Shown here in pieces: positions 1 to 64,000 of a stretch of DNA of 64,000 nucleotides. The stretch is from Malus domestica (lineage: Eukaryota > Streptophyta > Magnoliopsida > Rosales > Rosaceae). The stretch's first letter is position 1. Every line of letters begins with the position of its first letter. The stretch covers positions 25,573,501-25,637,500 of the forward strand of contig NC_091665.1 of assembly GCF_042453785.1 (NCBI RefSeq), read 5' to 3'. The position numbers and the translations under genes were made by a program. The notes beneath the pieces are model-generated. The model had not been told where the DNA came from. It made no database searches and was given only the letters and a program-made list of their open reading frames with translations.

Positions 1-2714
1 TATTATACTTCTATTAAGTATAAAATAAGTTTTTGTGGTATCTACTAGTGTAAATACTTTAAATTAAAGATCAAATTTATTCATTACATTCTTATAGGGT
101 CGAGGAGTGTATCTGTAAAAAATCATCAAAATCGGAGCTTAAATAACCGTTAAATTATGATTTTTCGTTCATAACCGTCGAAAACTTTTGTTCCGTTACG
201 TAATCTTTGAATGTTTGTTTTTTACAATTGTTTACGTTTGCAATCTCGGAATGTGTACAAATAAGTTTGACGGTTGGATCGTTGAAAAAAGTTTCGTAGA
301 ATGCATATTGCATCAAAACGGTAGATTAAACAAACACTTAGAGTTAATATTATACTTCTATTAAGTATAAAATAAGTTTTTGTGGTATCCACTAGTGTAA
401 ATACTTTAAATTAAAGATCAAATTTATTCATTACATTCATATAGGGTCGAGGAGTGTATCTGTAAAAAATCATCAAAATCGGAGCTAAAATAACCGTTAA
501 ATTGTGATTTTTTGTTTATAACCGCTGATAACTTTTGTTCCGTTACGTAATCTCTGAATGTTTGTTTTTTACGATTTTTTACGTATGAAATCTTGGAATG
601 TGTACAAATAAGTTTGACGGTTGGATCGTTAAAAAAAGTTTCGTAGAATGCATATTGCGTCAAAATAGTAGATTAAACAAACACTTAAAGTTAATATTAT
701 ACTTCTATTAAGTATAAAAAAATGATTTTTAGTGTAAATACTTTAAATTAAAGATCAGATTTATTCATTACATTCTTATAGGGTCGAGGAGTGTATCTAT
801 AAAAAATCATCAAAATCGGAGCTAAAATAACCGTTAAATTGTGATTTTTCGTTTATAACCGTCGAAAACTTTTGTTCCGTTACGTAATCTCTGAATGTTT
901 GTTTTTTACGATTTTTTATGTATGCGATCTCAGAATGTGTACAAATAAGTTTAACGGTTGGATCGTTGAAAAAGGTTTCGTAGAATGCATATTGCGTCAA
1001 AACAGTAGATTAAACAAACACTTAGAGTTAATATTATACTTCTATTAAGTATAAAATAAGTTTTTGTGGTATCTACTAGTGTAAATACTTTAAATTAAAG
1101 ATCAAATTTATTCATTACATTCTTATAGGGTCAAGGAGTGTATATGTAAAAAATCATCAAAATCGGAGCTTAAATAACCGTTAAATTGTGATTTTTCGTT
1201 TATAACCGTCGAAAACTTTTGTTCCGTTACGTAATCTCTAAATGTTTGTTTTTTACGATTTTTTATGTATGCGATCTCGGAATGTGTACAAATAAGTTTG
1301 ACGGTTGGATCGTTGAAAAAGGTTTCGTAGAATGCATATTGCGTCAAAACAGTAGATTAAACAAACACTTAGAGTTAATATTATACTTCTATTAAGTATA
1401 AAATAAGTTTTTGTGGTATCTACTAGTGTAAATACTTTAAATTAAAGATCAAATTTATTCATTACATTCTTATAGGGTCAAGGAGTGTATATGTAAAAAA
1501 TCATCAAAATCGGAGCTAAAATAACCGTTAAATTGTGATTTTTCGTTTATAATCGTCGAAAACTTTTGTTCTGTTACGTAATATCTGAATGTTTGTTTTT
1601 TACGATTTTTTATGTATGGAATCTCATAATGTGTACAAATAAGTTTGACGGTTGGATCGTTGAAAAAAGTTTCGTAGAATGCATATTGCATCAAAACAGT
1701 AGATTAAACAAACACTTAAGAGTTAATATTATACTTCTATTAAGTATAAAATAAGTTTTTGTGGTATCTACTAGTGTAAATACTTTAAATTAAAGATTAA
1801 ATTTATTCATTACATTCTTATAGGGTCGAGGAGTGTATCTGTAAAAAAATCATCAAAATCGGAGTTTAAATAACCATTAAATTGTGATTTTTTGTTTATA
1901 ACCGTCGATAACTTTTGTTCCGTTACGTAATCTCTGAATGTTTGTTTTTTTACGATTTTTTATATATGCGATCTCGGAATGTGTACAAATAAGTTTGACG
2001 GTTGGATCGTTGAAAAAAGTTTCGTAGAATGCATATTGCGTCAAAACAGTAGATTAAACAAACACTTAGAGTTAATATTATACTTCTATTAAGTATAAAA
2101 TAAGTTTTTGTGGTATCTACTAGTGTAAATACTTTAAATTAAAGATCAAATTTATTCATTACATTATTATAGGGTCGATAAGTGTATCTGTAAAAAATCA
2201 TCAAAATCGGAGCTAAAATAACCGTTAAATTGTGATTTTTCGTTTATAACCGTCGAAAACTTTTGTTCCGTTACGTAATCTCTAAATGTTTGTTTTGTAC
2301 GATTTTTTATGTATGCGATCTCGGAATGTGTACAAATAAGTTTGATGGTTGGATTGTTGAAAAAAGTTTCGTAGAATGCATATTGCGTCAAAACAATAGA
2401 TTAAACAAACACTTAAAGTTAATATTATACTTCTATTAAGTATAAAATAAGTTTTTGTGGTATCTACTAGTGTAAATACTTTAAATTAAAGATCAAATTT
2501 ATTCATTACATTCTTATAGGGTCGAGGAGTGTATCTGTAAAAAAATCATCAAAATCGGAGCTAAAATAACCGTTAAATTGTGATTTTTCGTTTATAACCG
2601 TCGATAACTTTTGTTCCGTTACGTAATATTTGAATGTTTGTTTTTTTACAATTTTTTACGTATGCAATCTTGGAATGTGTACAAATAAGTTTGACGGTTG
2701 GATCGTTGAAAAAA
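1..2714. repeat. Tandem array of ~347-bp repeat, eight copies
   Basis: Near-identical units begin at about 1, 348, 695, 1032, 1379, 1727, 2076 and 2423, giving spacings of 347, 347, 337, 347, 348, 349 and 347 bases. The last copy stops near 2714 and the array runs off the left window edge. The 337-base unit has a short deletion near 720. Each unit starts with an AT-rich block and includes a stretch that is open on the minus strand for about 70 codons in several copies. No known protein family is recognised in that reading. The array adjoins what looks like the right end of a DNA transposon (about 2925-3095), so it may be the internal tandem repeat of that element or a local satellite. Confidence 0.95.
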
Positions 2715-3095
2715 ACTTGTCATTAAGAGTGTTTATATATTTTTTCTATATTTTTTTACACTTCTATATTAATTAAAAAACTATTAAAGACTTTAGATAA
2801 GCGAAAATATACTTAAAACAAAATTGCGTTTTTATGTTTTGGATGTGATAATATGGAATGTATATACTTATTTAGTATTATGTTTTTCATTTGATTATTT
2901 ATTGGTTTAAAATATATTTTCCTTAACGGGTAACGGGTCGGGTCATATTACCTGTTAATATTATCGGGTCGATTTCGGGTCGGGTCATTTTACCCGTTTA
3001 TTTTAACGGGTGTTACACGACACGACCCGTTAAGATATCGGGTATGACACGAAAACGACACGAACACGGAAAACACGACACGAATGCCAGGTCTA
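2715..3095. mobile_element. Probable right terminus of a DNA transposon with GTGTCGTGTC-type subterminal repeats
   Basis: After an AT-rich stretch the sequence becomes densely repetitive in GGGTCGGGTC, ACCCGTT and ACACGACACGA motifs (2925-3080) and ends at 3095 with GCCAGGTCTAG, whose reverse complement starts CTAGACCTGGC. Such subterminal repeats and tips occur on plant hAT- or Mutator-like non-autonomous elements. The left end is outside the window, so the family and target duplication cannot be tested. Confidence 0.45.
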
Positions 3096-3097
3096 GT

Positions 3098-3373
3098 TGC
3101 AATCAAAAGGAGTTATTAACATCACATTAATTTACTTCTTAAATTGCTTTAAGAAATTTCAGTTATAGACTTTGAAATGAAAAAATATGCGGTGCAAACT
3201 TTACCAGTTGATGCAGATCAAATCAAAGCGTAATTCAAATTCAAACAAGAAATAAAACAAAACGGTTTGATTGCATAACTCCTTAAGCTAAAATCAATTG
3301 ACTTTCAATATTGGTAATAAAACAAAACATAAATATATTTAAATATTTAAATAAAAACATATTTGTTCCAACA
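3098..3373 (-). repeat. 3' LTR of Copia-derived element
   Basis: This copy is nearly identical to 5088-5363; the clearest difference is T versus G seven bases before the TGTTGG end. It lies next to the purine tract at 3374-3386. Confidence 0.85.
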
Positions 3374-3874
3374 ATCCCCCACTTGTTTTTATTTAAAAAC
3401 TATATATCAACCAACATATAATAAAGCTATGCATAAGTAAAGGTGTTTCTCAACTTGAACCTGGTTAGTGATCCAGATTATACTAGAGTAACTTATAGTT
3501 TTGAACTCTATCTCTGACAACACCACGCACATAACTTTATTAAGGTGAAGTTCAAAAAGCCAGCACATTACGGCCATGTGCTTGTATCCCAGTATAGTGA
3601 ACGCTCTAGAAACTTACCCAAGATTTCATAGGAAGCGGTGTCACTTCCACATTCACATAGGTAAGACTATCAAGGATATTCATGTAGCTAGATATCCCAC
3701 TCAACATAGAGTATAGACCTTACTAAGAGAAAAAATCTCAACCTAAAACCGCTTCAGGATGCCATGCTTCTTAGGGATGGACATGAAATAATATTCCAAA
3801 TTAAAAATTAGCATGACTTCACTCATATCACTTGTGACTTGTTATTACCCTTTGAACCTATTTCTTGGGATCTC

Positions 3875-4050
3875 CAGTTTATAGGTTGGGTTGCTATCAC
3901 AAATGACTCAATTTTCTACGAGCTTTAGTCCCATCCCTTTCGAGGTTTTCCAAACTTTTTCTCATGTTAGTCCTTTCGTCAAAGGATTTTTCCAAACTTT
4001 TTCTCATGTTAGTCCTTTCGTCAAAGGATCAACTAAATTTTCTTCAGACC
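3875..4050 (-). pseudogene. Remnant of Copia pol (RNase H C-terminus)
   Basis: The minus strand encodes SEENLVDPLTKGLT, then a stop where Arg is expected, then EKVWKT and later ESFVIATQPI. This is the usual end of plant Copia polyproteins (the DPLTKGL motif). The segment is broken by a TGA stop and by the 42-base tandem duplication at 3946-4029. Nothing upstream of it in pol (reverse transcriptase, integrase, gag) is visible, so the element cannot code for its own movement. Confidence 0.8.
3946..4029. repeat. 42-base tandem duplication inside pol remnant
   Basis: The block containing CTCATGTTAGTCCTTTCGTC occurs twice with a period of 42 bases (3946-3987 and 3988-4029). Confidence 0.95.
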
Positions 4051-4068
4051 GTATATGATTGGAATCGT

Positions 4069-4151
4069 TTTCTCCCATAAAGGGGTATCTGACAGTAGGT
4101 TTCTCAACCATCCTGCTTCTTCTCCCATAAAGGGGTATCTGACAGTAGGTT
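4069..4151. repeat. Short direct repeat, 50-base spacing
   Basis: The block CTCCCATAAAGGGGTATCTG plus its following GACAGTAGGTT occurs at about 4071-4101 and again at about 4121-4151. Confidence 0.9.
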
Positions 4152-5087
4152 CATAAATTTTAGAAGAATTAGAACCCCCATATTTCGAAGATTAAAAAAT
4201 CAACCGATTACAAAAATCACAAGGCACATTTTCATAATCGCTATCAAATTAAAGAACATGAAAAATCAATGATTAAAAATTAAATAAACTCTCTCTTTAA
4301 AAACACTAAGCAATAAAACTACTGATTTTTCTGAAATGAAAGTAGCTCTCTGTGCACTTGGGGATGCTAATATACTTTTGAGCTCCAATGATATTTCATG
4401 CAGCGATAGAAAGTATAATACAAATATCAATGCATACGGCAGCAAAAACTAAAACCCAAAAGCATGTTAATTTGAATACATGCAGCAACAGCAGCCAAAA
4501 CCAATGCCTATTCTAATGCATGCAACGCATGAGAGAAACATAGATTATGATACGATAATGACTTGTAAAAAACATAACGCATGCAGCAACACTCTTAAAC
4601 AAACGATGAAGAAAATATGATTTTCTTTTCTTCCTAATGCATGGCAGATTGAATGCGTCTTAAAATTGTTGAAAACTGAAATAGAAAGGAACGAAGTTAC
4701 CCGAAAAATGTAGAAGCCTTGAGTGGTGAATGATTCTTGGGATGAGTCACAGACTAAGTCGCTCTCTTTAAGACATTTCGCGGCTCTGCCCAAAGTGTGC
4801 AAGCAGTACTCAAACACCACGTCATCCACATGATAAAATAGCCCATAACCTTCTCCTGCTAAGATTCTTCCTTGCACACCGGAAGAACCTTCGAACTCAC
4901 ACCCTTTCAATATGTTGCTTTTAAATCAATATATGTAAAACTTTTTTCCTTTCTTCTACTATTTCTACTCCACACCTTACTCATTTTTCTTTCTGTATCC
5001 TTATATATATATATAAAGAAATAGATGTTGGGGGGCTGTAAAACCGTAAGGATATAAAGAGAGTTTATGGGGTGCAAAACGGTCGGT

Positions 5088-5363
5088 TGCAATCAAAAGG
5101 AGTTATTAACATCACATTAATTTACTTCTTAAATTGCTTTAAGAAATTTCAGTTATAGACTTTGAAATGAAAAAATATGCGGTGCAAACTTTACCAGTTG
5201 ATGCAGATCAAATCAAAGCGTAATTCAAATTCAAACAAGAAATAAAACAAAACGGTTTGATTGCATAACTCCTTAAGCTAAAATCAATTGACTTTCAATA
5301 TTGGTAATAAAACAAAACATAAATATATTTAAATATTTAAATAAAAACATATTTGTGCCAACA
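5088..5363 (-). repeat. 5' LTR of Copia-derived element
   Basis: This partner of 3098-3373 lies 1990 bases away. On the minus strand it reads from TGTTGGC at 5363 to GCA at 5088. Confidence 0.85.
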
Positions 5364-6793
5364 AAAATTAAGCAACCCTAAACCAATATTAAGTTCGGAA
5401 GACTTCACAGAGGGTTGAGAACAGAGTTGGGTGGTTTATGAGCCGTCCTTTTCCAAGAGAGTAAGGTGGTATATGTTAGGTAGATTAAATTTCTAAATCA
5501 TGTGATGTTTACTAATAGGAAACAAACACGTTAATTAACACTTCAATATTAATCCAATCATCACCAATCAAGTCATATAACTTATAAAATTTAGTCTAAA
5601 TAATTAGTCTTTCTGGTAGTAGCTTTTTTAAACCTCTAACAATGTCATATTTTCAAAGGAAAACTAATGGAAATGGCTTGAAAACTTTGAGTTTTAACTG
5701 TAAGCACAAAATAAAGGATAAAGTGAATAGTATAAAGATTTACTTTTTAATGTAAAAATATGATTTTTCGTTAAAATGAATAATATCGAAAAATTTTCGT
5801 TAAAGTTCTTTTTTTTTTCAAAAGATACTCAGGTCAAATGGTATGCAAAAAATGGGGAAACAAGGGATACTATCACATCAAATGGCATGAAGTGCTGATA
5901 TTCTCTTGCATGCGATTCTCATGTGTGAATGCACGGACGAGTGTGACAAATCACTTCCCTAACTATATTACAAATAAATAAAAAAGCTTTAAATCTTTAT
6001 TTTCTGGGTAAATAAAAAACTGTAAAGCTGAAAAGGCAGACTGTGCTATTAGTATAAATGGTCACACTCGATCTTCCAATCATGCGTTTAGGTTTTGAGC
6101 AATCATTCATTAGGGTTCATGATGAACTTTGATAACAACCATTTCAAGCCGCTAGGTTTTGAGCAACTTTCCATTGTCGCGGCTAGTTGGCCTTTTTAAC
6201 CTGTTCATTGCTCACTGGGTAGGAACTAGGAAGTGTATGTGTGTGTGTGTATATCTGTATACATTAAACTACAAGAAAAAAAAATACCAGATTCAAGATG
6301 ACATATTTTTTATATTTTTCAAGATCGAGATTATATTTAAAATAGGATTCATAAAAAGGGAGAGACAGGTCAATAGACCGAAAAGAAATGGCACATGATG
6401 TCTCATCAATTTTTATTTTTTTATTTTTTAATTCTGTAAATTATATAATGCATGAATCGCCTTTTTTTCTTCTTAATCTGACATAGAATCACCTTTCAAG
6501 ATGAATAATGATGTATGACACTCAAATTATATATAATCACATAATGTACATCAAATATTGTAAATGGTAGCATGGGCATTTTAGGCTAATCTCATGGCCT
6601 TTGTATATTTTTTAGTTTTTAGTGTAGTTTCTACGTTAGACCAACTCTTCCCCACATGCTCTCGTGGTTGGAATTTGAATATTCCAAATCGAAGATCTTT
6701 TGGCATTTGAGAACAAAAGCTAGTTATAAGACTTGTTTAATTAATAGAGAATTGTTATTAGCATCTTAAAAATTTTATTTGCCACTCCTTGCA
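5364..6793. other. Intergenic, no gene seen
   Basis: AT-rich sequence with no exon structure or family match that I can support. It holds a short TG microsatellite near 6236-6254. Its right part (about 6735-6793) is AT-rich DNA abutting the LTR fragment that starts at 6794. Confidence 0.6.
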
Positions 6794-6993
6794 TGTCACG
6801 GTCCGTCCCGAACTTCTATTATCGATGATGTAAAATGACGGAATTGTCCTCGGACGTTAATTGATGTGTGTGAATTATTATTGGGTTAAATTGTTTTAGA
6901 TTGGTGACCCAATTAGAACTAAGACTTTTCTTAGTTTTGATTGGTGGCTTTTGGACCACACACACACTCATCTTTTCTCTCTCTCCTTCCCGT

Positions 6994-7027
<34 letters not shown>

Positions 7028-7560
7028 ACTCTCACTCTCTTTCTCCCTTCTTCGTACGGACCAACCCAGAAACCCTCTCAAACCTTGTAGATCGAAGGTT
7101 TTAAGATTACCATTGTGTTCGTGAGGACCATACGAGTTCAAAGGTACGATTTTCAAGTAAGGAAACCTTCGATTTCACGTGGAAACCCTAGCTCCGATTT
7201 TGTCACTGTTCATGCATACGTGAAATCTTATGTTTCAGGGAATTTGAAGCTTATAGGAAGCTTAAGGAGGTCCTCACGAGTCTCGGGGTACTTCGTTGGA
7301 AGAAATTGGACGTCAGAGGGTTGAGATCGACGTATATCTAGGTAAGCCGAACTATCGAGCTTTCCCGGGGAAAACCTAGTAGATTTTAAGCCTTGAAACT
7401 TATATAACGTGATTCTATATGTTATTAGCTTCATTTTGGTACCAATTTTGTGGAAAATGGTGAAGAAACGAAAGAGAATAAGCGATTTAAAGTTTTACCC
7501 AGAAGCCGGCGAAGTCACTGGCAACCGGCGACTTGCCGGAGAAGAAATGAGCATATTCCG
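6794..7560 (+). mobile_element. 5' part of a gypsy-type LTR, truncated
   Basis: It starts TGTCACGGTCCGTCCCGA, the style of Ty3/gypsy LTR ends, and runs parallel to the first ~730 bases of the complete LTR at 7860. Shared features in the same order are the GACCCAATT(A/G)GAACT block, a CT-rich stretch, the CCAGAA(G/A)CCGG block and a final ATATTCCGT. Similarity then stops and transposase coding sequence begins at 7563. It is a diverged, 3'-truncated member of the same LTR family as the neighbouring solo LTR. Confidence 0.7.
6993..7024. repeat. CT microsatellite
   Basis: An uninterrupted CT dinucleotide run lies within the LTR leader. Confidence 0.9.
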
Positions 7561-7562
7561 TT

Positions 7563-7859
7563 AAGAGAGCTTTTTGTGTTCTACAAGCACGGTGGAAGAT
7601 CATTAAGGAATCGACAAAAAGGTGGAGTCGAGAAAATTTGGACTCCATCATGATGTTTTCCATCATATTACACATTATGATTATGGAGGATGAATGAGAA
7701 GGGTATATTGATGGAGAGTCCGATGACGACTAAGAGGATCCAAATAGGTCAAGAAGGGCTTGTGCAAAAATATATGATGGGCCTAATTTGCCTTTCAATC
7801 CAAGAACTGGTACTATCTCTATAAATGAGTACATGAGGCGCTATAGGATGATACATTCC
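7563..7859 (+). pseudogene. PIF/Harbinger transposase remnant, part 1 (ALP1/HARBI1-like)
   Basis: One frame reads KRAFCVLQARWKIIKE at its start, matching the ERAFGVLQARF motif of plant PIF/Harbinger transposases (DDE nucleases). About 30 codons later comes IILHIMIMEDE, corresponding to the conserved LHNMI-EDE motif. The frame has two stops (TGA and TAA) and ends at CAT TCC, exactly where the solo LTR starts. The reading continues without a frame change at 10164, after the LTR and one copy of the ATTCC duplication. Only the C-terminal part of the protein is left; the catalytic N-terminal region is missing because the truncated LTR at 6794-7560 abuts it. Confidence 0.75.
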
Positions 7860-9018
7860 TGTGACAATCCATCCCGAATTATAATATATTTTGTCCTCGA
7901 TAGCGTGGAATTACTTTTATGCCCTTAAATGTTGAGTTGTGATGGTGTAAATGAGCTTAGGATTTGGACCCAATTGGAACTTAAGATTTTGTTTATTTTG
8001 TTTGGTTGCCCAAACCTGGACCATACATACGTTGATCTCTCTCTCTTTCTCCCGATTTTACTTCCATTTTCTGTACAACCGATACGGTCACTCCCTCAAC
8101 CCACCTCATCATTCATGGATCGAGGTTGTGGATGTTATTTTTGTGCTTCTTTCAAGCTTAGGAGTCGAGTTGTAGTTTTGGTTGGACGTGAGGACTTCGG
8201 AAACCCAAGAATCCATAATCTCCGATGAGGTGCTTTACTTTTATAGTGTGATCGTGGATGTTTTAAGGTGTTTTAAGGCTTGAGAAAGTCTCTAACCAGC
8301 TCCATAAGGATCCTAAGTTAATTTTGGAAGGTTTTAGACGTCGGAATACTCGAGTTCATCGAGTTGCAGGGTTGGCTGGTTTTCACGAAATGTTCCGGCA
8401 AGATTTCGTTGGTTTTAGGACTCCAAAATGGTAAGATCATATTCTCCTAGTTGAGAGCTTAATTTTGGTGAAAATTTTCATGAATTTTGGTTGAGAAATG
8501 GATGAGATATTGAAGTTCTAAGTTTTTCCAGAAACCGGTGATAGCAGCGGTGGCCGGCGCCGGACTCCGACGAACTAACGAAGAAGGAGAAGAATATTCC
8601 GTCAATTTTGATGGAATATGCTAATGGCATCGGGTAAATTAAACAGTATATTCCATTATTTAACAGAATATTCCCTAACGCCGTTAGGGAATCAATTAGT
8701 GTGCCAGGCACGTGCCTCCGTGTGGGTGGCACATGTGGTCGTGCCTTGGCCAGCTCGTGAAGGCGCGTGGGAACTTAGAATTTTTTTCTAAAAATATGGG
8801 GGTGTTCATGGTGTCAAGTAGACCATGATGGTATATTTAAACACCCCAATTGAGCAACGTATGAGAAGTTATTTCCTAATTTTGGATATGTGCTTAAAAT
8901 AACGTTATAATAGTTGTTTCACATATAGGTGAGACGTTTCCAGAGGACGAGCGTATTCAAGCGAGACTCAGGGGTTATGACCCTGCCACATACCAATGAG
9001 TGGGCTTTTGATTTTCAG

Positions 9019-9047
9019 TATATATATATACATATATATATATATAT

Positions 9048-9079
<32 letters not shown>
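9019..9079. repeat. AT/AC microsatellite
   Basis: About 60 bases of TA repeats interrupted by ACACACATAC. Confidence 0.95.
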
Positions 9080-9389
9080 GCTTGGTATTTTTCCCAGAAA
9101 ACTTATTTAAATGGTTTATGTTTTGAATGCCATGCTAAATGTTTTATATTTAGAATATGCATTTAGTGGTTGCATATATTATTGTTGGTGCTGTAAACGC
9201 TCAGGTAAGTTCCATGTGAGTTTATAGATGGTGGATGTGAGTTGCTTGGTTACGACTATATTTGATGTATTTAGAGCTCATAAACCTGCACCCCGGTGTT
9301 AGTGCTCCCGCCCGTGGTTAGGGCACAGTCCTTCACGTGATGTTCACCTCCCGCACCGTACACTCACCTTGGATCCAAGTTAGGTGCAC

Positions 9390-9600
9390 AGTCCTGTCGT
9401 ACAGACCACTATAGGTGGTTCCGACTCGTAGGTGACCTGCGATTATTCGCATAGTCTTCACGTGATCGTAACACTTGAGCATATTTATTTACACCCAGTC
9501 ATGTCGTACAAACCACTTTAGGTGGTTCCGACTCGTGTGCAGGTATATTTGATGAGCTATGGTTCAGCCGGACAGGCCACACTAGGTGGATCCGGCTGAT
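9390..9600. repeat. Three related inverted-repeat modules in the LTR
   Basis: Blocks near 9396, 9502 and 9571 share the pattern GACCACTATAGGTGGTTCC or a close variant, each with a short self-complementary ACCAC...GTGGT core. The first two are also followed by GACTCGT. They may form small hairpins in the LTR transcript. Confidence 0.7.
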
Positions 9601-10163
9601 ATGTTACTTTTCATTGATATACTTCATATGGTGGACTTATTTCATTATACTGAGATATTTGGCATGGTATACATGTGGATTTGCTATCCTGAGCATGGTT
9701 TGATATAGATATGTATTTTATTTTCTGGGAATTATACAGGTTTTCCAGCGAGGGGTTATTACTTTTGATAATTGAAATGGTTTTGAAAAGCTTTGTTTTT
9801 GCCCACTCACACTTTCTATTTTACGCCCATCCAGGTTCTAGGTAAAAGTGCTTGTTGGTGGCTTACGAGGAATTAACGACGGTTCTGACAAATTATCTCT
9901 AATGTAGGACCATCTTTGGTATTGTATAATTAGTATATGTCCTGCTGGACTACACTTAGGTTACCTATGCTCTAATTATGTGTAGTCACTCTTGAACCTC
10001 GTTACTTGCACCTATATGCTTGTCTAGTGTAAATTAATTAGCTTGGTTTTTTAATTATTCGCATTTTTATATATTCTTGTTTACTTCAGCATTGCGCACA
10101 TGGCTATGTCACCCTCACGTGACGGCCAGCACGCCTTGATTCTAGGTCGTGGTGTGTCATTCC

Positions 10164-10232
10164 CGTGCCTCAAACAAGTACCTACAACAGGACCTTGTTG
10201 CACATCTTTGGGCCAAAAGAAGCATGGAGTAG
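10164..10232 (+). pseudogene. PIF/Harbinger transposase remnant, part 2 (C-terminus)
   Basis: This continues the frame of 7563-7859: 22 codons including LQQDLVAHLWAKR, then TAG at 10230-10232. The D-LVEHLW pattern is the usual C-terminus of plant ALP1/PIF transposases. Two in-frame stops in part 1, the missing N-terminal half and the LTR insertion make the copy non-functional. Confidence 0.75.
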
Positions 10233-10858
10233 GCGTTTAAGTTTTATGTTGTTAAATGTTTTTAAAAATATTGTTTAAGTTTCATGTTGTTAAATGTTTT
10301 CGTTATGTTGTAAAATTTTTATGTTGGTTAATGTTATTTAATGTTGTTTCATATTGTTTAATGTTGTTTCATGTTACTTAATTTAATTTAATGTTGTATA
10401 ATGGCTTAGGAAGTTCTAGGAAAAAAAAATAGAATTTACAAAAAATATGAAACAAATTTTGTAAAATAGAAGTTATACAAAAAAAAATTGAATTTAAAAA
10501 TAGAAGTTATAGGAAAAAAATTGTAAAATAAAAAATAAAACTGTAAAAAACAATTCAAAAATAACGGCTAGCTAACATCAACTAGTCGTTGTATTAAAAT
10601 TTTTGACCTACCATTCCTGTCAGATATAACCGACAAGAATAATGCACAATGTTGTCGGTTATATCCGACAGGAATACTCAAAATTCTGGCCTAGCCTGGG
10701 GCTGGCTGGTTGGCTCATTTGGGCCAGCCAGTTGGCCCTTTGCCCTTTTTTGTCTAGTGTGGCCCACGAGCCATTTGGCCTAGCCCTCGATTGGAGACAA
10801 TTTTTGAGCGTTTTTCGGCCCTCTGGCCCTTTGGACCTTTCAGTTGGAAATGGTCTAA
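10233..10858 (+). mobile_element. 3' non-coding end of the PIF/Harbinger element
   Basis: T- and A-rich sequence after the transposase stop leads to a segment rich in GGCC and CTGGC and ends TTGGAAATGGTC followed by TAA (10856-10858). The reverse complement, TTAGACCATTTCCAAC, resembles the CATCTCCAAC-type inverted terminal repeats and TTA/TAA target sites of PIF/Harbinger elements. The matching left end was not found. Confidence 0.6.
10613..10675. repeat. Near-perfect 24-bp inverted repeat (hairpin)
   Basis: The left arm starting ATTCCTGTC and containing ATATAACCGACAA pairs with the right arm TTGTCGGTTATATCC plus GACAGGAAT. There is one mismatch, and a loop of about 15 bases. It lies in the 3' part of the Harbinger element. 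Confidence 0.9.
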
Positions 10859-10940
10859 GTAAGAGATCTTAGGTTTAATTCTCGCCAAATGCAAATTTGA
10901 ACCACATTATTGCTAGTTTATTGTGCGCTTAGTCCACTAT
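10859..10940 (+). mobile_element. Truncated tRNA-related SINE
   Basis: The sequence AGATCTTAGGTTTAATTCTC followed by GCCAAATGCAAATTTGAACC and ATTATTGCTAG matches, in order, the B-box and body of the SINE seen on the minus strand at 36471-36616. The A-box half is missing at the Harbinger border, so the Harbinger element may have inserted into the SINE. Confidence 0.6.
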
Positions 10941-12733
10941 AACATCGTTAATCTGAATTAATAATTTTAAACTCTTTCTTAAGCTTAAACACGACCATGC
11001 ATGGCCATAAGGAAAAAGAGAAAGCACAAGAGGGAAAAAGAGGAAGAGATGGAATTTCTTATTTATCAAATTTTTTTTAATCTTTTTCAAAATAGATAGG
11101 TATATAAGAACAAAGTTGATTGGTATAAACCCTAACATATTCTGTTTAACATCCGCTTAGATTAAAAACGTTTGCAAACCCTAGATTTTTTTGTACCAGG
11201 AGTCAGAACAACATTGCAAACTAGTTAACAAAGTTGGCCAATTTGAAGATTGTTTCGAAACTAGCAAATTCTATCTTGGTAGACATTTGGGACCCTTTTC
11301 CACAAAACCCTTCAATATTTCAGTGGGCTATCTGTCCATACATATCTGTGTATGTATATATACAGTTTTACAGAGGTAGTGCACTGCCCTCCATCTGGGT
11401 TGTAATGTAACCACATGACAAAGTATTATCATTATGTCTTCTTCGTTCAAGTTAAAATCAAGTGAAGGCCATCTGTTTATTCGAGAAAAAGTGACTCAGC
11501 TGAGAGAGAGAGAGGGGGAGAGTCAACAATCACTTTCACTTTTCTCTCTGTAAGTCTCTGTGAACTCTGAAATCCCTCACACTCAAGTCGTGGAGGGGGG
11601 CAAACTGCCATGAAATCTTGTTAAAAAAAGAATGTTAGGCCATTGCCACTTTTAAGGTCTTCTCTTTTCTTTAATCACCGTTGGTATATAAATGTTTTTT
11701 GTCCAAATTAAAAGAGAAACTCTTCTAAGAAGTAAGAACCAAGAAGATTGTGTATGTCACTTTTGTATTTTTCTTCAATAGTACGTAGCATTGAGCAATG
11801 CAGAAAATGAATGGCTGAGATTGAAAATATAAGATCTCTTGCTAAAACACCTGTTTCACTTAGTGCTGCATAGTTTTGAAACCAGGCCTGTCACATTTAT
11901 AATTTTTTTTTAAGTCATGGTATATGTTTGTATAATCATTTCATAAATACTAAGTTTCTACTAGAAGAAACTATTCCTCGTTACTTAAAAATTTCAGTTT
12001 GACACGTTTGCTGCAATTCTTTTTATGTTTTTAACAAAATATTTATGCATTTGATTAGGCTGTTTTTTAGAACTAATAATGAGAATTCGAGCAGTGTTGA
12101 GATCACATATAATACTGAGACAATTTGGTCTAATGCCTTGAACTAGGGATAAGTGTTAAAATTAATAATTAAAAACAACAAAGTCTTTGAAGTCAAATAA
12201 AGGATCTTGTGAGAATATACACACTGCCCTAACAATCTTTAAAGCCTAAAGTTTTGGTAACTTTGTGCAGCGGGTTTCTGATTGAGGATCTCCTTTAATT
12301 TCTTCCACAAAGCACACATATATAGTGAGGAACTATGAATCATAATATTCTTATAGGAATATGGGAAAGCTAATTTTATCAGGAACTGTAGAATCAAATC
12401 CCCAGAATCCATGTAACTACTAAGAGGATGTGTCGGAGGGGATGATAATTTTCATGCCACTACTGGTACCTACTGCACTTGAAATGTGGGTCTCGTTGTA
12501 AAAGAACACACTTATTGGGCTTGGCTGGACCCCTTAGACACATCAAATAAAAGAAGGCAATGGGACCATTTCTGATTCACTGCATCGCAATCATACAAAT
12601 AATGAACTGAAGTAAAAGCAAACTAGTTAATTTGACCTCCATCACATGCTTAACCAGCTAATTTTGCCCGAAATGAAAGAAACTTGTAGACGTGAGTGTA
12701 GTCGTATTGGTTAAAAGACTGTGCTATCTCTTA
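10941..12733. other. Intergenic, no gene seen
   Basis: No coding exons are supported. A GA-rich stretch (about 11500-11525) and short open frames are present but show no codon signature or family match. Confidence 0.6.
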
Positions 12734-13771
12734 TAGTATCTCTAATGGAGTCCCTAAACAAGAACAACTACTATATAAAATGAGTATAAAACAAATATAT
12801 GGACAAAATGACTTTCCAATGGGTCGGAAAGTGAGTCCCTAAAGTATAGGGACTGACCGGATACTTAGTGTATGTACCCATATATAAAGATTGTCTAGGG
12901 ACTGAAATGGTGGACCCGTTAGGACAATTTAAGTGGTAAAGCTAGCCCACCCAAATGAGCGTTGCTGTGCAGCATGAACTCCAAAAGGATTTTTTGCATG
13001 AAGAAAGGGAAATTTTGGACCTGGGGAATTTTGGATCTTAGGGTAGGTATCATTTTTACTCAAAAACGTTTTAGGTTAAAATATATCATCTATGGTTTAG
13101 AAAATATTTTAAATGTCTACAGTAGAAAATGAAATGACTATTAATCTAAGCTGAAACATAAAATTATTTATTCACTAGAATCAAATTATTTAAACTAAGT
13201 ATTAAGTTAATGTTTTGTTCATTAGGTATTGAATCAATGTATCTTTTAATTAATAGTAAGCTAATGGCCATCTTTCCGTGTCTCTAATTATTCCTTATAT
13301 TTTCATTGACCTAGTTTAATTAAAAGAAAAAAGAAAAAAAAAGAACGAGGTTAGCACATTACAATATATGAACCTTAGTTTTTTTTTTTTTTTTTTCTCA
13401 TTATGTGCCCAACTACGTACCTAATCATTTGCAAGGGCAAACCTAATAATGAAGCAATTCTAATTCTGTTTTTGTGAAGAAAAAATTTGGTATCAGAATT
13501 TGAATGTTTTTTGGCTAAAATGTTCACAAAAATATTTTACAAGAAAGTAATGTTAAATTAATTCAAAAAAGTTTAACATAAACATAAAATGTGCACCTAA
13601 TCAAATTATCACATAAAATCATAAAAACCTTAAATTTAGGGATTCTACTGTAAGGACTTTCCCATTAGAGACAATATTCCTTTAGGGACAAAGATTCCCT
13701 TTAAGTCTTTAAATGAGTACTCAAAGGTGGTGGTGGGAGTTTCTAAATAGGGACTCCCATTGAAGATGTTC
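12734..13771. mobile_element. Non-autonomous TIR element, probably PIF/Harbinger-like
   Basis: The ends are imperfect inverted repeats of about 21 bases: TAGTATCTCTAATGGAGTCC on the left, and GAACATCTTCAATGGGAGTC when the right end is read inward. Both ends are bordered by TTA (12731-12733 and 13772-13774), the usual target duplication of this superfamily. Further inward both arms contain GGACT/AGTCCC motifs. No coding region is seen in the 1038 bases. Confidence 0.7.
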
Positions 13772-13774
13772 TTA

Positions 13775-15695
13775 TGCACTTGATTTCGAACTATTTTTTC
13801 TCAAATTAGATTAGAGTGAAATATCACTTGTACAAAAGAAAAAAAAGAAGGAAAGAAAGATATCCATGTTTGTGTATTTTCCGAAATACTTAACAAATAG
13901 TTGGGATGTTACATATCAGTTGTAAAGTGACAGGCGCATGTATCTAGGAAATACAATGAAAACTAAGTAAATAATATTTTTTAACTACACCTTAAGTAAT
14001 AACCTACTAAAGTTATAAAATTGATTTGATCACAATTTTATGACTTTATAGAAGTTAGATGAAAAACAAAGTAGGCATAACAAATTAACGAACAATTACT
14101 ACAAAACTATGAATATAATTTATAACGAAGAATGCCGAGACGGCTACAAATTGAGAACTGCATCTTGACTAACTTACTTCTCAAACTAAAATTCTAATTA
14201 TATTTATAGCAACAAAAACCTAAGAAACCCTATTGCGTAATGCCAAAAATACTCTAATACAAAAACAAATCAAATCAAATATCTAATTAACTTCCTAAAT
14301 ATACCTAATAAATTCCAAACATTACTGTATTCAAATTGTTGTAAGAATAATTCTTGAGATTTCTGGACCTGCATGTCAATGGACAAAAACAGACAACAAT
14401 ATGGAGCAAGGAATGAGTCCCATGCTAGTGTTATTCACTCTAAAACTCCAAAAGAGAAAAGAGAAAAGAGATCATAAGGAAAACACAGCCTAAAGAAAAT
14501 GACCCAACTCTATAATTGTGCTTGTCCTTTGCTTTATATATACCACTTGAGATTTTAGATTTGAGACTTGAGATTTGATTACCATAGGTAAGACAGAAAC
14601 GGTAAGAAGTGAAACAAAAAGAAAATATGTGTGTGTAAATTCTACTCATAGTTCATAATTGTATTGATAAGAAGGAGAGTGACTAAGAAAAGTGAGTGTG
14701 ATCATTTAGAGAATATGACACAAGAACCATATATAAATAGCAAATTGTTTTGTGGCTTTCAAAAATTTTGATTTTTTTCGATTTCATGATGATTCTTTTG
14801 AAATGCAAAAACATTTATATCTATATATTGGTTTTTCATTTGTTTCTCTCAATGCTATGAGAGGTTTTCGGATATGCAACATTATCTCGAATAAAACCCT
14901 AATTCGTGAATTTTCCACAAAATTTGTATAATGTTGTCACCGATATATATTTAAGGTGGTAAAAAAAAAAAAATCAATTGGCTAAATCGTAGGACTACAT
15001 CACACTCATTACATTGGTTGTCAAACTGAAAAAAGTCTTATTGTCCTTTATCTTTAGTTCCTTTGACCGGTAGATAGGCTGAGATGAAAAACTCAAAAAA
15101 TAAAAAATAAAAAACTCAAAAGGACACGAGCACGCACGGTCACATGCAATGCAAAGCAAAAAAGAAGATGAAACAACACCAGTTAGAAAACAAAACCCCA
15201 GAAGCAGAAAAAATTATTAGAAAATTATTCAAACACCATTAGCTTTCTCACATATGGGAAAGAAAAATTAAATTCCACAGTGCACTGACACAGGTACATT
15301 TTGTCTTTTGGACCATTGAGGAAATGATGGTGGGTGATGAGGTGATGGTAGCCTTTCAAAGTTGGGTGCTTTGATGGATTTATGATTGGTCCCTCCAAGC
15401 CAGCTAAAACCCTATAGCTCTTACACATGACATATTCGGATATTCCACCAATTTGCTATCCACTTCGCACAAGAAAAAACCCTAATCATCTTTTTTCTCG
15501 ATCCATATATTTATACTAATGAATTGTCTCCCAGTGGCACCTACATGATAGAAACCCACTTCTGCCAGCTCCAAAAACTTACAGAATTTGAAGATTGTTT
15601 TGCAGCAACTAGAGAGAAGGGAGCTGTATACCATGCAGGCAGCACTGTTTCAATCATTGTATGTTCATCTATGAAATGGGATTTTGAGATAATGA
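13775..15695. other. Intergenic, no gene seen
   Basis: AT-rich sequence with simple A and T runs. No gene or complete mobile element could be supported. Confidence 0.55.
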
Positions 15696-15699
15696 CTAA

Positions 15700-15815
15700 A
15701 AGATATTCTTTTTTTTTTTAACAAGGAATATTGAAGGACGAGGATTTGAACACATAACTTTGGTAACGTATGTAAATGTTCTTAACAACTTAAGCTACAC
15801 GCACTTTGAAATGAA
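15700..15815 (-). mobile_element. tRNA-derived SINE-like remnant
   Basis: Read on the minus strand, GTGTAGCTTAAGTTGTTAAG resembles a tRNA A box. It is followed about 30 bases later by GTGTTCAAATCCTCG, a B-box-like sequence, and then a T-rich tail on the plus strand. A second, more diverged copy of the same order lies at about 15895-15985. Confidence 0.5.
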
Positions 15816-15894
15816 GTTATACTTATATGGAACATTGTTTCAACCATTGTTTGCTATGTATGAGATGGGATGTTGAGAAAAAAACTATAAGGAT

Positions 15895-15985
15895 TTCCTG
15901 TTTTTTATACAAGCCATACCGAGGGAGGGAGGAATTGAATTAGTGCATGATTTATTGCTTTTAACAACTTCAACTACAAACACAT
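15895..15985 (-). mobile_element. Second, diverged SINE-like remnant
   Basis: It has the same arrangement as 15700-15815: TTTTAACAACTTCAACTAC pairs with the A-box part and GAGGAATTGAA with the B-box part on the minus strand. The bases before both copies are also similar (about 15640-15710 and 15830-15895), suggesting an old local duplication. Confidence 0.45.
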
Positions 15986-17306
15986 TGCAAATAGTTATTC
16001 ATAATATAGTATAATAAGATCTTCATCTTCCTTATTTTTGAGGGCTTAAAACTAAAACCTTATTTGTTTTAATTTTGAATCATTGTTGTTCATAAAATTT
16101 GAACTAAAAATCTTTTTTGCCCCAAACGAAATGATCTTTGTCTTTAAAATTAAATGTTGTGAGTACTAGGGTAGGGGCAACTAGGTTGGGAAAAAACACG
16201 TGTTGCATGTAACAAAAGGCAACTTATTTGACCAACCAACTAGACAAACAGAGGAGGCAAATACAAATCCCCTCCTATGAAAAGTAACTTTGATAATACA
16301 AGGATGATTTAGATTGCCCCCCCTAGTAATAATAACTTTTAGCGTTAATGCAGAATAGGGAGGATGGAGGGTAGAGATCAGATTCCTCAACCATCACCTA
16401 AATTACCACTTTTAGCCTACCTTCACACCCTCCTATCATCTGATAATTTGATAGAGATAGAAGTAGTAGGGCAAAAATCAGTAAAACAGTCAACCCTAGG
16501 CTCAAATCTTCACCAGGGACTTTTCTCAGGTCCCTCAAATTTTGCCATTATTTCACTTTTGGTTACTTTTTCTCCAATTCACAATATCCCAAACACTTGC
16601 AGCCAAAATAACTACTTGCATATGGAAAATAATTTCCGCAATCCTGTTTTCTTCTTATGGACTCTTCTCTTTATTTTTGTCTCTTGATCATGCTTTTGTT
16701 CAATCTAAAGACTAGAAAAGGAGAGCAAAGTGTTAGATGAGAAAAATAGAATGCGAAAATCATTTCCCTTAGCATATTTGGGAGGGAAAGGAAAAAAGCA
16801 CCGAAGGATGTGTGAGTTGAATTCCACACAAAGGTCAATTTTCAACTGTTGCAGCTTCAGTTGGAACCCATAAAATCTTGGGCGTGGTCCTTGGGCCATT
16901 GTGTGATATTTATCAAAAACAAAAGAAAAAATCGGGCCTTGCATATATTTCATTGGGGCTTGAAAGTTGCAATCTATGAACATAAATAGGAGGCAATAAC
17001 AGCAGCGCAAGTAGTGCCATTTGTATTTAACTTGGCCAAGAAGAAAAGTTGACATCTTGAATATCACTGCAATTTTTCACGGGATAGTATCAAGTTATCA
17101 ACAGAAATTGATGCTCATAAAAAGTAGGCAACAGATCTTATGAACACAGAAATTTGAAAGCATTGCTCCAAAATTTTGCCAGGGAGATGCTATAGAAAAC
17201 TACGAGTACCCAATTGAAGCGTAATACCTCTGCATGAGTTAATCGGTATCATCGGACTTGTCGATACATACATCACTTCATTTACAATTATACAATACTC
17301 TTTGGA
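15986..17306. other. Intergenic region downstream of HCF244
   Basis: No exon with family similarity is visible. The last few hundred bases lie 3' of the minus-strand HCF244 stop codon and probably hold its 3' UTR. Confidence 0.5.
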
Positions 17307-20099
17307 TCAGAAGTAAATATCAGATTGCTTTGATTGTGCTTTGATATCTTTCAATTTCTTCAATATGTTGGTAAAGTAGTCCTGCAAATATTTCTCCAGT
17401 GTAACTATATCTTTTCCGTCAACCCCAAGAAGACCATATGTTTCGCTCATTGGAACAGAGAAAACAGTATCGCTTGAAAGAACCTACAAATGCCAAAACA
17501 CAGGGCATTAGCCCTCTCCGTTAGAACAAACAGTGTATAAGAACTTCTTTTCAGAATGCAAATGTTGTAAAACAACAATTACAATGCAAATTACAATATT
17601 TCAAAAATATAATAACTTGTTTTACGTAAATGACTGTCAAAACCATATTAAGAACTTACCTCTGAAAATGCCAATCTATCAGCAACATCATTTGTCCACT
17701 CAAACAGCCTAGTTAGCTGACGGGTTACTCTCAGGACAGAAACTGGGACAGTAGTTATATTTGCCTCTTGCCCCGCAAACCTTTCGCACAACGTTATTAC
17801 CTACAAGAAAAAGGCATGTTCACAAGAACGTGACAATGGGGGTGAGGCACAGCGAGAGGATTTAAGAACAATGATGGGCTTCTGGTGGTAAACTATTCTC
17901 ATTCACCTCTTGGGTTGTCCATGCACGAGGGCCAGCAAATGTGAGAAGCTTCCCATTGACTTTCTCATTTCTTAAAGCTATAAAGGTCAGGCGAGCTACA
18001 TCCTAATACACACACAAAAAAAAAAGTGTTCAGATACCATGATGACATGAAGAAAAAAAATGGTAATCCTTAGATTAACCAGGTAAATGGTCAATGCATA
18101 GTTAACCTGGGTGTCCATGTAAGCAATCCTTGTGGGGGCGTCTGTTCCCCATACCGATTTCTCTTCTAATATAGGCACTGCATACTGTCCAATAATCCCC
18201 TGAGAAAGTAAAAACGAAAAGATAAGCATTTTCACTTAGTAGTTAGTACTACATTAACGAGGCAAGGATAACTAGCATACATAAATATTGATTGTTGTAT
18301 GAAATCACGTCTTTGGAAAGATTCCCTTCTGAGCTATAAACAATTCTCCAGGTATATGCATATAACCTTTTCAGGGTGTGTGCTTGGTTGCATGCCTGTT
18401 TTTGTCAAGTGAATGATATTTATACATGCTACTTTTTATAAATCTATCCAGTTTAATTGGTCTTTCTGATAAAGAAATGATAGGGGTTGGACGAGTGCTA
18501 CATGAGAACGAGAACATTAAGAAGATACGGAAATTAATTTGAAACATCAAGCTGTCAGGGAAAGCAAAAATTTGGATACGCCAGTAACAAGATAATAAAA
18601 GAGGAAGTTTAAGTGAAACTTACTTGCATGAATCCACATAAACGAATTATGATGTGATTTATGCCTGAATCTTGGAGAAACTTTTCAGTGCAATACTTGA
18701 TCTCCATAAGTGGAACTTCGGGATGCTGGTCACAGTTGTGGATGGAATAGAATACAAATTTTTGGATCCCCATTGCTTTTGCACATTGTATAAGAGCAAC
18801 TTTTCCCTCCCAATCTACCTAAATAGAACAAATGGGTAGATAAGTCCAAAAGAGAGGGACACAGAAGTAAGTCTGGTATGTTTACTGCAACATATAAAAT
18901 AACTTCATGATCTCTGAAGACCTGAAGATGGATACACGAATCTCTTAACAACTCTCTAAATTCAGCCGGAGCATTTATTTAAAGGTTGAACACAGACCTT
19001 TTCTAATTTCTTTGAGTTTCTTTGTTGAACAAGGAATAACATAAATACACAAAAAGCTTCCTTTTTGACAATGCCACAATACTGTAATGCAATTAGGAAA
19101 GGAAAGGTAGACGATGATATTCTTTGAACTACATATGCAATGAATGAACCGAACCAGTGATAGCTTCAAAAGATGATCCACACATGGGAATTAATTTCTA
19201 GGCTGATTACAAAAACTATTAATGTACAGAAACTCACCTTTTTTATGGGCTCTTCGGGACGGCCCGTCGCACAATCGATGATTGTGTGAATCCCTACCAA
19301 TGTAGCAGGTATGGTCTCTGGTTTGCTAAGGTCTGCCTGCTCACCACAACACATTCATTCATCAAACCACTTGAAATTTCAAAAAAACAAAAAAAACAAT
19401 AAAAAGAAAACAAAAAACAAAATGTCTCCAACTTCTAAATACTTACTATATAAATAACAAGAACCCAAGTAGGATTAAGCCAATTTACATATAAGAATTA
19501 CTGAATCATAGTGAAAATTTCGAGATTTATATAAGATTATAAGAGTTGGTGAATTGGAATTACATTCACAACGGTAGCACCCCAATCTCTGAGGAAATCA
19601 GCAGGGGCTGGTCTCGGCCTAACCAAGCACCTAACATCATAGCCTTCATCAAGTGCTCTCCTCACAATCTGCCTCCCCAGAGTCCCGGTGGCGCCGACCA
19701 CTAGTATGCTGGTGGGTCTGACGGGTGTCCCCGGAGCAAGATTCACAGCCCCAGCTCCCGCCCTGGCCGTACATTTCATGAAACGCCGCGTATTGGTCCC
19801 TGCACACATAAATCAACAATTAAAAAATGGGTTCTTTTCAAATTTGAAAATAAATAATGGGTGCTTTTCAAATTTGTGAAATAAAGTGGAAAAAGTAAAG
19901 CTTTCCAGTTGAAGCGAGAAGGAGACGAACCAGTGGCGGTGGAGGTGGAAGAAGATGACGAAGGAAGGAGATGGTCCGGAGCTAAAGTCCGGCACCATGA
20001 GAGTGAGGCTGGGAACGACAGCGTTTTGGAGTCGTAGTGATGGAGGTTTCCGGGTGTTGGCAGCTGGGTAGGAAGCCTCCAAGCCATTGCCATTTTCAA
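17307..20099 (-). CDS. HCF244: HCF244, photosystem II assembly factor (atypical SDR family)
   Basis: Eight exons join in frame with GT-AG borders to give 401 residues: 20099-19931, 19799-19564, 19336-19238, 18818-18624, 18199-18107, 18002-17907, 17800-17660 and 17483-17307 (stop TGA). The family's usual length is about 395 residues. Residues 1 to about 65 are Ser/Thr-rich, like a chloroplast transit peptide. The Rossmann dinucleotide motif GATGTLG is at 92-98 in [15 protein letters not shown]. Later conserved segments include [19 protein letters not shown] and [10 protein letters not shown]. The product is known to act at the thylakoid with OHP1/OHP2, promoting psbA (D1) synthesis and early photosystem II assembly; its cyanobacterial homologue is Ycf39. 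Met3 (20093) is an alternative start. I see no disabling change, and no functional link to its repeat-rich neighbours. Confidence 0.95.
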
Positions 20100-20300
20100 G
20101 CTTTCCCTTTGTCTGTCACTGACTGGACAGACTCTTCCATTTTACAGATAGAGAGACATGGAACGACGGAGCTCAGTGTTGCCACGTCCTTCCAAAGTGG
20201 ATTAGGATTTTCTGCCACTTGTCACATCTCATTCCGTCATCCGACCCGACCCTGGCAATATTCAATGTCATTTTGGGCCGACTTCTAAATGAAGCCCAAC
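20100..20300 (-). promoter_or_regulatory. Presumed 5' UTR and proximal promoter of HCF244
   Basis: This lies immediately upstream of the HCF244 start on the minus strand. It is pyrimidine-rich on the plus strand near the start and has GGGCC and CCCAAC motifs around 20270-20300, as found in many plant photosynthesis gene promoters. No TATA box was pinned down. Confidence 0.35.
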
Positions 20301-21101
20301 TAGTCGAGACAACGAGTGTCTATGTGAGAGTTGGGTTGATTTGATCAAATTCAAATGCTATGCATCGTTAATTTTGCTCCTTCTCTTTTTGGAAATTTTT
20401 TTTATTGTGCCGTAACACAAGCAGTATATATTATTTTATAAGTAGCGAATTTGATTCAAATTATTATTAGTACATTGTGAGGGTAAGCCTATTCCTTCTT
20501 CTTTACTATATATAATATCGTTTGTTAAGGAAAAAGAAATAGTGGCAATATGATCATTGAATTTAGGGAAATAGCAAAAAATCACTCATTTTCTTAATCT
20601 TTGGACTCAAATAGGACAAACTAGTCATGCATTCTATGCACAAAAGATAAATAACGAAAATACCCACATATAAATTGTAAAAACTCACGTCATTTTTTCA
20701 AAGGTTTTTTTCTTTGATTCAGAGATAGACCTTTCAAATATGAAGAAAGCGAACTCGTTCGCGAAACAATTTCCTTTGATTTAGTTGGATTCTTTCATGC
20801 CCATTCAAACTGCAATTTCCAAATCTTTGAAATATTTGAACCCAATCATATTTGGTACCAAATTCAAATTAATGAACTGCACCACAACTGGGAACTTTCG
20901 GAACCTTAACGTTGTTGAAATTCATATTCACTCTCGCTGCGAAAACATAAAGAATTGAAAAAATACCAAAAAAAAAAAGAACAAAAATGTAGATTTGGGA
21001 ACGAAAAATGTCAAGCAGCAAAATAGTCCATTAAAAAACAAATTAATGGAAGAAAAAAAGAAAAAGCAATATAAACTTTAAGAAATTCAGCCATTGATTA
21101 A
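20301..21101. other. Intergenic, no gene seen
   Basis: AT-rich sequence without recognised coding or mobile-element structure. Confidence 0.55.
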
Positions 21102-21473
21102 GGGCTGGTTTGGTATTGCTGTGCTTTGAAAAAAATCTGCTGTGAGAATAAGCGGCTGTGCTGTGAGAATAAGCGGCTGTAAAATAAATCAGCTAAGTGT
21201 TTGGTAAACTTTTTTGTAAAAGTGCTTTTGGAAAAAAAAAGCAGTCTGATAGTGGGTCTTTTCATTAAAGAAGCATTGTAGCTCCGTGTGCTTTGAAAAA
21301 AAGCCAGTTTTCCAAAGCTACAAATAGCAGCTTCAGCTTTTTCCTTTGATTTCAGCTTATTCTCACAGCAGCTTCTAAAATAAGCCATTTTTTCAGTTTA
21401 CCAAACACCTAAAACCTTCACAGCTTTTTTTCATGGGTGCTTTTTTTTAAGCACCTCACTCCCAAACTAGGTC
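21102..21473. mobile_element. Tourist-like MITE, 372 bp
   Basis: The ends GGGCTGGTTTGG and, read inward from the right, GACCTAGTTTGG are imperfect inverted repeats bordered by TAA on both sides (21099-21101 and 21474-21476). The arms are further self-complementary (AAGCAGCTT/AAGCTGC and GCTTATTCTCACAGCAG motifs), giving a foldback structure. A 26-base internal duplication containing TGTGAGAATAAGCGGC lies near 21140-21180. Confidence 0.75.
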
Positions 21474-21766
21474 TAAATTTGAGCAAATAAAAAGGCGAAG
21501 CTGCGAATCTGCTTTAATCCCGAGCCACAAACGGTGGGGCGGAGGGTGGCGACCTAGAATCTCATTTAAGAAGAGGGAGGTGGAAGACGAGGAGAGATGA
21601 ACCAGTGAGAGGTAAGGAACGTGGCGGTCGCAACGTTGGAGAAACGGTGAAGAGGAAGATGCGGAGAAATTGGACGAGAGAGATTGGTTTAGGATTCTTC
21701 GAGTTGGGAATTGGGCAATAGAGATTTTTGGAGAGAGAGAATGCTGATTGTGTCGGAGGAAATAAC
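21474..21766. other. GA/CT-skewed sequence of unknown origin
   Basis: The minus strand is CT-rich and resembles a plant 5' UTR or the first exon of a captured gene, but no protein family is recognisable. Confidence 0.35.
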
Positions 21767-22900
21767 TTTTTTTTTTTGGACCAAAAACGATAGCATAGGA
21801 TTTCATTAATCAACACCAAGTAAATACAAAGTGTCATTGGGTACATAATTCCAATTATCAATAAATTGATCCGGAATGAATTTGCACAAAGTAGACAAAT
21901 AACATTAAAACCCTAGTAGACACCCACAAGCTCAATCACACAGTCGCCAAGCGCACAAAACTACTAGTATAGATGTGTCACAATAAACGATAACAACAAC
22001 AGAGATATACCGATAGACACAACGGTCATCGCCGAATAGCGAGGCCACAAAAAATCATTGCAAAAGTGCGAGACCACAACAAAGTCATCGTTAGCAGATG
22101 AGACTCACAATAACAACGCACAAAGGTGAAGACCAAATTAGCCAAAACACCAGCGTCACCGTAGTGCACAAGGGCGACATGAACTAAACTACACCGAGAA
22201 AGATCCGATGAACAACTCAAAAGCAGGGGGACCAAAGCACTCATGCCTAGATCACCTACAAAATCTAAACAGTGGGACGCCCGCGTCCACGCTCAAGCTG
22301 AGCCGAGCCGAGTTGCAACAAAACAAGTCGCAACGAGCCGAGCCGCACTAAGATGCTCAAGCTGAGCCGAGCCCCAACGAGACGAACGCGCCAAGCTCCC
22401 AGACCAAGCCAAACCTCCAGAGCGGAGAGCACTGAAGCCATCGAGGAGGGAGACATCACCATGGAAACCGAGTTGAAGATGGGGGATCCCCTGCAGCACA
22501 TATATAAACCCCACACAAGGAAACGAGCGCCAATCAAAGAAAATCTTGAACAAGCAAGGCTCGGGTCGGGATATAGGGCATAAATCCATGTATATCTGCA
22601 CCCAAAATGGTGGGAGAGAAGCAATGGAGGGGAGATGAGGAAGTGAAAGGTCGAGAATGAGGGGTCGGAGTGAGGTGGTGGGAAGAAACGAGAATGGCGA
22701 GGGGATTAGGATGGTTGAGAAGGGGAAGAGGGGGGAAGGAAGGGAGGAAGAGCTAGGAAAGGGAGGGGAGAGGCTGCCACCGACCCCTAGCCATAGCCAG
22801 AGGCCGGCTACGAAGTGGGTGACGGCTAGGGTTTGTTGGAAGAGGGAAAGCTTTTTGTTGGGAGTAAAATGGTGCTTTTGTTGTTTATATACAGGCAATT
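21767..22900 (-). mobile_element. Possible non-LTR retroposon (LINE-like), truncated
   Basis: Read on the minus strand, the right-hand part ends with AATGAAATCCTATGCTATCG followed by an 11-base A run (plus-strand T run 21767-21777). This resembles the 3' end and poly-A tail of plant L1-type elements. The upstream GC-richer part (about 22265-22900) is open on the minus strand for about 200 codons, but the translation is low-complexity (Leu/Ser/Pro) and matches no LINE protein I can name. No target duplication was found. Confidence 0.35.
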
Positions 22901-23375
22901 AGGTCATTTCCAGTTTTAGAAAAATTCTATTTCTATCGTATTGTTGTGCATGTTGCGTGCATATCTCGAAAAATCCTATTTTAGTCTAAAAATTAAGAAA
23001 GTGGGCCCTTTTTTACTATTTCTCTTGAATTTAATTATTGCATATTCACTATGTTGAATATTGGCTTACTTTAAAGATACATCAATGTATGATGCACATT
23101 ATTAAATTTAACAGTTGAATATAGATGTGCTCCTAAGAATGTAAGTATTTTTGCTCACCACCATAAACTATAGTGTATGTTTACCATACACCTAATTAAT
23201 TGACACATGTCATTTCATTTAATCTTGGTTAATATTTTTAAAAATTGAAAAAGTAACATTTAGTATGAAAATTAACTAGAATTATGTGAAAGAACACATG
23301 TCAACGATTAGATGTATACATCATAATTATGATGTCAATGATTTTTCTTGGATAGTCGTCGTTCGTCTGTGTGTA
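22901..23375. other. Intergenic, no gene seen
   Basis: AT-rich sequence with no supported feature. Confidence 0.5.
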
Positions 23376-23560
23376 TCTCTATATATAAAGCCAAGCTTAA
23401 AGTGAATACTGTTTTTGGGGCCACAAGCTTCACAAAAAATAAGTGGACAAAAATGCCCCCAAAACAAAAATGTTCAAAAGCAATACAAAATAATGCATCA
23501 AAAGTGGTAGGGGTATTTTCATCATTTTAACAGTAATTTTTTTTTTCTTTCAAATAATTA
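23376..23560 (+). mobile_element. Helitron-like 5' terminus
   Basis: After an A at 23375 the sequence reads TCTCTATATATAAAGCC, close to the TC...TATATATACTAAAGCC start of the Helitron at 50401. A CACTGTT-like, GGGGCC-containing segment follows. No CTAG-type 3' end with the CCCGC hairpin was found before the LTR element at 23984, so only the 5' end is called. Confidence 0.5.
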
Positions 23561-23734
23561 GTACCTTACAATAGGCTAGCAATAATATGATTTAATTAGT
23601 TGTTCATTAAATATTATTTTCTCTATTTTTAAACATGTTCAAAACATCTTAAAAGGCTGTAATGCCGGTTATAAAAAAAGTATTTCGCACGCGGATAATA
23701 ATGTGATTAAATTAGTTGTCAAATGATTGTTTTT

Positions 23735-23960
23735 TTTTTTTTGAACAAACGATATTATCTACATTAAGGGGAGGGGGTGGGCTTAACCTCACAATGGGTT
23801 ACCAATAATGTGATTCAATTAGTTGTTTATTTGTTTTTTGTTTTTTTTTAACAAACAATATTATCTACATTAAGCGCCCGGGGGAGGGGGGTGGGGTGGG
23901 TTTAGCCTCACAATGCGCTAGCAATAATGTGATTCAATCAGTTGTTTATTAAATATTATT
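23735..23960 (-). mobile_element. Two adjacent 3' fragments of a Rosaceae-type SINE
   Basis: The segment with ATTATCTACATTAAG, then a G-rich run, CCTCACAATG and AATAATGTGATTCAATTAG occurs at about 23742-23830 and again at about 23850-23950. This is the body of the SINE seen in full at 36471-36616. The A- and B-box parts are missing from both. Confidence 0.6.
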
Positions 23961-23983
23961 TTCTCTATTCTTAATATAAATTA

Positions 23984-24398
23984 TGTTGGTACCATATATT
24001 GGGCCTCGTCTTTGGGCCTCATCCTTAAGCCCATGACCAATGTAAAAGGGGAGGGAGCCCTTATTCTATAAAAGGGACTCTCTCTCACCCTCATGAGTGA
24101 GACTGACATTAGGTCTCACCTTCACTAAGAGATCCAGAGACTCTTATCTCACATCCCTCACAATATAGAGGGCAATACCCTCTCAGCCAAACAGAGAGCA
24201 AAATGGCAAGGGCTACATCCACAGAGAGCTCCCTTGCCGATCTATTGTAATCCATACATACATACATAATCAACATCAGTGTGGACGTAGCCCAAACATT
24301 GGGGTGAACCACGATATATCTTTGTGTTCTTGTGCGTTTGTGTAATTCACGGCCGGATTTCTGTTGTACCAAAGTCCTCCGGATTTTGTGCATCAACA
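23984..24398 (+). repeat. 5' LTR
   Basis: 415 bases, TGTTGG...CAACA, containing a TATAAAAGGG box near 24068 and paired with 27055-27469. Confidence 0.92.
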
Positions 24399-24416
24399 TT
24401 TGGCGCTGTCTGTGGA
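24399..24416 (+). other. Primer-binding site region
   Basis: TTTGGCGCTGTCTGTGG follows the 5' LTR directly, in the style of plant Ty3/gypsy elements. Confidence 0.7.
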
Positions 24417-24639
24417 AAACGACACGAAACGCTATGTCGGTTCTCTTTCGTTTTTTTTCATCTCACCACCGTGAATCTGCACAACCCAAGAACCCAAAAC
24501 CTCCATCTTTGGGCTTTTCCATAAAACCCTCACTCTCTGTTCGACTGTCAACCAAAACCCTAAAGGCCTCATACTCCTTATTCCCGGACAAGGCTTCTCT
24601 ATCTTTTCAACCAAACACCACACCAATATTCTAATTTGT

Positions 24640-24922
24640 CCCCGTCACTGCCAGCGGAAATGCGAATGGCAAGAGGAAGGAGTTGTCTCCTCAAGATGCA
24701 ACAATGATGATACAGATGACTTTCAGAGCTTATCTGATCCGTAGATCACAGGCTCTTAGGGCCCTTCAGGATCTCGCAATTGCCAAGTCCAAGTTGAAAG
24801 AGCTCAGGGCACTGTTTAATAACTTCTCTTACCGCCGTCGTGTTGTCCATGATGCAGCAAAGCGTCATAGGTTCATTGAAAGAATCATCGTCCTGCTCCT
24901 CACTGTTGATGTTATTGAGTGA
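24640..24922 (+). pseudogene. Captured BAG-family chaperone regulator fragment
   Basis: One frame reads about 94 codons to a TGA at 24920-24922, including IQMTFRAYLIRRSQALRAL, LAIAKSKLKELRALFNNFSY and IIVLLLTVDVIE. This is the IQ-motif plus BAG-domain type of plant BAG proteins (BAG6/BAG7-like), which bind Hsp70 or calmodulin. The domain is cut off after the third helix region by the stop. The segment has no intron, which suggests it entered the element as processed RNA. It lies between LTRs in the transcription direction and could be transcribed from the 5' LTR. The family assignment is from remembered motifs, so the exact paralogue is unsure. Confidence 0.62.
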
Positions 24923-25261
24923 TGGAGAAGCAGTTCGTGCTTAGAGTCCTACCTTCTGTTGCAGAGCGACTGGACCGCCTTATGGGCGACAACGCTTCTA
25001 CTGACGACAAGTCGTTGGATTTGTCTTTCGAAGATCGATATTTTTTTAGGAGGCACACCATCTTCCGTGATTTTCTGGGCATGAAGCTTGGAGATTCCCC
25101 TGTGGTTTTAGCCCCAAAAGCCTCCACCGATTGTAGGCTCTCTGAGCCTTCTCCTTCTGCCTCCGCTTCCCTTGAGGCTTCTTCTGGCCGTGGCCGTGGC
25201 CCCATCTCCACCACCTATGATCTGGGTTCCGGTGGTCACATAAATCCTGCTGTGAGAAGTT
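24919..25261 (+). CDS. Open segment in LTR element, unknown
   Basis: A 114-codon open frame overlaps the end of the BAG-like frame by four bases (ATGA style) and stops at 25261. It begins MMEKQFVLRVLPSVAERLDR and has a Ser/Ala-rich stretch with SGRGRGP. Codon use looks protein-like, but I do not recognise the family. It may be a second captured host segment or the remains of an element gag. Function is unknown. Confidence 0.35.
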
Positions 25262-26352
25262 GATGGGGACACCGCATACGGCGCTCCGATTCGACGGAAC
25301 CTTCCAGATTCTCAGTTGCACAGCCGCCGTCTCTATCTTATTACACGCGTGCTCGATTTTCTCCTGTCGTCATCTTGGTGGATTGGACAGTAGTCATTCA
25401 CTCAACGCCCAAGATCATCGGCTAGCCTGCATACTCACCGAGTCGCTGTCTTGTGATTGCCTTCAAGCCTAACTGGATTTTTGTGCAGAACATTATAAGC
25501 TATCTTGTGATTACCTTCAAGCCTAACCGAATTTTTGTGCAGAACATTGTGAGCCATGAGCTTCCCTCTGCGAGAGCACGAGGGTGACATTGCAAAAGCA
25601 AGTCGGAGACTGGGAGCAGACCGTAATTTCGTCAAAAAAGAAGAAGAGGAGAAAGGAGAAGTGACAGGAATAAAAGTAGACGCAAAGGAACTATGTCAAT
25701 GCTACATAGATGTTCACAAGCTTGGCACGATGGATGAGTGGGTTATCAGAGAATATACATACTTTAGTGCAATGTGCGACATGAGCATGACAGCGCAGGG
25801 TGTCGACCACCAACTTCTGAAAAAGATAAAACTTTCATCATGAAGGAAAATGCATGTCCCCCCCCCCCCATTTACTGAAAAAGTCACGGGAACAGCAAGA
25901 TAAGATTTTTTTTTCTTTATTATTTTTAATTTATCATTATTTTGATAAGATCATTTTGCTTTACATCTGTGTGTAAAATCTTTAACAGGAAATCACATCA
26001 TGCATTTGCTTTACAACGTTTATATCTGCGTTTACTTTACAGCTTTTGCTTTACAATTAGCAATATGTTATCTGTTTTTATGATCTGTGTATATATAGTG
26101 CATCCCCATTGTCATTATAATAAAGTTACATGATTACTTTTATGTGCTCATTATGTCGGGTCACATGGCCTTAGACTCTTACTGTTACTATTTTATTATT
26201 ATTATTGTTTGTAACGGTTATCATTCCTTTGATCACTTTATGACCACTACCATAAAACGTGACAAAGTCTGTGCACCCACTACACCATTTACATTATATA
26301 ATTATTTTATCACCTCATCTGACCAAATTGGATATCAACAACTTGAATGAAA

Positions 26353-26391
<39 letters not shown>

Positions 26392-26756
26392 TATTACCCA
26401 GTGACATATATTTATTTATTGGCCTAGAATATTGTGACTGCCATTAAACTATGTCACTTATACAACATGTGATTTACCACACGATTGAATACATTATTTA
26501 TTTATACAAGGCACATAGTACAATATTTTGCCTTGACAAACTTTGACAATTTGATTTATTCATTATACAGTCATACTTATACTGTCATTTATTGTCAGGA
26601 ATTATTGAGCAACTAGATTCACTGATCAACATTGTTGCTGATTAAAAGAACCCAATATGCGAACCCCACAAGAAGACCCGAGTCATGTCGAGAATCAACT
26701 CATACTGAGTGCATGTCGACATAAAGTAGATACGTGCAATGAGGAATACCATGAGC
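25262..26756 (+). other. Remaining interior of the LTR element
   Basis: It contains a ~56-base tandem duplication (about 25445-25556, with CTTGTGATTGCCTTCAAGCC in the first copy). A 95-codon open segment at 25556-25843 starts MSFPLREHEGDIAKASRR and is of unknown identity. There is a C run (25858-25869), AT-rich DNA, and a TA microsatellite at 26357-26388. No retroviral-type domain is recognised. Confidence 0.5.
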
Positions 26757-26935
26757 CGAGTCGCCTTGCAGCGAGCATAGCCTCTAGCCGAGCAGCCTCG
26801 CAACGAGCATCGCCTCTAGCCGAGCAACCGCCTCACTGCGAGCATAGCCTCTAGCCGAGCAGCCTCGCAACGAGTATCGCCTCCAGCCGAGCAGTCTCGT
26901 AACGTGTGATACCTCTAGCCGAGTGTTGCTTTATG
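26757..26935 (+). repeat. Tandem ~32-36-bp repeats before the 3' LTR
   Basis: Five or so units start with GCCGAGCAGCCTCGCAACGA or a variant and end CCTCTA. Untranslated GC-richer tandem repeats in this position are common in gypsy-type elements. Confidence 0.85.
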
Positions 26936-27054
26936 TTAAGCATTGCCTTGTGTTGAGTACTGGTTCAAGACATCTAGCCACTTCTGCCCGTACATGGATT
27001 GGATTTGAAGTCTCCAGCCAAAAGACTTTCTTGACTAAAGACTTGGGGGACTCC

Positions 27055-27469
27055 TGTTGGTACCATATATTGGGCCTCGTCTTTGGGCCTCATCCCTAAG
27101 CCCATGACAAATGTAAAAGGGGAGAGAGCCCTTATTCTATAAAAGGGACTCTCCCTCACCCTTATGAGTGAGACTGACATTAGGTCTCACCTTCACTAAG
27201 AGATCCAGAGACTCTAATCTCACATCCTTCACAATATAGAGGGCAATACCCTCTCAGCCAAACAGAGAGCAAAATGGCAAGGGCTGCATCCACAGAGAGC
27301 TCTCTTGCCGATCTATTGTAATCCATACATACATACATAATCAAAATCAGTGTGGACGTAGCCCAAACATTGGGGTGAACCACGATATATCTTTGTGTTC
27401 TTGTGCATTTATGTGATTCACGGCCGGATTTCTGTTGTACCAAAGTCCTTCGGATTTTGTGCATCAACA
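27055..27469 (+). repeat. 3' LTR
   Basis: The partner of 23984-24398, preceded by the purine tract ACTTGGGGGACTCC. Confidence 0.92.
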
Positions 27470-27904
27470 AATTCAATAGAGACCGATTTTATTATGTGGA
27501 TTCAGCTGCTTTAATTGATTTATGAGGGGTTTCTTCTAGCATGATCTAAGATTATTCATTTATTTCAAATATTTAACTTTTCTTTTGCCAATTTACGCAT
27601 ATAAATACATTTAAAACGTGTAAGTCACGCGTAACATACTGTGATTCAAAAAATACCTTCTGCATGCGCATGAGCACATACATGATAGCTAGTATTTTAT
27701 AAAAAGATGCTTTGGACAAATTTGCTATGGACAAAATTTTCTTTTAATTAAGTATATATTTAAAAGAAAAGATTAAAGTAGAATTATCAATTATGAAATT
27801 GATTTTTTTAAGTATGTGAAAGTGACTACTCCTTGTCTCTCCTAGTTTTTAATTTTGTACTCCCTGGAGAGGTTCTGATTTCTACATACGCACACCAACT
27901 ATTA
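27470..27904. other. Intergenic, no gene seen
   Basis: AT-rich sequence between the LTR element and the Copia remnant. Confidence 0.5.
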
Positions 27905-28090
27905 GAAAAGTATTCTCATTGAATTGAATAATTAGAGTACATTTGATATTTATACAGAGAGCTATATTTGACAGCTCATCAAAACTAACCTATAACTATC
28001 CAATAACAAACTAACTGTCCAATGACTAATTACAACAGAAATCACTAACTATCCAATGACTAATTACAACAAATCAAGATAAACAACTAT
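27905..28090 (-). repeat. Probable 3' LTR of Copia remnant
   Basis: On the minus strand it follows a polypurine tract (TTGAGGGGGCATATT) directly downstream of the pol remnant. It has the look of a short Copia LTR, with a TATAAATA box and a direct repeat of CTAATTACAACA-type blocks. The exact ends are not fixed. Confidence 0.55.
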
Positions 28091-28795
28091 CCTTAATATG
28101 CCCCCTCAAGTTGAACTTGGGCAACCGAAGTGATAGTTTGTCTCTAAGCAACAGAAAACGAGACTTGGACAGATATTTAGTACAGATATCTGCAATTTGA
28201 TCATGTGAACATACAAACTGAACAGTTACAACTTTAGAGAGAACCTTTTCCCTGATAAAATGATAGTCAATCTCCACATGTTTAGTCCTTGCATGAAATA
28301 AAGGATTTTTTGGATAAGGAAATCGCAGAAATGTTATCACACCACAATTTTGGAGGATATGGAAGAGATAGATCAACATCAAGAAGCAATTTACATAGCC
28401 ATGAAAGCTCAGCAGCTGTGTTAGCAAGAGACTGATACTCAACTTCAGTGGATGTTCGAGCCACTGTTGGTTGGTTTTTAGCACTCCAACTAATAAGAGA
28501 GTTTCCAAGAAATATGCAAAAACCTCCGGTTGATCGTCGGTCCAAGGCACACCTTACCCAATCAGCATCTGAAAAGGCATTTATAGTGAGTTAAGATGAT
28601 GTTTTTGGAAACCATAGTCCCAAATCAAGAGTGCCCTTCAAGTATCTCAATATTCTTTTAACTACCTGCAAGTGAGACTGTCGGGGTTGATGCATAAACT
28701 GACAGACCAAGTTGACAGCAAAGGAGAGATCAGGTCGAGACCAAGTAAGATATTGTAATCCTCCTACAATTGATCTGTACTCCTATGGATGAGAG
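28074..28795 (-). pseudogene. Copia pol remnant (RT end and RNase H)
   Basis: In two overlapping frames the minus strand encodes MHQPRQSHLQVVKRILRYLK, DRRSTGGFCIFLGNSLISWS, AELSWLCKLLLDV and HARTKHVEIDYHFIREKV, ending with DQIADICTKYLSKSRF. These are ordered motifs of the Copia RNase H domain. A frame change near 28280 (SKKSF to SCKD versus NPLFHARTKH) breaks the frame. The gag, integrase and most of the reverse transcriptase are missing. The piece lies about 600 bases upstream of TNL-1 in opposite orientation. Confidence 0.85.
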
Positions 28796-29401
28796 AGCAA
28801 TGGAGAAGAGTGGTCAACTTTCGTCAAGTACTATTTGTGTTTAATTTTAAATAATAAAAGTTAAATAATTTTTTACAACAAAATATACGATGAACGGCTA
28901 AAATGTGAGAATTCCTAAGATCCACGGATCTGTTTCCTTCTCTTAACTATTGTGGTAGGGCCACTTGCGCCTATCATTCATGACTTGTTCCACCCTTATT
29001 TTTTTCTTGGAACCCCACATGGACAAGGGTCTGCTCTGCTGTGCCCATTTTTCCAACGCCCACCGTCAGCCTGCATCCTCGTTTCGACACCTGTATTCTG
29101 ATTTAACGCCATGGAGCACGCGAGTTTGACCGCATTCAATGTTTCAACGTCTGCAAGTTTTCGTACATATTTTTATGTCTCTGAAACTTGTTTGTTGATC
29201 TTTCTCTGCCGGTAATCCCACCGAGTTTCCCTTGGAGAATTCTGTATCAGAAACACCATAGGCGGTACTGCCTCCAGACTCCAACTCATTAGTTAACTAC
29301 GCATAATCCCGATCTCTTGCATCTCTAAGATCGTTTATTTATGAGCAAGCCACGTAACCCATATGCATATATATGTTTTGACTTGTGGGTTTGTACAGGT
29401 T
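28796..29401 (+). promoter_or_regulatory. Upstream region of TNL-1
   Basis: This is non-coding sequence before the TNL-1 start. TTTGTACAG at 29390-29398 directly before the first codons could be a splice acceptor of a 5' UTR intron. No TATA box is assigned. Confidence 0.35.
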
Positions 29402-32400
29402 ATGGATATAGCTGCTCCTGCTTCTGCTGGTGGCGGCGGTGGACCTGGTGGTGGTGCTGATGTCCACCCTTCTCGAGAAAAGTATGATGTGTTTATTAGT
29501 TTCAGAGGCGAGGACACCCGCAATACTTTTACTAGCCATCTTCACGGTGCCTTACTCCAGAAGAAAATTGAAACCTACATAGATTACAGACTTGTGAGAG
29601 GGAGTGAAATTGCACCTGCCCTTCTAGAAGCCATCGAGAAATCTACGCTTTCGTTAGTCATTTTCTCACAAAACTATGCATCTTCCACCTGGTGCTTGGA
29701 TGAACTTGCGCACATACTAAACTGCAGGGAGACAGTTGATCAGATGGTCATACCTATTTTTTACGACATCAGTCCATCAGATGTACGAAAACAACAGGGG
29801 ACTTATGCAGATGCATTTGCTCAACTTGAAATCCGTTTCAAGGACAGTATCGACAAGGTGCACAAGTGGAGGGCTGCTTTGGTGACAGTAGCTAATCTAT
29901 CTGGCTTCGATTATTCAAACAAAACTGGGTAACTAATTCTATAACTTCTTGTGATTCCTACTTTTGAACATTTAATGCATACAGGAGTAGTTAAGGAATA
30001 CCTATTACTAACTATTACTTGTACGTCATATAATTGCCAGGACGGAGGCCGATTTAGTTAAGAAAGTTGTCGACGAAATTTGGGGCAAATTGAATCAAAA
30101 ATCGTCAAGCAATTTAAAGGGCCTGGTTGGAATGGAAAAACGCATTGACCAAGTTGAGTCAACATTATGCATTGATTCCCTTGATGTATACGCTGTAGGT
30201 ATTTGGGGCATGGGTGGGATTGGCAAGACCACCCTTGCTGATGCTGTGTTTCACCGATTCTCTTCTAAATTCGAAGCTTCATGTTTTCTTAAAAATGTCA
30301 GGGAGATATCTGAACAAACAGGTGGACTGGATCGCTTGCGAAACACACTTGTTAGTGAGATATTAAAGGAAAAAGATGTAAATATTGGCACTCTGACTAT
30401 AGGATCATATCGTGTTAGGAAGAGAATGGGAGGTACGAAGGTCCTCATTGTTCTTGATGATATAAATGATTCAAACCAATTAAATTTTCTAGCCGGAGAT
30501 CCTACTCTATTTGGCCCTGGAAGTAGAATCATTATAACAACTAGAGATAAGAGCCTACTTCAGAAACTTGTTGATCATAATAAGATATGCAAGGTTCAGG
30601 AATTAAATTCTGATGAAGCTCTTCAACTCTTTCGTTTGTGTGCTTTCGGAAATAACATTTCTAGAGTCGATTGTACAGAGTTGTCAAAAGTTGTGGTTGA
30701 TTATTGTGGGGGCATTCCGTTAGCTCTTCAAATTTTGGGTTCCTCATTCCTTCACTGTGAGAGCAAAGAAGATTGGCTGGATGAATGGAAAGAATTTCCA
30801 AGAGAAAAGATCTGGAAAGTGTTCAGATCAAGTTATGATGGATTAAAAGAAATTGAGAAGGAGATATTTCTTGATATAGCATGTTTCTATCAAGGGAAAG
30901 ATGTGGACATTGTAAAAGAAATGCTAGATATATGTGGTTTTCGTGCAGCAGGAATCGAAGTTCTGAGTGATAAGTCTCTCATATCAATTTCAACAAATAA
31001 CTGCTTGGAGATGCATAACTTGCTACAAGAAATGGGTAGGGCAATTGTTCACGAACAATGTATTGAAGAGCCTATAAAATGCAATAGATTATTCTTTGAT
31101 GAGGATGTCAATCGGGATTTGAAAACTAACACGGTAAGATCTCCAAATGCATTCAATTTCATGTAAATTTTTTTGTATATTGTGTTGTATTCACATTATT
31201 GATACTTTGCTCTTGATTCTCAGGGAAGTGCAACGGTACAAGCCATATTCTTTAACAGGTCTAAGATTACAGGGATACTCTTGAATCATGCAGACTTCGA
31301 AAAGATGTATGATCTAAGATTGCTATACGTTTATAATTCTAGCTGTAACAAGTACTGCAAAGTAAAAGTTTCTCTTCCCCATTCTCTTACTTATCTTGGC
31401 TGGGAGGGTTACCCTTTCAAATCTTTGCCATCAAAACTTTGTCCGGAAAATCTTGTTGAGCTTCAAATGCGCAACAGTCAAGTTGAGCAACTTTGGAATG
31501 AGGGCCAGGTATGTATATGCTTATTTTATTAAATAAATGCGGTGTAGAGATCTATTTGATCAGTCTATGTTATTAATTCTTTCCAATTGTCATTGATTTG
31601 TTACAGAATCTTAAGAACTTAAAAGTGATGGATCTTCGTTTGTCCGAGCATCTGATTAAAGTTCCAGATCTCTCTCAAAGTCCAAACATTGAGCATATAG
31701 ATCTTTACGGGTGTAAAAGTCTGGTTGAAATTCCTTCTTATTTTCCATGTCTCGACAAGCTTAGTTACCTTAACCTGACAGACTGCACAAAACTCAAATA
31801 TCTTTCGGAGATGCCAAGTAGTATTGAATACTTATATTTGGATAGCACTGCAATAGAGGAATTGCCTTCATCAGTTTGGTCTTTTGAAAAAATTCGGTGC
31901 TTGGAGCTTCCCAATAACATACCAATATTGGACTTGAGTGGGAATGCGACTAATTGCAAAATTCTTGTGAGTCTCCTAGAGAGCATTTGCAAATTAAAGT
32001 CTCTTAAGAGCCTTGATCTGAGTGGAACCACAATTAGAAGCCTACCTGCAAGCATTGGTAACTTAGAATCTCTTGAGAAACTTGATTTGAGTGGAACTGC
32101 AATTAGAAGCCTACCTGCAAGCATTGGTAATTTGGAATCTCTTGAGAAACTTGATCTTAATGGAACTGCAGTTAAAAGCCTACCTGCGAGTATTGGTAAT
32201 TTGGAATCACTTGAGAAACTTGATCTGAGTGGAACCACAATTAAAAGCCTACCTGCAAGCATTGGTAATTTGAAATCTCTTGTGAAACTTTATCTGAGTG
32301 GAACTGCAATTGAAGGGCTACCTGCAAGCATTGGTAATTTGAAATCTCTTAAGAAACTTGATCTGAGTGCAACCGCAATTGAAAGTCTACCTGCAAGCAT

Positions 32401-34235
32401 TGGTAATTTGGAATCTCTTGAGAACCTTGATTTGAGTGGAACCGCAATTAAAAGCCTACATGCAAGCATTGGTAAATTGCAATATCTTCAGAAATTTTAT
32501 CTGAGTGGAACCGCAATGGAAAGCCTACCTGCAAGCATTGGTAATTTGAAATGTCTGGATAAACTTGATCTGAGTGAAACCGCAATTAAAAGCCTACCTG
32601 CAAGCATTGGTAGTTTGAGATCTCTTGAGAAACTTGATCTGAGTGGAACTGCAATTGAAAGCCTACCTTCAAGTATTGGTAGTTTGAAATCTCTTGAGAA
32701 CCTTGATCTGAGTGGAACCGCAATTGAAAGCTTACCTGCAAGCTTTGACAATTTGAATTCTCTTGTGAAACTTGATCTGAGTGGAACCGCGTTTAAAAGC
32801 TTACCTGCAAGCATTGGTAATCTGAAATCTCTTGAGAAACTTGATCTGAGTGGAACCGCAATTGAAAGCCTACCTGCAAGCATTGGTAATTTGAAATCTC
32901 TTGAGAAACTTGATCTGAGTGGAACCGCTGTTGAAAGCCTACCTGCAAGCATTGGTAATTTGGAATCTCTTGAGAAACTTGACCTAAGTGGAACAGCAAT
33001 TAAAAGCCTACCTGCAAGCATTGGTAATTTGGAATGTCTTGAGAAACTTGATCTGAGTGGAACCGCAATTGAAAGCCTACCTGCAAGCATTGGTAATTTG
33101 GAATCTCTTAAGAAACTTGATCTGAGTGGAACCGCAATTGAAAGCCTACCTGCAAGAATTGGTAATTTGAAATCTCTTGAGAAACTTGATCTGAGTGGAA
33201 CCGCAATTAAAACCCTACCTGCACGCATTGGTAATTTGAAATCCCTTGAGAAACTTGATCTGAGTGGAACTGCAATCAAGTGCCTACCTGCAAGCATCAA
33301 GGAAGCTTCTCGGCTGATTTCGCTGTGGTTAACCAATTGCAGGAGCCTTGAATCTTTACCAGAGCTCCCAGGGGTACGTTGGCTTGAAGCACATGGATGC
33401 ACATCACTCAACAAAGTGCTGAGCTCAAAGACTGCACTTTCACTAGGTTGGGATGAATATAAACATTCTCAAGGGCTTCAAGAGCAACTTACATTTTCAA
33501 ATTGCATAGGAATGGGAGGGGATGCTTGGCATGATATATTGACTGATTCGCAGATAAGAATTATGCGAATGGCAACTGCGTTATCAAAGTATTTTACACA
33601 AGAAGAAATTGAAGTGGCATTTCATCTTGAATTTGAAGAAGAAAGTAATGTACGTCTCTCTGTCTCTGTCTCTCTCTTTCTGTGTTGTTAAATTGAATAA
33701 CTCGGGTTCTCTGCTCTCTAACACATTTATTGATGAACAGGAATATGTTTTTAGATCTCCAGTTTGCATTGTATGTCCGGGAAGTACAATTCCAAGTTGG
33801 TTTCCAAACGAAGCTGATAATTCTGCACTAGCAATCAACCTTGGTTCAAACTTCTTTAACACTAGTTTTTTGGGTTTTGCTTATTCTGTTGTTGTTGCAT
33901 TCGAGAATTATAATGTTGGAGGGAGTTTGAGTCTTGGGTGTAAAATCAATTTCAAAGGCTGTGGTGATCCTTTTATCTATCATCGGAGTTGCATGGTTGC
34001 CGAATACGGGGAAATCAATGACTGCAAGTTTGATACGCCTCACGTGTTCGTCTGGTTTAGTAGCTTTGACCATGTAAAGCAAGGAAGCTACAATGGCGTT
34101 ACCGAGGCCATATTTGACTTCTACCCAATAATAGAGGATCGTCCTGATGACGGAGCCGTTGATTGTTCCAATATTAAGGTGACAAAGTGTGGGATCTTCC
34201 CAATGTATGCTCCAAATGATTCTGCATTGAAATAA
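29402..34235 (+). CDS. TNL-1: TIR-NBS-LRR immune receptor
   Basis: Five exons with GT-AG borders (29402-29928, 30041-31133, 31224-31508, 31607-33649, 33741-34235) join to 1480 residues. The TIR domain spans about 27-165, with YDVFISFRGEDTR and WCLDEL; Glu101 is the expected NADase residue. NB-ARC motifs are the P-loop GMGGIGKTT 232-240, kinase-2 LIVLDD 311-316, RNBS-B GSRIIITTR 336-344, GLPL-type GGIPLALQ 399-406, and MHN at 500-502 instead of MHD. LRRs follow: irregular ones from ~541, then 18 units of 23 residues at 779-1192. The C-terminal ~164 residues (PGSTIPSWF onward) are the post-LRR C-JID-type domain. By family the product is a cytoplasmic/nuclear sensor whose TIR makes NAD+-derived signals through EDS1. 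An earlier Met (29363) is possible but lies before a likely splice acceptor. No break is seen, so I judge it potentially functional; the ligand is unknown. Confidence 0.92.
32036..33277 (+). repeat. 69-bp coding minisatellite: 18 LRR units of TNL-1
   Basis: Exactly 18 consecutive 69-base units encode variants of SLPASIGNLKSLEKLDLSGT followed by AI-E/K. DNA identity between units is very high, pointing to recent unequal exchange or slippage. The variable positions are mainly (E/K)S, (E/K)SLEK and the AI/TI/AV triplet. The unit length is a multiple of three, so all additions and losses keep frame. Confidence 0.97.
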
Positions 34236-35113
34236 AAATGAAACAGGTGAGGGAGCTAAACAGGTCAGAGGTGATCTAATTCTGTGAATTATTTTGTAAT
34301 TTTCATGCTGTTTCTTTATTTGTGCTTCTGAGATATAGTATTCTGTTTATTATTGCAATTTTCAGGACTGAGGTTGATTTCATTGAGAACGTTGTTGAAT
34401 CGCACGTCATGCATCAAGTAATTTAGAGGGCCTTTGTTTGATTTAATGAAAGCCGAAGTGAGCAAATGTAGGCATTTTGGGGCAGGCAAGTCTAGTTTGC
34501 TGCTCTGTTTTTTGCTGAATGTTGTTGCTAGAGAGTCTTTCTCTGGCGACCAAAGAGATATTTTTCCTTTTAATTATGCTTGCTTATGTTCATTTACACT
34601 CAATGTGAGATATTTTTACTTTTCATTTACACTCGTCGAGGAATTTTTTCGTAACTTAGAATGGTGGAACTCATGAGATGATCAGTTGTCCTTTCTATTT
34701 AGGATGGTATGACTCTAATTTAAATCCACATCACGTGTTTGTGACCTATAACGCTTTGAACTTGACGAAGATGCTAAATACTCCCAACTGATTTTTACAA
34801 ACATGCTACTGAGGCCTATATATGTTCATTTCTGGCCAATGAGTAATTTCCGGCCAACCCACTTCCTATGTGAAGGTGGAAAATCAGATATGTTGACCAG
34901 CTTTCCCAACAAATGTAAAGTTTCATCAAGCAAACTCACTTGACCCGACGAAGAATTGTTGGTCGGGTCAACTTTTGTTAGACAAATAGTATTTTATGGT
35001 TGTGTTTGTTGCGTAAAGGTTCCCATTTTACATGCCAAGGTTTTCTCTTGGCGTAAAAATTTTACCCAACGATCGTTGCTTTACCTCTTGAATTATGTTT
35101 GTCGAGCAAAAGC
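34236..35113. other. 3' flank of TNL-1
   Basis: Sequence after the stop shares blocks such as CATGCTGTTTCTTTATTTGTG with the flank of TNL-3 at 59975, so it is the family's 3' UTR. At 34363 a CAG is followed by GACTGAGGTTGATTTCATTG, similar to the start of TNL exon 2 (GACGGAGGCCGATTTAGTT). It reads TEVDFIENVVES and then stops after about 20 codons, so it may be an exon-2 remnant. Confidence 0.5.
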
Positions 35114-35507
35114 TGTTGTAAACTAAACCTAAACAATCAAGCAATAATCAAACACACCAAACGATTTCAGAGTTCCTCCAATATAGGAGTACCTCTCTAA
35201 CAACGGAAATTTTATTAATTACCAACAAATACAAGGGAACTCACAAACACAAAGTATTATCAAGTATACAAACTTATGCCTCTCAAAACTCTCTACTCAA
35301 ACTCTATCCCACATCCATCTATTTATACTAATAGATGTCATGGGTTTACACAAAGTCCACAGAATATAGAAAAACAAATCCTATACTAAAACCGAATCCC
35401 AAACAAACTAGGAAACATAAATTCAAATATCTTGCATCCAAGATATCTCAATCCTTCTTTGATTCTTGTTTTAGTTTAGGCATGTTAATTTAATGCTAAA
35501 TCCAACA
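35114..35507 (-). repeat. 3' LTR of a truncated Copia element
   Basis: It runs from TGTTGTAAAC to TCCAACA on the plus strand. On the minus strand it starts TGTTGGATTTAGC directly after the purine tract CCAAGGTGGAGAT. Pol sequence lies just upstream in that orientation. Confidence 0.8.
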
Positions 35508-35579
35508 ATCTCCACCTTGGAATGAAATCCATAATGAGGCATCTAACAACTTTCGTTGCTTCACCACCATAGCACAAGA

Positions 35580-36470
35580 TCAAACATACTTCAATTGCAC
35601 CAAATCCAAACAATGATCGAACTTGGCTGCATTAACCACATTTGTCAACATGTCAACTGGATTGTCTTCTGAAGCAACCTTTTTGAGACGAATCTCACTT
35701 TCAGCTACCACTTCTTTCACAAAATGATATTGTACATCAATGTGCTTAGTCCTAGCATGATGTACCTGATATCTGGCCAAATAAATGGCACTTTGGCTAT
35801 CACAATATACATCCAAATTGTGTTGTTCCACACCTAAGGCTCCTAACAACCTCAGAGTCCACATTGCTTCTTTGATAGCTTCAGCGATCACCATGTATTA
35901 CGCTTCTGTGGTTGATAGTGCCACCGTTGGTTGTAATATTTATCTCCAGCATATAAGACCCTTTGCCATAGTAAACACGTACCCATTTGTCGATCTTTTC
36001 TTGTCTCAATCACCAGCAAAGTCTGAGTCCACATATCCAATTGAGAACTTATAAATTCTTTTATCACGTCTTTCAAAACAAATACCTTTGTCCCTCGTTC
36101 CATGTAAATACCTTAGTATCCACTTAGCATCATTCCAATGCTCTATTCCAGGATTATGCATGAACCTACTAACAATTCCAACTACATGTGCTATATCAAG
36201 ACGAGTACACATCATCGCATACATTAATCCTCCAACCAAATTAGCATATGGAACACCCTTCATTTTCATCTTTTCTTCATTAGTTTTGGGACATTGTTGG
36301 CTGCTCAACTTGAAGTGAGCACCTAATGGAGTTCCCACATGCTTAGTATCTTTTGTTATTCCAAACTTTTGTAACAACTTCTCAAGATACTGCTTTTGAG
36401 ACAAACACACCAAACCTTTTTGTCTATCCATTGTGATCTCTATTCCCAATATTTTCTTGGCTTCACCAAT
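35580..36470 (-). pseudogene. Copia pol remnant (RT C-terminus and RNase H)
   Basis: The minus strand encodes GIEITMDRQKGLVCLSQKQY, VGGLMYAMMCTRLDIAHVVG and ILRYLHGTRDKGI. In another frame it encodes EAIKEAMWTLRLLGALGVE, YCDSQSAIYLARYQVHHART and the terminal DNPVDMLTNVV. This order matches the end of a Tnt1/SIRE-like Copia polyprotein. The frame changes around 35890-36010 and there are substitutions in conserved sites (MLTNVV for MLTKVV). The upstream part is lost at the SINE border at 36471. Confidence 0.85.
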
Positions 36471-36616
36471 ATCATCTACACTAAGGGGGTGGAGGGCTAA
36501 ACCTCACAATAACTCAACAATAATGTGATTCAAGTTTGTTTTTGCAAAAATCGAACTTAAAATCTTTTACTTACAAGTAAAGAAGAACACTACTACACCG
36601 TAGTATTAAATGACAA
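36471..36616 (-). mobile_element. tRNA-derived SINE, near full length
   Basis: Read on the minus strand it begins GTCATTTAATACTACGGTG, has an A-box-like GTAGTAGTGTTC and a B-box AAGTTCGATTTTTGC, and then the body AATCACATTATTGTTGAG. It ends with TTAGTGTAGATGAT. It lies exactly at the border of the Copia pol remnant. No target duplication was found. Confidence 0.7.
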
Positions 36617-38317
36617 CCTAATTCTTGTTTAAGTAACTAGTTTTTTTTCTAAAATAAAATTAAAAAAAAGAGAGAGAGAGTCGTTGGACAAGGTCCCAAG
36701 GAGTTGTTAGCTTTTCTTTTTTTTGGGGGGGGGGGGGGGGTGGGGAATAAGAGTTGTTAGCATTTTTCAAATTAGTTTTTCGCATATAATCAATTCCTTT
36801 AAAAAATTTAAGATAAAATAAAGAAAATGTAATAAATTAACAATTATGAGACGTGGCAGTGCCCGCGCTCCAAGGGTTGGGTCCAGACAGTGGACCACTC
36901 GTCTGTAGCCGCGTGTAATTAAATTATTCAAATAAACATATATTTTTAAGGAAAAATTAAAATAGAGTATATTTTGAATATTTAATTTTATATTAAAATA
37001 ACACTTTTTAAACATTACAATGAAGGACAAAAGTTAATTTATATGGAAGATAACATCATTGGCTTTTTTTTTCGAGTGTAAAAAACTTATTTGAATGTGC
37101 TTTTAAAATGATTAAAAGACTTTTTGGTAAAAATATTAGTAAAAATACTAGTAAATCATAGAAAAACACTTAAGGTGTTTCCTAGAAGAAACACATAATT
37201 GGTGCTTCTGGTAGAAAACATCTAAATTGTTTTTGGAATATAAAAGTATTTTATCTGAAAGCGTTTTCAGTCATTTTAAAACCACATCCAAACAATCCGG
37301 TTACAAAAATACCCTTTTATAGTGATTGTCTGCGTTGATAAAGTCAGCAAATTTTTGTTGTTTCTTCTGCGAGGCTCATCTCATCTGTTTTCTTGAATAT
37401 CTAGCTTGTCTCATGCATTCTCACAAATGGACGTCCGATTAATTAATGTTGGTGAATAAATTATATCCGTGTATAACTATAACTAAAAAAACAGATAATT
37501 TAATATTGGACATTGAACGTAATAAATAGTAAAGTTGTAGAGAAAACGAGAGTTTACTCACTAGAAAGGAATCCCAGGCCCCTCCTGCAATTTCTGCGGC
37601 AACAACGCTAGCCAACTTCAATTCATTATTTAACATATCATTGAGTCATTTAATATTCTTGTCTAATAGTTATGTAAACCGTCTTAGATTCAAATCGCAT
37701 AAATAACAAGTTTGATAATAATTTATTCATTTATCTCTTAGCGTAAACATATCATGTATCAAAACAAAATTTTATTAAATCATTTGGTATTTCTCAATTT
37801 TCGTTGTTTTTATCGAATAATACATAGTAACAAAGTTAAACATATAAAATTTATCCAGTGTTTGCAGTAAGATCCCAAGAACGAAATAAAAATAATAATT
37901 AAGATCAAGTTGTTTGAGCCTGAATTTGGGGCAAAGAAATAGCTTACGATGCTTCCTCAACTGGGCGGTCCTTCCACCGATTAAGTATCAGCTTCAGTGG
38001 CACCGGGAGATTAAGCCTTGTTACAGCAAAAATTACTTAGATTGAGACTTGAAGCATCCTTATTGCTTTAATGAAAATTATAAAAATTGAAAAATCAAAG
38101 TTATACAAGGAAGCATTAGCACTCTGCTAATTGATATTACTTAGATTCCAAAATAGAAACACAAAATTATTAATGGAAATAAATTAAAAACACTTCCCGA
38201 TTGAAAAACCAGAGGATCCCTAAGTTTAGTAACATTTGTTTGGATGGCGAGAAAATCAAGGGAAAAAATCGAATCGAAAAAATGATTTTCCTAAAAAATA
38301 TATAAAAATGATTATAT
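36617..38317. other. Intergenic, no gene seen
   Basis: It holds a 16-base G run (36725-36740) followed by TGGGG. An AT-rich element-like block at about 37080-37300 contains CTTTTAAAATGATTAAAAG-type motifs on one side and TCATTTTAAAACC on the other, possibly a MITE. The rest is anonymous. Confidence 0.45.
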
Positions 38318-38580
38318 TGTTGTAAGCCTAATCGACTGAACTATAATTTAGGACTAGAGAGGGAGAGGGCCGGTGGCAAGAGAGAGAGAAAGAGAGAGAT
38401 GTGTAATTGTGAGGTGTGTGTTATCTATCCCCATTGTGCCTTTATTTATAGTAGTAGGGAAGGTAAATTTCTTACCTCAATAAGATTACAACTCTAATAA
38501 GATAATATCTACTAAAGAGGATATTCCAAGATATACTAGGATTTACACAATCACATTCCTAATCTAATATGACTGCAACA
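38318..38580 (-). repeat. 3' LTR of a truncated Copia element
   Basis: 263 bases, TGTTGTAAGCC to GACTGCAACA on the plus strand. On the minus strand it starts TGTTGCAGTCATATTAG and contains CTATAAATAAAGG as a TATA box. Confidence 0.75.
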
Positions 38581-39171
38581 CTCCCATTGAGTGTGTAAAT
38601 ACTTAAATAAATGGCGCATCAGGTTTTCAACAATGAAGTAAATATAGTTGATGAAGTCATCGACAGAATGAATGAATGCGAGTCTCAAAACAACGGAAGA
38701 ATGCATAAAAGGTAAAACTCACAAAATCTCGCTATGGTAAAACCCAAGGTGGGAGAAAACCCCATAGACTAAGGAAAAAAGTGAGAAGTTGCATTAAGTC
38801 AAAATTATACGTCTTCTAAACGCAAGTAGAAGAGCTCACAAAGGTATGATCAGCCTAGGATGAGTGCCTCGTCAAAACCTAGTTAGGTAGCAAAAATCCA
38901 GTGGAAAAAATGCTCATAATCATAAGGAAAAAGAGTACATTAATATCAAGTGAGTATACTTTTGGATACTCCCCCTGAGTTTGACATAACTTCTAAATGA
39001 GAACTACAAGCATTGCATATGAATAATTAGGCATACAAATTCCTCGAACAAGCTTCTGGAAGGTTGACTTCGGCAGTGATGTCGTGAAGAGGTCGACAAG
39101 ATTGTCTGGGATCGGCTTACATGACTTCAATCTTCTGATCCTTTTGCTGATGTAAACGCAATATGTCTTGG
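38581..39171 (-). pseudogene. Copia pol tail fused to the TNL-2 TIR exon
   Basis: The minus strand at 38993-39202 reads IPDNLVDLFTTSLPKSTFQK and LVRGICM, the end of a Copia RNase H (usually DNLADLFTKSLP-STF). Downstream on the minus strand come a purine tract CTCAGGGGGAGTATCC (about 38965-38980) and ~390 bases of spacer before the LTR. At about 39172 the Copia sequence joins TNL-2 TIR coding sequence directly, so everything upstream in the element and the first half of the TIR exon have been deleted. Confidence 0.8.
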
Positions 39172-42100
39172 CGTTGACTTGTGTTTGGATGAACTTGCAC
39201 ATATACTACACTGCAGGGAAAAATATGGCCAGTTGGTTATACCCATTTTCTACGGCACTAGTCCATCAACGGTACAAATACAAAAGGGGAGTTATGAAGT
39301 TGCGTTTGCTCAACTTGAAAAACGTTTCAAGGGCACTATCGACAAGGTGAACGCGTGGAGGGCTGCTTTGACGGCTGCAGCTAATCTTTCTAGCTTCTCA
39401 AACAAAACAGGGTAACTAATTCTAAAACTTTTAGTGATTTCTACTCATGAAAATTAAATGCATACAGAATTAATTAACAATGCCTATTACCAACTGTTAG
39501 TTGTCCATCATATATTTGCCAGGACGGAGGCCAATTTAGTTAAGAAAGTTGCAAATGAAATTTGGAGCCAATTGAATCGAAAATCTTCAAGTGTTTTACA
39601 GGGCTTTGTTGGAATAGAAAAACGCATTGACCAAATTGAGTCATCATTATGCATTGATTCACTTGATGTATACACTCTAGGTATTTGGGGCATGGGTGGC
39701 ATTGGCAAGACCGCCCTTGCTGATGCTGTGTTTCACCGACTCTCGTCTTGTTTTCTTGGAAATGTTAGGGAGAAATAAGAAAAAAAGATGGACTAGTTCA
39801 CTTGCGAAACACACTTCTTAGAAAGATATTGAAAGAAAAAGATATAAATATCGGCACTCCAACTATAGGATCAGATCTTGTTAAAAAGAGGATGGCAGGT
39901 ACGAAGGTACTCATTGTTCTTGATGATGTAAATGATTCAAACCAATTAATTTTTCTAGCTGGCGATCCTGCTCTGTTTGGCCCTGGAAGTAGAATCATTA
40001 TAACGACTAGAGATAAGAACCTACTTCAGAAAAGCGTTGAACATAATAAGATATGCAAGGTTCAGGAATTAAATTCTGATGAAGCTTTTCAACTATTTCA
40101 TTTGAGTGCTTTCCGAAATAAAACTGCTAGCGAAGATTATACCGAGTTGTCCAAACTTGTGGTAGAATATGCTGGAGGCATTCCATTAGCTCTTAAAATT
40201 TTGGGTTCCTCATTCCTTCACTGTGAGAGCAAAGAAGATTGGCTGGATGAATGGAAAGAATTTCCAAGAGAAAAGATCTAGAATGTGCTGAGATCAAGTT
40301 ACGATGGATTAAAAGAAATTGAGAAGGAGATATTTCTTGATATAGCATGTTTCTATCAAGGGAAAGATGTGTACATTGTAAAAGAAATGCTAGATATATG
40401 TGGCTTTCGTGCAGCTGGAATCGGAGTTTTGATTGATAAGTCTCATATCAATTTCATCAAATAACCGCTTGGAGGTGCATAGCTTGTTACAAGAAATGGG
40501 TAGGGCGATTGTTCACGAACAATGTATTGAAGAGCTCATAAAATGCAATAAATTATTCTTAGATGAGGATGTCAATCGGGATTTTAAAACTAAACGGTAA
40601 GAGTAAGATCTCCAAATGCATTCAGTTTCATCTAAGTTTTTTTGTAGATTGTGTTCATATTCATAATTTGTTCTTATTCTCAGGGAAGTGCAACGCTACA
40701 AGCCATTTTCTTTAACAGGTCTGCAATTGGAGGGATACTTTTGAATCATGCAGACTTTCAAAAGATGTATGATCTAAGGTTGCTGTATGTTTACAACTCT
40801 AGCCGTAACAAGTACTGCAAAGTAAAAGTTTCTCTTCCCCATTCTCTTACTTATCTTGACTTGAAGGGATACCCTTTCAAATCTTTGCCATCAAAACTTT
40901 GTTCAGAATATCTTGTTGAGCTTCAAATGCGCAACAGCCAAGTTGAACAACTTTGGAACGAGGGCCAGGTATTTATATGCTTATTTTATTAAATAAAAGC
41001 GGTGTAGAAGTCTATTTGGTCTGTCTGTTATTAATTCTTTCCAATTGTCATTGATTTGTTACAGAATCTTAGGAACTTAAAAGTGATGGATCTTGGTTTG
41101 TGTGATCGTCTGATTAAAGTCCCAGATCTCTCTCAAAGTCCTAACATTGAGCATATAGATCTTTATGGGTGTTTGTCTGGTTGACATTCCTTCGTATTTT
41201 CCATGTCTCGACGAGCTTAGTTATCTTAACCTGACAGACTGCACCACACTCAAATATGTTCCGGAGATGCCAAGCAGTATTGAGTACTTACATTTAGATA
41301 GCACTGCAATAGAGGAATTGCCGTCATCAGTTTGTTCTCTTGAAAAAATTCGATGCTTGGAGCTTCCCAAGAATATACCAGTATTAGACTTGAGTGGGGC
41401 AGCGACTACTTGCAAAAATCTTGTGAGTCTCCCAGAGACCATTTGTAAATTAAAATCTCTGAAGAGACTTGATCTGAGTGGAACCACAATAAAAAACCTA
41501 CCTGCAAGCATTGGTAATATGAAATCTCTTGAGAAACTTGGTCTGAATGGAACTGCAATTGAAAGCGTACCTGCAAGCATTGGAGATTTGAAATCTCTTG
41601 AGAAACTTGATCTGAGTGGAACCACAATTAAAAGCCTACCTGCAAGCATTGGTAATTTGAAATCTCTTAAGAAACTTGATCTGAGTGGAAGTGCAATTGA
41701 AAGCCTACCTGCAAGCATAGGTAATTTGGAATCTCTTGAGAAACTTGATCTGACTGGAACCACAATTAAAAGCCTACCTGCAAGCATTGGTAATTTGAAA
41801 TCTCTTAAGAAACTTGATCTGTGTGGAAGTGCAATTGAAAGCCTACCTGCAAGCATTGGTAATTTGGAATCTCTTGAGAAACTTGATCTGAGTGGAAGCG
41901 CAATTGAAAGCCTACCTGCAAGAATTGGAAATTTGAAATCTCTTGAGAAACTTGATCCGAGTGGAAGCGCAATTGAAAGCCTACCTGCAAGCATTGGTAA
42001 TTTGAAATCTCTTGAGAAACTTGATCCAAGTGGAAGTGCAATTGAAAGCCTACCTGCAAGCATTGGTAATTTGGAATCTCTTGAGAAACTTGATCTGAGT

Positions 42101-43229
42101 AGAAGCGCAATTGAAAGCCTACCTGCAAGCATTGGTAATTTGAAATCTCTTGAAAAACTTGATCTGAGTGGAACTGCGAACAAGTGCCTACCCGCAAGCA
42201 TCAAAGAAGCTTCTCGGCTGATTTGTCTGCGGTTAACCAATTGCAGGAGCCTTGAATCTTTACCAGAGCTCCCAGGGGTACGTTGGCTTCAAGCACATGG
42301 CTGCACGTCACTCAACAAAGTGTTGAGTTCAAAGATTGCCCTTACATTAGGTGGGATGAATATAAAAATTCTCAAGGACTTCAAGAGCAACTTACATTTT
42401 CAAATTGCATAGGAATGGGATGGGATGCTTGGCGTGATATATTTACTGATTCGCAGATTAGAATTATAAGAATGGCAACTGCATTGTCAAAGCACTTTAA
42501 ACAAGAAGACACTGAAGTAGCATCTCATCTTGAATTTGAAGAAGAAAGCAAGGTACGTCTCCCTGTCTCTTTCTCTCTCTCTCTGTTGTTAAAATGAATA
42601 CCTCGATTCCTCTGCTCTCTAACACATTTATTGATGAACAGGAATACGTTTTTAGATCTCCAGTCTGCATTGTATGTCCTGGAAATATAATTCCAAGATG
42701 GTTGCCATATGAAGTTGATGAATCTGTACTATGGATCAAACTTGGTCCAAACTTCTTTAACACTAATTTTTTGGGTTTCGCTTATTCGGTTGTTGTTGCA
42801 TTCAAGAATTATAATGTTGGAGGGAGTTTGAGGCTTGGTTGTAAAATCAATTTCAAAGGCTATGGTGATCATTGTATCTGTCATCGGAGTTGCATGGTTG
42901 CCGAATATGGAGAAATCAATGAGTGCAAGTTTGAAACGCCTCACGTGTGCGTCTGGTTTAGTACCTTTGACCATTTAAAGCAAGGGAGCTGTAATGGCGT
43001 CACTGAGGCCATATTTGACTTCTACCCAATAATAGATGATTGTCCTGATGGCGGAGTTGTTGATTATTCCATGATTAAGGTGACAAAATATGGGATCTTC
43101 CCAATGTACGCCCCAGTTGATTGGATATTGGCATCAAGGATGAAACAGGTGAGGGAGGTAAACGTAGAAGCACACGAATCATTTCCTCATTTAGTACATC
43201 TCATGTTTAACAGGAGGGCAGTCAGATCT
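39172..43229 (+). pseudogene. TNL-2: TIR-NBS-LRR pseudogene
   Basis: It is colinear with TNL-1: partial TIR exon 39172-39411 (starting at LDELAHIL; the BB loop and half the fold are lost), NB-ARC exon from 39523, exon 3 40684-40968, LRR exon 41065-42552, C-JID exon from 42642. Defects include a 5-codon deletion and +2 shift with stop near 39776, TGG-to-TAG at 40279, a 2-base loss near 40443, a 1-base loss near 40597, a 2-base loss at ~41175 and a 1-base loss near 42352. The P-loop reads GMGGIGKTA and the MHD position reads VHS. The last exon runs past the usual end and into LRR sequence at 43230. Most splice borders are kept, so decay is fairly recent. Confidence 0.9.
41492..42181 (+). repeat. 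69-bp LRR minisatellite of TNL-2, 10 units
   Basis: Ten units of 23 codons of the same type as TNL-1, with GSAI instead of GTAI in many. Units 2-3 and 4-5 (KSL...GSAI after ...GTTI) look like a 138-base duplication. Several units carry LDPSGS, where Pro replaces a conserved Leu of the LRR consensus. Confidence 0.95.
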
Positions 43230-43477
43230 GATCTGAGTGGAACTGAAATTGAAAGCAGCCTACCTGTAAGCATTGGTAATTTGAAATCTCTTGAGAAACT
43301 TGATCTGAGTGAAACTGCGATTAAGTGCCTACCTGTAAGCATCAAAGAAGCTTCTCGGCTGATTTGTCTGTGGTTAACCAATTGTAGGAGCCTTGAATCT
43401 TTACTAGAGCTCTCAGGCATACGTTGGCTTGAAGCACATGGCTGCACGTCACTTAACAAAGTGTCGAGCTCAAAAAC
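43230..43477 (+). pseudogene. TNL-3 remnant, piece 1 (end of LRR exon)
   Basis: It encodes DLSGTEIESSLPVSIGNLKS, a second short unit, then KEASRLICLWLTNCRSLESL and HGCTSLNKVSSSK, matching the end of the TNL LRR exon. It is joined in one open frame to the C-JID exon of TNL-2. The join lies in GATCTGAGT, which resembles GATCTAAGT in the family 3' flank (59940), so microhomology-mediated or unequal exchange is likely. The frame then runs into transposon sequence at 43478. Confidence 0.8.
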
Positions 43478-44611
43478 CATTGAACATATATATATTGAAA
43501 AACAACTTCATAGTATAAAGTCATTCATCATCTATACTATAAAGAGGTGTTCTAAACATGTTCTAAATATCATATCGTCATCCATCAGATATTCTATAAG
43601 AACATGGGTTATAGGAAAAATAGTAATAATTCAAACTAATCTCAATGAGCACGATAATCAATTTCTCATAAAACGTTCACAAACGTATTCAATAAATCAT
43701 GTTTTTCATGTATGCATTTCTATTATTAAAACATGCATTTTTAGAAGGGGTCCACTCACAGTACTTCGCTGCTGAAGAGCCACACAACCTATCGAAAAAG
43801 GAACGCCATATATAATTGCCCCTAACCACATAAAGGGTCCAATTAATAAAACTATATTATAACAATTGAATTTGGGAAAACGGACGTCGAAAACGGATTT
43901 AGAACGTCGAATTACCTTAAGAAGGGTCACGGGTAAATTTCGTAAACGTCTATAGAATATTCCATATAATATGCTCTGACGGAATATTCTCTAATAGAAT
44001 ATTCCCTAATGAAATATTCTACATAAAGGGTTTGGGCCGGCTAGGGTTAGGGTTTTGAGTGCATGGCCTAAGGTTTAAGGCCCTAAAGGAAAATGGCCCA
44101 AAGGCTTCTAAGAAATTAAAATGGGAACTTGGGTTTGGGTTTAGGGCCTTCACAAGTAAGGCCCAAGGCCTTTAAATTAAAAGCAAAACAAAAATTAAAG
44201 GAAAAGAGGTGGGTTGGGCTCTGCAGGAAAGGCCTAAAGGCCTTGTGTTGGTGGGTTGCCAGATTCAAAGGGAGGAGAAGGCTAGATTCGGCCGAAAAAC
44301 TACACAACCTCTAAACGGCCATAACTTTATCAATACTCGACGAAATCAAGTGATTCAAAAATGAAAGTTATAGTTCTCGAATAGACGAAGAGAATGGTAC
44401 CTCACACGACATCTAAGTCGTCGTGGTTTGGCCGGAAAATACCTCGAAAGAGAGAGATGAGTGAGTGAGAGAGCTGAGAGGGAGTACGGGAAAGGAGGAG
44501 GAGAAGAGAGAGCACAGGAAAAGGGGGGACAAAATCAGGGGTGGGCCCCTTAGGCTCACCAAATAAGAACCAAAACTATTTTTAAATAAAAATGAGGGGT
44601 GGGGTGTAACA
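43478..44611 (-). mobile_element. Gypsy-type LTR fragment in TNL-3
   Basis: On the minus strand it starts TGTTACACCCCACCCC at 44611 and carries CT-rich, GGCC-rich and GAATATTCC-type blocks like those of the LTR at 7860. No partner LTR or target duplication is visible; the distal end is probably truncated. Confidence 0.6.
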
Positions 44612-44729
44612 TTAACATTCTCAAGGGCTTCAAAGAGCAACTTACATATTCAAATTGCAAAGGACTGGGATGGGATACATGGCGTGATATAGTTACTGAT
44701 TCACATATTAGAATTATGCGAATGGCAAC
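44612..44729 (+). pseudogene. TNL-3 remnant, piece 2
   Basis: It continues the LRR-exon tail: EQLTYSNCKGLGWDTWRDI and DSHIRIMRMAT, colinear with TNL-1 at 33463-33575. One extra A (CTTCAAAGAG for CTTCAAGAG) shifts the frame. It ends at the ATGGCAAC that is duplicated around the hAT element. Confidence 0.85.
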
Positions 44730-45566
44730 TAGAGGTGGGCGCGGTTCGGTTTGGTGCGGTTTTGAGTGAAACCGAAACCAAAACCAAAACCAAAACCGTA
44801 AGTTTTTGCGGTTTGGTTCAGTGCGGTTTTGAAGCCAAAACCAAAATGAAACCAAACCATTTGGTTCAGTTCGGTGCAGTTTCAAACGGTTTCGGTTTGG
44901 TTTTTAAGAAAAAATGTACAATTTGCAATTTAACATATTAATAAGCATTTCCCAATAGTAATAGGAAAAAGACATTTGTTATGTAAACAATTAGCATGTT
45001 CAATGCAGTTGTGATGTTAAAACATGTTTGTGCAACAAAAGGGTGTCCCTTACAATGTTTTTCATAAAACAAGTTGAATAAATTTGAATTCAATACACGT
45101 GAGCAAAACTTTCATACTAGAATATGTGATATCATGCTTCAAATGAGTGGACTTCATTAGATCATTGTTCGACTATTGATAACAAGATTAGTCCACCCTT
45201 GTATATATATATGTGTGTGTGATGGTATAAAATAACAAAGGTTCTTCAAGTTAATGAACGAAAGAAAGTGATGAATGATAATATTATAGTGTGGTTGAGT
45301 CCATACTAAGTGTATAGATTCTAACAAACGACCGATTAAAACATGAAATCTAATATGGACATTTAATTAAATGCTTATTAATATTTACGGTGCGGTTCGG
45401 TTTCGGTGTGGTTTTCAAAAGCCAAAATCAAAACTAAACCGTTTTCTATGTTGCGGCTCGGTTTCAAAACCGAAATCGTTTCAAAACCGCAAAACCAAAC
45501 CATTCGGTTTGGTTCGATTTGGTTCGTGTTTTGGTTTCAGTTTTCGGTTCTAAGTGCCCACCCTTA
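44730..45566. mobile_element. Non-autonomous hAT element, 837 bp
   Basis: The ends are TAGAGGTGGGC and, read inward, TAAGGGTGGGC (imperfect inverted repeats). They are flanked by a perfect 8-base target duplication ATGGCAAC (44722-44729 and 45567-45574). Both subterminal regions are packed with GGTTTGG/CCAAACC and CGGTTT/AAACCG motifs typical of plant hAT elements. There is no transposase. Confidence 0.92.
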
Positions 45567-45632
45567 ATGGCAACAACGTTATCGAAGTATTTTACACAAG
45601 AAGAAAATAAAGTAGCATTTTATCTTGAATTT
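45567..45632 (+). pseudogene. TNL-3 remnant, piece 3
   Basis: After the duplicated ATGGCAAC the LRR-exon tail resumes with LSKYFTQEENKVAFYLEF, as in TNL-1 at 33576-33633. It breaks off at 45632, about 16 bases before the expected splice donor, where Helitron-type DNA begins. Confidence 0.85.
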
Positions 45633-46093
45633 GCCAGGTTTACACATATTGGACGCTTGTTGCTGATCGTGGACGCGTGTTCTCTCTCAGATTTCTCGAG
45701 CTTTCTCTCGAAGGTTCAGTAAACCTTTCCATTTACTTCTAGTGCAGATCTCTCCAATTGGAACTCACGAACTACAAACATAAATCCACTAAATGTCTTC
45801 CTTCTCTCTTCCTCTCGCTTGCCTTTCTGCTTTCTCTCTCTTTAAAATTTCATCTCTCTCCAAAATTCCATTTCTCTCTCCTCCTTCAAACCATTTATCT
45901 CTCCAGAAGTCCATCGCCACTGCCTTTTCTCTAATGGTTGAATTTGGGTCTGCATAAACCCTTCGATCTTTTATTTGTAGGGTTTTGAAAATGGTTAGCT
46001 GATTTGATTAGAGAATTTGAGAAAAAATGAATCTTTTAAATTTTTATTCCAATCATTTTGATGTCTTTTTTTTTTGTTGTATTTTAATTGCAG

Positions 46094-46173
46094 AGGATGA
46101 GCATGATGTTGTTTGGTTTTGGCTAGAGAAAGAGAAGCCACATGAATGCCCAGTCTGCACACATTAGTTTGTG
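46094..46173 (+). pseudogene. Captured COX5b exon
   Basis: An 80-base exon flanked by TTGCAG and GTAAGT encodes DEHDVVWFWLEKEKPHECPV and then CTH, a stop, FV. This is the zinc-binding CPVC segment of plant cytochrome c oxidase subunit 5b, a nuclear-encoded mitochondrial complex IV subunit. The stop replaces the usual Tyr codon after the Gln/His position. Neighbouring COX5b exons are not visible, so only a fragment was taken by the Helitron. Confidence 0.8.
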
Positions 46174-49039
46174 GTAAGTGGAGGCTTGAACTTGATGTGA
46201 TAGAATTTTTTTTTTCCAGCTTCCTAAGACTTTTATGTTATTATTTGGATTATGATCCAATGGCACGTGGTTGGAACTATTGGTAGTGTTTTGAAAGAAC
46301 GAGAAGACACATAATAGAACCTGAATGGGAAGAAGAAAGAAGAAAGCCAGCTTTTCAACCGATAAGCTAAAATAAATCCCCTCGATCTCCTCATCGGCGG
46401 CGGCGGTGGCGACCACCAGGTTCACCTTTTTAATTTCATTTTAATTTTTGCTCTTTTTAGTCGATTTAACAAATGAAGAATCGGAAACGTTAAGCACTCC
46501 AAACGGTTGACCAAATTTAAACTGAAAATTGAGCCTATTTGAGAGAGTTAATTAGTGAAGAATGCTTACTTTTGTTACCTAGAGGTGTTTATAAAGAATC
46601 TGATGTAACATATAGTATTAACTAGAAGTCTATCACAACATCCCACAATCTATCATAATCTCTCTAGACCTTTTTTTCCCTGATATCGTGTGTCCTGCAA
46701 AACTTATTTTTTGTGTAGATTAATTCAAAATCATGTTATGGATATACATGGGAAATTGCAAACAAGTTTCCATCTATCCCATATATCTTTTTTTCTCTCA
46801 GTTTTAGGTGTTATTTTACAATTAGTTTGTCTATCTGCTCTGGCTTTAAAGAAAGGATCCGAAATTTACATTGCTCGGTAATCTATAAACATTGAAAACA
46901 ATAGAAGGTTAGTTGTTGTATGCAAGTTTTTGAGAAAATGGTATTGAGAATCTGATAATTTGGGAGATGCAAGGTTTGGAAAAAATGGTATTGAGAATAT
47001 GATAAGTTGGGAGTGAGTGATCATAAGACCAAAACAAATCGGAATTGTTATTTCTGACAGCGCTTCTTTATTTCAACTTCAGGCGTTTCCTAGCTTAGAA
47101 TATTTCTTGAGGACCATAATGTAGTTTTCGTTTTTAGAATATTGTCATTTGACTTGTTGAAAATATTCAGGAACCTAAGTTTATATGGTGCTCTCATCTC
47201 TGTGATGCAGAGCTGATAAAATTTTATGACTAATTAAACTATTGTTTACTTGTAAAGATGTCATTAACTTTCAATTGACTTTTGCAGTACGTTTGGAACC
47301 AAGCTGAATTTGATATCATTAAGCTAAAGACAAGAATTAGTCCATTTCCATCTTAAAAAGCAGCAGATGACAATTAAACCACCATGCATCAGGTAACCTT
47401 CACGCTCAGATTGCATTCAATGGCTATCTAGACCAAAAGAACCTACAGTAGATCATTACTAACTCGGGGTAGATTGAAAAGAGTTTAGGTCTGGCGGGCT
47501 TCTACAGTTTAGGGAAGAATACCAAGATTTACATTTTGTTTAACTCCCTGAATAAACATGTGTATTTTGTTAACAGTATTGAAAACTATTGTACAAAACA
47601 TTTTCCAGGGGATTTTGTTGATTATGTAACTGTGAATTTTGGGCATTCAGAGAGTTTTGGAGGTTTTGCATTTATGGTACCGTGCATCGTATAAGGCTTA
47701 AGAAGTCACCATTACATCTCTTATCTAAGAGCCAATATTTAAGTTCGTGAGTAAACAATAAAATGAGTGTTGTGCAAGTTAATTAAGTTTTGCATATTGA
47801 TTTTAAGGCTAATTATGTTGTGTTACGTATAAGTACACACCAATTATATTCTTTCGAAGAATACATCAGTTTAATAGTAGCACAATGATTGCGAACATTG
47901 AATCAAGTAACTTAAATTATCATGCTAGATCCTAAACTTTTCTAATTTTTGCTTACAAAGAGTTGATGACTAGGCAATGATTTCTATTGAGAACCAGTTA
48001 TTTGCACCTCTTTTCCCTCCTTCCATAATTGAAGTGCTTTTGACTCTATGTAGTAATGATTTACAAGATAAAATTGTCGAATTTTTTTCTTCCATTGTGT
48101 TTCCTTTTTCAAAAATTAAGATAGAAAGGGAATGCTATGATAATTTGAGGTTTTCGTTTTGATATTCATATGTGTACTTTAGCTGGTACAAAAAAAAAGA
48201 TTTGGTTTGCAGATATAGTCATTAGTAATTCTTTTATGGTTTTCTTTAATGTGGAGACAATTAGGATTCCTTTTAAAAGATTTTATTGCTCATATGGTTA
48301 GGGAGTACTTACAAGAACTTTGTTTTCTTTATCAGACAGTAGAAGAATAGTGCAAGTGAATGAACTTATGAGGACTGGCTTATAGATGGATGGCTTTCTA
48401 ATATGTATGACTACCATGTTTAGTGTTACTGTCAATTTTTCATTAATCCATTCATTGTAAATCAATTTGAAATTTCATTCATCTCCTGCAACCTATTGAT
48501 TTGTCCATTTTACCATTCAAGTTTGTCAAAAACTTGCTCAGAGAGCAGACTCTCAGTGTGATTTAAGCTGGTTGTAAATAGTATCATCTTTTTTGTAAAT
48601 AACACTTTAAAATCATCTCTTTCAGTATAAACATATTATATGTAAAATAATATCATCTTAAAATCATTTCTTTCAGTATAACACTTTAATTTTTTATTTG
48701 CCTTTTGGGTTTTTTCCATTTCGGCAAATAAAAAAAATTAGTATTGGACTGAGGCATAGGTGTAGTATTAATGACAGGAAAGTGGAGTTTCTGGATTATT
48801 TAAGGAAAAATATTTATTGGGTTGAAGGAAATTGTTCATTAGATTTATCGAGTTTTGTGTTTTCCCTATTAATATCAATTTAAAAAATATATATATGTCA
48901 TGTTTTGTTGGTCTATTTCCCACTTCTGGGTTTTTGTTTTTAATCCATATGGGTTTCTTATTTTAGTTACGAGGGCTGTTAATTCTTTTTTTTTTTTATG
49001 GTTTTGATTGCGTCGAATTTTGTGTGGGGGTGCTTACAG

Positions 49040-49113
49040 TGCACGAAAAGGAGTTGAAGAACAAGCAGACGGTAGAGGAGAGGCGCTGAAAAGAGAGGGA
49101 GAAAGCAAAGCAG
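49040..49113 (+). pseudogene. Captured exon-like Lys/Glu-rich segment
   Basis: Between CTTACAG and GTACC a 74-base GA-rich segment encodes HEKELKNKQTVEERR, a TGA stop, then KEREKAKQ. It looks like a helical, nuclear-protein-type exon but the parent gene is not recognised. Confidence 0.45.
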
Positions 49114-50400
49114 GTACCTTTTGTCTTACAATTCTGTTATTTTTTCTTTTAGTCATAGATTGGTGGCGGGATTCTAGATGAATCCATATATTGGGTATTG
49201 TAAATTGACATATAGAGTTATGAATGTTTAAATTTATGTTAGATAGTTCTACAATTATACAGATTGGTTGATTTGTTTGACTTTAATTTGAAGCCAAATT
49301 TTTCTCTTGACCCTCTCTGCGGTGGAATTGGTCCTTTCCCATTTTCGAATGGAAAACACAAATGGTTGATTCATGACTTACTATGTTGGTTTGATTATTA
49401 CTTGGATTTTTACTTTCAATAGGCATCCTTTTTTCTATTTGGTTTAAGGCGAGCTTCCAAGATTTACCTCACTCTTTTTATTTTCTTTGATGAACTGGAT
49501 GGTGTGGAAAATCCAAAAGAGAAAAATCACTGTTTTCTTTTTTATCAACGCTCTGCCCCACTGTTTTTATCCATGACAATATGATATTAAGGGTTTTGCT
49601 TCAACTTTTTTTATCCCTTTATGTGTTCTCACTACCAATTGCAGTGTGAAATATTGATATTGATATTTGGGAAAGCACAAGAGGTGTGCTTGGTTATTGA
49701 ATTTCTTAATGGTGATTATTTTTTATTCATTGGTTTCAAAATTAATGTCTTATTTCTACCATTTTCATTATTGTTCTGTTGTTTTAAGTTACAAATGAAA
49801 TGTTATACATGTTAAGTGTTATACATGTTAGGTAGAATTAAGAAGTGAATTAGGTCCTCTTTATAATGCAGGGGATAATTCTATGGGTGTTAACTTGGTT
49901 TGTAGATTGATTGTTTAGCTATAACATAAAATCTCAATATTTACAATTTACAATATAAAAATGCACTGATCTAAATAAGAGACTATAAAATCACTGAAAA
50001 AAGGTCCTCTCTAATTGGTATAAAACCAGATTCTTTTCCACCAAAAAAAGACTGGGTAACCATACTTTATCCTTTTTTTTTTGGTAGTATAAACCTGTTG
50101 ATGTATAAATTAATTGCATGTATTTTAATATTTCATATTTTTCCTTTGCCTAGGTTGTTTTCTTCACAAACAAGAGTACTGGAGGGAAACTTTAGATGCT
50201 TCAGTGAATGACTTTGATTTTTTTTTTTTTTTATGTAGAGACACAAGTTCTACGATTGTTTGTGTGTGGATTGTATAGATTAAATCTTTTGTTTATTAAA
50301 ATCTTCTAACATTTTTAATATAAATAATATTAATCGTTTATGATAATTTTTTTACAATTTTTAATCCCGCAGCAACGCGCAGGGTACCAATTTCTAGATA

Positions 50401-53400
50401 TCTATATATACTAAAGCCCAGTTCCAAAATCACTGTTCATCATGTGAGTAGGAGCACTGTTCACCAACAGTGAAAGGGCGGAAATGCCCTCGGTTAGTTT
50501 CTTTTATTCCAACTTTCTCTGTTTTGACCGCATCATTTTCACTTTACCTTTTCTCTTCGTTTTTTGATCTCCGTTGCTCTGCGATTTTCTCCTTCATCGC
50601 TCCCTCTTTTTCTCTCTATTTTTTCTCCGACTTCTTTTTTATACTTCTTTTTTATTTGTTAATATCGATTTGTTGCCGTTTATAAATGATTCTCATCGTT
50701 TATTTTTGCAGTTTTCTATGAAGGTTTAGTTGAACATGGGGAAATCAAGAGTTGCTGCTCACAAAAAAACTGATGCGAAGTGAGATTATGTTTTTTATTT
50801 CCATTTTGTTATGAATTTTCACAACTTTTTGCGATTTGATTGAAGATCTCGATATGAACCGTCAATTTTGAATTTTTGTTTAATTTTCTGTACACCTGTT
50901 GGTTGCATGTCCAAGAAATTCCTTTTTTGGGTATCTTCATTGTCCAAGTTCTTGATATGTTTCTGTATCTTTGAGAATCCGTTATTTATCATTTCTCCGT
51001 CAATGATTTTGACAGGCTGGTTCATGAGTTTCTCTGTCTGGATTATACTTATCATCAATGTAAGTGAAAACAAATATAAAGTTGTACTGCAAACTTGACT
51101 TTTGAAAAGATCACCACCAAGCTCTGTTTGATATTAACCACATATCTCATCTTTATTTGTGTGTCGGTGTTGGTTTCTGATTTTCATAGGTTGAAGAGTA
51201 AACGTGGAGATGCGAGCAAGGAGGTTGCGAAGGATCCGAACAAGCTTAAGAGGCCTGCAAGTGCCTTATTCGTTGTCATATACGTTTCGTTTTTCCAATG
51301 ATTTACTTGTTGTAATTTATGAATTTTTCGTTAAATTTTATCTAGAGAGGATGTTTTTGGCTAAAAATTTTTAAGATTTATTTTCCACTTTGTTTCGATT
51401 TTTGGACCTCTTGGTGTTTCAAAGACACAAACCAACACACAACCCACATATTAATAACATTATCACTCCTACCTGTTAATTTTATTATTTTTTTCAGATA
51501 AAATTTGAGGCCAAAGTTGTTTGCTTTTTTAGTTTCTGCTGCTGCTCGGCTGCCTTCGGACTAGGTAATGAACTCTTCTTCCCCAAATATCTCTTCTTCT
51601 GATTGTATAATCTTCATGGTCTGTTTGGGCTGTTCGGTTTTCAATTGGATTCTCTCTGTTGGTTCTGTGTTTGAATTTGGAAAAATACATATGTTGCTTT
51701 CATAGTTTGATTAACAATTCTATTAGAATTGGCTAATTCTTTTACTAAGCATTCGTTTGTACTCATATTTCTAACATTGGAGGTTTATTCTAATGTAAGA
51801 TGGAAATTGATGTTATGAAGAGTTTAAAATGTCAGGTCGAAACACTGTCGTTCTACATGCAACTGAGCTTCTCAATTTCTTAGTTTCTGAACATTTGAGG
51901 TACTCTTCTTCTTAACAATGCGTTCTCTCCACTTCCTTATCATAAGTTTGGTCACCGAGAGAGTGGAGAATGATTTCCTGAGTTCTCTTGTGTTGATTAT
52001 TTAAGACTGAAACTAATGATGCTTTTGTTGAGGAATAAGCTTTTAAATGAAACTAAGCTGCAGAAACAAAGTCCAGGGTAAGTTGAGGGGTTTGAGGGGG
52101 TAAAAGTGGGATAATGAAGGGTTAGAGAGGAAAGTAAGGGTGGGACTAGGTGAAGGTTTGATGGAAGCTAACTCTTAAATATGATGTCGTTGAAAAACAA
52201 AGTCAAAGATAAGTTGACGGGTTTGAGAGAAAGTAAAGGTGAGATTAATTGGAATTAGGCCATTCACTAGAATGGATATATTCTTATGTGTATTTGGAAT
52301 ACAAAGTAGTATAATATGTGATATATGTGGTTTATACTTTCTATACTTTTTCTTATGTCTTTTTATGCCTTGGTCCAATTACCTTTTGAATTCAATCTGT
52401 TTTTTTAGAAACTTGGTTGCAAGAAAAAGTTGGAAGGGCAACATAATTGGAAAATTGGGTTACAACAATCACCCTCTAAACTGCAGAGGAGTCTGCATTT
52501 GAAGTTCTTTTCGACTGGGATGAGAAGATTGGAGTCCCGAGAGCATTCATAATTAGAAATGAGCATCAGATTGAGTTTTATTTGAGTTGATAACTTACCT
52601 TTATGTGCATTTTTGGTTTGGCTCTTATTTGAAATATTTTTCTAATTGTGATCATTGTGCCTCATGTTTTGTTAGGATTTTGATATTCTAATTTCTTTGT
52701 ATAAGATTAGTGTATGTGTTAGGAATTTCGGGTTTAGTCATTTTTGTATACTATCACAAGATATGTGCTTGCACTTGCTAATCTTTTTTGCTATGTTTGT
52801 ATAAATATTATATTGATGTGGTTATCAGAAATAAGAAAGTGACTTCAAATGCCCATTTCATTTGAGTCTTATCTTTTCCGTCTGAATATTAATAATCAGA
52901 TCAAATTCTCTGACCTAAGCCGTAAATTTTGTGGGTTGAAAAAAAAAACACTGTGAATTATGTGAAGTGGAATGAAACCATAGGTTTTTGTAATACATTT
53001 GCAAATGAACATTATTATGCTTTTGTAATATGATGCTCTCTTAATTTTATTATGTAATTTGTTTTTGTAATACGATGATCTCTTAACTTGCTTTTGCAGA
53101 TCTTCTTTGGTTCCTATGCTAGCTTTGTGTGTCTCCATCTCCAAATAATTTAGTTGAAAATCACTAATATGCATGCAAATTTGAAAGGGTTTTGATCTTT
53201 CGATGAGTTTAAAATGTTTGTTGGTGGTTGGTTGTATTGCTGTCAAATATTTGTTGGATAGTTTGGAACGGAGAAGTTGGTTGATTTAGAGAAACTGAAT
53301 ACACATGGAATTTGGAAGAGTTTTTGGTCTTATATTGGTTTAAACTACTTTTTTGGCAATTAAGAGTACTGGAGGGAACTTTTGGTGTTTCATTGAACAA

Positions 53401-53717
53401 TTTTTGTCATATTTTATCAATGTAGATGACACAATATTTCTTAACGTTTTTTGCATGTAAATAGCCCAAAGTTCCATAACCTTTTGTATGTAAGTACTGC
53501 TGTTGATCGAAAATCACAAAAACTAACCAAGTGGAATGTGTTGATCTAAAATATTCTATGTACATAGATAGCCAAAACTTCTACAATTTTATGTGGAGTA
53601 TCAATTAAATATAGCAATGAATTGTATTAATCTCTAATGACAATTTTTTATATCTTTCAAACATAATGCTTTTTACATTTTTTAATCCCGCAACAACGTG
53701 CGGGCAATAATTTTTAG
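50401..53717 (+). mobile_element. Helitron 2 with captured HMG-box gene fragment
   Basis: It starts TCTATATATACTAAAGCCC after an A (50400) and ends near 53717 with CCCGCAACAACGTGCGGG, then CAATAATTTTTAG before a T. The CTAG tip has decayed to TTAG. It abuts Helitron 1 with three bases between them. The 5' part carries the promoter/5' UTR-like CT-rich segment and first two exons of an HMGB gene in the same orientation. It also has an AAGTTGA(G/C)GGGTTTGAG duplication (about 52070-52240). Confidence 0.82.
50736..51279 (+). pseudogene. Captured HMGB (HMG-box) gene fragment, exons 1-2
   Basis: Exon 1 is 50736-50779 (starts MGKSRVAAHKKTDA) and exon 2 is 51190-51279, reading LKSKRGDASKEVAKDPNKLK, then RPASALFVV. 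Together this is the basic N-terminus and beginning of the HMG box (KDPN-PKRPASAFFVFM) of plant HMGB chromatin proteins. The donor GTGAGA and the acceptor CATAG are intact. The second donor reads ATACGT instead of GTACGT, so splicing onward would fail. The rest of the HMG box is absent; this is a captured fragment, not a gene. Confidence 0.82.
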
Positions 53718-55419
53718 TAACTACACTAAACGTTGGTGGAAAACACTGTTCATTAACGGTGCCGTTCCGGTTTTGTCCCTGTTCTAACGCGCGGTTTTCA
53801 GCCTTTTAAAAGATGCTACAGAAATGAGCGATTTTGCCCCTGTACAATGAGCCTACAGACGGAAAGGTGCTCGAACCTTTTCTCACTTTCTTCCGTTGCT
53901 TTTTCCTTTCGCCTGCTCTCTGTTTTTCTGCTTTTCTCCCTGTTCGATCTTCGTGTTTCCTTGCTTCTCTGTTTGTGTTCATCGTCTGTCGTCTGAAAAG
54001 GTGGTTTTTCTGGCTGATTGCGGTGTTTCAGGTGGTTTGTCTATTTTATTCTTTTTCTCTTTTCTTTGATTAGGAAGAAAAATTGTAGATCGATTGGTGT
54101 AAAATTAAAATCTTTGCGTTTTTTTTATCAGTTCTTTCCTAATTTTTTCGTGTTTTTAGCATCGTTGTTTAATCTGATTGCATTTTTTCTTTCAAGAAAT
54201 ACTGCTCTATCAATTTTAGGGTTTCTCTATGCAATCTTGGAAACCCTTTTCGATTAAGGTGTCTGGGTTTTTTATTTGGAATGTTTTATGCATTTTTTTC
54301 TGATATTTGTGTTTGGTTGTTCCATCTAATTGCAATTTTCATCTTGGGAAATTTTGGTCTTTTAGGTTAGGGTTTTCCTGTACATCGATTGTCTGTGCAT
54401 CGATCCTTCCCTAAAACTTTAAAAAAGAGGGATGGTCATCCTTAATTTTTGGGTTTTGCTCTGCATGTTTCGGTTTTTTGATGTGGGTGAGGATTTTTTT
54501 ATTTTTTTATTTTTTTATTTTTTGTGTTTTAGTTAAATGGCTAAACATTTCTCAGAAACACATGTGGATGATCAGAACGAGAGAGAGACAGTTAAAAAAC
54601 GTAGTCTATGTGAGTTCATTGTTGCTACATTGTTGAATATATTAAGAATGATGTGATAAACCGGAGAGGGAATCATCAGCTTATGGATGTGTTAACACAT
54701 CCAATGTGTTGTATTCTTTTTGCTACTTAAACATGTTAACACATCAATTCTAAAAAAACTTGGTCTGCTACTTTACTTACGATGGTATTGGTTTACTCCA
54801 ACGATAATGGCTAGCTAGGATAGCCTTTCTTTATGTCTTAATTATTGATAGTGCTATCATCATGGCAGGCTATGTTGGAGCAAAAACTGTGCAGGCAAAG
54901 ACATAAGAGTGATGGCTTTTGGAATGAAATGCAGAGGATATCCTTTTGCGCTGCTTAAGTAAAAGTTTCTTCTTCTGTTATGTTTGTCTGTTGGATATTG
55001 TAGAAAATTAATATAAATTGTATATTCATGATAACTGACTGATTAAGATTACTTACAAGAGGTATATATGTAGAGAAGAGCTCAACATGAGGGTGCAAGA
55101 GAGCTATTGGTACAATAAAGAAAGGAAAAGTTGTACGCCACTACAGCACTACGCTGGGTGCTAGCCAACATGATAACAGTACTTACAAGATAACAATAAC
55201 AATATAAAAATGATTAAGGTGGGAAACATACATTACGTCCAATAGATATCTTTTTCTTGGGACTAATATATGTTTACTGTTCTTTAAATTCATTTATTAA
55301 TTTTATGTGCTGGTCCTTTTAGCTGTTTAGGTTTGGGTTTTAATCTAAAATGCTTTTACCCAATTATTTTGGGGTTTGATTTAAGAGTGTTATATCTTTT
55401 TCAATTTTTATTTATACAG

Positions 55420-55546
55420 ATAGTGAAGGAATGGTGAGGATTGGAAGGCAGATGAGTGTACAAGTGAGAGGAAGATTGAAGAAGAAAGCAGTAAAATGCA
55501 GTTGGGTCCTTAATGCACTCCTAATGAATAGATTGAGAAGTTTAAG
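55420..55546 (+). pseudogene. Captured exon-like segment, unknown parent
   Basis: Flanked by TATACAG and GTGTGT. One frame reads NGEDWKADECTSERKIEEES then SKMQLGP with two stops after it, and codon composition looks protein-like. The family is not recognised. Confidence 0.35.
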
Positions 55547-56034
55547 GTGTGTGTTTTCTGCTCAACTTTGGGAAAAAATTTGCATCTTTTTTACAGTATG
55601 TTATTTTCTTTATGTGATTTATGTTTGTTGCATTGTTGATTTGCTTTATTGTTTCAGGATGTTGAGAGTTTGAGAAATGCTGGAGGTATCATCATCTCAG
55701 CTTCTGATTTTTAAAACCATCCATCATGGAACCTTGAATTTTTTTTATTATTTAAATTTTTATTTATATACAATAAGGTCCGGATAGTATAGGTATAATT
55801 TTTAATTAAATTCTTGAATCTTTGAATTTTATATCAATTTCATTTGACGTTAATCAGTCATTGTTTGTAGATTGCCAATAATCAAAGTGATTAATCACTA
55901 ATTGGAAATATTTAAAGTGTAATTTTCTATAACCCCTTTTCCTTTTGTACTTTTATTGAATACGTTATCAATTTTCTGCTTAATTATATGATTTCTTATC
56001 TTAATAATGTTTGCATCTTAATACTTAGCTTAAA

Positions 56035-58783
56035 CTAGTAAATTTTGCCCGCACGTTGTTGCGGGAGCGAAAATATAACTATAGATTATGTTTTTAACAT
56101 ATAAATATGCAAAGAGTTATAAATACTAAACATGAAATGAAACAAATAATTTTCCGAAGCTGTGTAAGTTGATATGATTTACAGAAAATACATTATCAAA
56201 TGCCTTATCATCAGTACACAAAAATGGTTAATCTAGTATTCCCCCTTGACAGTGATCCTAAAGAGCCCATTGTTTATATACATAAAAAAGAACGGAGAAT
56301 TCATGTTAGGATCAACTATTTACACACAAAAAAATGTGAAATCAATACTTCTTTTTTTTGGATAACACATGCCAACATCCTCTTAACACATGAGCAAAAG
56401 TTTTTTGGTTGAAGCAGTAACTGCAGAAAAAACAATATTGATCATCAGAAAAAAAAAAAAGAGAAGCTAAAAATGAAAGAGAAAAGGAGAAAAGGAAATA
56501 AGACAGCAAACGTGCAGAAAAGAAAAGAGAAACAAAAGAAAAGAGCTTACAAACATACGTTGCTTTATCACATTTTTTAATATTTTTTTTGTCCTGCCAC
56601 CCATTTTTTTATTATTATTTTATCTTTTTCTGAACTAAAAGAATCTTGCCACATTAAGTTTAGCTTGTATTTTTTAATTTTTTCTTTTGCCTTACGAAAG
56701 ACTTGTCGTGTCACGCCGGGTTTAACTCACATTTTTCAAGATTTTTATTGCCTTACCATCAGTTGCTTTATCACATTTTTTAACATTTTTTTTGTCCTGC
56801 CATCAATTTTTCCTGCCATAAGTTGTTTTATCATATTTTTTTAATATTCATTTGTCCTGCCACCAATTTTTTTTATCATTATTTTATCTTTTTCTGGACT
56901 AAAAGAAAGACTTATCGTGCCAAAATCTCTTTTTTTTAAATTTTTTTGCCTTAGAATCAGTTGCTTTATCACATTTTTTTTAGATTTTTTTGTAAGAATT
57001 CTCATAAAAAGATTAAAAAAAAAAAGACTAAGTATATTTTTTGCTCTATCATGGTCATCAGTTTAGGTAGCAATCATTTATCCTAATTCATTTTCAAATT
57101 AGGATTCGAATTCAAAATACAAAACACGAAAATCCAAATTAAACAGAAAATTCAAATTCACAACGCAAAAACCTAAATGCATCTAACATTTATTAACACA
57201 AAAGAAGCAAAAGCTAGTCATGATAACAATTTGATCAGTTAAGAAAATCTCTTTCTTTTATCATTTTACAACTCTTGTTTTCAAAAATATTTAAACAAAG
57301 CGATCTCTATCTTTTAAATTTCAGTCTCTAAGCAAACCTCTACCCTATCGCACTGTTAGCAACCAATTTTTTGCCTTGGTACCTAAATCCATACATATAC
57401 TCTCTTTAAAATTATACTCTCTTTAAAAATTATATACCTTGATGATAAAGAGCTTGCAAAGCCGCAATGAAAAACTGGAAATTCGACCAACAACTTTTGC
57501 TGCAACTAAAAATCAAAGCAGATCAGAAAAGTACACCCAAAGCTTGAAAAAAAATTAAATCACACACAATCAGAAAAATAGAAAACTCACCAGTAAACGT
57601 TTGATCGTATCCTTAACTTTTTCTGAAATCAAAAATCAAAACACATCAGAGAACCACACATAAACCATGAAAAAAAAATTGAAATTATATAGCTGATGCA
57701 CAAATGGTTTGCAAACGCATATACAAAATTTCCAAAAAACAAAGACAAACGTTTCCTGAAATGAAAAGAAAAGCAAATCATAGAGCCAAATCGAAGACCA
57801 CCCAAAAAATATTTAAATTTTGTTCGACAAAAAGCCCAAAAGAAAGAGTAGATTTTATATACACACCTTGAACACAAAGAGCTTGCGAAATCGCACATGA
57901 AAGCCCCAAAATTGGGACATGAGCGTTTCCTGAAACCAAATAAGCGCACATATCAAACCCCCAAAATGAAAAAAAATAAAATTTAAAGAAAAAATCCATC
58001 TGCAAATCGAAAACCACCGAAAAAAATTAAATCAGATAAACTAGAAAAAACGCAAAACTCAATGGAACAACACTGGCGTGGAAGAGAAAAAAAGCAGAAG
58101 GTGAGAATGGAGAGAGAAGCGAACGGAAAGAAAAAGCTAAGAAGAGGCTGGAAACGGAACAATAGAAGAGCAGAAATGGGTATGGGAAACGGAACAACGA
58201 AACAAAAAGCAGGCTGTGTATAGAGCGAGAAAAGCAAACCTCACGATGACCAACACGTGGTAAGAGAGGCCCCGGTTCCCCCAACTTTTCCAGCCTCCTT
58301 CTGTTAAATTCACTGTGTATCATATTTTTTAATGTTTTTTTGGTATTCCCGCCGGTTATACATAGGATTAAAAAATTAAGAAGGTATAAATTTTTATTGT
58401 TTCTTGTGCCACAAACCATGTGGCCCGGTCTTAATCACATTTTTTAAATATTTTTTTGCTCTTCCCATCAGCTATACATGGGTTTAAAAAATTAGGAAGG
58501 TATACATTTTTATTGTTTGTTGTGCCACAAACCACATGGCCCGATTTTAATCACATTTTTTTAATATTTTTTGTCTGCCCACCGGCTAGGTTTAAAGAAT
58601 TAAAAAAGGACTAAAAGAAAGACCCCACAGATGGAGGAACGGGTGAATAGGAAGGGCAAATTCGGGATTTTACTGTACAACAAAGACAAAAAGTAACTGC
58701 TGAAGACTAACTTGAGGGGCATTTTAGTCCGCACACTGCCCTAGAACAGTAACCATCGGTTTGGGTTTTAGTATATATAAATA
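56035..58783 (-). mobile_element. Helitron 4, nested in opposite orientation
   Basis: On the minus strand it starts TATATATACTAAAACCC near 58781 and ends CCCGCAACAACGTGCGGG, then CAAAATTTACTAG at 56035, followed by T. That gives both Helitron ends in order. The interior holds CT-rich 5'-UTR-like DNA and diverged tandem blocks with CACATTTTTTAATATT and GTCCTGCCACC. Its 3' hairpin is identical to that of Helitron 2, so the two belong to the same family. Confidence 0.78.
56560..56980. repeat. Diverged ~95-190-bp tandem blocks in Helitron 4
   Basis: The phrase GCTTTATCACATTTTTTAA followed by a T-rich stretch and GTCCTGCCA recurs at about 56561, 56764 and 56824, with a related one at 56962. A second set at 58315-58580 repeats AATCACATTTTTT with GTGCCACAAACCA twice. 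Confidence 0.75.
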
Positions 58784-59469
58784 TGTTAATCTGTCCCTTT
58801 TTTATATAGAATTTAGTGCAAGTTATTCTCAATCACACAGGCATCTGTAACATCAGGCTGGCATCCGCAGCTTCACGTGGACATCTGTTCACACAGTGTT
58901 GTTATAATCCATTTGACTAATATATATACAAATTATCTTTTCACATCATTTAAATACATGGCAAATTACCTGCTTGCATATTGAAAGGTTAAATTGGATA
59001 TCCAAAAGTATAAAAGTAGACATATGTACTAGAGATATACCCTCTCCTCATATTTTAATCTAATATGTTCTTTCACAAATTTAGAAAATATGGACAAGGT
59101 TTATCTTTAGTGGTACGATGTCTATATAAATTGGTAATGGTTAATTCCTCTGAAGAGAAGGAAATGATGATTTTTACTCCAGATAATCAAAACTGAGTTT
59201 ACCAATTTACATAAATTTGATCCGTCTTTGTTGTACTAAATTGCAATATACTTATCTTTTCTAAGACGTTATCCAAATTCTCAAGCCAGGTATGTATCCA
59301 ATTTCACTTACTCTTTATATCTCAATGCATTTGTTTGTATAAATTAATATAACGTTAGTCAAAACTGAACAATTTACAAATTATGCTCAATCTATTTTTA
59401 ATAATTTTTTAGTTGTTATTACCTACAAACTTTCTTATCCTGCAGCAACGCGCAGGCACCACTTCCTAG

Positions 59470-59907
59470 TCTGTACTATGGATCGAACTTGGTTCAAACT
59501 TCTTTAACGTTAATTTTTTGGGTTTCGCTTATTCTGTTGTTGTTGCATTCAAGAATTATAATGTTGGAGGGAGTTTGAGGCTTGGATGTAAAATCAATTT
59601 CAAAGGCTACTGTGATAATCGTATGTATCATCGGACTTGCATGATTGCCGAATATGGAGAAATCAATGAGTGCAAGTTAAATACGCCTCATGTTTTCATC
59701 TGGTTTTGTACCTTTGACCATGTAAAGAAAGGAAGCTACAATGGCGTCACCGAGGCCATATTTGACTTCTACCCAATGACAGATGATCTTCCTGATGGCA
59801 GAGCCGTTGATTGTTACAAGATAAAGGTGACAAAGTGTGGGGTCTTCCCAATGTATGCCCCAGTTGATTCGATATTGGCATCGAGGACGAATCATTTCCG
59901 TATTTAG
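59470..59907 (+). pseudogene. TNL-3 remnant, piece 4 (C-JID domain)
   Basis: It resumes mid-exon with SVLWIELGSNFFNVNFLGFA and runs to a stop at 59905-59907 after YAPVDSILASRTNHFRI. It aligns throughout with the last exon of TNL-1 and TNL-2 (post-LRR C-JID-type domain) and is open. The first third of that exon, the preceding intron and the end of the LRR exon are missing at the transposon array, so the locus cannot encode a receptor. The family 3' flank follows. Confidence 0.88.
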
Positions 59908-60600
59908 TGGATCTCATGTTTAACAGGAGGGCAGCCAGACCTGATCTAAGTCTGTGAATTATTTTTTAATTTACATGCTGTTTCTTTATTTGTGCAATTG
60001 AGATATACAAGTCAACTACTGCAATTGCTAAACTAAGTTTTCATCTAGTCTCTGCTCTCCAGTCAACTGCTATCACATCTCTTACTAGCTATTGCTTTGA
60101 GAGTCCTAAGGAGGGAAATCCGTCCTTCGTCTTTGTCTATTCGGTCTGAACAGATCTATTCTAGTTCTTTAAGAAGACTAGCTTGGATCTGAAATTCTCA
60201 CACCAGTTGGCACTTTATGTTGCTCGTCCTCAATCCATATAACCACTGTCTTTGTAAATTTAGTCTACAAAACATCCCTGGCCTCAATCCATATAACCAC
60301 TGTCTTTGGAAGGGTTTTTTTTTTTTTTTTTAATTAGAGATATGTTAGGATTACATGTACGTAAGCTTTTGAAAAAAAGAAAAAAACAAAATTTGGTTGT
60401 GTGAAATTACATTTCTGCCTATATTAGTTATTCATGTTCCTTTTTTAATTAAAGGATTAAACTGGTAATTTCATAGAATTTTAGTTGATAATGAGTGTTT
60501 TATTAATATATAGTTTAGATATTTGTCAATATCATAATATTTTATTGATTTTGTAATAAGTACCCTAAATTTAACCCACATACTATAATAGTAATAAAGA
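59908..60600. other. 3' flank of TNL-3 and intergenic DNA
   Basis: It contains the shared TNL 3' UTR block (CATGCTGTTTCTTTATTTGT), a ~20-base direct repeat with CAATCCATATAACCACTGTC (about 60230 and 60285), and a T run. No other feature is supported. Confidence 0.5.
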
Positions 60601-61355
60601 TTAAGTACCTAAAACCCTCTAATCTTTTAGTGTCAATCCAAATTGGTCTCAACATTTTTAAATATTCTAAACAAGTACCCAACATATTAAAAATGTCACA
60701 TTTGTTAATTTTTCAAACTTAGATTATATTCAAAACCCATCAACTCGGTTATCAAAGACAATATTAACATTAGTTGTCTCAAAATCCAAGTTTCAAATAT
60801 AGATGATATAATATGAAATATGATGATCAAACATGTATTGAATTGAATAAAAAATGGACCAAAATTGAATTTAAATCAGAAGGACAATCACTTAACAAAA
60901 AAGAGGGTTAACAATTTAGATAAGGTTTCAATGAGTTTGTTTTTGTTTACGTGATTTCCTCATTCACCGATTTTCAACTTGTAAAGCTTCTATTTCTTTG
61001 TGGGTAGTGAAGATGGTGATGGCCACATCATGTAATCCATACCATTTTATCAATCTCCATGACCTTATTCTCAATGTTAGCGGCTTGAGTTGTAGGGTGG
61101 AGTTGGTGGTTTTGCGTTGGGTTTGGAGGTGATGGCATGATGGTGGTGGTGATGACCGTTAGTTGGTAGAGGCTAAGCTTCCATGACCTTCCATTGATTT
61201 GAGAGACAAGGCAATCCTAGCTAATTTAATAAATGTTTAACTAGGGCTTAATAAATGTGAAATTTTTAATAGGTTGAGTACTGATTTGGAATGTTCAAAA
61301 AGGTAGAGACCAATTTAAAATGACACTAAAAGGTTGAGAAGTTTTAGGTACTTAA
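60601..61355. mobile_element. TIR element with ~110-bp inverted repeats
   Basis: The left arm (60601-60715: TTAAGTACCTAAAACC, then TCTTTTAGTGTCA) is the inverted match of the right arm (about 61240-61355, ending GGTACTTAA). Imperfect pairing extends over about 110 bases. The ~520-base middle has no recognised gene. Long inverted repeats suggest a Mutator-like non-autonomous element, but the target duplication is obscured by AT repeats. Confidence 0.7.
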
Positions 61356-61979
61356 TAATAATAATAATAGGGGTTAGGTTGATCTTTGAATTTTCGGCAC
61401 TATTGACTTACTATTGAGGTTCTAGAATTGGACGAATTTTTGTAAAAATGATCCTTGAATCACGCAAATTTGTGGAGAGAAGTCAAATACGTGACTAATT
61501 AGTGCTTATACATTATGTCAGAATTTACTGATTTAGAGTGAAAATCTATATGTATAACTTTATAAATCTATTGTTTGTAATGTTGGTGATGGTGATGGAG
61601 TCTGCAACGTCGTTCTCAAGTGCGCATCGGGAGTTTCGCAACATGTCACAACTCTTTTCAGCATCAGTCGTAAGACACGACACGGGCCACGTGATATGGT
61701 CAACTGCAGCCACCCGGTGCCAAAAGTCTTTAGTTTGAATGCTTAAAAGTGCATTCCACGAAGTGTTTGGGTAATTTCCTTCCTACTTTAATTTTTATTT
61801 GTACATATCTGGTGCAATCCAATTGGTGTCATTCATCTTACTCGCTTGTTATAAAGAAAAGAGAGATGGAGTTCATTGGGTTCTTTCAAGTTCTCATCGT
61901 CGTCACTTCCATCGGTACTCTGTTGTACACGTGCTTCAGATCATTAACATTTTCTTGTTGGTCTTTTTTGATAGGATGC
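61356..61979. other. Intergenic, no gene seen
   Basis: It starts with an AAT microsatellite (61355-61370). No supported gene lies before the LTR at 61980. Confidence 0.5.
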
Positions 61980-62215
61980 TGTTAGTAATTGTTGGTTGTT
62001 AGTGCTAAGTATCATATCTGTTAGTAATTGTTGATTGTTAGTGCCAATAATAATTGGTTGGTTAGAGATAAGATTTGGGAAATATCTTGTAACTGCCTTA
62101 GCTTGCAGTTCGGTATAAATACTGAACACTTGTGCAAATGCAGGGCATATCTTGTAAAAGAAGTTGTTGAATGATACTGAGAGGAATATTACTGTACAAG
62201 TGTAAGGTTAGAACA
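61980..62215 (+). repeat. 5' LTR of a gag-bearing retrotransposon, upstream of TNL-4
   Basis: 236 bases from TGTTAGTAATTG to TTAGAACA. It contains an internal repeat of TGTTAGTAATTGTTG(G/A)TTG and a TATA box at 62114. A primer-binding site follows at 62229-62239. The downstream partner LTR is not in the window. Confidence 0.75.
62114..62121 (+). promoter_or_regulatory. TATA box in the LTR
   Basis: TATAAATA lies 157 bases upstream of the chimeric start codon at 62271, in the usual LTR promoter position. It could drive TNL-4 transcription. Confidence 0.55.
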
Positions 62216-62228
62216 ATGGGTTGTATTA

Positions 62229-62239
62229 TTGGTATCAGC
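62229..62239 (+). other. Primer-binding site (tRNA-iMet type)
   Basis: TTGGTATCAG, just after the LTR, matches the TGGTATCAGAGC complement of initiator tRNA-Met used by many plant LTR retrotransposons. Confidence 0.7.
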
Positions 62240-62270
62240 CAGTAACAAACCTCCACGTTTTCCTTCTTGT

Positions 62271-64000
62271 ATGACGAGAGCAACGACGCGTGCCAAAACC
62301 ATGGATACACGATTAGCAGCTCTTGAAGGTTCGGTTCAGGAAATCCAATCTTCCGTCGCAACGATCGGGTCGACAATGCAGAATCTGTCCGCTGTAATCG
62401 CATCAATGGAGTCTCGATTGGAGTTTCATTTTTCAGGCGCTGATCGTCCTCATCGTGCTCATGCTGACCATGGTGATTCTGCAAATCAAATGGGTGGGTC
62501 GGAAGAAACCTTGTCTGATCCAATTGCTCATATGGGTCGGCGTTTTCCCCGTCAAGATTCGTCGGGCGATGATGATATCCCAGCCCCTCGAGAAAAGTAT
62601 GATGATGATGATGATTGTATCCCAGCCCCTTTAGAAAAGTATGATGTGTTTATTAGTTTCAGAGGTGAGGACACCCGCAATACTTTTACTAGCCATCTTC
62701 ACGCTGCCTTACTCCGGAAGAAAATTGAAACCTACATAGATTACAGACTTGTGAGAGGGGGTGAAATTGCACCTGCCCTTCTAGAAGCAATCGAGAAATC
62801 TACGCTTTCGTTGGTCATTTTCTCACAAAACTATGCATCTTCCACCTGGTGCTTGGATGAACTTGCACATATACTACACTGCAGGGAAAAATATGGCCAG
62901 TTGGTTATTCCCATTTTTTACGGCACCGGTCCATCAACGGTACGAAAACAAAAGGGGAGTTATGAAGTTGCATTTGCTCAACATGAAAAACGTTTCAAGG
63001 GCGCTATCGGCAAGGTGAACGTGTGGAGGGCTGCTTTGACGACTGCAGCTAATCTATCTGGCTTCTCAAACGAAACAGGGTAACTAATTCTATAACTTGT
63101 AGTGTTTGTTCAAAAAACAAAAAAAAAATTCTATAACTTGTAGTGAATTCTACTCATGAAAATTTAACGCATGCAGGATTAATTAATGAATGCCTGTAAC
63201 TAATTATTAGTTGTCCGTCATATATTTGCCAGGACGGAGGCCGATTTAGTTACGGAAGTTGTAAACGAAATTTGGAGCCAGCTGAATAGAAAATCGTCAA
63301 GTGTTTTAAAGGGCCTTGTTGGAATGGAAAGATGCATTCATGAAATTGAGTCATCATTATGCATTGATTCACTTGATGTATACACTGTAGGTATTTGGGG
63401 CATGGGTGGCATTGGCAAGACCACCCTTGCTGATGCTGTGTTTCATCGACTCTCTTCTAAATTTGAAGCTTCTTGTTTTCTTGAAAATGTGAGGGAGAAA
63501 TCGGCAAAAGATGGACTAGTTCACCTGCGAAACACACTTCTTAGTGAGATATTGAAGGAAAATGATCTAAACATCGGCACTCCAACTATAGGATCAGATC
63601 TTGTTAGAAAGAGGATGGGAGGTACGAAGGTCCTCATTGTTCTTGATGATGTAAGTGATTCAAAGCAATTAAATTTTCTAGCTGGAGATCCTGCTCTGTT
63701 TGGCCCCGGAAGTAGAGTAATTATAACAACTAGAGATAAGAGCCTACTTCAGAAAAGTGTTGAACATAAGATATACGAGGTTCAGGAATTAAATTCTGAT
63801 GAAGCTTTTCAACTCTTTCATTTGAGTGCTTTTGGAAATAACATTTCTAGAGTCGACTGTGCAGAGTTGTCTAAACTTGTGGTAGATTATTGTGGAGGGA
63901 TTCCATTAGCTCTTCAAATTTTGGGTTCCTCATTCCTTCAATGTGAGAGTAAAGAAGATTGGCTGGATGAATGGAAAGAATTTCCAGGAGAAAAGATCTG
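62271..64000 (+). CDS. TNL-4: retrotransposon gag-TIR-NBS-LRR fusion, 3' cut by window
   Basis: Exon 1 (62271-63079) is one open frame. Residues 1 to about 100 (MTRATTRAKTMDTRLAALEG, then a heptad-like coil with SVQEIQSSVATIG) look like the N-terminus of a gypsy-type gag. There follow two copies of an IPAPREKYD/IPAPLEKYD linker with a run of Asp, then a complete TIR domain from about residue 124 with FISFRGEDTR and WCLDEL (Glu197). Exon 2 starts at 63233 after CAG and is open to 64000, with GMGGIGKTT, LIVLDDVSD, GSRVIITTRD and GGIPLALQ. Splice sites match TNL-1. The stretch before the ATG contains the retrotransposon LTR and primer site. The LRR part is outside the window, so integrity of the whole gene is unknown. 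Confidence 0.85.

Follow-up and report, generated by a model that had tools for sequence, protein, structure and literature searches.

Retrotransposon-derived domains recur on NLR immune receptors. Gag-type domains fused to NLRs have been recorded in species including Malus domestica (PMC4759884), and RVT and Retrotran_gag_2 are frequent among NLR integrated domains (PMC12787737). The first of these surveys describes such retrotransposon domains as widespread and its evidence for transposon-made fusions as insufficient (PMC4759884). LTR elements also alter NLR genes in place, as at rice Pit (Renovator) and Arabidopsis RPP7 (COPIA-R7) (PMC5056178), and add NLR diversity in pepper through retroduplication (PMC5664825). 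In apple, an LTR element has been linked to the scab resistance Rvi2, which lies at a different place, on Chr02 (PMC13017756). The flax receptors L6 and M are TNLs with N-terminal signal anchors, and deletion of the L6 anchor gave a destabilised, non-functional protein (PMC3801107).

Here we analysed a stretch of 64,000 nucleotides of the Malus domestica genome (hereafter, the window; G000:C5:25573501-25637500), and the genome searched comprised 651 Mb in 19 contigs. The TNL gene at the end of the window resembles the surveyed NLRs in carrying a retrotransposon domain. The surveys count Pfam domains without showing the origin of a fusion (PMC4759884, PMC12787737). In the window gene the captured piece is not covered by the Pfam gag model, and both the insertion point and the deletion points can be located. 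As at Pit and RPP7, an LTR element altered an NLR gene in place; there the promoter or polyadenylation was affected, whereas here the coding N-terminus was swapped too (PMC5056178). The pepper NLRs were copied through RNA, unlike the window gene, which keeps its introns and reflects an in-place event (PMC5664825). A retroduplicated origin, with an RNA copy that has lost its introns, was considered and ruled out by the presence of intron 1. The intact paralog and the cut-off leader described below are hydrophobic before the TIR as in L6 and M, whereas in the window gene the signal-anchor-like leader is replaced by an LTR-gag segment (PMC3801107). Judged by titles and abstract openings, no gag-TNL of the same kind was among the literature matches listed.

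The fused gene and its receptor domains

Translation gave a single open frame (within ORF 62229-63083) that runs from a gag ATG at 62271 to the end of the TIR exon at 63079 with zero stops, and in which 98 gag residues are joined directly to the TNL linker and the TIR exon. The first-pass annotation had read an LTR, a PBS, a gag start and a TIR in succession without a stop or frame change, and this order holds. The TIR, the usual TNL splice site and the open NB-ARC exon that it described were likewise recovered, with Pfam placing the TIR domain at residues 123-266 of 270 and NB-ARC in the next exon. The TIR exon ends at 63079 and is followed by GTAACT, the acceptor AG ends at 63232, and the related protein P0121 runs across this site as SNETG-TEADLV. 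The receptor features are as follows.

62637-63068, plus strand: TIR domain (PF01582, E 1.9e-48; fold of the RPV1 TIR 5ku7, E 5.2e-15)
63080-63232, plus strand: TNL intron 1 (splice sites; P0121; stops at 1581-1701 of the stretch from C5:25635001)
63233-64000, plus strand: NB-ARC exon, cut by the window end (PF00931, E 3.5e-29; the gene continues to C5:25642177)
771-1579, 1733-~2819, 2905-3189, ~3290-3868, 3930-~6500 and 6569-7177 of the stretch from C5:25635001: exons, by alignment to P0121 and P0122

In the stretch from C5:25635001 (window 61501) the exons align to P0121 and P0122 in a coding frame without stops, and the seven stops in one alignment of the fused gene are those inside intron 1 (1581-1701). 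Past exon 2 the borders given are approximate, and for the repeated post-LRR part there are several alternative alignments to both proteins. The domain order is that of a TNL (TIR, NB-ARC, LRR, C-JID); the first two domains lie in the window, and the exons of the downstream stretch (L009) align to the LRR and C-JID parts of P0121. With an extra non-NLR domain in the NLR frame, at 62271-63079 and in P0121 and P0122, the gene belongs with the NLRs that carry integrated domains. In the fused gene, 905 codons are open at L009:3816-6530 and comprise repeated LRR and C-JID blocks, so that gene copies may differ in post-LRR module number.

The same junction in two other proteins

P0121, a Malus sylvestris protein of 1536 aa annotated as 'disease resistance-like protein DSC1 isoform X20', begins at the same gag ATG and shares the junction and the linker duplication, with identity at 96/98 gag residues and 169/172 residues from the junction to the exon end. 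P0122 (1594 aa) begins at the second ATG of the gag part, which lies at 62301 in strong context, and agrees at 85/88 gag residues and 171/172 residues from the junction to the exon end. Both are full-length TNLs that lack the leader, and they are encoded on other contigs, of 47127301 and 45331606 bases respectively, compared with 46786874 bases for the window contig. Recurrence of the junction in a related species, which the first-pass annotation had proposed to look for, was thus found in Malus sylvestris.

Repeats and NLR clusters are in general prone to misjoins, and an assembly join at about 62570-62640 had been named as a way in which the fusion could be spurious. A join in a single assembly is very improbable because the identical junction stands on two further contigs, with private differences, and we give next to no weight to an assembly or annotation join.

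The source element

The genome search with window 61980-62640 gave at least 31 matches, a number that includes the window and two matches to the TNL side. The limits of the LTR were read by eye from the 5' and 3' ends of five related elements in the same genome. The LTRs of these relatives run TGATAGG...TATTA (TAATAGG in C9a), and their 5-bp flanking repeats are AAGAA, GAGCT/TAGCT (one mismatch), GTAAC, GAGTA and GATAT, four of them exact.

61964-61968, no strand assigned: TTTTT adjoining the LTR 5' end, candidate 5' target-site duplication with the second copy lost (5-bp duplications in relatives)
61969-62228, plus strand: Ty3/gypsy LTR (TGATAGG...TATTA), 260 bp (ends from the 5' and 3' LTRs of five relatives; alignment)
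62114-62121, plus strand: TATA box TATAAATA of the LTR (identical in 5/5 relatives)
62230-62238, plus strand: primer-binding site TGGTATCAG (directly 3' of the LTR as in the relatives, then CC)
62271-62564, plus strand: gag N-terminus, 98 codons, predicted pre-capsid coiled coil (homology to P0123-P0125; homology end; heptads)

The LTR reported in front of gag is present, and with these limits the earlier start at 61980 falls inside it. The TATA box also stands, as the region GGTATAAATACT has the same letters in the window and in all five aligned relatives. The position of the PBS is as reported, and its nine bases presumably fit tRNA-iMet. The sequence TGGTATCAGCC is present in three of the five relatives and has one base change in the other two.

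The LTR is common to two-LTR elements with target-site duplications, and the gag is homologous to the P0123 polyprotein, both as expected for a source of this kind. At the locus itself the second LTR and the target-site duplication are absent; the element part ends at 62564 and the TNL follows. By these alignments the element portion is a remnant.

The captured gag segment

The gag search was run with a 999-residue carrier in which only 105 residues were scored, against a database of 5.8 billion sequences. Of 93 candidates, five passed E <= 10, the TNL proteins P0121 and P0122 and three Ty3/gypsy proteins, namely P0123 (a Malus domestica polyprotein of 1408 aa, E 8.9e-33 to the gag piece), P0124 (Malus domestica) and P0125 (Pyrus x bretschneideri). 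Counted from the second ATG, the gag piece is identical to these three at 74/88, 70/88 and 61/88 residues. The gag identity of the N-terminus, for which a database check of residues 1-105 had been suggested, is therefore confirmed. Its length needed correction: the gag part covers 98 residues and not about 105, and 62565-62646 is TNL linker.

P0123 contains Ty3_capsid from residue 127 and Retrotrans_gag from 135, as well as protease, RT, RNase H and integrase domains. Because its capsid domains begin at 127/135, the fused 98 residues are, by domain position, the pre-capsid gag N-terminus, without capsid or nucleocapsid. Pfam gave no gag domain on residues 1-105, where the best weak matches were coiled-coil families, because Retrotrans_gag begins only at residue 135 of P0123. 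A search with the gag piece restricted to about 148-472 aa had no match at E <= 0.001 among its 44 candidates, the longer homologues being outside that length range. Beyond RQDSS (RQESF in P0125) the gag proteins diverge from the window sequence, and element homology stops at 62564 in three of the five relatives; in the remaining two it stops at 62563 and 62560.

The gag frame is open through the counterpart of 62271-62564 in two of the five relatives (C7 and C9b), and in the other three the longest frame reported does not span the gag stretch. Pairwise ratios on the gag piece were 0.22 (window/C9b), 0.92 (window/C7) and 0.34 (C7/C9b), all from few changes. From the pairwise counts, the window branch has about 3.5 replacement and 2 silent changes, plus a 9-bp deletion. 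The window gag copy (region 62418) lacks nine bases, and with them the three residues FSA, which are present in P0121 and P0122; four of the five aligned relatives have bases at this place, and C12 has its own gap there.

The interrupted leader and an insert-free paralog

Upstream of the LTR, ATG 61866 opens a hydrophobic leader, MEFIGFFQVLIVVTSIGTLLYTCFRSLTFSCWSFLIGCC, that is terminated by TAG 61983 and TAA 61986 within the LTR.

61808-61865, plus strand: 5' flank of the native gene, common to the empty-site paralog on C16 (blastn 61808-61968 against C16, 161 bp, 90.7%)
61866-61985, plus strand: native leader ORF, 39 codons, MEFIGFFQVLIVVTSIGTLLYTCFRSLTFSCWSF.., stop TAG 61983-61985 in the LTR, signal-anchor-like (Maleae TNL leaders, stops, hydropathy, paralog)
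62565-62646, plus strand: native TNL linker with a 42-bp tandem duplication, IPAPxEKYD twice (repeat; C16 match from 62567)

For the leader comparison, 125 proteins were fetched, and the 47 with a recognisable TIR start and at least 20 preceding residues were kept and the rest omitted. For at least 15 of these 47 leaders, counted among the best 25 comparisons, none of 200 shuffles of the window leader scored as high. The best 19-residue mean hydropathy was 2.0 for the leader, 2.4 for the C16 paralog and 1.0 for the gag-TIR N-terminus; the class also includes less hydrophobic short database leaders (P0038, 0.8; P0023, 0.6). P0014 matches both flanks of the insert, that is, the leader, and the linker via GDIPLPREKYD.

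The insert-free paralog lies on C16 (minus strand, near 10611152-10611184), where the same leader continues straight into the TIR, MEFIGFFQVFIIVTAIITLLYTCFRSLKFSCWPFYTSFSSSADDDDDDIPAPREKYDGDDIPPPKYDVFISF. Its left match stops at 61968, the last base ahead of the LTR, and its identity to the window is 90.7% over 61808-61968 and 93.5% over 62567-64000 (blastn). Between the two matches are 31 paralog bases, and window 62565-62566 belongs to neither match, giving a linker loss of about 29-31 bp. C16 has open frames of 384, 115, 207 and 198 codons at the places of the next exons. The dN/dS against C16 was about 0.63 for the TIR exon and 0.51 for the NB-ARC exon, values that are uninformative on the fused branch.

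The hydrophobic N-terminus is in the same protein as the TIR in the C16 paralog, and is absent from that position in the window gene owing to the stops at 61983 and 61986. By comparison with this paralog, the receptor gene's own start is at ATG 61866, upstream of the LTR, and the linker that follows the gag is the TNL's own, GDDDIPAPREKYD. The first-pass annotation had taken gag as an extra domain on a plain TNL start; instead, the element broke exon 1 and replaced the leader. A search for microhomology at the join found nothing clear, with one of the six given loci matched on the strand searched.

The sister gene TNL-1 (29363) had been offered as the comparison. It was rejected as the ancestral form, as its match to the window gene begins only at 62633 and its leader, MDIAAPASAGGGG, is of another class (compare P0009); the intact C16 paralog is the fitting counterpart. 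From the alignment, TNL-1 is a paralog of the fused gene, not its ancestor.

The native leader and 5' flank are still in place, and a transcript from the native promoter with the LTR spliced out would restore leader and TIR. No splice pair restored an open frame from 61866 to the TIR (donors scoring >= 0 in 61880-61989, acceptors >= 2 up to 62640), and P0121 and P0122 are without the leader, which leaves this reading little chance of being right.

The linker tandem duplication (window 62568-62646) is also present in P0121 and P0122, and partly in the C16 paralog. A third leader copy, without a TIR, was found in the cluster (L012:1703-2065, C5:25666703), reading MEFIGFFQVLLMVAAIMTLLYACFRS...IPAPQEEYDEGD; the sequence beyond it is unrelated. 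The TNL that comes next after this leader-only fragment (L012:8235) has a different leader.

Origin and predicted activity of the fused receptor

Because the leader of the C16 paralog runs into the TIR and its match ends at 61968, the element would have entered exon 1, and an insertion there followed by an in-frame deletion almost certainly created the gag-TNL fusion. The starting state would have been a leader-linker-TIR exon, which the element entered after 61968 in sense orientation. The loss of the element's 3' part, together with about 30 bp of linker, would then have joined gag codon 98 in frame to the linker and TIR. The sequence is compatible with either order, a whole element that was later cut or one truncated on arrival.

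We put the probability that this origin is correct and that the product is a working gag-TNL receptor, the two taken jointly, at about 0.5. Transcripts from the LTR, with gag first as in the element and translated from the gag ATG, would yield a leaderless TNL that bears a gag coiled coil followed by a flexible tail. Those from the old promoter would be largely unproductive, as translation of the leader ORF ends within the LTR after 39 codons. The coiled coil that the first-pass annotation predicted in the gag part is supported by an unbroken run of 12 heptad core positions in the window sequence (14 each in P0121-P0125), a length that none of 20000 shuffles reached for any of these six sequences. 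AlphaFold models residues 2-54 as a helix and the residues up to 121 as disordered, followed by the TIR; the block means of its confidence are 73-87 up to residue 40, drop to 64 over residues 41-50 and lie below 50 thereafter. The model TIR is closest to the TIRs of RPV1 (5ku7, E 5.2e-15), ROQ1 and RUN1. Induced proximity of TIRs is able to start defence (PMC7414095). In the gag-TNL, the coiled coil would hold TIR domains in proximity or lend stability to the receptor without its leader, and the fused protein would move from the endomembrane to the cytosol.

The conserved LTR TATA box, the open downstream exons, the annotation of P0121 from the gag ATG, the heptad run and the helix suggest a working receptor. 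The loss of an anchor of the kind L6 has, the frequent silencing of LTRs in general, the three lost residues, an alternative splice acceptor and the falling AlphaFold confidence from residue 41 on speak against one. It is possible, and here we are tentative, that the origin is the same and the receptor is disabled, its leader lost, its LTR silenced and its frame merely young, so that the allele is heading to a pseudogene. L6 needs its anchor to accumulate (PMC3801107), a leader-only fragment lies in the cluster at C5:25666703, and the few changes on the window branch of gag together with the 9-bp deletion would equally fit a young unconstrained piece. Against a disabled receptor, the frame is open to the gene end here, as it is in P0121 and P0122, with the reservation that annotation pipelines tend to select models that are open.

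Splicing may also bear on the product. A candidate donor in the LTR at 62207 (4.3) and an acceptor inside gag at 62436 (6.2) are the best-scoring in the stretch, through which a transcript may skip the coiled coil, and in-frame ATGs at 62490 and 62532 would allow a downstream start. The receptor made would then amount to a plain TNL that has no leader and is driven by the LTR promoter, with the gag frame incidental. This is unlikely: the annotations of P0121 and P0122 include the gag part, and the scores come from weak matrices that give the gene's own intron 1 only 2.9 for its donor and 3.7 for its acceptor.

Taken to its full extent, a working gag-TNL would make this an apple and crab apple receptor with promoter, start codon and N-terminal domain from one retrotransposon, a formerly membrane-anchored TNL turned soluble, whose TIRs are held together by a gag coiled coil and whose activation threshold is lowered; we regard this extended form as doubtful.

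At this locus the intact target gene, the insertion point, the LTR ends, the deletion points and the fused product are all readable from the sequence. The intact and the fused copy in one genome form a natural test pair for the role of an N-terminal anchor and for the effect of a foreign coiled coil on TIR activation. Pfam-based surveys can overlook such fusions because the gag domain models do not cover the captured part.

Elsewhere in the window, a TNL copy at 39100-39440 has a TIR exon whose similarity to the window gene starts only mid-exon (from 39178), and is preceded by sequence that we take to be copia-like. The LRR part of TNL-1 (window 32000-33297) contains 18.8 copies of a 69-bp unit with 88% matches, and long antisense open frames run through this array.
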